Made by a program: the position numbers and the translations under genes. A stretch of 64,000 bases of DNA. Origin: Tetraselmis striata. Taxonomy: Eukaryota; Chlorophyta; Chlorodendrophyceae; Chlorodendrales; Chlorodendraceae. Below the pieces are notes generated by a model that had not been told where the DNA came from, made no database searches, and worked only from the letters and a program-made list of their open reading frames with translations. How positions within the stretch are numbered: the stretch's first letter is position 1; each line of letters opens with the position of its first letter. Shown in pieces: positions 1 through 64,000 of the stretch. The stretch covers positions 124,001 through 188,000 of the forward strand of contig VCJN01001943.1 in the NCBI GenBank assembly GCA_006384855.1, given 5' to 3'.

Positions 1-25
1 CTTGCCCGGCGTGCGTTCAACACAA

Positions 26-352
26 CCCGGCTGGCGGAGGCCAAGCAGAACACTGGCTGCCATGGCGTGTGCCATGTGCATGTGGTCCTGGGCTATGTCA
101 GCATGGTCAACCTCTTCCCCCTCGCGCCGTTCCACCTGTTTTTTTTTGGCTTGGGAAGGGACTTCTGGAGGAAATTTGTCACCGTGCAGGGCCACATTGG
201 ATTCCGAGCTATGAAGCAGGAAGACCGGCGCCAGGCTTTAGTCCCGATACCCAGCAACTTTGAACGCGGGTTGCGCCCTTCGTTTGCAGTGTCCAAGAAT
301 CGAAAGGTAACCCCCCCCCCCCCCCCCCCCCCCCCGGGCGTGGGCGTGGGCG
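26..352 (+). other. Coding-like segment present in copy A, absent from copy B
   Basis: The flanks (1-25 and from 353) are contiguous in copy B at 13203-13227 and 13228 on. One plus frame is open from the window start region to about 306 and contains the stretches HLFFFGLGRDFWRKFV and GHIGFRAMKQEDRRQ. It ends at AAG followed by GTAACC, a plausible splice donor, and then a 28-base C run. It looks like an exon of the ORF whose next part starts near 380, which would mean copy B lost it. It could equally be an insertion into A. Family not recognised. Confidence 0.45.
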
Positions 353-379
353 TGACGGCATTCCCCTGCATGACTGCAG

Positions 380-675
380 GGTCAGGCAAGGTGACGGTGC
401 AGTCCGGCTGGGTCATGGAGGACTGCTTGCACCACATGGAAACGTTTTCCATTCTTAACGCCGGTCCGCTGCTCGAGGAGGCCCGGGTGAAGGCAATCAT
501 GACCGAGAAGGAGCTTCACGTCCCCAGGCGGTGCTTGGGCACATGTACAAGCGCATGCAAGGAGCTGCGTGGTTCGTCACGCGGTGGGGGTTGCAGAATG
601 TGGTGACGGAGGAGGACGGCCCCGAGCGCAAGGCGCAGGTGGACGCGCTCACTAGGGAGGGGAGGACTCGATACC
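380..675 (+). pseudogene. Unrecognised ORF fragment, frameshifted (copy A)
   Basis: It corresponds to the open frame at 13256-13798 in copy B. It shares the segment SGKVTVQSGWVMEDCLHHME, then the A copy diverges after EKEL. About 35 bases present in B are missing or altered here, which shifts the frame. Just upstream, TGACTGCAG at 371-379 is a good splice acceptor. The order 'exon, C-rich intron, exon' with 26-306 is plausible although the reading phases do not join cleanly. Function unknown; a transposon protein is likely from the context. Confidence 0.45.
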
Positions 676-1740
676 CAGCGCGGCGCCAAGGCGCGGCGGC
701 CGGGGCAGCGCGGCGCCAAGGCGCGGCGCCCGGGGCAGCGGGGCGCCAAGGCGCGGCGGCCGGGGCAGCGGGGCGCTAACGCGCGGCGGCCGGGGCAGCG
801 CGGCGCCAAGGCGCGGCGGCCGGGGCAGCGCGGCGCCAAGGCGCGGCGGCCGGGGCAGCGCGGCGCCAAGGCGCGGCGGCCGGGGCAGCGCGGCGCCAAG
901 GGGCGGCGGCCGGGGCAGCGCGGCGCCAAGGCGCGGCGGCCGGGGCAGCGCGGCGCCAAGGCGCGGCGGCCGGGGCAGCGGGGCGCCAACGCGCGGCGGC
1001 CGGGGCAGCGCGGCGCCAAGGCGCGGCGGCCGGGGCAGCGCGGCGCCAAGGCGCGGCGGCCGGGGCAGCGCGGCGCCAAGGCGCGGCGGCCGGGGCAGCG
1101 GGGCGCCAACGCGCGGCGGCCGGGGCAGCGCGGCGCCAAGGCGCGGCGGCCGGGGCAGCGCGGCGCCAAGGCGCGGCGGCCGGGGCAGCGCGGCGCCAAG
1201 GCGCGGCGGCCGGGGCAGCGCGGCGCCAAGGCGCGGCGGCCGGGGCAGCGGGGCGCCAACGCGCGGCGGCCGGGACAGCGCGGCGCCAAGGCGCGGCGGC
1301 CGGGGCAGCGCGGCGCCAAGGCGCGGCGGCCGGGGCAGCGCGGCGCCAAGGCGCGGCGGCCGGGGCAGCGCGGCGCCAAGGCGCGGCGGCCGGGGCAGCG
1401 CGGCGCCAAGGCGCGGCGGCCGGGGCAGCGCGGCGCCAAGGCGCGGCGGCCGGGGCAGCGCGGCGCCAAGGCGCGGCGGCCGGGGCAGCGCGGCGCCAAG
1501 GGGCGGCGGCCGGGGCAGCGCGGCGCCAAGGCGCGGCGGCCGGGGCAGCGCGGCGCCAAGGCGCGGCGGCCGGGGCAGCGCGGCGCCAAGGCGCGGCGGC
1601 CGGGGCAGCGCGGCGCCAAGGGGCGGCGGCCGGGGCAGCGCGGCGCCAAGGCGCGGCGGCCGGGGCAGCGCGGCGCCAAGGCGCGGCGGCCGGGGCAGCG
1701 CGGCGCCAAGGCGCGGCGGCCGGGGCAGCGCGGCGCCAAG
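676..1740. repeat. 30-bp GC-rich minisatellite, about 35 units
   Basis: Head-to-tail units of 30 bases, built around GGCGCCAAGGCGCGGCGG and CCGGGGCAGCGC, with point variants (GGGCGCCAAC, AAGGGGCGG). There are no spacers. The period is a multiple of three, so all three minus-strand frames stay open over more than 300 codons. Those ORFs are repeat artefacts. In copy B the same position has only five units, so the array is variable in copy number. Confidence 0.97.
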
Positions 1741-2331
1741 ACAGCGCATACAGCGGAATCGGCGGAAAGGGATGCATTACAAGCTGTGGACGGCAGCCGC
1801 TGAAAACTTTGCGGTCATGCCGCAACAACCCCAGCACTGGCTTCAGGATACCTCTGATCTGGCTGACGGCGGCGGGCTGCGGGATGCAGGGCCGCATGAC
1901 TGAGGTGGCGGTGCTGGTGAGCCCGCAGAGTCTGCATGCGGCGGAGGCGGCGCAGCCGCATAGGCACTAGACAATGCTCTGAAGCGAGCCCCAATTGTCT
2001 GCCCAGCGCCTGCCCCAATGTAACGCACCAGCTTGGCAGCAATTGGCAGCTCTTTTGCCCCCCCTCCACCCCACAGACACACTACCAATACTAGTTTCTC
2101 ATCCCGGCGGGCAGTTGATGCGTATACCCAGGCTTGTGCGTACGCGGTGCGGGGGGGGGGGGGGGGGGGGGGGAATCACTATAGCTAAGCTAGTGATGTG
2201 AGATATGAGTGCAGCAACAGATATTGTGCAAGATATAATACGATGGCATGCAAGCGGGTCCCCGCTCTTCCACAATCATTGGCCCTGCTCCCTCTTGCCC
2301 CGCCCCCGGTGCCCTTTAGCTGCTCTCAGCA

Positions 2332-2645
2332 TCCCGAGTGGGATGGGCGGGGCAGCGGTTGCTACCGAGTGAGGCGTAGCATCGTTTGCTATAGCAACGC
2401 AGCCTTTCCGGTGTGACGCCGCCTAGATGTAACCCAGCAGTACGCGCAAAGTGCAAGTATAAGCTGCTGATGGCGGGGATCCCGCGCGCGGGGGGGGGGG
2501 GGGGGGGGGCAGCGGCTGTGGGATAGGCGCGGCAGCGGTTGCTACAGAGTGAGGCGTCGCATCGTTTGCAGTAGCAACGCAGCCTTTCCGGTTGCATAGT
2601 GTGACGCAGCCTGGATGTAACCCAGCAGTACGCGCAAAGTGCAAG
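2332..2645 (+). repeat. Direct repeat of about 125 bp flanking a G run
   Basis: Two near-identical segments (about 2332-2456 and 2518-2645) contain GGGGCAGCGGTTGCTAC, GAGTGAGGCGT, GTAGCAACGCAGCCTTTCC and CAGTACGCGCAAAGTGCAAG. They are separated by sequence containing a 20-base G run. Copy B has a single version at about 13722-13847, so copy A carries a local duplication. Confidence 0.88.
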
Positions 2646-2689
2646 TGTTACACGTCCGTGTGCCCCACCCAATGACATTGCGCCCGACC

Positions 2690-3163
2690 TCACTGACGGC
2701 ATGTCTCGCTCTCCTTCAGCTCCTGGGCCGTCCGCCGCCTCACCCTGCGCACCCTACCAGCCGCGCGTGCCTTCTCGGAAGCCTCACACACGGCGGCGCG
2801 AGTCGCGTCATGGAACGCGTCCCTGACATGGCGGAACTCCGCCCTCACCGTGGCTGTGGTCGGGCAGGGGACTGCCCGCTGATGGGTCGCCATGCATGGG
2901 TACTTGGGGCCGCACAAAGCCGGGGTGCCGTCGCAGCAACACTCCCAGTCCGTCCGTTGGCCGCAGTCCACGCATGACGGGCGTCCGGCCAGGACACGCA
3001 CATGATAGTGCATGTGGCCGCCTCCCGCCACTGCTCGTAGTGCTCCGGTCAACATGGCGACGAGCAAGTCGGCATGTCCCGCAGGTGGCTGCGGGGCGGG
3101 TGGCGCGAGCGCAGCCTCGCTCGCCTCGACAACCCCCTCGGCCCGATCAGTCGCCTCGACCAC
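2690..3163 (-). CDS. Cysteine/histidine cluster protein (copy A), possibly transposase C-terminus
   Basis: 157-codon open frame, nearly identical in copy B (13889-14362). The central part carries the Cys/His cluster CVDCGQRTDWECC, LCGPKYPC and MATHQR, preceded by HMHYHVRVLAG. This C-x2-C, C-C, C, C, H spacing with an upstream His resembles the C-terminal zinc-binding domain of piggyBac-type transposases; that resemblance is an inference from spacing only. The rest is Ala/Pro-rich and basic at the C-terminus (RRVRRVRRR-like). It may be the last exon of a longer minus-strand gene: a conserved Pro-rich frame lies upstream at 3299-3589. No DDE catalytic core was found. Substitutions between copies are mostly conservative, suggesting past selection. 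Confidence 0.5.
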   Translation of the reverse strand: MVEATDRAEGVVEASEAALAPPAPQPPAGHADLLVAMLTGALRAVAGGGHMHYHVRVLAGRPSCVDCGQRTDWECCCDGTPALCGPKYPCMATHQRAVPCPTTATVRAEFRHVRDAFHDATRAAVCEASEKARAAGRVRRVRRRTAQELKESETCRQ

Positions 3164-4317
3164 GGCCTCCTCCGCCTCCTGACGCGGCGCACCAGGCGCA
3201 TCATCGTCGCCTGGCAGGGCGTCCCCCCCCCCCCCCCCGCAACGGCGCCGTCGGCGGTGGCCGACGCCGTCGTGGCGGGGTGTTGTAAGGAGGTGGCCCT
3301 AGACATAGGTGGGGCCGGCACCGCCATGTGTTGCTCCACATGCGGTGCGGTTCCTGACGCGACAGCTCCGTCGCACCAGTACCGGCGCCGGCACCCCACG
3401 CCTGCTGGGCTTACCACCAACCGGCATGTTTCCTTTGGGAGGCGGTTCATCCGCGTCGGAGGTGAGCGGCGGTGCCTGTGTGGGTGTGGATACTGCCCGG
3501 CCATTAGGGCTCTCGCCGCCTGCCGCTCCGCCGACCCACGCCGCGGCGTGTGCTGCGCCCCGCATAGTCGCCTCGAATATATTATACATGACGCGGGGAC
3601 GGGGGGGGGGGGGGGGGGGGGGGATTCGTGCGTTTCGTATGTCGGCGGAAAGGCGTGCGAAGCTGCGGCTGGCGAAGGTGGTGGAAGTAAGCGTGGCGGC
3701 GTCGGCGGCGTATTACCGTGCGTGCATGCGTGCGCAACCCCGCGGCAGCAAGCGCCGGACTCGGCGTGTGCCAGCGGCAGAGCTGCGAAGCCATGGACAC
3801 GGTACGGGATGCCAAGTCTGGCTAAGCAACTGCCGAGGCTGGCGGCTTAACCCCCATGTCCGGCGGTTGAGGGACGGAAAGTGCGTAGAAGTTGATCGGC
3901 AAAGCGGGCATATAAGCCTGGCTGTGCTAGGTTCCTATTAAGTAATGGCGGTTTGTGCTAAGTAATTCGTAGGGGTAGACCATGCAGCGCAGGTAGGTAG
4001 GGGGCGGTATAAATGAGGCCGGGCACATATACTGCTCCACGAAACGACACTGTCGCACGTGTAGTTGAATAGACCCCCCCCCCCCCCCCCCCCCCCCCCC
4101 CGCCGGGTCGGCCCGCCGACCCGCCACGGCATGTAATATCTGTCATGCATCGCCGGGGTATGTGTGAGTGGATGCCCCGCCGCCACATCCCCCCCCCCCC
4201 CACCCCCCCCCCCCCCCCCCATTTACACTTGTGCACTCATTAAGTTTGGGCTGGTTTCGGAGCAGTACATGTACGTATGTATATACATACAATGGAACGT
4301 AGGACCTGCGCGGAAAG

Positions 4318-5480
4318 AGGCGGGGCTGGCGGAGTGCGTTGGGGGTGCGTAGAGTAGCGTGTTGGTGAGATTCGGGGTGCATCGGACGCCGGATGCCCAT
4401 CCATCCAACGTAAAAGACGCGTACGTAATATTCACACTATATATATTCACACGCAAATGTGTGAAAACCGGACATTCCGTGCCGGATGGGTGGGAATACG
4501 GCGTCCGATGCAGCCAAAACCCCAGCAACACGCTATTCTGTGCACCGCCAATGCACTCCGCCAGCACCGCCTCATTCTCTGTCGATTTCGAAAACGCCTT
4601 CACATTATCCACCGCTAATTGCAATTGCCACCGTGTAATGTTATCACGATGTGCGCACACAACAACACTTACTACCGGTTCCGACGCGGAGGGAGGCGAG
4701 GCTTGCGGAGTGCGTTGGGGTTGCGTAGAGTAGCGTGTTGGTGAGATTCGGGGTGCATCGGACGCCGGATGCCCACCCACCCAGCGTAAAAGACGCGTAA
4801 TATTCACACTTTATTAACACACAAATGTGTGAAAACCGGACATTCCGTGCCGGATGGGTGGGAATACGGCGTCCGATGCAGCCAAAACCCCAGCAACACG
4901 CTATTTTGTGCACCGCCAATGCACTCCGCCAGCACCGCCTCATTCTCTGTCGATTTCGAAAACGCCTTCACATTATCCACCGCTAATTGCAATTGCCACC
5001 GTGTAATGTTGTCACGATGTGCGCACACAACAACACTTACTACCGGTTCCGACGCGTATGGAGGCGAGGCTTGCGGAGTGCGTTGGGGGTGCGTAGAGTA
5101 GCGTGCTGCAAATAATTGGGGTGCATCGGACGCCGGATGCCCATCCACCCGGCGTAAAAGACGCGTAATATTCACACTGCTTTATTAACACACAAATGTG
5201 TGAAAACCGGACATTCCGTGCCGGATGGGTGGGAATACGGCGTCCGATGCAGCCAAAACCCCAGCAACACGCTATTCTATGCACCGCCAATGCACTCCGC
5301 CAGCACCGCCTCATTCTCTGTCGATTTCGAAAACGCCTTCACATTATCCACCGCTAATAATTGCAATTGCCCCCGTGTAATGTTGTCACGATGTGCGCAC
5401 ACAACAACACTTACTACCGGTTCCGACGCGGATGGAGGCGAGGCTTGCGGAGTGCACTTGCGGTGCACAGACTAGCGGGA
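4318..5480 (+). repeat. Tandem array of about 370-bp hairpin units, copy A
   Basis: Three full units begin near 4318, 4691 and 5061 and a partial one near 5433. Each contains GTGCATCGGACGCCGGATGC and, about 100 bases on, its inverted partner GAATACGGCGTCCGATGC. Between them is the palindrome CACACAAATGTGTG (first unit CGCAAATGTGTG). Each unit can therefore fold into a long imperfect hairpin. The remaining 230 bases are not self-complementary to my eye. Overlapping minus-strand ORFs here repeat with the unit and are not believed. Confidence 0.92.
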
Positions 5481-5737
5481 GACTAAATCCATTGTCGCTT
5501 ATTTACAAGCACGGGCGGTGCTGCCAGACATGATCGTCTACGGCCGATATAATATTCACACTATATTAACATCGGTGCACACCGCCGCACACCGCCGCAC
5601 AACGCTGCGCGCGCACATTCGTCGCACACATTATCCCGGATTCACTCGCCGTATCCATTACGCCGTGCTACTTCAACAATAAACATTGCGAAATTACACC
5701 GACACAATGCCGCACCGACTAGCTCTTGACAATACGT

Positions 5738-5752
5738 GCATATAAATAGTAG
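5738..5752 (+). promoter_or_regulatory. Candidate TATA box (copy A)
   Basis: GTGCATATAAATAGTAG in an otherwise GC-rich stretch, conserved at 17161-17175 in copy B. It precedes the small conserved reading frames at 5815-6463. Position and conservation suggest a core promoter; no transcription data. Confidence 0.45.
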
Positions 5753-5814
5753 TGGCGCGCTGCTCCTCGCCTCCGATGTGTCGTTGACTGCTGCGGAAGG
5801 CGGTCGTCGACTGG

Positions 5815-6463
5815 GTGCTAGTTTCTCCACCTCGGCCGCCCCCCCCCCCCCCCCCTTCACCGCTCACAGCGCCATTGCCGACCTCGCCCCCCCGGGCAAA
5901 AGTGGGCGGCGAGCCTTGTTGTCTCGCGTGTCCGCGCCGCCGGCATCGAGGAGGACGAGAAAGACATGAGGAAACGCGTGACAAGGTGGGCGCGCAACAA
6001 AACACTCCATCCTCCACATTAGCACGCACCCACTCGTGGCGAACTTGTGCCGCGCGCAGGTTCGTCCGGGAGCGCCGTAAGGCCCACCTCAACGCCAAGG
6101 CTTCCACAGTGCCAGCGGCGCAACTCGTGGTGGCCGAGGAGGCCGCATCCTCAGCCGCTTAAAGGCGAAACGATTGTGGCTTGTTGTTGGTGTCTGGGCA
6201 CAAGGGGTCGTCCCGACGCCAAGGTAAGGAAGCTCATGGCGGCGTCGTCGACGGCACAGCCTCCCGGGGTGGTGAAGACACTGACGGATGACAAGAAGCG
6301 GAAGAGGCCAGTGAAGAAACGCCGAGGTAAGAAACTGACGGTCGCGGAGTCGGAAGCGGAGTCGGAGGCGCAGGCGCAGGCGCAGGCGGAGGCGGAGGCG
6401 GAGGCAGCGAGATCGTCGAAGCGGAGGGTCCCCCGGGCACGCAAGAACAAGAACAAGCAGTAG
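5815..6463 (+). CDS. Small basic protein gene of the repeated block (copy A), probably spliced
   Basis: Two reading frames are conserved between copies. The first (5815-6162) includes RRFVRERRKAHLNAKAST and AQLVVAEEAASSAA. The second (ATG at 6236 to 6463, 75 aa) is MAASSTAQPPGVVKTLTDD followed by a nuclear-signal-like KKRKRPVKKRRGKK, an acidic AES/AEA repeat, and a basic end RRVPRARKNKNKQ. Donor-like AAGGTAAGG (about 6222) and GAGGTAAGA (about 6326) indicate introns, so the true product may be longer. Function unknown; a chromatin or nucleolar protein is possible from composition only. Confidence 0.4.
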
Positions 6464-6522
6464 CCCCCGCCCCCTTACCCCCCCCCCCCCCCCCCAGGCG
6501 GAAGCGGCTGGCGGCGAGGGGG

Positions 6523-6554
<32 letters not shown>

Positions 6555-7026
6555 CGGGGCGGGCGTGGTCCCCCCGCCCCCGCACACACCCCCCCCCCCC
6601 CCCCCCGGGGCCACATTCCCCGATGGCAGCTGTCGCGAATATTGTAATTCAATCATTCTTCGGCAGACCGCTGCCTGCCCCCGCCCTCCCCCTCGCGAAT
6701 ATTTATGTAACGTGAGCACTCTTTGGCAAAACATGGCAGCCAAACCGCCCATCTGATGACCTTTGATCGGACGGCTGGCAGGCCCGTTCAGCAGTACTTG
6801 CTATAATGTACACAAAATTCCCCACTTTGGCCAAATAGTACGGCTGAGATTTGCGCTCCCATGTACTAATAGTCGTAGTTATCCACAGGACGACTAGCCA
6901 TCGCGCCCGGGTTCGTACTCGATACCCGGTACCGGCTTAATAAATATATCGCGTACTACCCGGTACCACCCGGTACTACCCGGTACCACACGGACAACCT
7001 TGTACCTTATACGTCCGTGCCATGTA

Positions 7027-7710
7027 TCAATTCACCGGGCTAGTACGACTACCAGAATGATTACAAAAAGGATTTATCGCCCGCCGGCAATAACGCCGGA
7101 TGTACTCGCACGTAACTGGATGGACATGCCGCCACCAGCAGCAGCTTTCACGGATAATAGTGGTACCGGTACGGTAGTGCTTCGTCACCCGTATGTCACA
7201 TCTGAATCTCACAGTGATGGTGATGTAATCGTCGACATGCACGTCCCGCACTCGGCAGCAAGTCCCCTGGCAAAAAACACGAAGTTGCCATGGCGGCTTG
7301 GAGTCGTACTGGTACTCGGGGAAGGGAGTAGACACAATCAACTCTGCACGCTCGACAAAGTTGTAAGCGACAGTAGCATGCAGAGGGACTCGCAAAGGGG
7401 GAGCCTCCATGCAGCGTTGCCTTAGCATCAGGCCACGACGAGCCGCGGTAAGGTGCTGCTGCAGGCTGTCCTTGGCGATCGGGTCGAAGTTGTGTAGCTC
7501 AAAGAACGTATTGATTGCTGACATGTAGTAGGGTTGTAACGACTTAGCCCCAGTGTGCCCCCGCTCACCAATATCCAAGCAACGTACCGGACGACAAGTA
7601 GGAGCAGTGGTCGCCTCCAGCGGGCTTATGTTCTCGGAGTCGTGGCAGAACTCCGCGAACTGAGACACTCTGCGGGCGTAGCTCTTTGAGCGGCTGTGAG
7701 GCGACATCAT
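7027..7710 (-). CDS. Tyrosine recombinase-like ORF (N-terminal core-binding type domain)
   Basis: The most likely start is the ATGATG at 7705-7710, because it overlaps the stop of the upstream frame. The N-terminus SRSKSYARRVSQFAEFC and the later LQPYYMSAINTFFELHNF and LTAARRGLMLRQR resemble the helical SAM-like domain of tyrosine recombinases (Y-x-x-x-L-x-x-F-x-x-F-C, then S-A-I-N, then R-R-G). I do not see the catalytic R...HxxR...Y set; the C-terminal third reads as low-similarity sequence, so the gene may be truncated or shifted. The last 200 bases are duplicated in copy B (18400-18599), which lacks the N-terminus. Such recombinases occur in DIRS/Ngaro retroelements, Cryptons and other YR elements; which one is unresolved. 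Confidence 0.45.
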   Translation of the reverse strand: MMSPHSRSKSYARRVSQFAEFCHDSENISPLEATTAPTCRPVRCLDIGERGHTGAKSLQPYYMSAINTFFELHNFDPIAKDSLQQHLTAARRGLMLRQRCMEAPPLRVPLHATVAYNFVERAELIVSTPFPEYQYDSKPPWQLRVFCQGTCCRVRDVHVDDYITITVRFRCDIRVTKHYRTGTTIIRESCCWWRHVHPVTCEYIRRYCRRAINPFCNHSGSRTSPVN

Positions 7711-7874
7711 CCGTTGGAGAGTAGGTCGAGTGTCCGCTGTCCCAGCTCGTCTGAGCCGAGCGCCTCCTGTAAGCGAGACCGGAGTGAAGCATCCCAAGGG
7801 GCGACAGCTTCGGGCTCGTCAATTACGTTTGTACGGCGCTTATTGGCCGACGGAGTAGCATGGGGCTGGTTCAT
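7707..7874 (-). CDS. Short ORF overlapping the recombinase-like ORF by ATGA
   Basis: Reading from an ATG at 7872-7874: MNQPHATPSANKRRTN, an acidic VIDEPEAV stretch and a predicted helix SLRSRLQEALGSDELG, then a TGA at 7707-7709 that shares ATGA with the start of the recombinase-like ORF. The frame stays open some 30 codons further upstream (PPAGNLTPAAEYFAKM), so this may be the tail of a larger, partly lost protein. The overlap suggests a translationally coupled or multi-ORF mobile element. Product not recognised. Confidence 0.4.
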   Translation of the reverse strand: MNQPHATPSANKRRTNVIDEPEAVAPWDASLRSRLQEALGSDELGQRTLDLLSNG

Positions 7875-8310
7875 TTTGGCAAAGTACTCGGCGGCAGGGG
7901 TAAGATTCCCAGCGGGTGGCCGTTAGTTGCTGGACGGATTTGCAAAAACATCAGTACGGGTTTATTGCGGGGCCATGTTCAGGTAGGAGGGCCGCCCCGC
8001 GCGCCCTTCTCGCTCGTAGCGCATGTAACGCTCGTAACGTACACGCGTGAAGCTTAGTCGTTACAAGTGCTTAGTCGGCACTTGTAACACGCAGTCTAAC
8101 AACTTACGGACGCAGCGATGAGATGGTACGGGAGGCGGATGGTTGAGCCGCCATGTGCAGGTGTGCGGATGGTTGCGCCGCACTCGGCAGTAGTTGTAGT
8201 AAGAAGCGCCGCACCGACGAAGGTCTAAATGAAGTCTGTAAGGTGGGGGGTCCGGTCCGGACACATGGCGCTCATCTCGCCGTTGAGCTGCCATGGTTCG
8301 CCGTGCGGCG
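7875..8310. other. Intervening sequence, nothing recognised
   Basis: I see no convincing ORF, RNA gene or repeat here apart from short echoes of TTAGTCG...CACTTGTAAC. Confidence 0.4.
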
Positions 8311-8313
8311 GTT

Positions 8314-8415
8314 ACCGAAATTGAAATTGAAATTGAAATTGAAATTGAAATTGAAATTGAAATTGAAATTGAAATTGAAATTGAAATTGAAATTGAAATT
8401 GACATTGAAATTGAG
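8314..8415. repeat. (GAAATT)n hexanucleotide microsatellite
   Basis: About 16 perfect hexamers with one GACATT variant at the end. The KLKLKL and ISISIS translations across it are artefacts. Confidence 0.97.
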
Positions 8416-9246
8416 TACAACGTGCTAGTATGCTGCTCTCCACCGCCCATATTGAGTTGCTATTAGGGCATGTCATCTCGAACCATATATAGTAGGGAAC
8501 ACATGTAGCGTAATTACAGCTCCGACTTCCGGCCATCCTCTTTCGTTTCCAAGCCCCGCCTCCTTCCATCACGTGATCAGTAGCTGTGTTACTTTCGGAT
8601 AACTACGGGTAGTCGCCAGTACGAGCGACTACCGCTAATTGGCGGTACGGGGAATACGAATGCAGTACTCGCCCCACCCCCGAATAGGTTTTCCTGTACA
8701 TTGGCAATGCACCGGCACCGCGCAATCTTCGGTCGTCGTGCGTCTTGGCTCCACCTGCCACCAAAACAGGAAGGTACACTACGCTGAAAATATCCCGCAG
8801 GTCGCGGCGCGGATCGCCCCACCACGCCGGTTGTGGCGGTCCGCCGGCCTCGGCCGCGGTCCGCCGATGCTGCCTCCATCTCGCCCCCCTTAGCTCTTGC
8901 GGTAGGATCCCCAAGGGGGTCTGGAGGGGGAAAGGCGGGCACCCCTCCCCCCCCCCCTGTCCGCGTGTCGTCGCTCCGTGGTCTGCACGCCGGTACTGCC
9001 CGCCCGCGCCGCTCGCCTCCGCATCGCGCCTCGCTCGTCGCTGTAGCCGCCCATCCAGGGTCAGACCGAGCTGGCTGACTCCTCCCGCTGCATGACTGCG
9101 ACTCTCTCAGGGCACTCCGGCTCCTGTCTCCTGGCCCCTGAGTCGCTGCCATGCCCGACCTCTCCGCCCCCGAACGCCCGCCCCGCCTTTAAGTACCGGG
9201 CTCTTGTCTCCTCGCGCCCGCCGCCCTCGCCCGTTTTCACGGGACG

Positions 9247-9310
9247 GCTGAGGGTTTCCCGGGTGTTCCGAACGGGTCGGCCGCATGGCGCCGCTGAACA
9301 CTCCGCCGTT
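9247..9310. repeat. Short dispersed repeat R3, copy 1
   Basis: GGGTTTCCCGGGTGTTCCGA, then CGGGTCGGCCGC and CGCCGCTGAACACTCCG, matches 47662-47722 with small changes. On the minus strand both copies can be read as a similar peptide (ADPFGTPG here, ADPFGNPW there). Confidence 0.65.
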
Positions 9311-9404
9311 CTAGGCCGGGATTCGAGTGATTCACATGTGGAACACGTACGGCGGGTGGGGGGTACGCTAAATCTTCTACAGGTCGGTCGCGGGTCGTAG
9401 CGAG

Positions 9405-9545
9405 GTACGAGAACACGATTTTATTTCGAGCAGTCCTCGCGAGTAGGCTGCCCCCTTCCGAGTCGTACAGACCCCCCTCCCCACCCGTAGGTGGATCTCG
9501 GAGAGGCCGACGCAAGGCCGAGGTCATACATGAATTATTTTTAGC
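9405..9545. repeat. Dispersed repeat R4, copy 1
   Basis: About 140 bases resembling 53563-53706: ACGATTTTATTTCGA, CGAGTAGGCTG, a CCTCCCC segment, GGATCTCGGAGAGG and GAGGTC. The order and spacing agree, with numerous substitutions. Both copies lie beside unclassified mobile-looking sequence. Confidence 0.75.
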
Positions 9546-9885
9546 AGCCCCCCGTACAGGGCTACTGCCCGGCGGCGCCAGCATGCCCTACCATGACTAT
9601 GAGTATTATTTAAAAACCCCCCCGTAGGGCTCCCCGGTCGTCGCATGATCCATGGACCCCCCGCAACTGGCCACCTCGCTCAGCCCCCTGCCGCACCCAG
9701 CCGGGTACGCGGGTCTTAGCGGTTACCAGCGCCCACCACGTGGAGGTGGGTGTGGTGCCGCCGGGCCTGTCGCACCCAGGATCCTCCGCTCTTGGTGGGC
9801 CGCTGCCTGGCGGCGGGCGCCCGGTCACCGAAAGGTGGCCTCGCAAAGCGCCAGCAGCTCCGACGAAAGCTGCCCCAGTACACCG

Positions 9886-10665
9886 TCACTCGTACTCACC
9901 TTCGCGGCCACGCCCGCGACCGCCGCCACGCCCACGGCCACGCCCGCGTCCTGCAGCCGAAGCCGCCACCCGAGCAGTAGCGGTAGCTTTTTCGCTGCTG
10001 CCGACCGTCGCCTCGAAGACGACGCGACGCTCGTAGTCCTTCATCAGGTCCCCGAAAATCGCAAAGCCCGGATGCTCGGCAGCATGTCGAAAATGTTGGG
10101 CTCGCAGTACGTCCAGAACACCGCCTTGGTCACCGTGCACACGTTTAACCTCGTTAAGCCTCCGCAGGAAGCCTAGACGAAAGCGAACCGCCTTGTCGAT
10201 GGCCTCGGCGCGATTCCAAGCGCGCGCGAGGTAGGGTGTGAAGTCTTGGCTGGCAGGAACGCAGGGTAGCAACTCGTTGAGAGCTACGAAGAGTGCGGCC
10301 ATGTGGACTCCGATACATGGCACCCAAAGATACTCCTCATGGGCCGGCAAACGCCGGTCATCCTTCTCGAGGTACTCGTTCGTCAAGTCGGTGCCCAGAA
10401 GAAAGAGCCCATGCGCTCGGCTGACCGGTCGAACGGCATCGTTGCCGGACTCTGCTCGATGCAGTAACTTTGGCACCGCAAGGTAGTCGTCCTCGGCACT
10501 CGCGGATTTTGCTCCGACACGGCCGCTCAGCATGGCTAGCTCTAGCAAGTCGGGGCGCTCTGCGGCTCCCCCGCTGCCCGTCGGTTGTTCTGTGACACGC
10601 TGCCCGGAACCAAAGTAGCCATATACTCCCTCTCTATCAACAACACGGTCACCGGCAAGGAACAC
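9886..10665 (-). CDS. RG-rich gag-like ORF
   Basis: 259 codons without interruption. The body (residues about 30-220) is helical and mixed-charge, with segments such as YLWVPCIGVHMAALFVALNE and RAWNRAEAIDKAVRFRLGFL, and no catalytic motif I recognise. The C-terminus is a run of RG/GRG repeats (RGRGRGGGRGRGRE), typical of nucleic-acid-binding tails. It lies upstream, in minus-strand sense, of the recombinase-like ORF, a gag-then-recombinase order that would suit a YR retroelement, but no reverse transcriptase was found between them. Structural/gag protein is an inference; a host RGG protein is the alternative. Confidence 0.4.
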   Translation of the reverse strand: MFLAGDRVVDREGVYGYFGSGQRVTEQPTGSGGAAERPDLLELAMLSGRVGAKSASAEDDYLAVPKLLHRAESGNDAVRPVSRAHGLFLLGTDLTNEYLEKDDRRLPAHEEYLWVPCIGVHMAALFVALNELLPCVPASQDFTPYLARAWNRAEAIDKAVRFRLGFLRRLNEVKRVHGDQGGVLDVLRAQHFRHAAEHPGFAIFGDLMKDYERRVVFEATVGSSEKATATARVAASAAGRGRGRGRGGGRGRGREGEYE

Positions 10666-11680
10666 GGCAAGGACCGGAAGTGGGGGGGCTCAACCCATAA
10701 CAGAGCGGCACGGGCGGGTAACCGACGCGGGCCTCCTAGCGCCAAATCCGCCGCCAGCTTGGTCGCGACCCCTTCCGCCGAACGTAGACCTCCTCCCCGA
10801 GCACAACACGCATCCCGGGCCACTCCAATAGCGGCACTAGGCCGAATGTGAGATGGAGGCGCTCACAAGACAGGAAGGGAGAGGGTGCTCAATGAACATC
10901 GAACGGGGAGTTGACAAGGCCAGCAACGACATACGACGCCGGTGTCCAGCTGGCACTGCTCCGCCGTGGCGGTGGCAGCACGGGCGGGGCCAAGGCTATA
11001 CCAAGGTGCCATGCACCCGTGCACAAGCCCATCCCCATGCGGCGGGGGGGGGGGGGGGGGGGGGAGGAGGGGGGGGAGGGGGGGGGGGGCGGAGGGAGGG
11101 CTCGCGATTCAGAGGGCCGAGGACGGTCGTTAGGTCCACCATGGCGCAGCGGGCGGGTGGGTGGGATGGCGGCGGGTGGGTGGGCAGTCATACTCTGATC
11201 ATATCGATCATCAGCACGACTCGGCATCTCGGGACGTTTCGTATGGCACCGACATCGCCCGCCGCGCGCGGTTGTCGCTTTTTGGTTCCGTCGCTGGACG
11301 GCTCGGCTGTCCGTCGCCCTGCACGGTCGTGTTCTTCGCGCAGTACCTCCGAGAGAACCCCGCCGGCTCTCGTTCTTAGTGCTTTAGCGATGCCTGCTAT
11401 TTTCCCGCCCCGGGACAGGATTGAAACCAAGGGCACCATTACACATGATGATACGAGTCCCGGCCAGCGCGAGGCGCCGCGCGGCGGTCCAGTAGTATAT
11501 AGGACTGCGGCTGCAAACCTGCAATACAGACACTTGAAAGTACCTCGTATGCTCGTATGTTGTAGGAGTGTAGGACACGAAAGATCGAATACATGTACCC
11601 GGATACCAGCATGAGAAACCAGACAACAAAAGCCGGGCAAGAAAACGCTACAAGGTATAATAAATCACTTGCTTGACAAC
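10666..11680. other. Non-coding or unrecognised stretch
   Basis: Contains an imperfect G-rich tract (about 11042-11098). The plus-strand frame 10853-11614 is open only because it crosses this tract, and I do not believe it. No RNA gene seen. Confidence 0.4.
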
Positions 11681-12173
11681 TGTTGGACCTAGGGTACCCC
11701 GGTACCTTGAATCCGCATTTTCTCTCTGTGAAATCCGCATTATTTTTCCAGTGAAGTGCTGGCCATCGTACATGTGCCTAAGATGTACGACACCCATATG
11801 CTACCAGAGTACGGCTTCTTTGCCAGATTGCCTTCTTCGATGGAGCGGTGTCTGCCCTAGTCGACACCTATATAGCCGGCTGGTATAAATTGTCAGCCTC
11901 GGCTCTTGTAAATTCAGTCAACTCCTCTTCCCAGAAATGTTCCGACTCACCCATTCTCTCTCGTGACAGTGCCACTCAGCCATCACCACGGCGACAGCGA
12001 CTACCTTTCGTCCATCGCCCATGACTCATCACATCAGCCCTTTGCCTTTCCAGCTTGCACCTTGCTTGCTGGCACTCGACGCGACTCGACGCGTGCGTGC
12101 CGACTCTTGCCGACTCTACCCCTACATAGTGACTGTGCCATTGAGCCATCTCTTCGACAATCTCCCTCCGACA
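11681..12173 (+). repeat. 5' LTR of the copia element (493 bp)
   Basis: Starts TGTTGGACCTAGGG and ends CCCTCCGACA, so it has the TG...CA ends. It matches the 3' LTR throughout except for point differences, small indels and the SINE present only in the 3' copy. It serves as the empty site for that SINE. No clear initiator-tRNA primer site follows it. Confidence 0.95.
11884..11890 (+). promoter_or_regulatory. TATA box in the 5' LTR
   Basis: TATAAAT in GGCTGGTATAAATTGTCAGC, about 200 bases into the LTR and conserved in the 3' LTR at 22252-22258. A plausible U3 core promoter. Confidence 0.6.
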
Positions 12174-12363
12174 GGTTTTTGAGACCTCTCCTTTGGTTTG
12201 GCGTCTTGCCCCGTGCTCGACACCTGCCCGAGGCTTCAACCTGCGTGTATCTCGACCCTCGACAGCTTTCGACGGTCGACGGCGACGTGCGATGAGATTT
12301 TCTTCCCACCCGCCCACCCCTACAGTTATACATCTTCCAGCACAAGTGCGCCATCCTTCCATA

Positions 12364-13010
12364 ATGTCTACCAGCATCACCACCGGCATGATGAACACCC
12401 CCCTAGCCAATTTGGCGCGGCAGAGTGCAATCAAGACGAACCCTGGCGGCGCTACTCCATCACCACCTGAATTCCGTGATGATACCAGTTCTGACGACGC
12501 CTTCAGCCTGGACGGTGCATGAGACAGTGACTCAAGTGACATCCAGCAGATCAAGCCGGCTGCAGTGAAGCCGACACTCGACCTCAAGAACGTCCTCATC
12601 TGGGACAGCACCATCTCTACGCGGGACAACGCTCAAGCCATCAAGATCTCAGCAGCGGCGGCAGGGGCGGCAGCAGGAGTAGCTGCAGCCGTCGGAAACG
12701 GCCCGCCGGCGCCGGTCTCGGAGGACGATGTTATGGGTGTGGGGGAGGACCCCGTTGGCGAAGACGGTATGGACATCGACGCGCCTGCGTGGCCGCCGGC
12801 GGACGTGGAAGCTGCCGATGAGGGCGTGATACGGAAAGGCGATCCCGGTGACTTCTACATGAAGGTCATCGCCAAGAAGTTCCGGGGAGTATGGCACTAC
12901 GGCGTGATAACCGGCGTCGTTACCGAGTGGGTGTGGGAGGACTACGGCGGGGCGACCCAGTGGCGCGCTGTTTTCGAGGACGGTGACATTGTGGACCTGC
13001 GTTCAGAGGT
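12364..13010 (+). pseudogene. gag-region ORF with a Tudor-like 'EDGD' domain, one in-frame stop
   Basis: Begins MSTSITTGMMNTPLANLARQ about 190 bases after the LTR. The frame is interrupted by a TGA at about 12520, where the following DSDSSD suggests a mutated Arg codon, and then runs to the copy B boundary. The N-terminal half is low-complexity and acidic. The C-terminal half has KKFRGVWHYGVITGVV, then VFEDGDIVDLRSE, the pattern of small Tudor/chromo-like modules in which a beta-barrel ends in an E/D-G-D motif. Such a module could tether the element to chromatin; that is inference. No zinc knuckle was found. Confidence 0.6.
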
Positions 13011-13255
13011 GAGTGCGCCCGGCCTGCGTGCTGGTGGCACCACTCAACTCCGGTTGTATGGAATCACACGCACCCGCCCGGTCGGCGTGGCAGGTTGTGG
13101 AGGCTATGGCGGCTGCCCAGGAGCACCCCCCTGTGGATGCGGACGGGGATGCTCGCTTGGTAACCGTCCATGAAGGCGATGACTTGTCCAGTGAATCACG
13201 CACCTTGCCCGGCGTGCGTTCAACACAAATGACGGCATTCCCCTCCATGATTGCA

Positions 13256-13798
13256 GGGTCAGGCAAGGTGACGGTGCAGTCCGGCTGGGTCATGGAGGAC
13301 TGCTTGCACCACATGGAAACGTTTTCCATTATTAACCCCGGTCCGCTGTTCGAGGAGGCCCGGGTGAAGGCGATCATGACCGAGAAGGAGCTCGCGACCC
13401 CAGCGGTGGTGCGTTCGGTGTCGCGACTGGCGGTGCTTGGGCACATGTACAAGCGCCTGCAAGGAGCTGCGTGGTTCGTCACGCGGTGGGGGTTACAGAA
13501 TGTGGTGACGGAGGAGGACGGCCCCGAGCGCGCGGCGCAGGTGGACGCGCTCACCAGGGAGGGGAGGACTCGATACCCAGCGCGGCGCCAAGGCGCGGCG
13601 GCCGGGGCAGCGCGGCGCCAACGCGCGGCGGCCGGGGCAGCGCGGCGCCAAGGCGCGGCGGCCGGGGCAGCGCGGCGCCAACGCGCGGCGGCCGGGGCAG
13701 CGCGGCGCCAACGCGAGTGGGATGGGCGGGGCAGCGGTTGCTACAGAGTGAGGCGTAGCATCGTTTGCAGTAGCAACGCAGCCTTTCCGGTTGCATAG
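13256..13798 (+). CDS. Unrecognised ORF with a 10-residue repeat tail (copy B)
   Basis: Intact version of the copy A fragment, with no family recognised. The first 100 or so residues are non-repetitive and contain the segments VMEDCLHHMETF and LGHMYKRLQGAAWFVTRWG. The frame then runs through five 30-bp minisatellite units, giving alternating QGAAAGAARR and QRAAAGAARR repeats, and ends at 13798. The frame is open upstream to 13013. A strong donor-like CAGAGGTGAGTG at about 13004-13015 and an acceptor at 13247-13257 suggest it may be spliced to the preceding gag-like ORF. Start codon undetermined. Confidence 0.4.
   Translation, partial: GSGKVTVQSGWVMEDCLHHMETFSIINPGPLFEEARVKAIMTEKELATPAVVRSVSRLAVLGHMYKRLQGAAWFVTRWGLQNVVTEEDGPERAAQVDALTREGRTRYPARRQGAAAGAARRQRAAAGAARRQGAAAGAARRQRAAAGAARRQREWDGRGSGCYRVRRSIVCSSNAAFPVA
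13575..13717. repeat. 30-bp minisatellite, 5 units (copy B)
   Basis: Same 30-base unit as at 676-1740, in the corresponding place of copy B, alternating between the AAGGCGCGG and AACGCGCGG variants. The array ends directly at GAGTGGGATGGGCGG, the start of the next shared segment. Confidence 0.95.
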
Positions 13799-13888
13799 TG
13801 TGATACCGCCTGGATGTAACCTAGCAGTACGCGCAAAGTGCAAGTGTTACACGTCCGTGTGCCCCACCCAATGACATTGCGCCCGACC

Positions 13889-14362
13889 TCACTGACGGCA
13901 TGTCTCGCTCTCCTTCATCTCCTGGGCCGTCCGCCGCCTCACCCTGCGCACCCTACCAACCGCGCGTGCCTTCTCGGAAGCCTCACACACGGCGGCGCGA
14001 GTCGCGTCGTGGAACGCGTCCCTGACATGGCGGAACTCCGCCCTCACCGTGGCCGTGGTCGGGCAGGGGACTGCCCGCTGATGGGTCGCCATGCATGGGT
14101 ACTTGGGGCCGCACAAAGCCGGGGTGCCGTCGCAGCAACACTCCCAGTCCGTCCGTTGGCCGCAGTACACGCATGACGGGTGTCCGGCCAGGACACGCAC
14201 ATGATAGTGCATGTGGCCGCCTCCCGCCACTGCTCGTAGTGCTCCGGTCATCATGGCGACGAGCAAGTCGGCATGTCCCGCAGGTGGCTGCGGGGCGGGT
14301 GGCGCGAGCGCAGCCTCGCTCGCCTCGACAACCCCCTCAGCCCGATCAGTCGCCTCGACCAC
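13889..14362 (-). CDS. Cysteine/histidine cluster protein (copy B)
   Basis: Copy B counterpart of 2690-3163. It has the same length of 157 codons and differs at only a few residues (for example CVYCGQRT here against CVDCGQRT in A). All cysteines of the cluster are kept. A conserved Pro-rich minus-strand frame lies upstream at 14492-14905, and runs of C/G between the two differ in length between copies, so any joined reading frame would need an intron there. Function uncertain; zinc-binding transposase tail is the best guess. Confidence 0.5.
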   Translation of the reverse strand: MVEATDRAEGVVEASEAALAPPAPQPPAGHADLLVAMMTGALRAVAGGGHMHYHVRVLAGHPSCVYCGQRTDWECCCDGTPALCGPKYPCMATHQRAVPCPTTATVRAEFRHVRDAFHDATRAAVCEASEKARAVGRVRRVRRRTAQEMKESETCRQ

Positions 14363-15496
14363 GGCCTCCTCCGCCTCCAGACGCGGCGCACCAGGCGCAT
14401 CATCGTCGCCTGGCAGGGCGTCCCCCCCCCCGCAACGGCGCCGTCGGCGGTGGCCGACGCCGTCGTGGCGGGGTGTTGTGAGGAGGTGGCCCTAGACATA
14501 GGTGGGGCCGGCACCGCCATGTGTTGCTCCACATGCGGTGCGGTTCCTGACGCGACATCTCCGTCGCACCGGTACCGGCGCCGGCACCCCACGCCTTCTG
14601 CGCTTACCACCAACCGGCATGTTTCCTTTGGGAGGCGGTTCATCCGCGTCGGAGGTGAGCGGCGGTGCCGGTGTGGGTGTGGATACTGCCCGGCCATTAG
14701 GGCTCCCGCCGCCTGCCGCTCCGCCGACCCACGCCGCGGCGTGTGCTGCACCCCACATAGTCGCCTCGAATATATTATACATGACGCGGGGACGGGGGGG
14801 GGGGGGGGGGGGGGGGAAATCGTGCGTTTCGTATGTCGGCGGAACGGCGTGCGAAGCTGCGGCTGGCGAAGGTGGTGGAAGTAAGCGTGGCGGCGTCGGC
14901 GGCATATTACCGTGCGTGCATGCGTGCGCAACCCCGCGGCAGCAAGCGCCGGACTCGGCGTGTGCCGGCGGCAGAGCTGCGAAGCCATGGACACGGTACG
15001 GGATGCCAAGTCTGGCTAAGCAACTGCCGAGGCTGGCGGCTTAACCCCCATGTTCGGCGGTTGAGGGACGGAAAGTGCGTAGAAGTTGATCGGCAAAGCG
15101 GGCATATAAGCCTGGCTGTGCTAGGGTCCTATTAAGTAATGGCGGTTTGTGCTAAGTAATTCGTAGGGGTGGACCATGCAGCGCAGGTAGGGGGCGGTAT
15201 AAATGAGGCCGGGCACATATACTGCTCCACGAAACGATACTGTCGCACGTGTAGTTGAATAGACCCCCCCCCCCCCCCCCCACCCCCCGCCGGGTCGGCC
15301 CGCCGACCCGCCACGGCATGTAATATCTGTCATGCATCGCCGGGGTATGTGTGAGTGGATGCCCCGCCGCCACATCCCCCCCCCCCCCTCCCCCCCCCAT
15401 TTGCACTTGTGCACTCATTAAGTTTGGGCTGGTTTCGGAGCAGTACATGTACGTATGTATATACATACAATGGAGCGTAGGACCTGCGCGGAAAGA

Positions 15497-16490
15497 GGCG
15501 GGGCTGGCGGAGTGCGTTGGGGGTGCGTAGAGTAGCGTGTTGGTGAGATTCGGGGTGCATCGGACGCCGGATGCCCATCCACCCAGCGTAAAAGACGCGT
15601 ACGTAATATTCACACTATATATATTCACACGCAAATGTGTGAAAACCGGACATTCCGTGCCGGAAGGGTGGGAATACGGCGTCCGATGCAGCCAAAACCC
15701 CAGGAACACGCTATTCTATGCACCGCCAATGCACTCCGCCAGCACCGCCTCATTCTCTGTCGATTTCAAAAACGCCTTCACATTATCCACCGCTAATTGC
15801 AATTGCCACCGTGTAATGTTGTCACGATGTGCGCACACAACAACACTTACTACCGGTTCCGACGCGGATGGAGGCGGGGCTTGCGGAGTGCACTGGCGGT
15901 GCACAGACTAGCGTGCTGCAAATAATTGGGGTGCATCGGACGCCGGATGCCCATCCACCCGGCGTAAAAGACGCGTAATATTCACACTATATTAACACAC
16001 AAATGTGTGAAAACCGGACATTCCGTGCCGGATTGATGGGAATACGGCGTCCGATGCAGCCAAAACCCCAGGAACACGCTATTCTATGCATCGCCAATGC
16101 GCTCCGCCAGCACCGCCTCATTCTCTGTCGATTTCGAAAACGCCTTCACATTATCCACCGCTAATTGCAATTGCCACCTTGTAATGTTGTCACGATAGAT
16201 GTGCGCACACAACAACACTTACTACCGGTTCCCACGCGGATGGAGGCGGGGCTTGCGGAGTGCATTGGCGGTGCGTAGAGTAGCGTGCTGTAAATACTTG
16301 GGGTGCATCGGACGCCGGATGCCCATCCACCCGGCGTAAAGGACGCGTAATATTCACACTATATTCACACACAAATGTGTGAAAACCGGACATTCCGTGC
16401 CGGATGGATGGGAATACGGCGTCTGATGCAGCCAAAACCCCAGCAACACGCTATTCTATGCACCGCCAATGCACTCCATCCGCAACCCCC
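15497..16490 (+). repeat. Tandem array of about 370-bp hairpin units, copy B
   Basis: Same unit as 4318-5480, with starts near 15497, 15870 and 16247. The third unit is cut short near 16490, where the sequence diverges into material unlike copy A (CCCCGCCCCATTCCCAG on). The inverted arms and the central CACACAAATGTGTG palindrome are retained in units two and three. Confidence 0.92.
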
Positions 16491-17160
16491 GCCCCATTCC
16501 CAGTCGTACGTGCTTGTGCACACGCACGGAATGCTTGCACTGCTCCGAAACCACTGTCACATACCCCGCTCATTGGGTACCGATTGCGGCGCATGCACGG
16601 CTAGATATTTGTTTACATAAACCGGGGGGGGGGGGGGGGGGGGCACAGTGTCGCGCTACTCACCCTGCATTGGATTAGGGCGACGATTGCAAACAAGACG
16701 AGGAGGCGCGAATGAACTGCTCCGAAACCACGCGATGTGCCCGGTGACCTCCATATCCAGCACGTCCACCGATGCAAGTAATAAGGACAGGACCCCTCCC
16801 CCCCCCCCCGCCCCCCCCCCCCCCCACCCGCCAAAGTGGAGGAAGTGTAGGAGTACAACCGGAGCATGACGTGATCCATTGTCGCTTATTTACAAGCACG
16901 GGCGGTGCTGCCAGACCCGATCGTCTACGGCCGATATAATATTCACACTATATTCACATCGGTGCACACCGCCGCACACCGCCGCACAACGCTGCGCACA
17001 TCCGCGCACATTCGTCGCGCACAGATACGCGCGCCCTACCGCACATATTATCCCGGATTCACTCGGTGAAACCGCGTATTCATTACGCCGTGCTACTTCA
17101 ACAATAAACATTGCGAAATTACACCGTCACAATGCCGCACCGACTAGCTCTTGACAATAC

Positions 17161-17175
17161 GTGCATATAAATAGT
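17161..17175 (+). promoter_or_regulatory. Candidate TATA box (copy B)
   Basis: Same GCATATAAATAG motif as copy A, upstream of the conserved frames at 17307-17873. Confidence 0.45.
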
Positions 17176-17306
17176 AGTGGCGCGCTGCTCCTCGCCTCCG
17201 ATGTGTCGTTGACCGCTGCGGAAGGCGGTCGTCGACTGGGTGTTAGTTTCTCCACCTCGGCCGCCCCCCCCCCCCCCCCCCCCCCCCCTTCACCGCTCAC
17301 AGCGCC

Positions 17307-17873
17307 ATGGCAGACCTCGCCCCCCGGGCAAAAGTGGGCGGCGAGCCTTGTTGTTTCGCGTGTCCGCGCCGCCGGCATCGAGGAGGACGAGAAAGACATG
17401 AGGAAACGCGTGACAAGGTGGGCGCGCAACAAAACACTCCACCCTCCACATTAGCACGCACCCACTCGTGGCTAGCTTGTGCCGCGCGCAGGTTCGTCCG
17501 GGAGCGCCGTAAGGCCCACCTCAATGCCAAGGCTTCCACAGTGCCAGCGGCGCAACTCGTGGTGGCCGAGGAGGCCGCATCCTCAGCCGCTTAACGGCGA
17601 AACGATTGTGGCTTGTTGTGGGCGTCTGGGCACAGGGGGCGTCCCGACGCCAAGGTAAGGAAGCTCATGGCGGCGTCGTCGACGGCACAGCCTCCCGGGG
17701 TGGTGAAGACACTGACGGATGACAAGAAGCGGAAGAGGCCAGTGAAGAAGCGCCGAGGTAAGAAACTGACGGTCGCGGAGTCGGAGGCAGAGTCGGAGGC
17801 GGAGGCGGAGGCGGAGGCAGCGAGATCGTCGAAGCGGAGGGTCCCCCGGGCACGCAAGAACAAGAACAAGTAG
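17307..17873 (+). CDS. Small basic protein gene of the repeated block (copy B)
   Basis: Counterpart of 5815-6463. The first frame (17307-17594) begins MADLAPRAKVGGEPCC. The second (ATG 17667 to 17873, 68 aa) has the same KKRKRPVKKRRGKK motif but a shorter AE repeat than copy A, a triplet-unit contraction that keeps the frame. It ends NKNK then TAG. The conserved frames despite many silent and indel differences nearby suggest real coding. Confidence 0.42.
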
Positions 17874-18599
17874 TAGCCCCCGCCCCCTTACCCCCCTCCC
17901 CTCACTCCCCCGGCGGGAGCGGCGGGCGGCGGGGGGGGGGGGGGGGGGGGGGGCGGCGGGGGGAGTGAGGCCCTCCCCTCACGCCCGCCCGCCTCCCCCC
18001 CCCCCCCCCCGCCACATGCCCCGACGGCAGCTGTCGCAAATATTGTAATTCAAACATTCTTCGGCAGACCGCTGCCTGCCCCCGCCCTCCCCCTCGCGAA
18101 TATTTATGTAACGTGAGCACTCTTTGGCAAAACATGGCAGCCAAACCGCCCATCTGATGACCTTTGATCGGACGGCTGGCAGGCCCGTTCAGCAGTACTA
18201 GCTATAATGTACACAAAACTCCCCACTCTTACCAAATAGTACGGCTGCGATTTGCGCTCCCATGTACTAATAGTCGTAGTTATCCACATGACGACTCGTC
18301 ATCGCGCCCGGGTTCGTACTAGATACCCGGTACCGGCTTAATAAATATATCGCGTACTACCCGGTACTACACGGACAACCTCGTACCTTGTACGTCAGTG
18401 CCATGTAACACGTCACCGGGCTAGTACGACTACCAGAATGATTACAAAAAGGATTTATCGCCCGCCGGCAATAACGCCGGATGTACTCGCACGTAACTGG
18501 ATGGACGTGCCGCCACCAGCAGCAGCCTTCACGGATAAATAATAGTCGCTAGTAGTAGTGCTTCGTCACCCGTATGTCACATCTGAATCTCACAGTGCT

Positions 18600-18914
18600 A
18601 CCCGTTCGTGGGTGTGTCTACGACGGCGTAGCACCACAACAACATACCCATCATCCTCATCTGCACCACCGCAGCCCCAGGAGGGGCGGCCACCGGAGCG
18701 CAGGAGGGGGAGGGTGAGGACGACGCGGAGGATAACTCACATGACCACTGGCAACGCCCTCAACCCGCCCCCACCCCAATCCAACCCCTATGCCTCACCT
18801 CACCCACATTCCCGGCCTCGGCGGCGTTGGCGTCGTCCCACGTCCTTCATGCGGAGCAGGGCGTCCTGCGTGGCGACCCGCCACCAACGTTGCCGCTCCC
18901 CGATCCTCCAGCTG
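18600..18914 (+). other. Linker before the methyltransferase
   Basis: Low-complexity, Pro- and acid-rich coding-like sequence. No integrase or protease motif is visible in any frame. It directly follows the end of copy B. Confidence 0.5.
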
Positions 18915-19893
18915 CCAACCTCTCCGGTCGTCGACCATCTCTTTTCGCCGTGCCATGGCCCATCAGCATCTGGGGTAGAGGCTCTGGTAGAGTGCGGCTT
19001 CACCATCCACAAGATCACCGGCGTCGACCCATCAACCGAGGCTCGCACTATGTGGACACATCGCCTACATGTCATCAGCAACAAGTATACCCGGACCGTC
19101 TGCCTCCATCAACATTTCAGCACTGTCATGCCAGGACACCCATGGACGTCAACGACATCACCACCACGGAGATGGAGCACATGCGCCCGGTCACGCTCAT
19201 CGTCCCAGGCCCACCGTGTCAACCATGGTCACGCGCGGGCTCGTGCCTTGGCTGGCAGGACCATCGCTCTCGGGCCTTTGCTTCCGTCATCGGTGTCATC
19301 TGTTTCTACCTGACTACACAGCTAACACCAGTGCGCTATATTGTGGAGAATGTTCCGGGCGCGCTGAGCTTCCCTGAATTACTCTCCTCACTTGGAACCG
19401 GCAACATCATGCGCGCGACCGCCGGCGGCTCAGCAGCTCACCGCGACACCCTCATGTGGACCAATATTGCCCCACAACCAGACATCCAGAGCTACGTCAT
19501 TAACGTCAACGCCATCGAGCTCACCGACCCCGGCCCCTGCGCGTGGGACCTCTGCCTCTCCGAATTCCCCCACCTTACAATCCAGTGGTGACAACCGACT
19601 ACTTTCCAGAGTAGTTCGTCGCCCGCCCCGGCTCCTACGCCTTTCGCATGCAGACCTACTGTCGGCCGGGCGTTGGCATGGTCTACGAACATGATGGCCC
19701 CTGGTCATGGGCAGACAAAGACAGATGGAGCGAACTCCCTGCAGCTCTACGCGCTCGCGCCATGGGCTTCACCTTGGATGATCTGCCCACATCTCACCTT
19801 TCCGAGGCGTCACTACGCACCCTTCTCGGCGGAGTCATCGATCTCAACGTAATGCGCAACTACATCAAGGCTGTCTCGGGCGCCGCCACTGCC
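18915..19893 (+). pseudogene. C5-cytosine DNA methyltransferase domain of the retroelement (frameshifted)
   Basis: The family motifs occur in the right order but in three frames. Motif I-like: HLFSPCHGPSASGVEAL, with TGVDPSTEA after it (cofactor-binding region, frame of 18924). Motif IV: VPGPPCQPWSRAG at about 19203-19240, with the catalytic Cys in PPCQ. Motif VI: VENVPGA at about 19341-19361. Motif VIII-like: AAHRDTLMWTN. Motifs IX/X: LRARAMGF and LGGVIDLNVMRNY. The frame changes near 19085-19090, at a duplicated TA, and near 19560-19570, at a C run. One further in-frame TAG lies near 19612. In C5 methyltransferases these motifs transfer methyl from S-adenosylmethionine to cytosine C5. This copy cannot be active as read. 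Confidence 0.88.
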
Positions 19894-20097
19894 CTAGTCA
19901 TCAATGTCTGCCACACATCGCACGGCATCTACAACCCTACTACTAGGCGCGAAATAGTGACACGTGATGTCATCTTTGACGAGGTAACACGACCCTTCTC
20001 CAGCACACCGGCTCTCTCTATGCGAGTCTTCCAGTTCCCCGACGATGACCACCTGTTGCACGAGCCGCAACCCTTGGACCAGCAGGAGGGGCCCTAA
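19894..20097 (+). pseudogene. Copia integrase C-terminal tail, fused in frame to the methyltransferase
   Basis: GIYNPTTRREIVTRDVIFDE is the conserved end of the copia integrase (pattern: Y-x-P-x-T-R-x-x-x-x-S/T-R-D-V-x-F-D-E). It lies in the same uninterrupted frame (19648-20097) as methyltransferase motifs IX/X about 40 residues upstream. The integrase zinc finger and DDE core are absent from this copy. Confidence 0.8.
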
Positions 20098-20289
20098 GCA
20101 CCGCCACCCATGCCATCATCAGCGGCGCTTGCCTCGGCACAGGAGGGCCCCCCACCTCCGCATCACGACGAGCAGTATCTTCCGCGTCACTAGGAGGGGG
20201 ACGTCACAACACTACCATCTCCTCACTTCAGCGGAGCGGCGCAACTGTCTTCCCCTTATATCGACCTCAGCGACTACCACCCCACGCTA

Positions 20290-21160
20290 GTGGCATCCGC
20301 CATCGCGGAGGTTGTGCGCCCCTACTCAGCGCAAATGGCAGCCCTCGACCTACCAGCACCCACCGTCCGCGTGTCCAAGGCGCCGCGCAACTACACGGAT
20401 GCCATCTCCAGCAATCACCCCGATGACTGGAAACCGTCCATGGACCGTGAGATCGACTCTATTATCTCCAAGACGGTGACTTTTGTTTGGATCGGCGTCC
20501 CTGAGCTTCGACGCAACAACCCGTAAGCGATCATCATACAGACGGCGTGGGCCTTCGCGGAGAAACACGACAAGGATGGCAACGTCATCAAGCGCTAGGC
20601 CAGGAGTGGTCGTCCGCGGCGATCAACTCACCGCCGGCAAGAACTATGATGACACCAATACCTATACCCCAGTCGTCAGCTTCATCGCCTTGCGCACCAC
20701 TAATGCTCTCGCAGTTCAATTCGACGGGGAGCTATACGACGTCACCTGTGCTTTCCTCAACGCTAACCTCGATGAAGATGTCTACGTCTACCCCCCCCCC
20801 CCCCCCCCCGTGGCTACAACCGCAAAGACCACGCTTGGAAACTCGTCGTTAAGGCACTCTACGGCATGCCGCAGCCAGGCACCCAAGGCATGGTTTCTGC
20901 GCTTTTCTTCCTTTCTCCGTGACTTCGGCTTCATCGGCTCCGAGTGCGATCCCGGCGTATGGACGTTGCTTGCCGCCGATGGATCCATGCTGGCCATCCT
21001 ATGCGTCTACGTTGATGACATCATGCTGGCTACCTCCCGGTCGTCCAACATTCATGAGCGTTTTCAGACTTCTCTCTTCCACTGCGGTTTGATGCAACCA
21101 CTAACGGCCTATCCACCTGGCTTCTTGGCATGGCCATTGAACGCAAGCCGGGAGGCGTGA
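20290..21160 (+). pseudogene. Copia reverse transcriptase, frameshifted
   Basis: Starts with the pre-RT pattern NHPDDWKPSMDREIDSI. It continues with WAFAEKHDKDGNVIKR (an in-frame stop and a one-base shift follow), then VVVRGDQLTAGKNYDDTNTY, LYDVTCAFLNANLDEDVYVY and the catalytic box CVYVDDIMLA near 21006-21035. A C run at 20791-20810 shortens or replaces the segment after the VYVY motif. Family assignment to Ty1/copia rests on the YVDD box and the flanking segments. Non-functional as read. Confidence 0.9.
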
Positions 21161-21960
21161 TCCACCTCCATCAGGAAGAAATACATCAACGACATCCTAA
21201 CTACCTTCAACATGACGGAGTGCAAGCCTCGCCGCCTTCCTTGCACGCCGGATACCGACTACTTTCATGACCCTACAAGCGCGCCTCTCGACACCAAACT
21301 CTTTCCCTATCCCAATCTTGTTGTCAGCCTTATATGGCTGGCTGTGGCATCGCGTCCGGATATTGCTTTCGTGGTCGGCCGACTGTGCGCCTATATGGCG
21401 TCCCCCACCGAGCATCACTGGCAGATCGCCATCTCGGTGTTGCGCTACCTCAAGGGCACCCCAAGCCATGGCCTCATTTTCCGGAAGCAACTGGACAACG
21501 GAGCACCTGACTTCATCTTCTCTGTGGACGCTGACTGGGCGACCTTCATGCCCAAACGCCGCTCCACTACCGGTTATCTTGGCTTGGTGCACGGCACCCA
21601 ATCGCCTACCGCGCGCAGGTTCAGAAGAGCATGCCCATGTCTACTGCCGAGGCGGAGTTCGTGGCGCTCTGCATGGCCTGCAAATGCATGGCATCTATTC
21701 GCATTCTTCTGCGCCAGCTCAGCCACCCCACCACTGACCCAGTGCGGGTATGCGAGGACAACTTGCGTGCATCGTTCTGGTGAAGCATGGTATGATTACA
21801 GGCGCGCAACGCCACATTGATCTCAAGTTTCAGTATGCGGCCCCACTTTGTCAAGACGGCATCATCGACATGCACTAATACACGCCTACCACATACCAGA
21901 TGGCCGAGTTCTTCACCAAGGCGCTGCCACTGACTACCTTTCTTCATTTCCGCGCTTTCC
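21161..21960 (+). pseudogene. Copia RNase H domain, frameshifted
   Basis: The frame 21212-21820 carries LVVSLIWLAVASRPDIAFVV, SVLRYLKGTPSHGLIF, the RNase H first acidic segment SVDADWA and the RRSTTGYLGLVHG motif. In the next frame comes MSTAEAEFVALCMACK, the second acidic motif of copia RNase H. The tail up to 21960 is degraded. Confidence 0.88.
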
Positions 21961-22030
21961 TGATGGGGTCATCCGAGGAGCCTTCCGTTGCGCCTCTGCC
22001 GCCATCAGTCTTGCGCCCGCGGGATTCCAC

Positions 22031-22044
22031 AGGATGAGGAGGGG
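22031..22044 (+). other. Polypurine tract
   Basis: AGGATGAGGAGGGG immediately before the 3' LTR TGTTGG, the usual priming site for plus-strand synthesis. Confidence 0.8.
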
Positions 22045-22789
22045 TGTTGGACCTAGGGTACCCCGGTACCTTGAATCCGCATTTTCTCTTTGTGAAATCC
22101 GCATTATTTTTCTAGTGAAGTGCTGGCCGCCGTACATGTGCCTAAGGTGTACGACACCCATATGCTACCGGAGTACGGCACTTAGACTTCTTTGCCAGAT
22201 TGCCTTCTTCGATGGAGCGGTGTCTGCCCTAGTCGACACCGAGCCGGCTGGTATAAATTGTCAGCCTCGGCTCCTGTAAAAGTAAAGTAAAGTTCGCCCC
22301 GGGACATCGGCCGAAGCCGCCCCAGTACTTGACCTCGTGCGGCAACTGCAGTCGTAGGTCTGGCATAGCCCATAGACCATTGCCTCATTCGAACCCCGAA
22401 GGGCTAATGCATCAACCGAGTAAACCCGGGCCGATATTGCCGAAATACATCGGCCAGGAATCGAACCCGGTACCTCTCGCACACGAGACGACCGCTCTAC
22501 CGAGCGGACAAGGGATGTACCTTGCTCCTGTAATTCAGTCAACTCCTCTTCTCAGAAATGTTCCGACTCGCCCATTCTCTCTCGTGACAGTGCCACTCAG
22601 CCATCACCACGGCGACAGCGACTACCTTTCGTCCATCGCCCACGGCTCACAGCAACCCTTTGCCTTTCCAGCTTGCACCTTGCTTGCTGGCACTCGACGC
22701 GACTCGACGCGTGTGTGCCGACTCTCGCCGACTCTCCCCCTATAGTGACAGTGCCACTGAGCCATCACTTCGACAATCTCCCTCCGACA
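22045..22789 (+). repeat. 3' LTR of the copia element, interrupted by a SINE
   Basis: 745 bp. Removing the 254-bp SINE plus one target repeat gives 491 bp, against 493 for the 5' LTR. Differences between the LTRs (for example CTATATAGCC against CGAGCC) indicate an old insertion. Confidence 0.95.
22280..22523 (-). mobile_element. tRNA-derived SINE inserted in the 3' LTR
   Basis: Reading the minus strand from 22523, the head contains an A-box-like GCTCGGTAGAGCGG and a perfect B box GGTTCGATTCC, the internal RNA polymerase III promoter of tRNAs. About 180 bases of unrelated body follow, and it ends in a CTTTACTTTACTT tail. It is flanked by an exact 10-base target duplication GCTCCTGTAA (22270-22279 and 22524-22533). 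The 5' LTR has only one copy of that site (GCTCTTGTAA near 11909). The anticodon arm is too eroded for a functional tRNA. Confidence 0.9.
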
Positions 22790-23800
22790 GAAACAATATT
22801 ATACGAAGTAATCTACATGGTAGCTCGTATATTTATAGCTTTTGATGTGCTGGAAGAATGGTGCTGGCAGCGTCATGATAATCAGCGCAGCATGCCACTG
22901 TCACTTATAACTGCCACGCAATGCATCGTCATATATCCGCCTGCAGTACGGTATCATGATCGGCATCCGTAGTGCGCATTCGGCAGTGTAGTACCTGTAG
23001 CGACTTGCAAGTACTGGTGTGAATTACAAAAAGGGCAGTACTGGTAGTAGCTATAGTTCGTTCGATGCTGAGTGGGCGGCTGCGTCGCGGGTGCCCGTCG
23101 AGCCCGTATACTGGTCGTCGACGCCGCCGGCGCGGCGGGCACGGCATCTGCTTATTTTGCGAACTACTAGCAGCGTAGCTCCCCGCACTACTGTACAATA
23201 AGGCAATCCTTACCGTGTCGTCGCGACTCGAATTCGACGACGGCGACGCCGCACCAAACCTCCCACTGGTCGGAGCAGCCGTGTCAAGGTATCAATCAGA
23301 CCCTTGAATACTGTCGAAATACTGCGTCGGAGTCTTCTCGGGTGCTCCTGTGGGATGGTGGCAAGCCTCCTGGACACGAACATTCATGTCGTCGTATGTG
23401 AAAAATAATCAGTAACGACCGGTGCGTCATGCGCACAGCAGCAGCACCGGCTACGGTAAACCGACGGTCTGGTGCGGAGGAGCCGGTGATGGCCCGAATC
23501 GCTCGCCAACACTGCGAGCGTTGCACGGAACGCGGATTCGGAGCATGCCGATTGAGATGTCGATAGCTGGGGAGGCGGCTGCCGATGGAGCTTGTGCGAT
23601 GCATGTTCGTTCGACGATGGGCAGTGCACGCCACAGCTCTTGGTGGCGGCGTATGTATTGGCGTCGTTGAAATCAGCGTTTGGAACCGATTGTGGGGTTC
23701 AAACGCCCCACATGAAACCGGAGCTAAACAGGCGAAACCGTGGTGTTGACGTTGATTCGTTCTTTTCGGTGGCGGGCTTGCGTGGGGATGGCTCGTTGGG

Positions 23801-23831
<31 letters not shown>

Positions 23832-24078
23832 CGTTGAAGAAGCAAGGGCGCCCGCCGTTTACTACAGTAAACGCGCTTCAATTCACCGCACGTGACACTG
23901 AGGTCGTTAGCATGTCGGCGCGTTCATGTGAGGCGGAACTCAGAGCCGCTTACAACGGCACTTATAAGTGCGTTGTTCTCTACCCATCCCTCGCAGGTCG
24001 TCCGTTGGCGACGGCGTGGGGCAGCTGCGTGGAGACTGAAGCAGCTGTCCTAGGCGGTCGCCCAGTCGGCCAGGAACC
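22790..24078. other. Intergenic stretch
   Basis: No gene recognised on either strand. It contains a G run of about 29 (23803-23831). Short plus- and minus-strand frames over 23.3-23.7 kb have no recognisable motif. Confidence 0.5.
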
Positions 24079-27016
24079 ATGGTGGGCCGGAGCGGTCGCT
24101 ACGCGGCGTGCTTGGCACTGTTTGCGTCCCTCCTGTCGGCTTGTCAGCGGCCAGTGGGCGCCGAGCCAGAGCAGGTGCATATCTCCATCACGGACAAGAA
24201 TGACGAAATTGTTGTCTGGTGGATGACCGACCGTCAGACCGAGACGTCCACCGTCCGGTATGGGCTGAACCCGGACAATCTTAACCTGACCGCCACGAGC
24301 AACAAAATTCAGCAGTACAAGTACCGCGGTATCCGAATGCGCGGGGGTTACACCTCCCCGTATATCCACGAGGTAGTTGTCAACGGGCTGCGGCGTGACG
24401 AGTATCAAATCCGGTACTACTACAAGTGTGGCGACCCCAGCGATGGCTGGTCCGAAGTTCGGAGCTTCCTTACTCGACCCGAGCACCCGGACGTCCCGGT
24501 GACATTCGCCGCTTTGGGTGACACGGTGAGACTTTCCACGACGACACAATGCCGATCCAGCCGATGCGCATGTGACGCATGCATGCATGTTTCTGAGTTG
24601 AGGTGCCGTATCTCCCCGTATTTTCGCAGGACGCGGGGCAAGATGACCTTGAAGACTGCCGGAATCTAGACCGCTGCGTGCCAGCCACAAGAACGGAGGA
24701 TGTGATGAGCATGATCCTGCAGCGCACCCACAACATCGTTCCCACGGATCTGATGCTTCATGTTGGAGACATGAGCTATGCTGACGGCAACCAGGTACAG
24801 CTTTCGACCCGTATCTGCTTGCCGGGCGGATGAGCGAGCCTCAGGCGTAGGCTCGAAGCTGTTTGCAGGATGTGAGTGCAGAAGTATCACAATTGGTGCC
24901 ATCCTGCAGGATCATTGGGACTCGTTTGGAAGGCTTGTGCAGAATACCACCTCTGAGGTGCCTATCATCACGGCTGTGGGAAACCATGAGTTTGAGAATC
25001 GTGCGCTCCCTTGCATGGTGTCCATCCAACTCCCTGCATGCCTACGACATGTGCACGCTGAGGCAAGACATCAATGCGCTAACACACATTGCGCGCGGCG
25101 GCGCAGGCAAAACATACGATGCTTGGCTGTATAGATGGCGCCACGACGAGCCCAACAACGGGGGGGACTATTGGTTCAGTTTCGATTACGGCCCCGTTCA
25201 CTTCGTGTTTCTCACTACCGAGCATGACTCGAGGCGCCAGGTTGATTGGCTGGAAAGGGACCTGGGTGCCGCCGACACGCCGGAGCGCAGGCTGCGCGTG
25301 CCCTGGATCATTGTGATCGCCCACCACCCGATGTTGAACGCCGGAAAGTACTCAATGAGCGGTGACAACCGCGACGCCTTTGCGCCTCTCTTCAAGAGGC
25401 ACCGGGTCACCATGTATTTCTGCGGACACTGTCATAACTACGAGCGGACGATGCCCATCAATGCGGATGGCATCACAGACACCGGCGCCGGCACCCTCCA
25501 AGAGCCGTACATTCAGGAGATCCACCCAGCCTCTGCGGTCGCCCGCGTGGGGTCTCGCTTAGAGGCTGTTCCAGGATACTGCAACTGGAGTGGCTGCCAG
25601 GACGGCAGGCAGGGGGATCCCTGGTGCAGCGGTGGGCAACCCGCCCAACTTGCTCTGAATACTGATCGCTGCGGTGCATTTGCTCTAACGCGCTGATTCC
25701 GATGCATTTATTTTCTGCGTCAAACAGAGGCGGCGACCAACTGCATGGTGGACTGCGCTGGCATCTGGTGCCGTCTTGAGGACGAGAAGGAAGGGGAGAA
25801 TAACGATCGCCGCGGCCGCGACGATGATGACGACGGCGGCTACGGACGCATGGCTGATGGCTGGGGGACAATTCATATGATAATTGGGATGGGCGGCCGC
25901 CGCGGCGACCAGTGCCCCGCGCTGGTGCGCCCGCTTTGCGCTGCAGCCCTGTCCTCGGTGTTTCCTGCTCGGTTTCGGCGTGTGCTGATGGGCTGAGCCG
26001 TGTGGTGGACCCCGCAGGCGCACACTCAGAGCCGGCCTAAGGCAGCCCGTGGCGCGGCATTCTTCACAGTGGACCGGAGCACACTGCACTGGAAGTACAT
26101 TGACACAGAGTACGCTGTGCGCTATTAGAATAAAGCCGTTTTCATGTTGCTGGGGCCGTTTCCTGCCAAACTTTATTTAAATGCCAGTGCTGGCTCACCG
26201 GGTGGGGGCTCATGTCAACCCTGACAAAACCCTACCCCCTAACAATGCGCCTGCAGGGGTGACATCATTGACGAGATGAAGATTTGCAGCCGCGCCGGAT
26301 GCGCGGAGGCACCCCCCATCGACGACCTGCCCCCCCTGCCCCCAGCACCGCGGCCGCTGGACAACGAGCGCCGCAAGCTTGACAACGGTTCCGCGCTGGA
26401 AGACGGCGCCGAAGAAGTGGAGCTTCCAAACTACCTGGAGAACAACGAGCTCACCTTTGGCGCGCCCGCGGAGCAGTGCCCCGTGACGGGCGTCACCATC
26501 AACCTCAGCCCGCCCTCCGCTGAGCTGCAGGCGCAGCTCTCCACGCAATATGGATGCCATCTCGAATCACTCGACAACAACGCTTACCTCACTGACGCTG
26601 TCGACTCTGGCAACACGACGCGCGGTGGGGGCGGAGACCAAGCGCCCGGCACGGGCGCGTCAGCAGAAGCGCAGGCCTCAACCTGGGAGAGCATCGTCGC
26701 TGACGCGAAAGCGCTGCTGTCCAACCCAGGGTTCGCAGTTCCCGTCGCCATCGCGCTTGCACTGGGGATTGTTCTCCTGATTGTCGTCATCATGGTGGTG
26801 GTCCGCTCGTGCAAGGCCAAGCCACCCGCACCCCCGGATGCCGACGATGGTGACAAGCAGACCCCGGTGGGTGAGCAGCCACTCTCGAGAGTCGCCGAGA
26901 GGCTTCAGGATGCTGCTGCGGCAAGCAGCCTCCAACGGCATCGCTCGGAGGGCGTCGATTCCTTCAAGGTGGAGGATGAAGCGCTGCTGTCGGTGTCCAT
27001 CTCTTCTGATGTGTAA
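24079..27016 (+). CDS. Purple acid phosphatase with C-terminal membrane anchor
   Basis: Metallophosphoesterase of the secretory pathway; such enzymes hydrolyse phosphomonoesters with a binuclear metal centre. Exons with matching phase are 24079-24525, 24630-24794, 24910-25000 and 25107 to about 25540, then 26018-26109 and 26257-27016. The piece between 25540 and 26018 is not resolved. The start gives a signal peptide (LALFASLLSACQ). An N-terminal Fn3-like part (VVWWMTDRQTETSTVRYGL) precedes the metal motifs GDTDAG, GDMSYADG, GNHEFE, VIAHHP and GHCHNYERT, all five family blocks. The last exon adds about 240 residues with one transmembrane helix (AVPVAIALALGIVLLIVVI) followed by a cytoplasmic tail, unlike most family members, suggesting a cell-surface phosphatase. 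Confidence 0.85.
26127..26133 (+). promoter_or_regulatory. Possible intronic polyadenylation signal in the phosphatase gene
   Basis: If the last intron (26110-26256) is not spliced, the frame reads six more codons to a TAG at about 26126-26128, which overlaps GAATAAAGCC. Use of this AATAAA would give a shorter protein without the membrane anchor. Purely a sequence observation; many algae use other signals. Confidence 0.3.
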
Positions 27017-28534
27017 AATGTTACGCATCCTCAAGGCTTGGGCACTGCGACAGGGTCAACGCGATGTTTTCCACGGTAAATACTATCATGATCATGGGCA
27101 GTATAGTTGCTTGCTCCCTTCTGTGGGAGTGCCCCTCACAGTGGTGACCGCATGTAAGTATGTACATAGCAATCAGAATAACACCAGCCGCGTGGTGCGG
27201 GTGGTATCATCCTTAGATTTCATGCTCTCTTTGGGTGATATACTACATGCAGCGCCGCAGCACCGTCATTCCATGATTGCACATGTGCAAGTCTGAGCAC
27301 TGAATGTGCTGTAATCGCACAAACAGCAGCTGCCGTGGTGCGATAATAACATGTTGGAGTGCTGCTGCAGCAAAGGCTGATGCCAATTCGAGAATCGAAA
27401 CATCAGGCAATCAACTGCCCGGTCATCATCACCATTATTTATGCGGTGGCGGCTCACAAGCCCAAGACCGGCTATTAAAATACAAGTATTGTTATTATTT
27501 AGGATATTATTATGGATTGTATTGTATTCTATCTGTAACCCGTGATGGAAATACGATTATCATTATCCAAATTCAGAATATTATTAGAGATTCCATTGTA
27601 TTGATGTATTACTAGTACATAGTATATTGATGTTACTAAGCACATGTATAATCATATGACGTACCCCCTATTGCCTCATAGCACGATATGATCGACACGC
27701 ATGGCAAACTGACAAGTACGCACGGCGACTTGTGTGCAGTTAGTAATAAGCGGCATCGCAAGAAGTTGCGGCAGCGCCGTAGCACCGGCTAATACAACAC
27801 CGCTATTGGCACATGCACACAATATAGCCACTCCGAGGCGCAGCGGGCCACATGCATACAGTAGCGAGCACCTGGCTGCCTTCGGGCTTTTGAACAATGT
27901 AATCTTTGCTGGCGCGGCCGACGAACAACGATGACCTGTCATCCGCATATGATTATCAACAGCAACTGAGGCAGCATTTACTACTGGAGATGCTGGTCAC
28001 GACGAATAATGCTGAAAGAAGGCAAGCTCGACTGCTGTGCGCATGTATATAAGATAATAGTATTTATTGCCAAAGGGCAAGATAAGTAGGGTCGACGGTT
28101 TCCAGGTTGGCGAGGCGGGGTTATTACTGGGGGCACGCACCGGTAATATCGGCGGGCTTCGTCTAGGTAAAGTGGTCAATATAGTGATTTTTGGTCTCTA
28201 CGTCGCTAATACTATACAGGTACCCTGCACTGCGTTATTAAAATACAGCAAAGCGCGCAGCATTAATCCTTGTTTATGCGGCGCCACAGACAACATCGCT
28301 ACAGGCAGCAAGCATGCGCGCGTATGAGCGCGCCAGGATGGCCGCGGAGCAGTGTTGGGTCCCCCACTTGCTACATAACTCCCCCCGCCCCCTCCCCCCT
28401 CCCCCCCCCCCCCCCCCCCCCCCCACGCCCCGGCCTCCCTCCGACGTTCTTTGCTGGACGTGGCCGGCGTGCTTGCTGCCGGCGCGGGGGGAGCTGGGCA
28501 CGCCGGAACAGCGCAGCACGCCTCTTTCGCAGCT
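27017..28534. other. AT-richer intergenic region
   Basis: Between the phosphatase stop and the kinase start. I see no gene. 27470-27660 is markedly AT-rich. A C-rich tract lies at 28378-28423 just before the kinase gene. Confidence 0.5.
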
Positions 28535-31500
28535 ATGGCGCCGCGATCATCGGCCGCCGCGCCGACGACTAGTCGTGTGATGCGCTCCCGAGTGGCAGGC
28601 GCCGCTCTGCCGCGAACTATCAGAGCGAAGCCAACGAAGGCGACGTCTTGGTGCCCGCCGCGGCAGCGGCTCCAGATCTGCGCGGTGGCTGCTGCCAGCG
28701 ACGCGTTCGTGCCCTACCGGCCGCCGGAGCCTGCCGCGCGCTCCGACCTCGTGGGCGCCTTGGAGCGCGAGGCCATCAGCTTCCCGCCGCCGCTGACAGG
28801 TACTACGAGTACGACACGGCGGCGTGGTGAGGAAGCTGGGAGCAGCTGGTGCCTCGCGACTGAGCTCCGCGCGCATGTGCCCTGCAGTGCCGGAGCAGCT
28901 GGGGCGCGGCCTCGAGTTCTGGCGCAGCGTGCTGCCCATCGTGGCGAGCTACTGGTCGCTGCAGGTGAGCGCGCGGGGATGCGGGGCTTGTCGGGGGCTG
29001 AGGCGCACCCATGGAGGGGCGGACGCGGATGTTGATGACGCGTGGATGCCTTGACGCGCTGCCGGTGCCGCTGCAGGCCTTCCTATCCCTACCCTGGAAC
29101 CGCAAGCTGGAGCAGCACGAGGTGCGCGGCCCCGCAGCGCCTTTCCATGCTGCGCCTGCCGTTGGAGGGCGGGGAGGGCTGCCTAACACCGCAGATGGTG
29201 GGCGCAGAGGGACCGGATGTGGCAGGCGCTGCATGAGAGCGGGTCCGCCAAGCTCGCCGGCACCATCTGCGACCTGCAGGCGCGCGGCACCCCCTGCGGC
29301 AAGCCTCCCCCAGCACCCACCCCGCGATCCAGGCAGCAGCGCAATGCCGCGGTCACGCCGCCCCAGGGTCAACTGCGCCCCCCCCCCCCCCCCCCCCTCC
29401 CCCTTGGCTCGCCATCAGGGCTTTTACACCAAGAGCGGGCAGCTCATCGGCTCCCGGCCGGACCTCTTCCCGGGCGCCTACACCGAGAAGCTCTCCGTCC
29501 TGCACGACGCCATCCCGCCCATGCCAGGTGCGCAGCCGCCAAGGGGAGGGGGGAGGGAGGGGTGCGGCTGCCACCATGCCAGCGGGGGCGCTGGCGGTGT
29601 TGAGCGGCGGCGCTGCTGGGCGGGCGCGCGGCAGGCCCGCTGGTGCGCGCGATCGTGGAGCAGGAGCTGCTGGGCGGCGCGGCGCTGGAGAGCGGGTTCG
29701 CCTCTTTCGACGGCGAGCCACTGGGCAGCGCGTCGGTGGCGCAGGTGCACCGCGCCACGCTGCGGGACGGGCGGCAGGTGGCGGTCAAGCTGCAGCGGCC
29801 CAACATGAAGGCAAGCTGCCCCCTAACCTTGGGCTGCCCTGTGCTGCACGGCGCCTGCCTCCATGCGCCCATGCCACGACGGGTAAGACCCTCTGGGCCG
29901 CCTCGCACCAGCATGATCGTCAAGGGCCCACCCGGTGGTGCATTGAGACTCCACTGTGCGGCAGCCGTTACCCTTCGTTACCCCTCAGAGTGTCACGTTG
30001 CAGCCGCGCCGTTGGCGTGTGCTGGACCGTGAGCCAATGGCGCACTCCCCCCCCTCCCCCGGCGGAAGCGCGCCCCGCATTGACTGGCAGGAAGGGAGGG
30101 AGAGCGGAAGGTGGGGAAAACGGGGGTATACGGGCGGCTCTGAGGCAGTACCTGTGCATGGGTTGGGGTGGGGTGCCCCCTCCGCAGCGCCTGATGATGG
30201 GCGACGTCGGCAACGTCAAGGCGCTCACCAAGCGGCTGCGCGGCAAGTTCCCCGTGGACTACTACGTGGTGTTCAGCGAAATGGAGGTGCCCCCCCCCCC
30301 TTTTCACCCCTTGATGCCGACAGAGGGCGCCGAGGCGGCCTCGCCCCCTCCCCCTCACCGCAGCCCCGGCGTCGCCGCCTGGGCACCCGCAGGCGCAGAT
30401 GGAGTTTGAGTTCGACTTTGTGCGGGAGGCGGCGGTGATGGACCGCATCGCGGAGGAGTTTGGGCGCGTGCCGGGCGGGCCGCCGCTGGTGGTGCCGCGC
30501 AGCATCCCCGGTGCCCCCCTCCCCCCCCCCCCTCCCCCTCCCCACCCCGCCTTCCCCTTCACCACCACACATGCACAGTGCGGTGATTGTACAGCGCTTG
30601 GCGCGGTGCTGACCTCCCCCCCCCCCCCCCCCCCGACCCCCTCTCACCCCCCCCCTCCCACCCCCTACATGTGGGTTGCTACCCGCAGGCCTGGTGCAGA
30701 AGCGCGCGTTTGCGATGGAGCTCATCGACGTGCGTTGAGCGGCCCCACAAGGGGAAAGGAGATGGGGAAGGAGGGGGGGGGGGGGGCTGATTGGGTCCAC
30801 TCGCGCTGAGGGCTGTCCCGGGCGGGCGCAGGGCGTCCCGCTGTCGCGGCTGCGGGAGGAGATGGAGACGCGCGGCATCCAGCCGGGCGGGCTGCAGGTG
30901 AAGCAATCCCCAACCCCGCCGACAGGCCCTCCGCCCCCCTCTTTGCTTGCTCCCTCACCCCCAACATCCTCGCGGACCAGGCCAAGATCCTGGGCAGGCG
31001 GCTCCTGCGCAGCCTCACGGACGGCTTTGGCTACATGCTGTTCCACATCGGCCTCTTCCACGGTGAGGGGACGCCCCCCCCCCCCCCCCCCCCCCTTCCC
31101 CCCATTTTCCACATGCACTAACCCACCCACCCATCCACCCATGAACAGACACAGACTGCTGAACTTTCATCAACGCAGAACAGCACGTACAACTGCACGG
31201 GCGATGAATCCCGGGATTTTCTTTGTTTTCTTTTTCTTTTTTCTTTTTCTTTTTTTTGGGGGGGGGGGGGGGGGGGGCTGGGGGGATTTGGGGCTCGGCA
31301 TGAAAGGATTACTGGAAAGGCTGTCTTGCTATGCGCCCGGGCACTATTTAGCTGTTATACCGCAGAGTTTGTTGGTCGCACGTTCGGATGTGTCGTGCGC
31401 GGAATAAACAGCCGCCCCGGCGCTCTCGAGCAACCCCGGCGGCATCGCAGGGTTGAGTTGCTTGCAATGGTTTCGTAGCCGCTGTGGTTTCGGAGCCGCT

Positions 31501-33589
31501 GTGGTTTCGGAGCGGTCGCCTGTCCGCCGGCGCAAACGTCTCCACACCTGCTCCGTTCGCTCTGGCGGACTTCCTGCGGGATGCTGCGCGAGGGAGGGGG
31601 GGGGGGGGGGGGGGGGGGGGCTCCTCCGCTTCGCCGGGTGGGGTGCGGCGGGGCGGCGCTGACATGTCGCTTCCCGCCAGGCGACCCGCATCCCGGCAAC
31701 ATCATGGTCACAGCGGACGGCGCCGTGGCGCTGCTGGACTACGGGCAGGTCAAGGCGGTCGACCGCCAGCTCAGCGACCGTGTGGGCGCCATCATCCTGG
31801 AGCTCGCCAAGGAGGGCGGCTTGAGCTTGGACGCGCTGGCGGAGGTGGGGAGAAGGGCGAAGGGGAGACGGGCTACTCTAGTTAGACCTACACCTATGAG
31901 CATATTATATATATGTATATGTGTGTGTGTGTGTGCATGTATTTATCTGTGTATATACATATATGAAAAATATGTATAGATATACATTTATAAAAATACA
32001 TATAGGCATTTATATTTAAATATATGCAAATAATTGTAAATATGAATATGAATAGGAGTATAACTGTATAGTAATGCAAATACAAATACAAATGAATTAT
32101 TTGTGGTTAGATGTGCATCACCACACCCCAGTCGGGTAAGCAGCGAAAGCCCTAATGAGCCTATACATGTTTACGCGTGCCAACGCGCCTACGACCAACC
32201 AGTATTGCGAGCCTCGAATTGGGCTTGCGTGCAGTCTTTAAACACATTGGCTATAGTAGTGCCGCTATCGTTCCGTCCGCATTTGACCTCTGGCCCGCAG
32301 GGCGGGTTCTCATTCGCAGTCAGCGTTGCCCTGCACGCGTGTGGGCATGAATTAATCCTCTGTTTGACTGCCTGGGCAGGCAGCGGGCCGCCTGGGGGTG
32401 ACCTTCCGGGAGGACTGCCCCGACCCGGCGACCGCAGCGGCCGCCACGGCGATGTGGCTGTTTGACAGCACGGCGCAGGAGCTGCCAGGTGCGCCTCCAT
32501 CAGGCTCCCTCCGAGCCCTAACTTTGACCTAACCCCCCCCTCCCCCCCCCCCCTTTCCCTCCCCCCTCCATTCCCTCCACAAGCCAGCAGCAATGGCATG
32601 TCGTCATCCCATGCAGCGATTCGGGCACGCTGTGGCCACCTCATGCACGCGACCATCACATGACATGACATGACCTGACATGACATGACATGACATGACA
32701 TGACATGACATGACATGACATGACATGACATGACATGACATGACATGACATGACATGACATGACATGACATGACATGACATGACATGACATGACATGACA
32801 TGACATGATCCTCATGTGCGCCGTGAGCCCTCGTCATCTGGCAAAATCACAGGACCCCCCCCCCCCCCCCCCCTTCCCCCGGCGGCCCAAGAGCGCGTGT
32901 ACCCGCTGACAGAGCGCGCACTGCTGCGCGGTCCTGCAGGGGGGTACGACCCCGGGGAGCTCAGCCCCAACTCACCAGTCGCGATGGTGAGGCCGCCCGC
33001 CGGGCATTGCCCCGCCCGAGTCGAGATGAGACGGTGGTTTCGGAGCAGTTGGCGCTCCGAAACCGCGCCCAGATGCTCCGAAACCACACGGAGCATACCC
33101 ACTTGCTCGCTGAGGCAGAGGCGGCGCCGCGTACGTTGCGCTAGGTTTTAGTAGGGTTTGGGATTTAGAGTATTTCTAAGGACAATGAAGACAAGCAGAG
33201 CTCCACCGCTGGGTTTGATGTGTGGCGGGTGCGCTGTTGGCCCGCAGGTGTCGAGCTTCCCGCAGGACCTGGTGTTTGTGGGCCGCTCCACCGTGCTCAT
33301 CCGCGGCCTCTCGGCCCGGCTGGGCATCCCCTGGTCGCTGGCGCGCGAGTGGGCGCCCTCCGCGGCCGCGGCGGCCAGCGGCCCGGCGGTCACCGACCCC
33401 GCCGTCGTGGCGCAGTGGCGGCCGCCCCGCTGGTCGCGGTGGTGGGGCGCGCTGCTCGCTGCCCTGTGGCTGCCGCTGCTCCGGCTCAGCGCCGCAGTTG
33501 CGGCCGGGCTGCGCCGGCTGGCTGGGGGGCGCCCGCCGCCGCCGCCCGCCGCCCGGAGCGTATGGGACGAGGTGGCGGGTGCTGCGTGA
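28535..33589 (+). CDS. ABC1/UbiB-family atypical kinase, probably plastid-targeted
   Basis: 15 exons, all in phase, give 612 aa: 28535-28826, 28888-28964, 29077-29121, 29208-29279, 29419-29527, 29635-29810, 30188-30286, 30393-30510, 30689-30729, 30832-30897, 30981-31062, 31681-31844, 32380-32488, 32940-32986, 33248-33589. The start MAPRSSAAAPTTSRVMRSRV begins a Ser/Ala/Arg-rich leader typical of plastid import. Family hallmarks are the KxGQ motif YTKSGQLIGSRPDLFP (about residue 165), the Ala/Ser loop GSASVAQVH, the lysine in VAVK, the EFDFVREA motif, and GDPHPGNIMV followed by LLDYGQVK in place of DFG. Members regulate prenylquinone metabolism. The C-terminus has one hydrophobic segment. The fourth and sixth introns have GC donors. 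Confidence 0.93.
31862..32110 (+). repeat. AT-rich low-complexity tract in kinase intron 12
   Basis: Mostly TATA/TGTG and ATAAATA text between exons 12 and 13, sharply different from the GC-rich surroundings. No gene in it. Confidence 0.8.
32657..32808. repeat. (TGACA)n pentanucleotide microsatellite in kinase intron 13
   Basis: About 30 nearly perfect 5-base units (one TGACC). Minus-strand MSCHV repeats are artefacts. Confidence 0.97.
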
Positions 33590-33696
33590 ACCCCCCCCCC
33601 CCCCTCCTCCCCCCTGGGCTGCCCCACTTGCCAAACACAGTGACTACGTGAACAGCCCGTCAGGAATCACCATGCTGGCTGCTGGGAGGGGGGGAG

Positions 33697-33852
33697 TAGG
33701 GACTTTGGCCTTGAGAGGACTTCATGCTACGAGCAATGCCACCATAGGGGGGCAGCAGACCCTATGCGGGTTCGTGGTGTATGTCGGGCCGTGAGACAGC
33801 TGGCCTGTGTGGTCGAAAGGCCCGCAGGAACAACGTTGTAAGAAACTTCAAG
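33697..33852 (+). repeat. Dispersed repeat R1, copy 1 (downstream of the kinase gene)
   Basis: GGGACTTTGGCCTTGAGAGG, then GCAGCAGACCCTATGCGGGT, CGTGGTGTATG and GACAGCTGGCCTGT. The second copy is at 36817-36981 in the same orientation, about 85 percent alike by eye. Not coding as far as I can see. Confidence 0.85.
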
Positions 33853-33992
33853 TTACATTTTTTTGGCTATGCGGGAGCGACCCCCTCATGAAGTGCCGAC
33901 GAAGGGAAGGACGCTCATATTACTGGCGCGATGATACCGAAGTACGATAATCTGCGTACCGGCGGCGTCCCGCCACGCCCACCAAGCTGCCG

Positions 33993-35096
33993 TTGTCAGG
34001 ACAGTCACGCCGCTCGGATACTGCGTATGACTTGTGCTCCAACCTGTTGTTGCCCCAAGTGGTAGCCGCTATAGTAGGTCGCTATCAGCGCTTCACGCTA
34101 ACATTAGGCGCGCGCTTGCTGCAGGGTGAATTCTTAACCCTGCAACTGGGTCTCTTCACAGACCAACAAATGGATGCCATCGACGGCGTAGTGTGCGGCT
34201 CGCCACGAGAATCAGTCGGGACGGTCCGAGGGCTGCCCTGGCTTGCGGTACTACGCCCCGAGAAGAACATTGGACTGAACTACCCCTCCATAAAAGCCCA
34301 TGCCGCCCAGCTCACTATCACCCACTAAGATGACTTCCTTAGCATGCCGTGCTACGGCGGCGAGTCCGCGCGAGCGCACGCCCGCTACATCGTGCGCAAG
34401 TTCCAACACTAGCCCTCGCTCAGCAGCATGGGGGACGCCTCCACCCCTCCCACGCTGCGCAGCCTGACACGGATGCGGCGAGACGGAGGGGGCACCCACA
34501 TGCGCGATATCGGGCGTCTCTCCCTCACCATCCAAATCGCCGACTCGCTCTCCGCGCACGATACAGCCAAGGACGCGACTTCCAAGCCAACCAACACAGC
34601 CTCTCCACGACGGTCACAGACCCGCCGCAGTACGCCCTCATACAACGCAACGACCGCCCTAGGCACACCCATCCCCCACTTCTCCGACGACTCATTCATT
34701 CTTCTATGGGAAGACGGAATATGTCACTGTTTGGACATTCTCGTAGACGACTTAAGACAGAACGGTATCCGGGTCCAGAGGTCGACACGTCGACACAGCT
34801 ACGCAAAGCTCACAGGCTGCACCTCCAGGACCGCACGAGCAATACATGCACTATCCCGCATGTTGTCATACCATGCGGACACGGTGCACAACATACTACC
34901 CCAACAAAAGGAAAAGACGTTCCAAACCGCAGAAGTATCCAATCAGATACACCGTGCATGGGTTGTCATACTCCACCCGCACCTCCCCACCATCTCCCAA
35001 TGTGCCATACTGCCGCGCAACCCGTCATGCGGCCCACCCTCAAAACTGTGCCGGGAAACACCGTGCGCGCCCCCCAGACCATTATATAGGGGATAG
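33993..35096 (+). pseudogene. Degenerate ORF, possibly LINE reverse-transcriptase tail
   Basis: One plus frame is open from 33993 to 35096 apart from stops at 34326-34328 and near 34410. The first part has LPQVVAAIVGRYQRFTLTLG and LPWLAVLRPEKNIGLNYPS, reminiscent of the region after the reverse-transcriptase core of non-LTR retrotransposons (W-x-x-x-x-R/P-x-x-x-G-L). The rest is Thr/Ser/Arg-rich with no motif. Evidence is weak; a dead cellular gene is the alternative. Confidence 0.3.
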
Positions 35097-35326
35097 CTTC
35101 CACTTGGACTATATAAACGCCGAGTATGAGAATATTATATACTGCGACGTTACTGTTACAGTCCCCTTCACGCTTCTCTGCTGCTTATTACGTTGGTTTG
35201 AGAGTAGTACTTAAATCTATTATTGGAAGCCATGTGGGTAAGGCCAGCGCAGTGCATTACCTCCGGAGTACCTGCCTCCACCCTGGCCAGCCCACCAAAC
35301 CCCCTTGAGCCGCCGGCCTCTCGGAT

Positions 35327-35521
35327 CAGCAGCGTGGATTCGCAATCACAATTGCTCAGAAACAAGCTGAGGGGCTTGTCTATCACGTCGAAACTTGGGG
35401 CGAAGATTGCGGGATGAAGATGGGCAGCTCCCTGCGTCACGACGCTGAGTACTACCTCTACGTCCACAAGCCCCCGCCCATCATCATAGCTGGCAACATT
35501 CGTGCCGATGAATCCCCGGAG
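35327..35521 (+). CDS. Orphan coding exon, unrecognised
   Basis: A clear exon-like segment: acceptor CGGATCAG, an open frame beginning QRGFAITIAQKQAEGLVYHV, continuing GEDCGMKMGSSLRHDAEYYL and ending ADESPE, then donor GTGAGA. Codon content and phase look real. I found no partner exon with confidence on either side. The overlapping minus-strand frame (35168-35467) looks less protein-like. Confidence 0.4.
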
Positions 35522-35951
35522 GTGAGATTTGATTCGTGGAAAGTAGCCAGCTTGTTTTAAGCATCACTCTCCGAGCCGGTCGTGCCTTTCCATGTTCACT
35601 ACATCCATCATGCTCTGCCATTTCCAAGACACCGCGAAGATGAAGGACGAGAGCAGACTGACAATTAACAAGTACCAAAAGCCTAATCGCTCTCTTCTCC
35701 AAGCACCTAGGATCACAATGATACGCGAGCAGACTACCTGTTTGTATACTGGCTAGGAACTTTCCCTGGGGGTGAGAAGGGGAGAGTCCGCGCCAAGTGG
35801 TCCCACCCTCAACAACATGCCTGCACGACCACTCGGCCCCACTATCGTTTGAACATGCGCAACGCGCCATACTTGTGTGGAGGAGTGTGTATGGTGATTA
35901 AAACTGATGCTGCTGTTGCTGCTGTTGGTGTAGGCCGCCCTAATCGCACGA

Positions 35952-36056
35952 GGTGACTCTGGATTGCTGCCTAAACGTTTCATCGTTGAAAGGCCGCCGT
36001 ACATACGTTGCACAGGTTTCACATGTTCCAGTCCTGTCCCGGCGGGGAAGAACACG
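35952..36056. repeat. Dispersed repeat R2, copy 1
   Basis: TGGATTGCTGCCTAAACG, GTTTCACATGTTCCAGTCCT and GTCCCGGCGGGG. Related copies are at 49755-49845 and 51289-51380. All share the order TGGAT-GCT-CCTA-ACG, a TTGCA-GTTTCA block and a final G-rich block. Confidence 0.75.
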
Positions 36057-36401
36057 AGATGTATCCACAAGAAGGGCGGGGGGGGGGGGGGGGGGGGGGG
36101 ATTGGATGAAGGCGTGAAGGCAGCGGCCCGCCAAGGGCGTTAGCAGGCTGGACGCGCTTCCGAAGACGCAAGGACGCTTACACGCTAACGGGGTTGAGAG
36201 GGTACTAACTACAGCCGGCCACCGGGCGGCCGCGCCGGCAGCTGCGGGGGCTCCCCCAGCCCAAACCCTGTCCGTGGTGACGGGGCTGGGGGCTGGTGGC
36301 GGGGCGGAGGCCACGGTGCGCCCGGATACCGAGGCTACGGTTGGCATCCGAGTAGAAGCGGACGGATCCCGCAAAACCATCACCAGGGCATGCCTCGAGG
36401 C

Positions 36402-37572
36402 TCACGAGGCCGGCGGGTGGGCGCCGCCGCCCGCGCGCGCCGCCATGTCGTTGGCCTCCGCCGCCATGTTGGGGTGCTGCGTCGCAAAGGACATCAGTGT
36501 CTTGGGGCTGGGCAGCGGGATGTTGTAGCTCGCGCGGGTCACGTCCCAGCTGTCCACGCCGCCGCCCGCGTCGCCGCGCAGCAGGTTGTACGCGTGCCGC
36601 CCCGTGGGCAGCATGTTCATCGTGTAGATGGTCTGCTTCACCTGGGTGGGCGGAGGCGTCGCCGCAGGGGGGCGCAGCCGGGCGGCCGGGGCGCCGTCGT
36701 TCAGGCCGGGTCAAAACCAAAACCGCGCGCACCCGCAACACCGCGCCGCACTCGCGTGCCGCCCGGAAACCATGTTTTACACAAACAGGAGACATGTATC
36801 GCGCGCCCGTTAGATTAGGGACTTGGCCTTGAGAGGACTTCGTGCAAGGTGCAACGCCACCCTGGGGGGGCAGCAGACCCTATGCGGGTTCGTCGTGTAT
36901 GCCGGGCCGTAAGACAACTGGCCTGTATGTGTGGTCGGTAAACCGGCAGGAACAAAGCTGTTAGAAATATCAAAATTCAAATCTGTGTTTATAGATGATG
37001 CAGGTAAAGTATTATACACGTCCCATCAAGGAAGAAAGAAATAATAAAAAAGACAAAGCAAGTAATCGGCGACCCATACCCCAACATGTATTCCCGCCAG
37101 ACAAACGCACTCATCCCTTTGTGATCTGATCGCGCGAGAGGGGTCAAACGCTTCGATATGTTGGCCCACCGCCGCGGATGTGTTTAACCTTGATATTAAC
37201 GAGGCTACGTGTTGGTGACGGGCCATCACGCGCGAGGCGCCGAGTGCGGTGCATTGGTGTTGTCTGCCAATACGACGATCCACACACGCGAGGGCAGACA
37301 CTGATGGTGCTCATCGGCGTCGCTGTCCGTGCTGCGGTGATATGTGCAGAGCGCTGGCGGCAGCGTAGTACATTATCCACATACGTAACCCAACCCAACA
37401 ACAAACCGTACATTTTACCGTTTAATTGAGTCCGCGGGCCGGGAAAACAATGAATTGGTGCCGGAATCTCGACTCGGGATACGCGCGCTGTATCAATCAA
37501 TACGGCGCGCTCCGGCGAATTTCCACCTACCTATAGTTTAGTGTCTCTTTGCGCGCGCACTGGGGAGAGGGG

Positions 37573-37605
<33 letters not shown>

Positions 37606-40600
37606 GAAAAACAATGATGCACCGCAAACCCAAAAACGCGGTTGTGGTGGTGGATTCAGAGGTAACCAGAAGCGCGGACTTGACGGCTGTTGGGATCGAA
37701 TGGCGCTTGCGGCTGCGGCCCTGGGGCGGGCGCCACCTTGAGGCTGAACCAGTACTTGTTGCTGTGCTGCTGCAGGAGGTTGGCGCTCGTGTCGTTGACG
37801 AGGTTCCACCAGAGGCTGTCCTGGCTCGGCGCGATGTGCCCCGTCAGCACGCTGCGCAGGAACTTCTTGAGCAGGTTGGGGAACCCCGCGGCGAGCAGCC
37901 CCGCCTGCGCCTCCTCCGCCAGCGCCGCCAGCTCGTTGGCCGACGCCGCCGCGCTCGCGCGCGCGCGCTCCGCCGGCGGCTTGCGCGCCGGGATGGGCGG
38001 CGCCGCGGCGGACAGCGGGTCAGCGCCCGCCGCCCCCGCCCCCGCCCCCACCGTCGCCTCCGCCTCTTCCAGGTCGCTCCGCGCCAGCGCCAGCTGCGCT
38101 TCCAGGCTCGCCACCTGCGCAGTCAAACAGAGCGGGGGTCGACCGAGGGATGCGAGGGGGGGGCTACCCTTTGGGGGGGAAGGGGACTCGCGGCACACAA
38201 ACCTGCCGCGCGTGTACTATCATGTGTCATCTTCAAAACGTATACTACTACTACTACTACATACGTCCTGAAATCCGATTGAAATACCTAAACAGAAAAG
38301 TGAACGTCCGCTTGAGGGAGAGAGAGTAGAGGGGAGGGGTGTAGCGACGAATACTATGATGCATCTATATGCCGCCATCTATCCATATAAATTTCAATGT
38401 CTACTAGGATGTGCGTTCGGCAATTAGAATTAGAATTAGAATAGATAATGTGCTGATAGTTTGGATTTTTCCTGAGAGAAAACTGAGGGATACATCCGTG
38501 TGTCGCATGGCGAATCGATTTCGGAAAGCACAAAGGACATTGCTTGATTGGGTACTGCCCATTTGTTCAGGAAGCTTTCGCCGAATCGCGTCGCCCCGTC
38601 TGTCCTCCGCATTCACCAATGCGGTGCCTACACCCAGGCACGGGAAGCAGAGCGAGACGGCGCGGCGCCTCCGACCTGCCCCGCCAGCCGCTCCGCGCGG
38701 GCCTCCAGCTCCACGAGGTCGCAGCCACGCTGCGCCGCCTCGCGCCCCGTCGCAAAGTAGCGCTCCTTCCACGCGCTCAGCCGGCCGCGCAGCTCCGCCT
38801 CGCTCAGGCTGCCGTCCGGCTCGACGCTCATCACGCTCGTCACGGGGTAGCCGTAGCCGTCCAGCCGCACGCCCGCCGCGGCCGCCGCGCGGTCCGCGGC
38901 GCTCAGCGCCCGCAGCGCGCCGCCGGGGTCGGGCCGCTCGTAGCGCACCCACATGCGGGGCGGCCCGTGCCCGAGCCCGTGCCCGCCGCCCCTGCTGCCG
39001 CCGGGCGCCGCGCCGGCAGCGCCGCGGGGCTTGGCGGCCGCCTTGCTGGGCTTGGCGGCCGCGGGGGGCGCGGGGGCCGACTTGGCGCCGCCCGCCTTGC
39101 TGCCCACCGGCAGCACCACCAGCTTGGCGCCGCTGCCCTTGGCGCCGCCTGCCCCGCCGGCATAAAGCGGCACGCACTCAGCCGCCAGCCGCCAGCGCCA
39201 AGCCCCCCGGGGGAGCCGGGCACCAGGCAGGCATGCCGCCACCCTTATCACCCAGCGCGCAAGATGAGGGGGCGGTGAGATGGGGTCTCAAGGAAATTGC
39301 AGCAGCGGGGCATGTTGGCGAGAGTTAGTGCGGAAGGGGGGGGGGGGAGAGGGGGCGCACCCTCCGGCCTGACCGCAGCAGACGTCTCTCCCTCTGCCGC
39401 CGCCACCGCCGCCTCCTCCGCGCCGCCAGCCGGCTCGGCCAGCACCGCTGCCGCCTCGTCCTCCTGCTTGACCAGCTGCTGCACGCGGCGCGAGGTGCGG
39501 CGCGCGAGGTGCGGGGAGGTGCCGCCAGAGTCGCCGCTCAGCTCGCCGTTGTCGCGCTCGGCCTGCTGGAATAAGCGCGAGAAGAGAAGCGCAACGGTGA
39601 CACACCCGGCATGCCCTCGTTCAGGGAGCGCCTGCCTTGATTTCGACGGGCGGAGGGGCGATGGGGGGAGTGGGAGGGGGGGGGGGGGGGGGGGGGGGGG
39701 GGATGAGTCACCTGCTCCGGGGCGGCGGGGCTGCCGGGGGTGCCGTTGGCCAGGTCCGTCAGGGACGCCGCCACCTCGGCCGCCTCCAAGCTGTCGCCTC
39801 GCACGCTGCGCCGCAGGCCCTGCAGGAATGCGCCGGGGCGCATGCTGGCGGGGGGCATGCCGCGGCGGGTGCGCCGCCCGCGCGTGACGTGCGCCAGCGG
39901 GCTGGGCCTGGGCAGCATGGAAGGGGGGGGGCGGGAGATGAGAAGGAAAGGGGGGGGGGGCTCGGGAGGACTGGGGGCATGAATAGGGGCCACCGCTGCC
40001 ACCGCTGTTGGGGAAGCTTCAGACAACGCCGGGAGGAGCTGTTGGAGGAGGGGGTAGGGGTAGGGGGGCGAGGGGGGAGGGGGGGAGCAGGGAGGCCAGG
40101 ATGGGGGTGTGCCAACTTGGGCACGAACCGCGAGTGAGGCAGACTTTTCAAAGTCCGTCCGGCCAGAAATCAAAGCCCAGGCAGGCACTACTTTCAAAAA
40201 AGTGGTTCGCGTTTAAAAGAACGAGACTTACAGCTACCCCGTGCGAGGCTTGATGGCCACTATGAGGTGGGTCGGCACCGCCCAATGGGTATTGTCATGG
40301 GGGATTCCTTGCAGTAGAGGGCAGCGGCGCGCGGAGGTGTGTATCGCCGAGCTCGCCGGAGGGGCTGCGCAAACTGGGTTCGTGGGCGGACGGGCGCGCG
40401 CGCGGTATACGCTTGCGGAGGGGCGTTGGGGGGCTGCTCTCAACTGCGATGAGTACTAGAGGTCGAGCGGGTCGCCCGTCGGCGCGCGCGCGGCGAGCTG
40501 GGCGCGGCGGACGCTGCATCTTTTGTACGGGTACTTGCCTGCCCCGTTCGCCCGCCGGCGTGCCGCCGCCGAGGGGCGCCCCCTCTCCGCGCTCCTCCTC

Positions 40601-40720
40601 CTCCACCGCCTCCACCTGCTCCGCTAGCTCCGACAGAGAGCGCTTGCGCCCCGCGACACCCAGGTCTGCCATCGCCTCCGCCGCCGCGGCCGCCTCCGCC
40701 GCCTCGTCGTTGTCCGTCAT
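36402..40720 (-). CDS. Unrecognised Ala-rich coiled-coil protein, 6 exons
   Basis: Exons (in transcription order) 40720-40539, 39907-39712, 39565-39361, 39148-38676, 38114-37737, 36641-36402 join in phase to 557 aa. The start is MTDNDEAAEAAAAAEAMADL. Features are an acidic, Ser/Ala-rich first third, a Lys/Ala/Gly linker, a conserved-looking block RMWVRYERPDPGGALRAL through SAWKERYFATGREAAQRG, a heptad-rich coil ARAERLAGQVASLEAQLALA, and a C-terminal module with SQDSLWWNLVNDTSANLLQQ and TGRHAYNLLRGD. No signal peptide or membrane helix is evident. The first intron has a GC donor (CAGGCAAGT). I do not recognise the family; it looks soluble and structural or adaptor-like. Confidence 0.75.
36817..36981 (+). 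repeat. Dispersed repeat R1, copy 2 (inside an intron of the minus-strand gene)
   Basis: Matches 33697-33852 from GGGACTTGGCCTTGAGAGGA to GGCAGGAACAAAGCTGTTAG. It lies in the long intron 36642-37736, antisense to that gene. Confidence 0.85.
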
Positions 40721-41780
40721 GGCGCTCCGCGCGCCCCGCTCGCGCTCGGTTGCTCGGAGCAGCGCGCAGCCCCGCGAGACAAGCCGGCCGGGGCAACCCG
40801 CCCGCGTCGCTCGCCTGCGTCGCCAGCGGAACGCGCAGGCCCCTGCAGGTCAGCCGCCAATTAGGGTGGGATGGAACTGGTCGTGGGTTGGGGTTTGTGA
40901 GGACGTGCGATCCAAGGCGGTTGGCGGAGCGCGCCAGTGCTGCCCCGCCCGAGGTGCTCCTGGGGCGGAGCAGCGCACAACGAGAAAAAGACAGAAAGGC
41001 AAAAGAAAAGCCGATACAGAGCGAGCGCGCCTTGGTCCTGTGTGCCCGCCGCGCTAGTTCTCGCGTGAGGGGCGGGAGGCACGGTCCGAATGTTAGGGCG
41101 TCACTCCGGAGGAGGGGGGGGGGAGGGGGGAGCTCGCGGTTGTCTTGGGTGCGCGCCGCTGTCGAGCCCCCTGTCCACCCCGTGCGCTCACTAGGCGGGC
41201 GGAGCGGTGCGCCACGAATATATCAACCACCCGTTGTCCCGTTCCGCACTACTAGCGGAATCAACTACTAGCCAAGTACCGCGCTACTGTACTTGCCTTG
41301 GCTGCTCCAACATTATTCCAACTACAGCACGTACTGGGTAGCGACTACGGGTAGCGACTGTGCCGGTATAAATTTAGTCAATAGCTGTAATATCCGGAAT
41401 TTAATTACTATACTGTGCAGGGCGGATTACAATGACAAGTTGGTAGTCAACTACGTACGTAGCGACTACAAGCGGATAAATAGTGGATCTATACTGTGCA
41501 GGGATTCCAACCTCGAATTGGTCGGTGACTTAGTGGCTTGGTGCAATGTCCTGCTAGTCGCAAACCTTATACATTGTTGGGAATAAAGGTGCCCACATGC
41601 ATATCGTATACACTCGTGTTTCAAGGCGGGAGCATAGCGGAGACCTGAACTTTTGGATTTCCTTTATTATGTACCGAGCTTGAAATGTCCTTAATTTTGT
41701 AAACTCTCATGATTTCCTAAAATCTGGAAATCGGCGAAGCCTTCAAGTCCTTAAGTAGTCCAATTTGAGTCCGTTAGGCA
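40721..41780. other. Upstream region of the coiled-coil gene
   Basis: 40721-41250 is GC-rich; several frames are open but none shows domain-like features. 41260-41780 is AT-richer with short CTACTAG/GCGACTA echoes. No gene recognised. Confidence 0.4.
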
Positions 41781-42664
41781 AAGCAGTGATCAGGATATAG
41801 ATGGTTAGAAACGCACCCGCCACTATCTGCCCAGAATGTGACGTTCTATCTATTGTCTATGCCGGTGTTGTGTTATTGCATTTGCTGCGGCCAACCATTG
41901 TTGATAGACCATCAAAATGTAGATCCACGCTTGTTGCTGCTGTTGCTGAGGGACCAGCGCATTATGTTGTCGTGCACGTTGGGCATGCATTAGACGTTCT
42001 TGAGCCGAAGCTTGCGCCTCCGCAGCAACATGATCCGCTTCTTGCTTCATAGCGATAGCACGGCGAAGAGTTGATTTCATCACATTCTTTGTGGCGTTGG
42101 CATGATATATAGCTTAGCTTGTAAGGAGGATTGTTTAGCAAAGACTTCAACTCCTGCACAATCAGAGATAGAAACTGCTTGTCGCGCCCATTCTTCCCCT
42201 TGAGACCAGTGAGGTGCTCAGCCTTGAAGGACATTGGTTGTAACATCTCTTCGCCATGCCCATCTTGCATTCCGGTGAACTTTAAGGCGATGTTAGGTTC
42301 TAGTTCCACCATAATTATTCATTTCGCTCCTATATGCTACATTGAGTCACATGCCCTAGATTGTGCATGTAGGTCTCTCTGGAGTACACCACATATTGCA
42401 CACCATTTTGCTCGCACATTACTTTTGTCGGCACAAACTCCGTCACTATTGCATGTGTTTGAGCCCCTGGTTGTTTGGATTCGGATAAACGCAAACCCAG
42501 TGGCTTGCCCGCAGGCTTCCTTATCTCACCTATTCTCACACATATTGTTGGCTAATCTAGCCGTGCAATCTTGCCACTCATCAAACCCTTTATGGAGTCA
42601 TCCAGAGTTGACGAAGCCAACTCCTGCATCTGACAAAAGCTGCCCTCGTGGAACCCGCTTTTAG
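41781..42664 (-). CDS. Candidate ORFs in a lower-GC island, unrecognised
   Basis: Two minus-strand segments look coding. 42539-42330 has GKPLGLRLSESKQPGAQTHA then VPTKVMCEQNGVQYV, faintly PDZ-like. 42312-41962 has MVELEPNIALKFTGMQDGHG and NGRDKQFLSLIVQELKSLLN; a shifted frame downstream (42083 on) has KQEADHVAAEAQASAQERL and a Gln run. They could be exons of one gene. Composition is clearly less GC-rich than the neighbours. Confidence 0.35.
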
Positions 42665-43629
<965 letters not shown>

Positions 43630-44569
43630 CACCCCTCCACATAAGTACGGGGTTTAGGAATTCGAACCACGTGCCCATGCGCGGCTAGACGGAGGCTGTG
43701 CACGCGTGCATGGATGTTACTCAGGGTGGTACGGCTGGGGGGAAATGCTGCGATAGCGTGATACACCCGACATTGCCCCGCGGTAGCCGCTGCCGTCAAC
43801 ACTTTCATTCAGGCATATCAAGGCTTCTGGCACTATAGCGCTTCGAAACTGCAGATTGCGCCACTCGTGTGCATAAACAAGCATGGGACACCACTGCCCC
43901 CGTACTCATACCACATCACCCTTGGTATGATAACTATCCACCACGCGCGTACGGCATTGAAATTAGGTCGTTCACGGCATGGACCAAGCCCTGTGTGTCG
44001 ATGACGATGGTTTATGGGCAAAGTCATGGACAAAATGCGGTTGTGATCGCTGCAAACGCAGGCGGGACAGGGTTCTCGCGGCCTCCGTGCCATAGGACAA
44101 AGCTTTTCTATATAGTAGGGCATGGTTGCATGCTCATAGCGCGCCAGCGTGAGCCCAGTGGGACGGCAATGGCGTGCCCCGTAATGCGTCTATGCTGGTG
44201 GGAAAATGTTGTGAAAGGGGGGATCTGGCATGGAGGCCGTGGGCCTCGCTCAAGGGGGGCATGTGCCAAGGGTGAGTGGTCCGTGCAGTAGGAGTACACG
44301 CAATAACAAACTTTCCCCCACGTGTATCAGGTTTTTGAGATCCACTTGGCGTTAAGTTCCACACCAATGTGGTGACCACACGCTGACGCAGATGTCAGAT
44401 TTTGACCTATTTGACCTATTATTTCTAAAAAATCCAAAAGTGCCTAAATAATGATCTCGGAGGGCCGTGCTGCTACTGAGAAAAGTGTTGCCCTGCTCGC
44501 GTAGATTTTGTTGGTAGACTCGGATTCGGCGAACGCGAGAAAGGGGCCTGAAACATATGTGGAGGGGTG
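43630..44569. mobile_element. 940-bp element with 14-bp terminal inverted repeats and TA target duplication
   Basis: The left end CACCCCTCCACATA (43630-43643) and right end TATGTGGAGGGGTG (44556-44569) are exact reverse complements. Each is flanked outside by TA (43628-43629 and 44570-44571). The interior has no recognisable transposase; the plus frame 43869-44291 has no motif. Consistent with a non-autonomous TA-inserting DNA transposon. A similar end (CACCCCTCCACAGAAGT preceded by TA) occurs alone at 61004. Confidence 0.7.
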
Positions 44570-46130
44570 TATATACATACATACATGTACATATCTATAT
44601 ACATATGCATCGGAGCTGGATCACCCTGCTGGGGGCTGTACTAAGCTACTACTGGTCCAGGGCGTACTGCATATCCCCGCCAGGATTTTACATGTACTAT
44701 TCGTATTGGTACCCGTAGTTCTCGTAATGGTACCTGGGTCTGGCTGGCGCGCGGGCGGCGGGCATATGAACGATGTCAAAATCTTACTTTCCGGTTTGTT
44801 TATGACACAATTGTCTCAATTATTGTGCTTTCATACTCACCGGTACTCAAGCCCGATGGACAGTCGCCAGCAGCTTGGTGAAGTGCAAGTGCAGAGGTCA
44901 AATCATACGACTACAACTACATCACACTGCGTGAGATAATGCCGTGAGGGCTGGTGCGCGCAATCCTTATTCATACGGCAGCACGGACTCCTGATGGCAC
45001 GGGGATACAGCTGTGTCGACGGTGATGTGGAGCCATTTTTTCAAGCGCCGTCCCTGCTGAATGTTTTCTTGTCGCTGCCAAATGTATCCCAGTACTTATC
45101 TTGCAGCGCACCAGCAGGCAGCGACAGCTATTGGCATGGCGGCACTTTGGCACTGCCCAAATGAGGCACATCGGCGGCTTCAGTCCGCACATGGCGCTTC
45201 CCTGTGGATTTACTGGTGGATGCAACAAGCATCGCGAAACACAGCATCGCCCGGCAGCAGCGAAGCCATGAAAGCACGGCACACCAGGATGTCCAGACTT
45301 GAGGGCCTATTTCATCGTTGGAATGAATACGAGTATACATGCGGGAACTACCATACATCCCGGGTGTTAGAGCTCGCAGCATTTCTATTGACGGCAACTG
45401 CGGCTGCTAAGGGCTACTGGACCGGCAACAGGGCGCCAGCGCGCGGCGGCCTAGTCGGCGCCTGTCATCTACATACGCGCGGCAATAGTGCGGCCCGGGG
45501 AGGGGAAGGGGGGGGGGGAGTCTATTGAGCTGATGATCAGAGCTGTGACGGCGAGTGCCCTCTGCGCCCCTGACCTCATGCATTTCTGCATCTAAATGAT
45601 ACTCGAGGACATGCGCTGTGCCTCCCGTCGGACGGGCGGCGCGCCATCGCTCCCTGCGCTCCACCGCCGTGCATCTTGATCGGCGGTGTGCTCCAGGCTT
45701 ACTATCGCCTCAGGGCACAACCGAAGCGGCCGGCCACACAGAAGTAAGCTCCGCACCGCACCGCCATGAAGACTGGTCCAAGGTGGCTGCGCCGCTGCGG
45801 CGGGTGATTGAGGCCCGCTAGCGGCAAGACCTGGCCCCGGCGCCCGCCCCATGCCGCGCGCCTAAGCACGGACGGCCGTGCTTCAGCTGTGCTTGCCTGC
45901 ACCGGCCTCACTCACCTGCATGCGCAGAGGGGGAGGGGGGCGCACAGTGGGTCAATCGACACTGCGGGAATGAGAATGAATTACAGCCCGTGACCGGGTC
46001 GAATGGCGCCGGGACACCCGGCGTAGTCATGAGTATGTGCACTACCGGCCCCTCCGCCCTGTTGAGCCGCTGTCTAGTGGCGGGATCGCGGGGGCAGCGG
46101 CGCTCCGACTACAACAGGGCACCGCGGCTC
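44570..46130. other. Intergenic region downstream of the calcium-dependent kinase
   Basis: The plus-strand frame 45061-45528 is open for 155 codons without a recognisable domain. Nothing else stands out. Left unassigned. Confidence 0.4.
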
Positions 46131-48580
46131 CTAAACCAGCCGCGCCTGCGCGGGCTTAAGGTTTATTCCAGGCGACTGAAACCGGCGGCGACTGTAACCC
46201 GAGCCTAGGGCAAGTCGCCCCGGTCGATGGACACCGTCCCCACCGAGCACTCCCCTGCCCAGGCTTTGGTCACTGCACGGGAGGTCGACCGATACCGAGG
46301 AGCTGTAGTCCGGGTCGTGGTACAGCCGGTCGTCATACTGCTGCAGCGCGTCCTCCCCGTAGCTGTCCATGAGAATGGCCACAAACTCCGACTTGTCCAG
46401 CTTGCCGTGGTGTGTCGTGTCGATCTCGCGCATCATGCGCTTGGCCTGCCGCGGCACGGAGCGAGTCAGCGGCCGGCCCGCGCCCGCCTCTCAGCCACGG
46501 CGGCAGGGGAGAGACCGTACAAGGGTGCCCCGCCGCACCTCGGCCTCCCTCAAGTCCTCGCCCGCGCGGTCCAGAAAGGAGGGCAGCAGCGGCATGAGCT
46601 CCACCGAGGACAGGTAGCCCGACTTGTCCTTGTCCAGCTTGGAGAACACGGTGTCCACCGCCATGCCAAACGCTGCATCGGTGTGCAGCGTGTCCCAGTC
46701 TATCAGCGCCGTCACGACCTCCCCGAACTCCAGCTCGCCGTCCATGTTCATGTCCATGCGGCTCATCAGCTGCTGCACCTCGTCGTTCGTGACCATGTAG
46801 CCCTGCTCCCGCAGCCCCACCTGCCCAGCCGCCAGCCAGGGACACCCAGCGCTCAGCCAGCCAGCGAAGGCCGGGGCGATCATCAAGGCGGCGCCGCACA
46901 GGGGCGCAGAGCGCGCACCGAGAGTTCCTCCATGGACAGCGCCCCCGAGCCGTCCAGGTCGATGCTGTCGAACACCATTTTCAGCTCCGCTGCAGAAGAA
47001 AGGAAGGGCCCCGAGGGAATGGGGGAAGGGGGGGGGGTTAGGCCGCCGCACAAGCGAGGTGGCACTGCACTTGCTTGGACAGAGGAGGGGGACTGTGGGG
47101 GGGCCCCACCCAGCGACGAGTCCCCGTTTCTGATAATCTCCTCCGCCACCTTGAGCAGCACCATCTGCTTCATGCGGCCGTACGTGGCGAAGCGCTGCAG
47201 GCGCTGCAGCACGCTGCCCTGCAGCGGGATGTCCGTGTGCTCGTCCAGCTCCTTGATCCAGGGGTGCTGCAGCGCCTCGGCCGCGCTGAGCCGCTGGTTG
47301 GGGTCGCGGATGAGCAGCTTGCGCAGCAGGTCCAGCGCCAGGGCGCTCATCTGCGCCCTCAGCTCCGGCGTGTCCAGGTCCAGCTTGTCCACCAGAATGC
47401 TCTTCCACACCTCCTGCAGCGTCTTCTGCCGGATGTTGTCCCAGAAGGGGAAGGTGCCCGTCAGCAGCTGGTACATCAGCATGCCCGTGCTCCACAGGTC
47501 GCACTTCTCGTTGTAGTCCTGCATGATGACCTCCGGCGCCTGGCATGTTGCGCGGGGCCGGCGGCGCAGGCGCAGCAGCAATGCTCAGCCTCGGAGGCAG
47601 CTGGCATGTCCCCCCCCCCCCCCCCCCCCCCCCTATTCGGGCGCATACCCACAAAACGGGGTTTCCCAGGGGTTTCCAAACGGGTCAGCCACAGGGCGCC
47701 GCCGAATACTCCGTCGAACTAAGCCAGGTGGCTCGTGTGGCCCCGTGAGCCCGCACGCCTCTTGCCGCCATGCCTGGAGATCGCCGCGCAAGGCACCCGC
47801 TGTCCCAACTATGCATGCGGAGCCCCCCCCCCCCCCCGCCCTCTCCTGCTTCCCTCGCGCGCTTTGCTGGATCCGTGTGGGACCGCCGCCGCTCACCATG
47901 TAGGCGGGCGTCCCGCTGCGCGACTTGAGGTTCCCCTCCTGTGGCCAGTGGCGGATGGACAGCCCAAAGTCGGTCGCCTTGAGCGGGCTGTTCAGCGCCT
48001 TGTCCAGGAACAGAAAGTTGTCGGGCTTGACGTCGCGGAAGATGATCCCCTTGGCGTGGCACTGCGCGAGGAAGCGGAGGACGGAGCGGATCTGGCGCGC
48101 CACCTCCTGCTCGCTGCGCACAATCTCCCCGCTCTCAAAGCGGTCCAGCAGCGGCCCGCCCGTGCAGAGCTCCATCACCATGTGCACGTAGTGCTTGTCC
48201 TCAAACACGTCCTAGGCAGAGGATCGAAAGGGCGGCACGGAGGTGAGGGGCCAGCGCTACCAGCAGCCCCCCTCCAACGCTGCCCCCCCGGCGCCTGCAA
48301 GCCCCACAGGGCTCGGGACCGCGCACCTTGAGGAACACCGCGTTCAGGCTCGCGCCGACCTGCATCATCGCCTCCACCTCCGTCTGGATCTTGAGCAGGT
48401 AGCGCGGCGTGGGCTTCCCCTTCTTCGGCGTCTTTGGCACCGACTTCACAGCGTATTCGTGGTGCGTCTGGTGCTCGACCGCCTTGCGCACCACGCCGAA
48501 GCTGCCCGCGCCGACCACGTCCTTGATGGTGTAGCTAGGCGGCGGCGACAGCAAGGGTGGTGGCAATAAGATAACGGAGG

Positions 48581-48623
<43 letters not shown>

Positions 48624-49159
48624 GGGGGGGGGGGGGGGGGGGCAGGCGAGCCCATAAGCCGCCCTGCGCGCCCAGCGAGGCTACTCACAAGTCGGTCACG
48701 TGGCGCGGGAAGCCGAAAACGTTCCGCAGCTGTTCCGAGGTGAGCTCCTGGCATGGCGGCGACAGGCGCGTGAGCTCACGGGGCAAAAGCGCACATGGTA
48801 GGCCAGTAAGGGTGAGGATAGGGGAGCGGCTGCTCTGCTGGTGCGCACCTGGGTGAGGGGCAGCGAGAGGACGCCGTCCTCCTCCGAGGCGTAGTCCACG
48901 GCGCCGGGCGCCGCCGCACGCGAGGGCGTGCCGCGGCCGGCCAGCAGGCCGTGGTGCTCCTCGACCGTCTGGGAGAACACGCGTGGCGAGGAGGTCGACG
49001 CGCGCGGCCGCCGCGCCGACGGAGGCGCCGACGGTCCGCGCCGAGACGGCGCCGGGCCGGCATGCTGCGCTCAGGCAGGAGGGGACCAGGGTCGTCGGGC
49101 ACGCACTGTCAGAGCAGTCCGGCGGCAGGGAGCCCAGCCTGCCTTGTTGTTTCGGGGTG

Positions 49160-49196
<37 letters not shown>

Positions 49197-49476
49197 TGCT
49201 GAGCCGAAAACCCCACGCCTGGGAATTCGGAGCAGGGGCCAATGCGTCCTGCCATTGACTTGCGCAAGAGTACCAGCGACTACAGCGCCTTCTTTGTAAA
49301 TTGACATTTCACTACTTCTTCACTGGGCGGATGGGGTCTTGCAGGGGTGTCTTTACCTTGACATGCGCGGCCGGCGGCGGCGGCGCCCGTGACCGTGACG
49401 GCCTGTTGGCGAAGCCCACGCGCGCGGTGTGGTCAAGCGCCGTCGCCGCGCCTGCGAATCTCGCCCAGATAGCCAT
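46131..49476 (-). CDS. Calcium-dependent protein kinase (CDPK) with four EF-hands
   Basis: Ser/Thr kinase fused to a calmodulin-like domain; Ca2+ binding relieves autoinhibition. Exons 49476-49357, 49064-48849, 48747-48689, 48534-48327, 48211-47897, 47539-47110, 46989-46919, 46820-46539, 46445-46131 join in phase to 671 aa. Start MAIWARFAGAATALDHTARV; no N-myristoylation glycine. Kinase motifs are GAGSFG (about 141), YAVK, FRDVKPDN (about 259-266, the usual His of HRD replaced by Phe), TDFG and APEV. After a junction come EF-hand loops DLDGSGALSMEE, DMNMDGELEFGE, DKDKSGYLSSVE and DTTHHGKLDKSE; the last lacks acidic residues at loop positions 3 and 5. A 60-residue tail follows. Opposite strand to its large neighbours. 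Confidence 0.95.
47662..47722. repeat. Short dispersed repeat R3, copy 2 (in a CDPK intron)
   Basis: GGTTTCCCAGGGGTTTCCAA, ACGGGTCAGCCAC and CCGAATACTCCGTCG match 9247-9310. It sits between exons 47897-48211 and 47110-47539, next to a 23-base C run. Confidence 0.65.
48581..48622. repeat. (TG)n microsatellite followed by a G run
   Basis: About 20 TG units followed by 18 or so G, in a CDPK intron. Confidence 0.95.
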
Positions 49477-49754
49477 GGCCGGCCTGGGACTGCTTGGTGG
49501 CGAAAGCGGCTGTCTCCGGTCAGTGGGGTGACTTGAATACGTGTGCAGGGATGGGGGGGGGGGGGGGGGGGGGGGGGGGGGGCGGGGCGCTATTCAGGGT
49601 CCGTCGGCTCACCGCGCGCGGCGATAAAGAAGACCGGGAGACACGTAGCCTGCGAAGAAAACGCTGAAAGGGCATGCGCTGGGCGCGGAGTTCTACTTTT
49701 TGGTTACAGTCGCGGAGTTGCAGACGCGATGAGGGTATGAGGATTAGGGCTTTC

Positions 49755-49845
49755 CGTAACTGGATTGCTGCCTAAACGGCCGTCGTAGAGACGCTGCAAG
49801 GGTTTCACTGGTGCCAGTCCTGTCCCGGGGGCGGGGGAAAAAAAT
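49755..49845. repeat. Dispersed repeat R2, copy 2
   Basis: TTTCCGTAACTGGATTGCTG, AGACGCTGCAAGGGTTTCAC and GTCCCGGGGGCGGGGG. Very close to 51289-51380. The two bracket the foldback region as direct repeats. Confidence 0.8.
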
Positions 49846-50115
49846 GACGACTAGTGCCGGTACCCGTACCTGTACTTGTAGCGACGCGAGCGGCTATATA
49901 TATCGCATACCAGGTGAGCGGCTATATATTTCTGCGTGAGGAGCGGAAGGGGGCGCTCACGGACGTGTTCGTCGTGCTGGAAGTTCGCTCGCGTGACGTC
50001 ACCTCATATCGTCGACCCCATATGAGGGAAAATAAAAGAGGGAATAAAGGAGGGAATAATAAGGCCGCACTTCAGTTTGACTCGCAGTTAATTCGTCAGT
50101 TGCTTCTGTCTTATT

Positions 50116-51007
50116 CCCCTACCTCTTGGGTTGAGCGGAGGAAAAGGAGAGCCGCGTCCGAAATATCCTGGAATACGAGAGAATCGATACCGGTCGCAAT
50201 ACGGTTTTATCACGGATTTTTAGGCGTCCGTCCGTCCGTCCTCCTGTGCTGCGTCTTCGCGTATGAACCGTCATACGTTCGATCTGTGCTCGTTTGATTT
50301 CTAGGCACACCTCCGAAGACGGCAAGATTCTGAATGGATGCGCGTGTATTCTAGCTCAGGCACGTCATGTATTCGTCTAAAACGCCAAAATAACGCGGTA
50401 CCGCAGCGCGTTTTTATTGCTGAATCAGCAGCAAGCGAGACGCGCCCTCTCTGTTTATACAGTGGTCCGAGGATATGCTATAACATGGTGCTGTAAAAAG
50501 GGGTCGCCGCGGTGCGGGGGCAGTCCGCCGACCCGGGGCCCGGCGTCCGTCGACGGACGGGCGACGGTCGAACGGCGGCGTCCGGCGTCCGGTGCTCGTA
50601 CAGGCGGCGGGCGTGGCGATTCGCGGCGTGCCCGCCCCGTAGACCTGACGACCGGCCCGACCTGCGCGGCCTCGTGCGGGATGCGGGCCGCCTGTAGGCG
50701 GCTTGTACTGTATTGCTGATCTTGTAGTGCTGCTTTTTTTTTTTTTTTTTGGGTAATACAATTTTTAGCGGTGGGTTGGGTACCGGCCTTTTTGTAATGC
50801 ACACCAGTAGTCGGCGGCCCGCTTTTACGCGGCTTGCAGATTTTTAAATCTGTTTTACAAAATAATACGTCTCTTTTGAAAAATAAATTACTGACAAATC
50901 TAACGCTAATTTTTATTACCCGGAAACAACAGTATTACAAGATCAACACTCCAAGCCGGCTAAAAGCGGCCCGCATCCCGCACCACGCTCAACCCAAGAG
51001 GTAGGGG
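50116..51007. repeat. Foldback element: nested inverted repeats
   Basis: An exact 22-base inverted pair (50116-50137, CCCCTACCTCTTGGGTTGAG core, and 50986-51007) and an exact 18-base pair (GTGCGGGATGCGGGCCGC at 50674-50691; its complement at 50966-50983). The right arms are adjacent (2-base gap) while the left arms are 536 bases apart. The inner pair extends imperfectly through TGATCTTGTA (50717 region) towards an AT-rich loop. Confidence 0.75.
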
Positions 51008-51288
51008 CACCTCCACAAATCCCCGGCGCGAAGCGCCGCTTAGTGTACATGGTATCCCCATAATCCTTACGCAGAGCCGCAGCAGGAGTCGTCAAATAAA
51101 AAAAGTTCATACGGATACTGATTTGCTCGTACGAATCGCTACAACCCGCAGGTTCGGGTGGCGGTTTACTGCTACCAGTTGGGGTTCCCTCTTATTCCCT
51201 TGCCTACTTGGCACGCGCGGATACATACCGCAACGGAGTAACGCCTAACTACGGAGTAACGGAGTAGCGGAGCGTCGCCTACCCAGAG

Positions 51289-51380
51289 CTTTTTCCGTAA
51301 CTGGATCGCTCCCTAGACGGCGCCGCCGTTGAGACGTTGCAAGAGTTTCATTGTTGCCAATCATATCCCCGGGGGCGGGA
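51289..51380. repeat. Dispersed repeat R2, copy 3
   Basis: TTTTTCCGTAACTGGATCGC, GAGACGTTGCAAGAGTTTCA and CCCCGGGGGCGGGAAAAAC. On the minus strand copies 1 and 2 read as similar peptides (TGLEHVKPVQR; TGLAPVKPLQR), so the repeat may derive from coding sequence. Confidence 0.8.
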
Positions 51381-51582
51381 AAAACATAGGCGCGGTATGG
51401 CACCCGTATGGTGCTAGTATGTTCACGTGGTGTGGCCGTTCCGCCCGAGGAGCTGCATCGACCCAACAGCACCTTGGCAATTTCATCGTCCGGCGGAAGT
51501 TGTACACCCGTACGGAACCACCGCCCGGGCGCGGTTCCCGACGCAGCTATCCCGGGTAGCGCTGCTCCCGCATGCTGCTTCG

Positions 51583-52045
51583 TCATGTGCTTAAAATCAC
51601 CAATGGGGCTTGTCTGTCTCCATCTTCCTTGGTCGCGCCGCGACAGAGCTCGTGTCTACGTAACATGCAAGGTCTCGGTATAGTACAAGCCCCTCGGAAG
51701 TGATGCCCCGCGCCCAGCTCGAAGAATGTCTCGTTGGCCGGGAAGCGGTCGACGATCCTCCAGAGGGTATGGTGCGCCGGCTCATCCTCGAAGCCGACAA
51801 CCAATGTCCCACACGAACAACCGTTCGATTGATTCGAGGGGGGCGCTCTTCAGGCCTCGCGACAGAAGAACCCCCATGCCGCCGGCCCTGCCGCCCTGGG
51901 CTCGCCAAGGAACCGTTATTTCCAGGCCGGAAGTATTCATGCATGCTCCGGTGGGACCTGCGGCTTCAATAACGCGCTTCTCCGCGCCACAACCGGGCAG
52001 CCCAGCCTCGCAGCCCCATGCACGTAGATGGATGGTCGGCGCCAA
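51583..52045 (-). pseudogene. Frameshifted ORF pair, unrecognised
   Basis: On the minus strand, 52045-51782 reads GLEITVPWRAQGGRAG, then LESIERLFVWDIG. A one-base shift near 51800 would continue as LVVGFEDEPAHHTLWRIVDR and NETFFELGAGHHF to about 51590. The two halves look like one former protein. No family recognised. Confidence 0.3.
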
Positions 52046-52099
52046 TTACTCACCACTGTATGCCGCCTCCATGCTGCCACCCACGCAGTCGGCCAACGC

Positions 52100-53065
52100 C
52101 ATGAGGCCTCCACTACACGCAGTTGGTCGGCACCATCAAGCCGCCGCCGTTGAACCGTGTGATGAGTTCGCTTCCGCGGTTTGGGCACGCAGCAAGTCGG
52201 CGCCATCGGGCCGCCAGCACTGGACCATGTGCTCCGGTCGCCTCCGCGGCCCGGAAAGCAACTTGTCGGCGCCAACGGGCCGCCACTGCACCCGACGATC
52301 GCCTCCGCAGCTGGTCATGTTTGCCTCATGTTTGCACCATCATGCCGCCACTGCACCACTGCGTGCCGTGATCGCCTCAGCGGCCCCGGCACGCAGCTGG
52401 TCCGCTCTGCGCCAACAAACCGTGACTGCAACGTGTGCCCCGTTCGCCTCCGCAGCCCGGGCACGCGGCTGGTCGGCACCATCATGCCGCCACTGTACCC
52501 TGCGCCCCCGGTCGCTTCTTCGGCACGGGTACGCGGCTGGTCCGCGCCATCATGCCGCCACTGCACCCAGTGCCGTTGTCGCCTCCGCGGCCCGGGCACC
52601 TACGCAACATGTCTGCGTTATCATGCCGCCACTGCATCACTTAGTGCCGTGGTCGCCTCCGCGGCCCGGGGACGCAACTGGTCCGCTCGGCACCAACGAG
52701 CCGTGACTGCACCGTGTGCCCCGGTCACCTCGGCAACACAGGCACGCGATTTGTTGGCACAAGCAGGCCGCCACTGCACTCTGCATCCCCGGTCGGCTTC
52801 GCTTGCCGGGCACGCAGCTGGTCGGCGTCATCATGCCCTCACCGCACATTGTGCCCGGCCGCTTTCGCAGCCGGGCATCTAGCTGGTCCGCGCCACCATC
52901 AGCAGGCCGCCACTGCACCCACGCATCTGAACGGCGCCAACGGGCCGCCATTGCACGATCGAGGTGCCATGGTTGCCTACGCATCCTGACACGCAGCTTG
53001 TCGGCTCCGACGAGCCGCCGATGCACGTTGTGCCCCGGTTGCTTCGTCGCAGCGTGGGCACGCAC
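52100..53065. repeat. Degenerate satellite, about 65-72 bp units
   Basis: A dozen or more related units share GTCGCCTCCGCGGCCCGGGC, ACGCAGCTGGTCGGC, CATCATGCCGCCACTGCAC. Unit length drifts by small indels, and divergence is high compared with the 30-bp minisatellite. Long Pro/Ser/Arg-rich frames on both strands are by-products. Confidence 0.85.
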
Positions 53066-53562
53066 CTATTCGGTGCCAACGGGCTGTCGTTGCACGCTTC
53101 ATTGGCTCGTCGCGCTGCGCCTGCTACGGCCTCACCATATTGCGCGGCGGAGCTGGCTAGCTATAGCGTCCGCTCCCCCCGCCCGGAGTTTGCTCCAGCG
53201 CTGCACTCTATCGGCCACGGCCAGCAAGCAACAAGGCCGCTCGGGCGTCGCGCTGCTGAGATCAGCCCCCGCATTAAGCTGCTGCCAGCGGTGTCCCCGG
53301 ACGTCCTCGGGGTTCGGAGGTGGAGGAAAACACCCCCCCCCCCCCTGCTTATGCACCGCTACCCGTATGCTCTACGATCTTGTGCAACACACCAATGCCG
53401 GATCGCCCGACGCGCGGCAGCCACCTGCCCACGTTCCTGGCCGAGGCCACCGGCCGAGGGTGGCTTCCTGGTCCTCGTGCACGGTTATTGGATTTATTAC
53501 ATCCGCCACCGTGCAAGGTTATAGTGCCGAGTATTGTAACGCCCCCATACCGGGCAGGTTCG

Positions 53563-53706
53563 CACCGAATAATACGATTTTATTTCGAACATTCCTCTCG
53601 AGTAGGCTGACCCCTACCAAGTCGTACATAACCTCCTCCCCGCCAAGACGCGGATCTCGGAGAGGCGCCGACGCGAGATCGAGGTCGTAAAAGAATCAAT
53701 TCTTAA
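53563..53706. repeat. Dispersed repeat R4, copy 2
   Basis: ACGATTTTATTTCGAACATT, CTCGAGTAGGCTGACCCC and CGGATCTCGGAGAGGCG correspond to 9405-9545 in the same order and orientation. Confidence 0.75.
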
Positions 53707-55653
53707 TTTTTTGTTTCTCCGACACTTCCTACTTCAACGCCGTTGTCAAAAGGACACCGACAATCTGCAACTGCCCGCCGGGAGGCAGCTCTACCATCGG
53801 GGGTGCTCGACATCTCGTGGTGACCGTAACTACGCTTGTTCGACTCCGAATTGGGAATCTCGGCGGCCGTCGTTGGTGCAGCAGCGGCGGCCGCCTTGTT
53901 GTTTGTTACCCTTGTCATCCCGACAATACTGGCATCGTTACGGGCCGGCGTAGACTTTCAGAGCCTTTACGCCGGCCAACCCGTTCCCGAGTTTACAACA
54001 TCTCACATTTGTTGACAACACGAGCTGCCCGCCGGGGAGCAGCTCCGCCACTTTACGCGAACTGTGCATTTCATGACGTCATCGTAAGTATGCAGCGTGT
54101 GAGGTGGCCGGCAGCCGTCGCTGGTGCATAGCCGTACGTCGGCGGCCGCCTCGCCACACTCTGCGATGCGAGACCCGAGCCGGCAGGTTACCGAGTCGGC
54201 GGATCTTCTGCGACGTCGCCGGCAGCCGCGCGCCCATAACATACATATCAGAATACATACGAAACGGCACGGCCACACCGGGTCCTATGTGCCGGCGCCC
54301 CGATGCGTTATGCGTTTGAGGTGCCCGCCCTCGTGGCAGGCGGCGAGACGACCGCCGCTGGTGATGGCAGCGGCCGTACACCGCCGTCATCGAGCGGGGT
54401 CACGTGTCCACCCTTCGCAATGTACACCGCCGGTACATGTGCAATGATACTACCGTTGCGTCGCGTACTACGTCGTACTAACCGCGTCCTTTACCTCGTT
54501 GTACACGGCGCGCGCGCCTACGCTCGCGGCTTGTACTCGTCCTACCTGTGCCACTCCGCTGGGCACTCGTCGCCAACCTGCCCTCTCATGCTGGCCTACA
54601 ATTCCGGTTCATGTCGCGCGCCGCCACGGCGCGCGGCAATTGCTGCATGGCGCCATCAAGGAACGACGCGTTGATTCCGCGACACGTCCGGCCTATGTCG
54701 CGCCGACGTTCGCGCCACCTACATCTCCCATCCGCGTGCGTTCTGCGCCTGCGCCTCGATCGAGGCTCCTAAACCTCTCCGCGCGAGACCTTTCTTCAAT
54801 GAACTCAAGACATCTTCTGCCTTCGTTTGGTCGGTGTACCTGCCGACTGCCGCCCATGCTCGCAGTCGTGAACGAACCGCGTGTATCTGACAAAACCAGA
54901 CTCGACTGCATGTTTGAAATGATCTTAACATGTTTGTGGGGTTTCCCAACAATTTGAGTGTCCTAGTGCAAACACGGTGTACGGTCCGTTGGTGGTTTCA
55001 ACCGTTTCAGTTCCCGGTATCATCAGCTAAGTACGGGTCGCCCCATCGCCCGCGAGCCCTGCGCTCCCGGCCGGGATGCTACCCTACTTAGGACAACCAC
55101 AATCACCTCGCCTGCCATCTTCCAGCTCGCTGCCTTCGGCTCGCCTCCCGTTTTCCGTTTCCGCCTTGCAGACTCCTCCTCTGGCTAAGCCCCCCCCCCC
55201 CCCCCCCCCCCCCCCCGCCTTTCAATGAGCCTTCCTAGCCATAAAATGGCGCTTCTTCTTTGTACATCAGACTCCGCATCTTTTTTGGCAAAACCAGACT
55301 CGATTGCACATTATTTGAAAAATCGCGTCGGAATCATGATATATTGCCAGGCTGGCGGCCGGTACGACGATGGCTGATGACGAGATGTGATGCATGCCCT
55401 ATCATGAGGTCGGTTATACGGGCTGAGCTGACCGGATGCTGCCCAGCGGGTGCTGACGTGCTGACGCCACTGTACGGATGATCGCGCCGCTTTATCTGTT
55501 GTAGTGGGGGACGTGAGACATCCGTCCCGACACCCTGCTGTTGATGCTGCTGCATCTGCCGCTGCGCCCGCGCTGTGGCGTCCGCCCCGTAAGCTTAGTC
55601 GCACCTCTCTGACATCCTCACTAAAATCTGACCGGTACCGAGGCTCCCGGCAC
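53707..55653. other. Intergenic region upstream of the transporter gene
   Basis: No gene recognised. Small inverted echoes of GCCCGCCGGGAGGCAGCTC (53774; 54029 as GCCCGCCGGGGAGCAGCTC) suggest another repeat family. A C run lies at 55190-55216. Confidence 0.45.
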
Positions 55654-57267
55654 ATGATGTCGACTTTCGCGGTGGCGGCTCCCTCAGGCGCCCTCGGGCG
55701 AGCGCAGCCGCGGCGGCGTGGTGCGCGGCTGCTTCTGCCAGCCTCTACGGCTTTCCGCCCCGCGGCAGTACCCGTGCCCGTAGCCAGCGCGTCAGCGCGC
55801 AGCCATCCAGCTCCCAGCAGCAGCAGTCATGGGCCCAACTGCCCCCGGGGCGTGCCTCACTCCACATCACGGTGCTCTGGGGTATCAAGGGGCCGGGTGT
55901 CGACGGCCGCGGCGATGGCAGGGGGCGCTGGCGAGGCCGCTATGCCGCCGGCCACGGCCTCCTCGTCGCCCTACCTGACATCGCGGTACTTCACCTCCGA
56001 CCCCCGGGCCGACATCCTCGCCGGCATAACAGGTGCGGAGCTGAGATACCGCACCGGCCGTGCTGTGCGCGTCGTACTGCGCAGCCTGGACCCCACTCTT
56101 GTGCCTAGGTCTTGTCACCCGGCTGCGGATGTCGGGCCCTGCGGGTGGCACGTGGCGTGACACATACTCACATACCTCGGCAACAATAACCGGAGTTTTC
56201 GTCTCGGGGTATTTTTAATATTAATAAGGGAAATTGCTTATTAAGGATTGTTGTGAGTTTATTCTTAATGTTTAAAAGTACTGAATAACCAGGCCCAGGC
56301 ATAGGCGTGCCGCCTTGCTGTGCTCTTAGACTCACCGTCGCCTGTTTGACCGGCATCCCGGGCCCGCAGTCTCGCTCACCATCATCCCGGAGGTGCTGGC
56401 GTTTGCTGTCGCTACAGGTGCCCCCCCCCCCCTTCCTCCTTCCTCCTCACTGCGACTGAATGCCCGATGCGGTATGAACACAGTTTCCGGGGAGCATTGT
56501 GTTTCCTGACGGCGGTGACAGGTGGGAGTCGCGCGGGGGGGGGGGGGGGGGTTAGTGTGACTGTCCGTGGTGCTAAATGCAGCGGGCCGGGGCTGATCCG
56601 GTGCCCCTCGGGTCCCGCAGGGCTGCCGCCGCTGGTCGGCCTCCACGGCACGATCATCATGTGCGCCGTCGCCTCGCTGTTCTGCCGCCCGGGCGTCATT
56701 AGCAGCACAACGCACGCCACGGCGGCAGTCGCAGGTCGGGAGCTCCCCTTCTCCGTGACAGTGCGCAGCACCGGCCCAAGACACGAGCCAACCACCCACC
56801 CGTTTGATAACCGGAACCGGTCGGTCGGTCACCCCATGCCCCTCTCACCCCTCCCCCCCCCCTGCATCGCAGGCACGCTGGTGGCGGCGCACGGGACGCA
56901 GTACCTCCTGGCATGTGTGGCGATGTCCGGGCTGCTGCAGATGGCCTTTGGTGCGCTCCGCCTCGGCAAGTTCATCCGCATCTTCCCCCGGCCCGTCAAG
57001 CTGGGCCTCATCAACGGCCTCGCCATCGTGATGCTGCGCCGGCTGGGGCAGCTCATCCAGCAGGGCGCCGGCGTCGTTCAGTGGAACGACTGGGCGTCTG
57101 CCGCGCCGCTGTGCATCATGCTGGCCCTGGTGGCCATCACTGTGACCATCATCGCGGCGACCCCCAAGTGCGCCCACCCACCCAACCACCCGCGCACAGA
57201 TATATTTTTTTCGAAGAAACCCCTATTGGTCCATTTGACCATTGAGCCCCCCCCCCCCCCCCCCCCC

Positions 57268-57364
<97 letters not shown>

Positions 57365-60300
57365 AGACACACAGACACACAGACACACAGATACACAGAT
57401 ACACACACAGATACACACAGACACACACACGCAGACACACAGATACACAGATACACACACAGATACACACACACACAGACATTATCGCGACAGCCACTGG
57501 GCGGCATGCTCTCCGTCGCTTTTGACACCCCAATAACCGCACGTGCGCCGCCGCGGTAGTAAGCACTAGGCGATTAACCACCTGGAATAAGCCTGCCGGA
57601 ATGTCAAATTTAGATGCAACTATAGCGGGACTATATAGCCAATGTTCTTATATTTTCATTTCATATTATTTCTTTAATATTGCGATTTAATATCATTTAT
57701 TCGATTTATTGAAATGTTCTTATTTGTTGGTCGCATGCAAGCCCAATGTTGAGGGTCACTTATTATCATAGGTGCGCCGGCACCCGTAACCACGCCCTGG
57801 GGTTGCTACTTTGCATCGGCCCCCGATGCCAAGAGGGAGAATAAGGACACCTGCGCTCATAACGACACCTACCCGGAGTACACCACGAATGCCGGGCAGG
57901 GAGTACCCGACACGATGGGGCAAAACAATTCCTTATTTCGGTGACCCGCGACCCCAGTTGACTGTTACCTGTAGTGCTGAATGGGTGTTGTCCTGCGCGC
58001 CAGGTCGATCACGCGCGCCGTCCCCGGGCAGCTGGTCGCCATTGGCGCGGTCACCGCGCTGGTGCAGGGCCTCGGCATCCAGACGCACACCGTGGGCGAC
58101 ATGGCGGCCATCGGCGGCGGGCTGCCCACGTTCCACGTGCCCGACGTGCCGCTCACCATGGAGACGGTGCAGGTGGTGGCGCCGTTTGCGGTCGCCATTG
58201 CGGCCATCCACCTCGTCAAGGCGATGCTGTCCGAGTACCTGGTGGACGACATCCAGCGGATGCGGAGCCCGACCCACATCGAGTGCATCGCCCAGGTCCG
58301 CCCCCATCCCCTTATCGATGCAACAGATACTAATAAATATGCTAATAAGTATTCTGGGTAACATATATACCGACATATTCATAACAAATTATATATTTTA
58401 TACATTATATTGTAATGAATTAATAGCATGTTATTTTTATGATTACTACTGCGGTTATTTATTGCACTTCATTCACTGTCTCTAGCTGTAGCACAGACCT
58501 CAGGGCATCTATGTGAACAAGTGCCCGCTTCAGCTAGTGCGGTTGGATGTTTTGCTGATGGGTGGGCTCGTGGTTGCGCTTCTGGATTTGAGCTTTGCTC
58601 GCGCCGTTTAGTGGAAATGATGTTCGGGGACAGAGACGTTGATTGCTGCCGCCTTTAGCCGCACATGGTAGACGTGCATTACCAGGCCCCTTCCAATTCG
58701 TGTACCCATCACGGAGGCAACTGTGACGTGGATTATGTCCAATTGCCTGGGATCGTTTGCTGGTCATTTAATATATTGCAATCTTGTATGTTGCCGTCGA
58801 TTGCGGATGAGTTTTGTCGAGAGCTCAGAGGGGGGAAGAGGGGCTTGCAGTTGTTCCGGAATGGCGAAATGCGGGTACCAGTTGGGTAAAAGTCGTTACA
58901 GCATCCTGATCGAGTGTGCGCTGCTGCAGCCACATGATGTTCGGTACAATGTTGGCCCATTATGTCAGCCTTTTCATTCGGGCGCATTGACATGTCACGA
59001 CTCGCTGTTTGATTGCGAGGGCACGGCATGTGCTCAGCCAAGCATTGGAAATGTACCCCTCCCTCCGTCACCTCCTTCCTGTCCGTACCGGTACGCCGGG
59101 CGGTCTGAATTTGGGCCGTCGGCGCCATGTCTGCGCTCTCGTCCCCACCAAACAGGGGGCCGGTAACCTCGTCTGCGGCTTCTTCGGCGCGATGGGAGGG
59201 TGCGCCATCATCGGGCAGTCGGCGATCAACGCCAACACGGGCGGCCGCGGTCGCCTGTCCGGGCTCGCGTGCGCGGTATCGCTGGCGGCCTGCGTGGCGC
59301 TTGCCTCGACCCAGATGGAGAAGATCCCGGTGGCTGCCCTCATCGGCGTCATCTCGGTCGGCCTGATCGACCACGTCGGTGCGTCCAATAACCCCCCCCC
59401 CCCCCCCCCCCCCCCCGTGGCGCCTATCCGACACACCCAGCCGCCGAATCCGCTTTCTAGTCGGAACACACTGGCGGCAGCGGCTGCATTGTAGTGTGGG
59501 GCGGCTGTTGATGCCCCCCCCCCCCCCCCCCCCCCCCCGGGCCTGCGCGCTCCCCCACCTCTCGCAGGCGTGCGCTGCGTCGAACTGGTCCGTCGCGGAA
59601 AGCTCAACTGGGCCGACACACTTCTCATGATCGGCATCACGCTCTCCATCGTCTGGTTCGGCCTGGGCGCTGCCTTCATGTTCGCCGTTCTCACGACGGG
59701 CCTCGGCTTTGCCAACCTGCTGGTCGCGACGGTCTTCGGCGTCCCGGTTACTCGCCGGGAGATGCCTGTCGGCAAGAACGATACCATGGTGGCGTTTTAC
59801 GACGTGGAGGGCCAGGTGTTTTCCGGCAGCTGTGAAGATTTCAAGGCCAAGTTCAACCCGGCCGTAGAGGTTTGCCCCGTCGTGGTGATCAACTTTGTGG
59901 ACAGCCGAGTGTGGGACGCGTCGGGACTCGCGGCTGTGAGCGAGGTGGCGCGCCGTTTTGCGGCTGCCGGCAAGGAGGTGCGCGCGTCACATGTCGGCTG
60001 GACGTTCTGCCGTGCTGCTTGCTTCGCTGGTTCAATGCTCAACTTTGCTTGCGCTCAAGACAAGTGACTCGTTTTTTCTACTCCCCGGCTGAAGTCGAGC
60101 CCCCTGTTCCTTTCCGATTTGTCTGCATGGACGGAGGATCGGGTTTCGGAAAACGACTGGTGTGATTGGGGGGGGGGGGGGGGGGGGGGGCGATATCTGT
60201 AGCGTGGGTGATTTTTTTTAGTCTCTAGGTTTATTTCATTTTGTCATATGAATATATCCCGTACGGTGAATATAATCCGTATAGTAGATACTGCTACTGT

Positions 60301-60768
60301 TTTAACGGCCGCCGCCTCGAGGCCGCTTCTTGGGATAATGCCGGGATGGTAAGGGATATCTGACGACCTCGAAGGTCAGCAAAACGATGCTATTATTGGC
60401 CCTGCCGATACGGTTACCTGCTTTTGTATGGATCGACGAGGTACTGGACTACTCGTGTCCTACATTCGGCAACTCGGATGCACACGCGCACGGGGCACGG
60501 TATACGCGCTGTTGCTGATGCCCCTTGCTAACCGCTGTCACGCTTGGTATTCCATCAGGTGCGGCTGATCCGACTCTCCAAGGACGCCCGCCGGCTGCTA
60601 AACAAGGAGGGCGAGCCCTGGAGGGTCGTCTACGCGGCTGATGACCCGCGCTACGGCGTGCCCGTCGACTACGACGACGACTTTTTCCAGGCCATGTCCG
60701 TCAACCAGCCGCCCCCGTCCTCGCCATGGCCTATGCCCTTAACACCCGTGCCGCAGTCCAAACAATAA
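55654..60768 (+). CDS. SulP-family anion transporter with STAS domain, with plastid-like leader
   Basis: Membrane transporter of sulfate/bicarbonate-type anions. Eight exons in phase give 656 aa: 55654-56032, 56370-56417, 56621-56734, 56873-57167, 58004-58295, 59156-59378, 59568-59977, 60559-60768. A Ser/Ala/Pro/Arg-rich leader of about 80 residues (MMSTFAVAAPSGALGRAQPR) precedes the core. Core motifs are DILAGITVSLTIIPEVLAFA, GTLVAAHGTQYLLACVAMSG, INGLAIVM and the signature GAMGGCAIIGQSAINANTGG, which is typical of bacterial-type SulP proteins. The last two exons encode a STAS domain (FVDSRVWDASGLAAVSEVAR). MLRRLGQ stands where many relatives have an uncharged helix. Transported ion unknown; plastid-envelope location is inferred from the leader. 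Confidence 0.92.
57268..57478. repeat. (CA)n and (CAGATA)-type microsatellite in transporter intron 4
   Basis: About 45 CA units after a 22-base C run, then CACAGA/CACAGATA variants to 57478. Confidence 0.97.
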
Positions 60769-63069
60769 CCTGCCGAGAGCCTCCGCCATCGCAGCCCGCA
60801 TCCGCTATTAGCCAATGCAACGCAAGCCAAGACTGTTCACGTCAAGCAATGTAAACCCACGATCGACACATTAATGGTGGCAGTGATGCCAGTAATGAAC
60901 CTGATCATGTGTGGAATCAGCTCAGCCGTCTTTTCGTTGCGGCCTGACCCTGTCCTGCCTACTGCTACTTGTTCAACTGCTGCGCTGTAACGCATGAAAC
61001 ATACACCCCTCCACAGAAGTCATAGGCCCATCCCCCCCCCCCCCCCCCCCCCCCCCCCACCAAATCTGAGTTCATGAATAGTAGGGCTGCTGAAACCTAT
61101 GGCTTGTAACCTGAAACCCTGAAATGTTGCACATTTATATTATTTTTAAAACGTTTTCGTCACATGGTTAAATCGAAACCCTACGACCCTAGCATCTATC
61201 CTACACGAGTGGCCATGGGCGTTTCAAGTACGTCACCGTCCATCCACACAGAGGCTACTGGAGTACTGGCGCCCCACATGTGCCGCCACGCATGCACAGA
61301 ACATTGCATCGGGCGGTAGTGGCATTCTGCATGGGTGAGGAAACATGTCAGCAAAGAGGCTGGGGCTTTATTGGTAGGTGGGGTGGGGCCATACTATAGC
61401 GTACGCGCCTGTGCACGCTGTGGCATGATACCCTGGTCGCCAATGCAGTGCCCAGCTGCTGCCTGGCCGTGCAGCTCCCAAATTAATGGCATTGCTCAGT
61501 GCGTTGCGAGGAAATTCCAGGGCAATTTTAAAATGTACTACTAAGACTACCTGTATCATCTACTCGAGCAGGGCTACGTTACCCCCAGCAGCACCGCGGT
61601 CGCCCGAGGCGATGGTTACGCGGCTTTTCGCGATTTTTGTACACATACACTCGGTTTGATATTTCACTACAGCGCGCAGCATGTCGGGCGTGTGGTTATT
61701 GCTTGAAGAAGGGGAAGGTTCGGATTATTCTGGCCGGGATGGTGAACTGGTGACTGGCAAGCGTACTGTGCCGGCATGACAGCCTGAGTATGTATCTTCC
61801 ACTCTACTGCGCGCGCTGCCCGGGCGGCCACTGCGCTAATATGGACATGTCGTGGCATAATAATAATGTATAATGGACACTGGCGCCTTAACGAAGCGCA
61901 TTAACACAAATAATGATGTTACTTTATTACACATAGCGCGAGCTTGCCACACCCAGTGCTTTGGCGCAATTGGCGATGGAATTCGCGCTTGTGTCAAAGA
62001 AATGGGGGGCGCGCGCCATGTTGACTTCGACCCTGAGGCCAGCGGGGCAGATCTCGGGACGGGTGGCACGTTGACGTCTGCCGCCACAGTCAATTTGCGG
62101 GCTCAATGACCACTGCTGTGAGGCGTTTATCAAATGTATCTTCCAAGCGCGGCAGTGGTCAACTAGCCTTTCCTTGTAACACATCATCGCACGTAGTCGG
62201 CACATAGGCGCACTTTCATTATGCTTACCGACCCAACGCGGGTCCGAAACCAAGACAAACCGTCCCTATGCAAAACGGGAGGGCTCAACCTGAAATCAAA
62301 ACCGAAAGGGCGAACGATGTTCAACGGCATATTCAAACTCACCACGTCAATATCTATAATTCCGTGTGTCGGCGCACACACCTGATGGCTGGTGTAGTAT
62401 ATGCATTGGTAACGGTGGTACCTGCTGTCCATACAGGCACTAGCAGCGGGGTGTTTTTGGGGGTATTTCCCTACTATCATGCAGGGCGACGATGATATTA
62501 TATCACTACGAGGATTATCTAGTTTTTATTTATTTGCGCCCATCGATGTATCGCCGAGGCGCTGCAACATCATGACCGCAGTTGCTAAACACAGGCACAT
62601 GCACATGAAAGCAAATGACCACGTGACATCCAATCACAGGTTCTATTAGTCGATGCTAAAATTATTCAGGACCGGGGTTTTTTGGGGGGACCTCCCGCCG
62701 AGCGTCAATTGCATATGCACCTGTAAAACACATGTGACTTGTGCCTGGGGCCCCGGCTTGGTACTTGAAGGATCGCGGTTCGTGGTTAGGCACACGCCAA
62801 GGATCCGGCTGAGCGTGTGTGTGTTGGGATGGGGCCGGCGGGGGGGGGGGGGGGGGGGGGGGCTGCAGCCATGCACAGTTGAAATTGACTGACGTGCTGG
62901 CTGACTTGTTCCTTCACTGGTATCACCCACTACGGTTGATCTTTGGCCACGTCGCCGGCTGCGCATAACGACTGACAGTCCGCTTACCGCCGGCCACTTG
63001 CAGTCGGTGTCATGGGAGCCCATTGCGACGGTTCCGCGGCCCCGGAAGCAGCAGCACCAGGGGCACGCA
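60769..63069. other. Intergenic region
   Basis: Nothing I can assign. It holds a C run (61034-61058), a single TIR-like CACCCCTCCACAGAAG at 61004 preceded by TA, and a G run at 62838-62862. Short frames lack motifs. Confidence 0.5.
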
Positions 63070-63374
63070 CTACGGCGGGCCCTTTTCCGGCTTTTCCGCC
63101 GACGGCTGCGGCTCGCCCTTCTCCTGCTTCCGCTCCTTCGCGATCCGGAGCCGCCTGTTGTTGAACCAGGTCATGACCCGCCGGGCCCGTCAGGTTCGGC
63201 CACGGCGCGGCGATCTCCTCGCCGCGGGCCTTGCCGCAAAACGGGTACTCCGCAAACGCGGCCTCCAGCGCCGCGGCCTCCGCTGGCGTTTTCTTGTACT
63301 GGGTGACCGAGGCGCCGCCTGACGGTTTCTCCTGTGTTCCAGAGGGGCGCTCCTGGCCTTGCACCGGCGTGCCC
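63070..63374 (-). pseudogene. Homeobox exon with a one-base frameshift
   Basis: After acceptor TGCATTTCCGCAG the frame gives YKKTPAEAAALEAAFAEYPF then GKARGEEIAAPWPNL, matching homeodomain helices 1 and 2. Shifting one base near 63185-63200 gives RRVMTWFNNRRLRIAKERKQ, the DNA-recognition helix 3 (WFxNRR) plus its basic tail, ending at TAG 63070. Without the shift the frame misses helix 3. No extra three residues between helices 1 and 2, so not the TALE type. Either a sequencing error in a real transcription factor gene or a recent pseudogene. Upstream exons would lie beyond 63375; none is assigned. Confidence 0.65.
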
Positions 63375-64000
63375 TGCGGAAATGCAGGGCATTAGGGCTT
63401 GGCGCAGGTTTTAGGGTTCCGGCCCTTCAATAAGCGGAAAGGGCGGGTTGCACCATCGGAGAGGAGCGTCGCCATGCCGGGGCGAGCGCGCTGTGTCGGG
63501 TCATACGTGGCCGGCACGGATAAGCGGGTCGCGGCCGGGGAAGGGGGAGGCGCCGCGCAGGGTGGGTAACGTCATGAACGAGCAAACGCACAAACGGCCG
63601 AATGGATGGGTCGGTGGATGAGCGAAACACAATGATGGTTCCCGCGTGTACCCTTGCACCGCCCGCATGGCAGTCGGTCCGCTGCTGTTGCCCTGAAACC
63701 CGTGCGGCAACCATGTGGCCGGGCGGCTGGGCGGAACCAAATAATACTAATAAACAATAACACATACATAATACATGTACAATTTCGTATATTGTTCATA
63801 TGAATTAGCATCATGTGAACATATACGGCAATTCCAGTACGGAGCGGTTTTTTGTAACTGAAATTGATCAGCTAATGGCATCGTCGGTCGCGCCCGTGGC
63901 ATGCGTGCAGATGCGGCTGGGGGCGCACCCGGGCCGGCGTGGTATACGTCTGCTCCGGGTCCACCCCCTGCTGCCACGCCCGGCCGGGCGACTGCACGCC
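63375..64000. other. Intron or upstream region of the homeobox gene
   Basis: Probably intron near 63375. A minus-strand frame at 63900-64000 (GRAWQQGVDPEQTYTT) could belong to an upstream exon but is cut by the window end. Confidence 0.35.

What the first reader, a model, noticed from the sequence alone, without database searches (positions are those of the whole stretch)
18915..20097. Copia retrotransposon with a C5-cytosine methyltransferase fused to its integrase tail
PPCQ and ENV motifs, a motif I-like segment and motifs IX/X occur in order inside an LTR element. Motifs IX/X and the copia integrase end (RDVIFDE) share one open frame (19648-20097). Integration of a methyltransferase into pol is rare; capture of cytosine methyltransferases by LTR elements has been reported in a dinoflagellate and a charophyte alga. 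An element that methylates its own DNA could use host silencing to limit harm or to regulate its copies. The inference of function is mine; this copy is frameshifted.
Basis: partly seen in the sequence, partly recalled or inferred. Interest (0 to 1): 0.93.

Follow-up and report, generated by a model that had tools for sequence, protein, structure and literature searches.

The report
Copia retrotransposons carrying a DNA methyltransferase
A green alga's genome holds young, apparently intact jumping genes of the Copia type that carry a DNMT3-like DNA-methylating enzyme inside their main protein, and the enzyme has been kept by natural selection; the copy in this window is an old, broken relative of them.

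Summary
In detail: three window pieces each match a profile of related methyltransferases; 0 of 3,000 shuffles did. The host is almost surely Tetraselmis striata. The pieces belong to one broken Copia element at 11681-22790.

"Fused to the integrase tail" is an artefact of this copy: a 1.27-kb deletion removed protease and integrase. In open copies (ORF up to 2,162 aa; LTR pairs 99.8-100% identical in 5 of 7 stretches fetched) the order is Gag, zinc knuckle, methyltransferase, protease, integrase, RT, RNase H.

Retroelement DNMTs are known in LINE, DIRS and Gypsy; Copia is a new variant. Activity is untested; CpG depletion is slight or absent.

The parts
11681..22790 (+). whole broken Copia element (family A), LTR to LTR, with unrelated DNA inside
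   Evidence: blastn of a young copy (L022) against the window; LTR pair 465/485 identical, K2P 0.043; target-site duplication not clear (flanks ACAAC / GAAAC read)
11681..12177 (+). 5' LTR (starts TGTTGG)
12364..12648 (+). start of gag (MSTSI...), broken off; one in-frame stop
12649..18597 (.). about 5.95 kb without match to the element, in place of about 980 bp of it (an insert, by inference); holds repeats of period about 372 bp at 15500-16490
   Evidence: gap between blastn pieces; repeats
18598..18753 (+). linker between gag zinc knuckle and methyltransferase (partial)
   Evidence: blastn to L022
18897..19088 (+). methyltransferase piece 1, motif I region (frame 3)
   Evidence: tblastn; profile E 1.3e-6
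19088..19579 (+). methyltransferase piece 2: motif IV (PPCQ), VI (ENV), VIII (AAHR) (frame 2)
   Evidence: PF00145 E 4.7e-9; profile E 3.1e-39
19570..19926 (+). methyltransferase piece 3: motifs IX and X (frame 1, one stop just upstream of 19615)
19922..19927 (+). deletion junction: about 1.27 kb (protease, HHCC zinc domain, integrase core) is missing here, which makes the apparent fusion
   Evidence: L022 5924 -> 7194 at this point;
19927..20604 (+). end of the integrase SH3-like tail (RDVIFDE) and linker to RT
   Evidence: tblastn 80% to L021 polyprotein aa 1464-1692; PF25597 19.5 bits (below cut-off)
20606..22034 (+). Copia reverse transcriptase and RNase H, frameshifted (poly-C tract near 20788)
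   Evidence: RVT_2 E 3.1e-18; tblastn pieces
22045..22790 (+). 3' LTR, interrupted by a 244-bp insert
22280..22523 (-). 244-bp insert in the 3' LTR with a tRNA-like B box on the minus strand, GCTCCTGTA(A) on both sides: a probable SINE
   Evidence: sequence; ARAGORN and Rfam found no gene there; the SINE reading is mine

Best explanation
The window holds a dead member of a family of Ty1/Copia LTR retrotransposons of the green alga Tetraselmis striata whose single Gag-Pol polyprotein carries a DNMT3-like C5-cytosine methyltransferase between the Gag zinc knuckle and the protease. SHOWN: the architecture in open copies, near-identical LTRs and 5-bp target-site duplications (recent insertion), conserved catalytic Cys and Glu, purifying selection on the domain as strong as on RT between two sublineages, one shared clade of Copia methyltransferases, DNMT3-like predicted fold. 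INFERRED: because it is translated with Gag, the domain is packaged in the virus-like particle and released or kept there by the protease; it methylates the element's own new double-stranded DNA, or DNA near the integration site, during or just after reverse transcription. That would let a new copy enter the genome already marked, so that it is quickly silenced (harm limited) or is not seen as foreign. The first half (de novo methylation of DNA) is the more likely part; what the mark gains for the element is open.
Against: No activity is shown. CpG observed/expected is about 0.90-0.96 in 7 element stretches and 0.91-1.11 along the window, so no strong methylation footprint; C-to-T (G-to-A) change at CpG exceeds other C/G sites by only 1.0-2.2-fold in 9 copies and is about as frequent as A/T transitions. 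Motif I is unusual in family A (FSPCHG); motif IV varies in families E (PPCA), F (PDCQ) and H (PCCE), and fragment D has lost the Glu of ENV; one of 26 family-A loci lacks the Cys and three of 26 the motif VIII Arg. In 8 broken copies with both parts measured, the domain's dN/dS is lower than RT's in 5 and higher in 3 (C2717, C883, C2425). In family B the other comparisons are weaker: 0.25-1.0 on 4-11 changes, and 0.42-0.78 in three copies at dS 0.05-0.09 with 40-46 changes. Many young copies change frame at a poly-C tract in RT. A deletion derivative (family G; 45 of the 127 matches by identity and range) has lost the catalytic Cys and Glu in the two members read and still multiplied, so the enzyme is not needed in cis by every member. 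In yeast the tested SymbioLINE domain did not methylate DNA (PMC5890265, passage): not every retroelement DNMT is active there.
Confidence: 0.6

Rival explanations
1. The domain acts on other DNA, not on the element's own: it marks rival elements or invading viral DNA, or shifts host methylation, so that the element gains by helping the host or by disturbing host silencing.
For: The genome holds other repeated methyltransferase genes, also stand-alone ones; a defence role for retroelement methylases has been proposed (PMC6338049, passages seen).
Against: Nothing in the sequence points to a separate, released enzyme: it is in one ORF with Gag and Pol in the open copies read in full (L021, L079, P0137).
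Confidence: 0.2
2. The domain is a nucleic-acid-binding or structural part of Gag-Pol whose catalysis no longer matters (methyltransferase fold kept for packaging or strand annealing).
For: Varied motif IV in families E, F, H; family G keeps part of the domain without Cys and Glu in the two members read; little CpG depletion.
Against: The catalytic Cys is invariant in the 36 aligned rows and the Glu at least 90% kept, and they stand in 25 and 26 of 26 family-A loci; binding alone would not keep these.
Confidence: 0.15
3. The enzyme methylates RNA (the element's genomic RNA or its tRNA primer) rather than DNA.
For: The domain follows Gag's zinc knuckle, taken as the RNA-binding part (landmarks; role recalled); Dnmt2 appears among fold matches (rank 47).
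Against: DNMT3 chains rank first by sequence and by fold, well above Dnmt2 by sequence (1e-18 against 8e-9).
Confidence: 0.08
4. The motifs are chance, or a one-off insertion of a methyltransferase gene into one copy.
For: This copy is frameshifted and carries other inserted DNA.
Against: 0 of 3,000 shuffles match; 21 full-length stop-free copies and related lineages with the domain next to the protease; dN/dS 0.09 between two sublineages.
Confidence: 0.01

Closest known systems
KnitGypsy-Dnmt3 (Klebsormidium nitens; PMC5890265, section 9 read)
   Same: LTR retrotransposon with a Dnmt3-like domain in its Pol ORF, under purifying selection (Ka/Ks < 0.2 in the paper). Gypsy polyproteins with PHD and DNMT are among the nearest non-Copia relatives found here (26-37% identity to family A); K. 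nitens sequences themselves were not compared.
   Different: Ty3/Gypsy, not Ty1/Copia. In the three Gypsy relatives read here the domain lies between RNase H and integrase, with a PHD finger before (P0009, P0010) or after (P0013) the integrase; in Copia it lies between Gag zinc knuckle and protease, and no PHD was found. The Copia domains form their own clade (98/96).
SymbioDIRS-Dnmt3 (Symbiodinium; PMC5890265, parts and passages)
   Same: Dnmt3-like domain inside Pol of a retrotransposon that makes cDNA before insertion; shown there to methylate CG in yeast.
   Different: DIRS element with tyrosine recombinase. The paper states that the Copia elements of Symbiodinium lack any DNMT domain. Its sequences were not compared here.
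SymbioLINE-Dnmt (PMC5890265), and LINE-type ORFs with DNMT (P0011; L059 in this genome)
   Same: Retroelement-borne C5-methyltransferase; P0011 and L059 fall in the same wider clade as the Copia domains, apart from the bacterial rows.
   Different: Non-LTR element; domain downstream of RT and before RNase H in P0011. SymbioLINE itself was not compared here.
LTR Copia mention in PMC12344493 (passages seen)
   Different: It cites the 2018 paper, where the charophyte element is Gypsy; 'Tetraselmis' does not occur in its main text. Whether Copia was seen there cannot be told; supplements were not available.
DNMT3A/3B catalytic domain
   Different: 18% identity in that alignment; embedded in Gag-Pol; PWWP and ADD, known from animal DNMT3 (PMC12344493, passage), were not found in the polyproteins scanned.

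Membership tests
Ty1/Copia LTR retrotransposon | Polyprotein order protease - integrase - RT - RNase H with RVT_2 (PF07727) | tested here: met
   Open copies L021, L022, L024, L079 and P0137, landmarks. In the window copy itself protease and integrase core are deleted.
Ty1/Copia LTR retrotransposon | Paired LTRs (TG...CA) and 5-bp target-site duplication | tested here: met
   LTR pairs in 6 of 7 fetched family-A stretches (not in L026); TSD in the 5 with both flanks printed. Window copy: LTR pair yes, TSD unclear.
C5-cytosine methyltransferase | Motifs I, IV (PC), VI (ENV), VIII, IX, X in order | tested here: met
   PF00145 over cut-off in families A, B and P0137, but under it in family E (18.5 against 22). 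Family G and fragment D lack catalytic residues.
DNMT3 family | Closest to DNMT3 by sequence and fold among solved structures | tested here: met
DNMT3 family | Placed inside the DNMT3 clade of a DNMT tree | tested here: inconclusive
   Trees hold a single, long-branched, partial DNMT3A row and no DNMT1, DNMT5 or DRM; its place moved between the two trees.
DNMT3 family | De novo methylation of duplex DNA | not testable with these tools
   No biochemistry or methylome data.
KnitGypsy-Dnmt3 / SymbioDIRS-Dnmt3 / SymbioLINE-Dnmt | Gypsy, DIRS or LINE backbone | tested here: not met
   Backbone is Copia (RVT_2); methyltransferase clade separate from the Gypsy and LINE rows (98/96).

The most novel reading that the evidence does not exclude
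An ancestral Copia element captured a DNMT3-like enzyme once, between Gag and protease, and its descendants kept it as a core part of Gag-Pol under selection as strong as that on reverse transcriptase: a lineage of retrotransposons that writes cytosine methylation onto its own new copies inside the particle as a regular step of its cycle, and is itself parasitised by a deletion derivative (family G) that rides along with a dead enzyme.
Probability: 0.35. Interest if true: 0.88.

Novelty: new variant of a known kind. Interest (0 to 1): 0.7.

Why it matters
Cytosine methylation is a common weapon of hosts against transposons. Earlier work found transposons that carry the writer enzyme in LINE, DIRS and Gypsy elements (PMC5890265, parts read). 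A survey of plant LTR elements saw domain gain in Gypsy but none in Copia (PMC9289625, passages seen). A young Copia family with near-identical LTRs, an enzyme kept by selection, a Copia family without it and a derivative that has lost the catalytic residues, all in one genome of a culturable alga, make the question 'why would a transposon methylate DNA?' directly testable by comparing methylation over these classes.

Tried and rejected
Rejected: chance motifs; fusion to the integrase tail as a family trait; open members without the domain (none among the 15 listed family-A copies with RT in an ORF >=1,000 aa; shorter RT pieces without a listed methyltransferase exist, e.g. on C2446, C2551, C1601, C1451, C753, and were not examined); a close viral source (10 viral contigs found, 24-35% identical over parts of the domain); a close host donor gene (in an hmmsearch of L029-L045 the best was 48.8 bits, to L041; spliced genes could be missed). 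I first took the 2,147-aa Copia family for one without the enzyme because the PF00145 list does not show it; reading L079 showed that it has one. So the counts are lower bounds. I also first took C2898 for fully open; its methyltransferase is split over two ORFs of 652 and 1,294 aa. The CpG mutation test gave no clear footprint. The first fold model was poor (pLDDT 57); the second, on 36 rows, is the one used. ARAGORN and Rfam on the 3' LTR insert found nothing. Collections of bacterial and archaeal genomes were not searched (no such call).

dN/dS is a simple pairwise count (Nei-Gojobori) against one real copy, not a tree-based test; stops, gaps and uncovered codons were dropped. The copies fetched were chosen among the best matches, not at random. 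Family H was read only as one 941-base piece; its Copia nature rests on an RT match in the same ORF on C1901 (42% identity). Families B and C were read in two pieces each and their Gag part was not seen; D is a fragment. Family G membership of the 45 places rests on identity and range; one was read as DNA (L092) and one as protein (P0006). The host of P0137 is unknown.

Full report
WHAT IS IN THE WINDOW. PPCQ, ENV, motif-I-like, IX and X segments occur in order on the + strand, split over three frames (18897-19088, 19088-19579, 19570-19926). The central ORF passes Pfam's curated score for C5-cytosine methyltransferases (36.5 bits, cut-off 22), over positions 42-116 of the 324-position profile. 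Each of the three pieces on its own matches a profile built from six methyltransferase domains of other element families (E 3.1e-39, 6.2e-17, 1.3e-6), and none of 3,000 shuffled pieces was reported at E<=10.

EXTENT. Comparison with a young copy (L022) shows one broken element from 11681 to 22790: 5' LTR 11681-12177; gag start 12364-12648; about 5.95 kb without match to the element up to 18597, in place of about 980 bp of it; linker and methyltransferase 18598-19926; then, with about 1.27 kb missing (L022 5924-7194), the end of the integrase tail, RT and RNase H to 22034; 3' LTR 22045-22790 with a 244-bp insert. The LTR pair is 95.9% identical over 485 compared positions (K2P 0.043). A clear target-site duplication was not seen. 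The missing 1.27 kb covers the protease, the HHCC zinc domain and the integrase core (landmarks; tblastn pieces jump from aa 1038 to 1464). So the open frame 19615-20097 that joins motifs IX/X to RDVIFDE is a deletion product.

HOST. Eight of the 14 proteins found with an open copy's methyltransferase carry Tetstr1 names; five are 96-99% identical, the others 79, 66 and 61%. So the unnamed 224-Mb genome is almost surely that of Tetraselmis striata, a chlorodendrophycean green alga (lineage; the meaning of the code Tetstr1 is recalled).

OPEN COPIES. A search of the genome with the window's ORF gave 151 matches, many in long open frames (150 of 290 candidates scored). The ORF of L021 is 2,162 aa, of which about 2,050 follow the gag ATG: zinc knuckle at 395, methyltransferase 700-1020, protease motif at 1050, HHCC at 1200, integrase core from 1261, RT YVDD at 1823, RNase H at 1992. 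Of seven family-A stretches fetched besides the window's own, six show an LTR pair of 481-507 bp; identity is 100% in two, 99.8% in three and 96.8% in one; L026, a decayed copy, shows none. Five-bp target-site duplications are seen in the five copies whose two flanks were printed. The full 321-aa domain without a stop occurs at 21 places among the 127 listed matches. All 15 family-A copies listed with RT in an ORF of at least 1,000 aa also have a methyltransferase match just upstream on the same strand; in C2467 and C2898 it is split. Both lists rest on part of the first-look candidates (142 of 915 and 124 of 524 scored). Shorter RT pieces without a listed methyltransferase exist and were not examined. 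A poly-C tract in RT is a common frameshift site and may partly reflect sequencing error.

SELECTION. Against L021, the sublineage copy C2898 has 109 synonymous and 45 non-synonymous changes in the domain (dS 0.71, dN 0.065, ratio 0.09; binomial p 3.5e-33) and ratio 0.10 in RT. C2898 itself has a frameshift inside the domain, so the signal predates its decay. Nine broken copies give 0.24-0.64 in the domain, the window copy 0.31, as expected when neutral change is added after insertion. In eight of these RT was measured too: the domain's ratio is lower in five (window 0.31 against 0.51) and higher in three (C2717 0.64 against 0.34, C883 0.40 against 0.20, C2425 0.56 against 0.24). In family B, 4 of 17 comparisons at dS 0.17-0.21 give 0.20-0.23 and one at dS 0.11 gives 0.26; eight very close pairs give 0.25-1.0 on 4 to 11 changes; three copies at dS 0.05-0.09 give 0.42-0.78 on 40-46 changes, two of them with a stop; B against C gives 0.24 at dS 1.7. 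The catalytic Cys is kept in 25 of 26 and the Glu in 26 of 26 family-A loci held.

MORE COPIA LINEAGES. Families B (L046, L080), C (L060, L081), E (L079, 2,147-aa ORF) and H (L093), a fragment D (L064), and P0137 (2,514 aa, from a 74-kb public contig of unknown host) have homologous domains. In A, E and P0137 the landmarks show the same site between zinc knuckle and protease; in B and C the domain is directly followed by the protease motif, their Gag side was not read. A Copia family with a 1,561-aa ORF (L078) has no such domain. In a tree of 28 rows all seven Copia domains form one clade (98/96), apart from the Gypsy, LINE and environmental rows; a first tree without H gave 94/93. In the RT tree, rooted at the midpoint for want of an outgroup, the family without the domain stands next to B/C/E/P0137, with A outside both. 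One capture with a loss in the L078 lineage, or exchange between Copia lineages, would fit; the data do not decide. Family G (45 of 127 matches by identity and range) is related to A; the one copy read as DNA (L092) lacks protease, integrase and the methyltransferase's C-terminal part, and both members read (L092, P0006) have TPLQ for PPCQ and QNC for ENV.

HOW IT MAY WORK. Shown: it is part of Gag-Pol, kept by selection, and in families that inserted recently. Inferred: a domain next to Gag is likely packaged in the particle, where reverse transcription makes the new DNA; a DNMT3-type enzyme there would most simply methylate that DNA before or at integration. De Mendoza et al. proposed methylation of cDNA for DIRS elements and showed CG methylation by SymbioDIRS domains in yeast, while the tested SymbioLINE domain did not methylate DNA there (PMC5890265, passages). 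Against a strong effect: CpG observed/expected is 0.90-0.96 in seven element stretches and 0.91-1.11 along the window, and CpG decay is at most 2.2-fold over other C/G sites in nine copies. The genome-wide CpG ratio was not computed.

NOVELTY. Retroelement DNMTs are known in LINE, DIRS and Gypsy (PMC5890265: two parts of the text, section 9, passages in 11 and 68), and that paper states that Symbiodinium Copia elements lack any DNMT domain. One sentence of PMC12344493 says 'LTR Copia' while citing that paper (passages). Nine full-text searches (listings, some capped, e.g. 20 of 57 and 20 of 50) and passages of seven papers (PMC5890265, PMC12344493, PMC9998398, PMC11453091, PMC12477816, PMC6338049, PMC9289625) showed me no description of a particular Copia element with a DNMT, nor of this in Tetraselmis; most subscription papers and all preprints are outside that library. 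I file it as a new variant of a known kind. The motif names I-X with their roles and the Copia landmarks (PR, HHCC, YVDD) are recalled, not from a call.

Noticed in passing
L059 (G000:C2687:19600-22000) and P0011: LINE-type ORF (3,505 aa on C2687) with DNMT followed by RNase H; the homologue P0011 also has APE endonuclease, RVT_1, PHD and a PCIF1_WW domain.
   Followed up: partly
L092 (G000:C554:56600-60300) and 45 places: Family G: deletion derivative of the window family whose methyltransferase piece has lost its catalytic residues (two members read), with a long open Gag ORF and tens of copies; a likely non-autonomous element.
   Followed up: partly
L029-L034, L036-L039: Repeated stand-alone methyltransferase genes (323-341 aa, only weakly like the retroelement domains); in L030-L033 a 224-aa ORF lies at the same place upstream, so they probably belong to another mobile or viral element.
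   Followed up: no
window 22280-22523: Probable tRNA-derived SINE on the minus strand inside the 3' LTR, flanked by GCTCCTGTA(A).
   Followed up: partly
window 15500-16490: Copies of a repeat with period about 372 bp inside the stretch that does not match the element.
   Followed up: no
window 20788-20806 and RT of many family-A copies: Poly-C tract in RT at which many otherwise young copies change frame: slippage in vivo or sequencing error.
   Followed up: no
P0138: Public gene model of a family-E element lacks a large part of the methyltransferase that the related copy L079 encodes; automatic gene models may hide such domains.
   Followed up: no
window 24040-25693: Host-like gene with purple acid phosphatase N-terminal and metallophosphatase domains, in two ORFs.
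   Followed up: no
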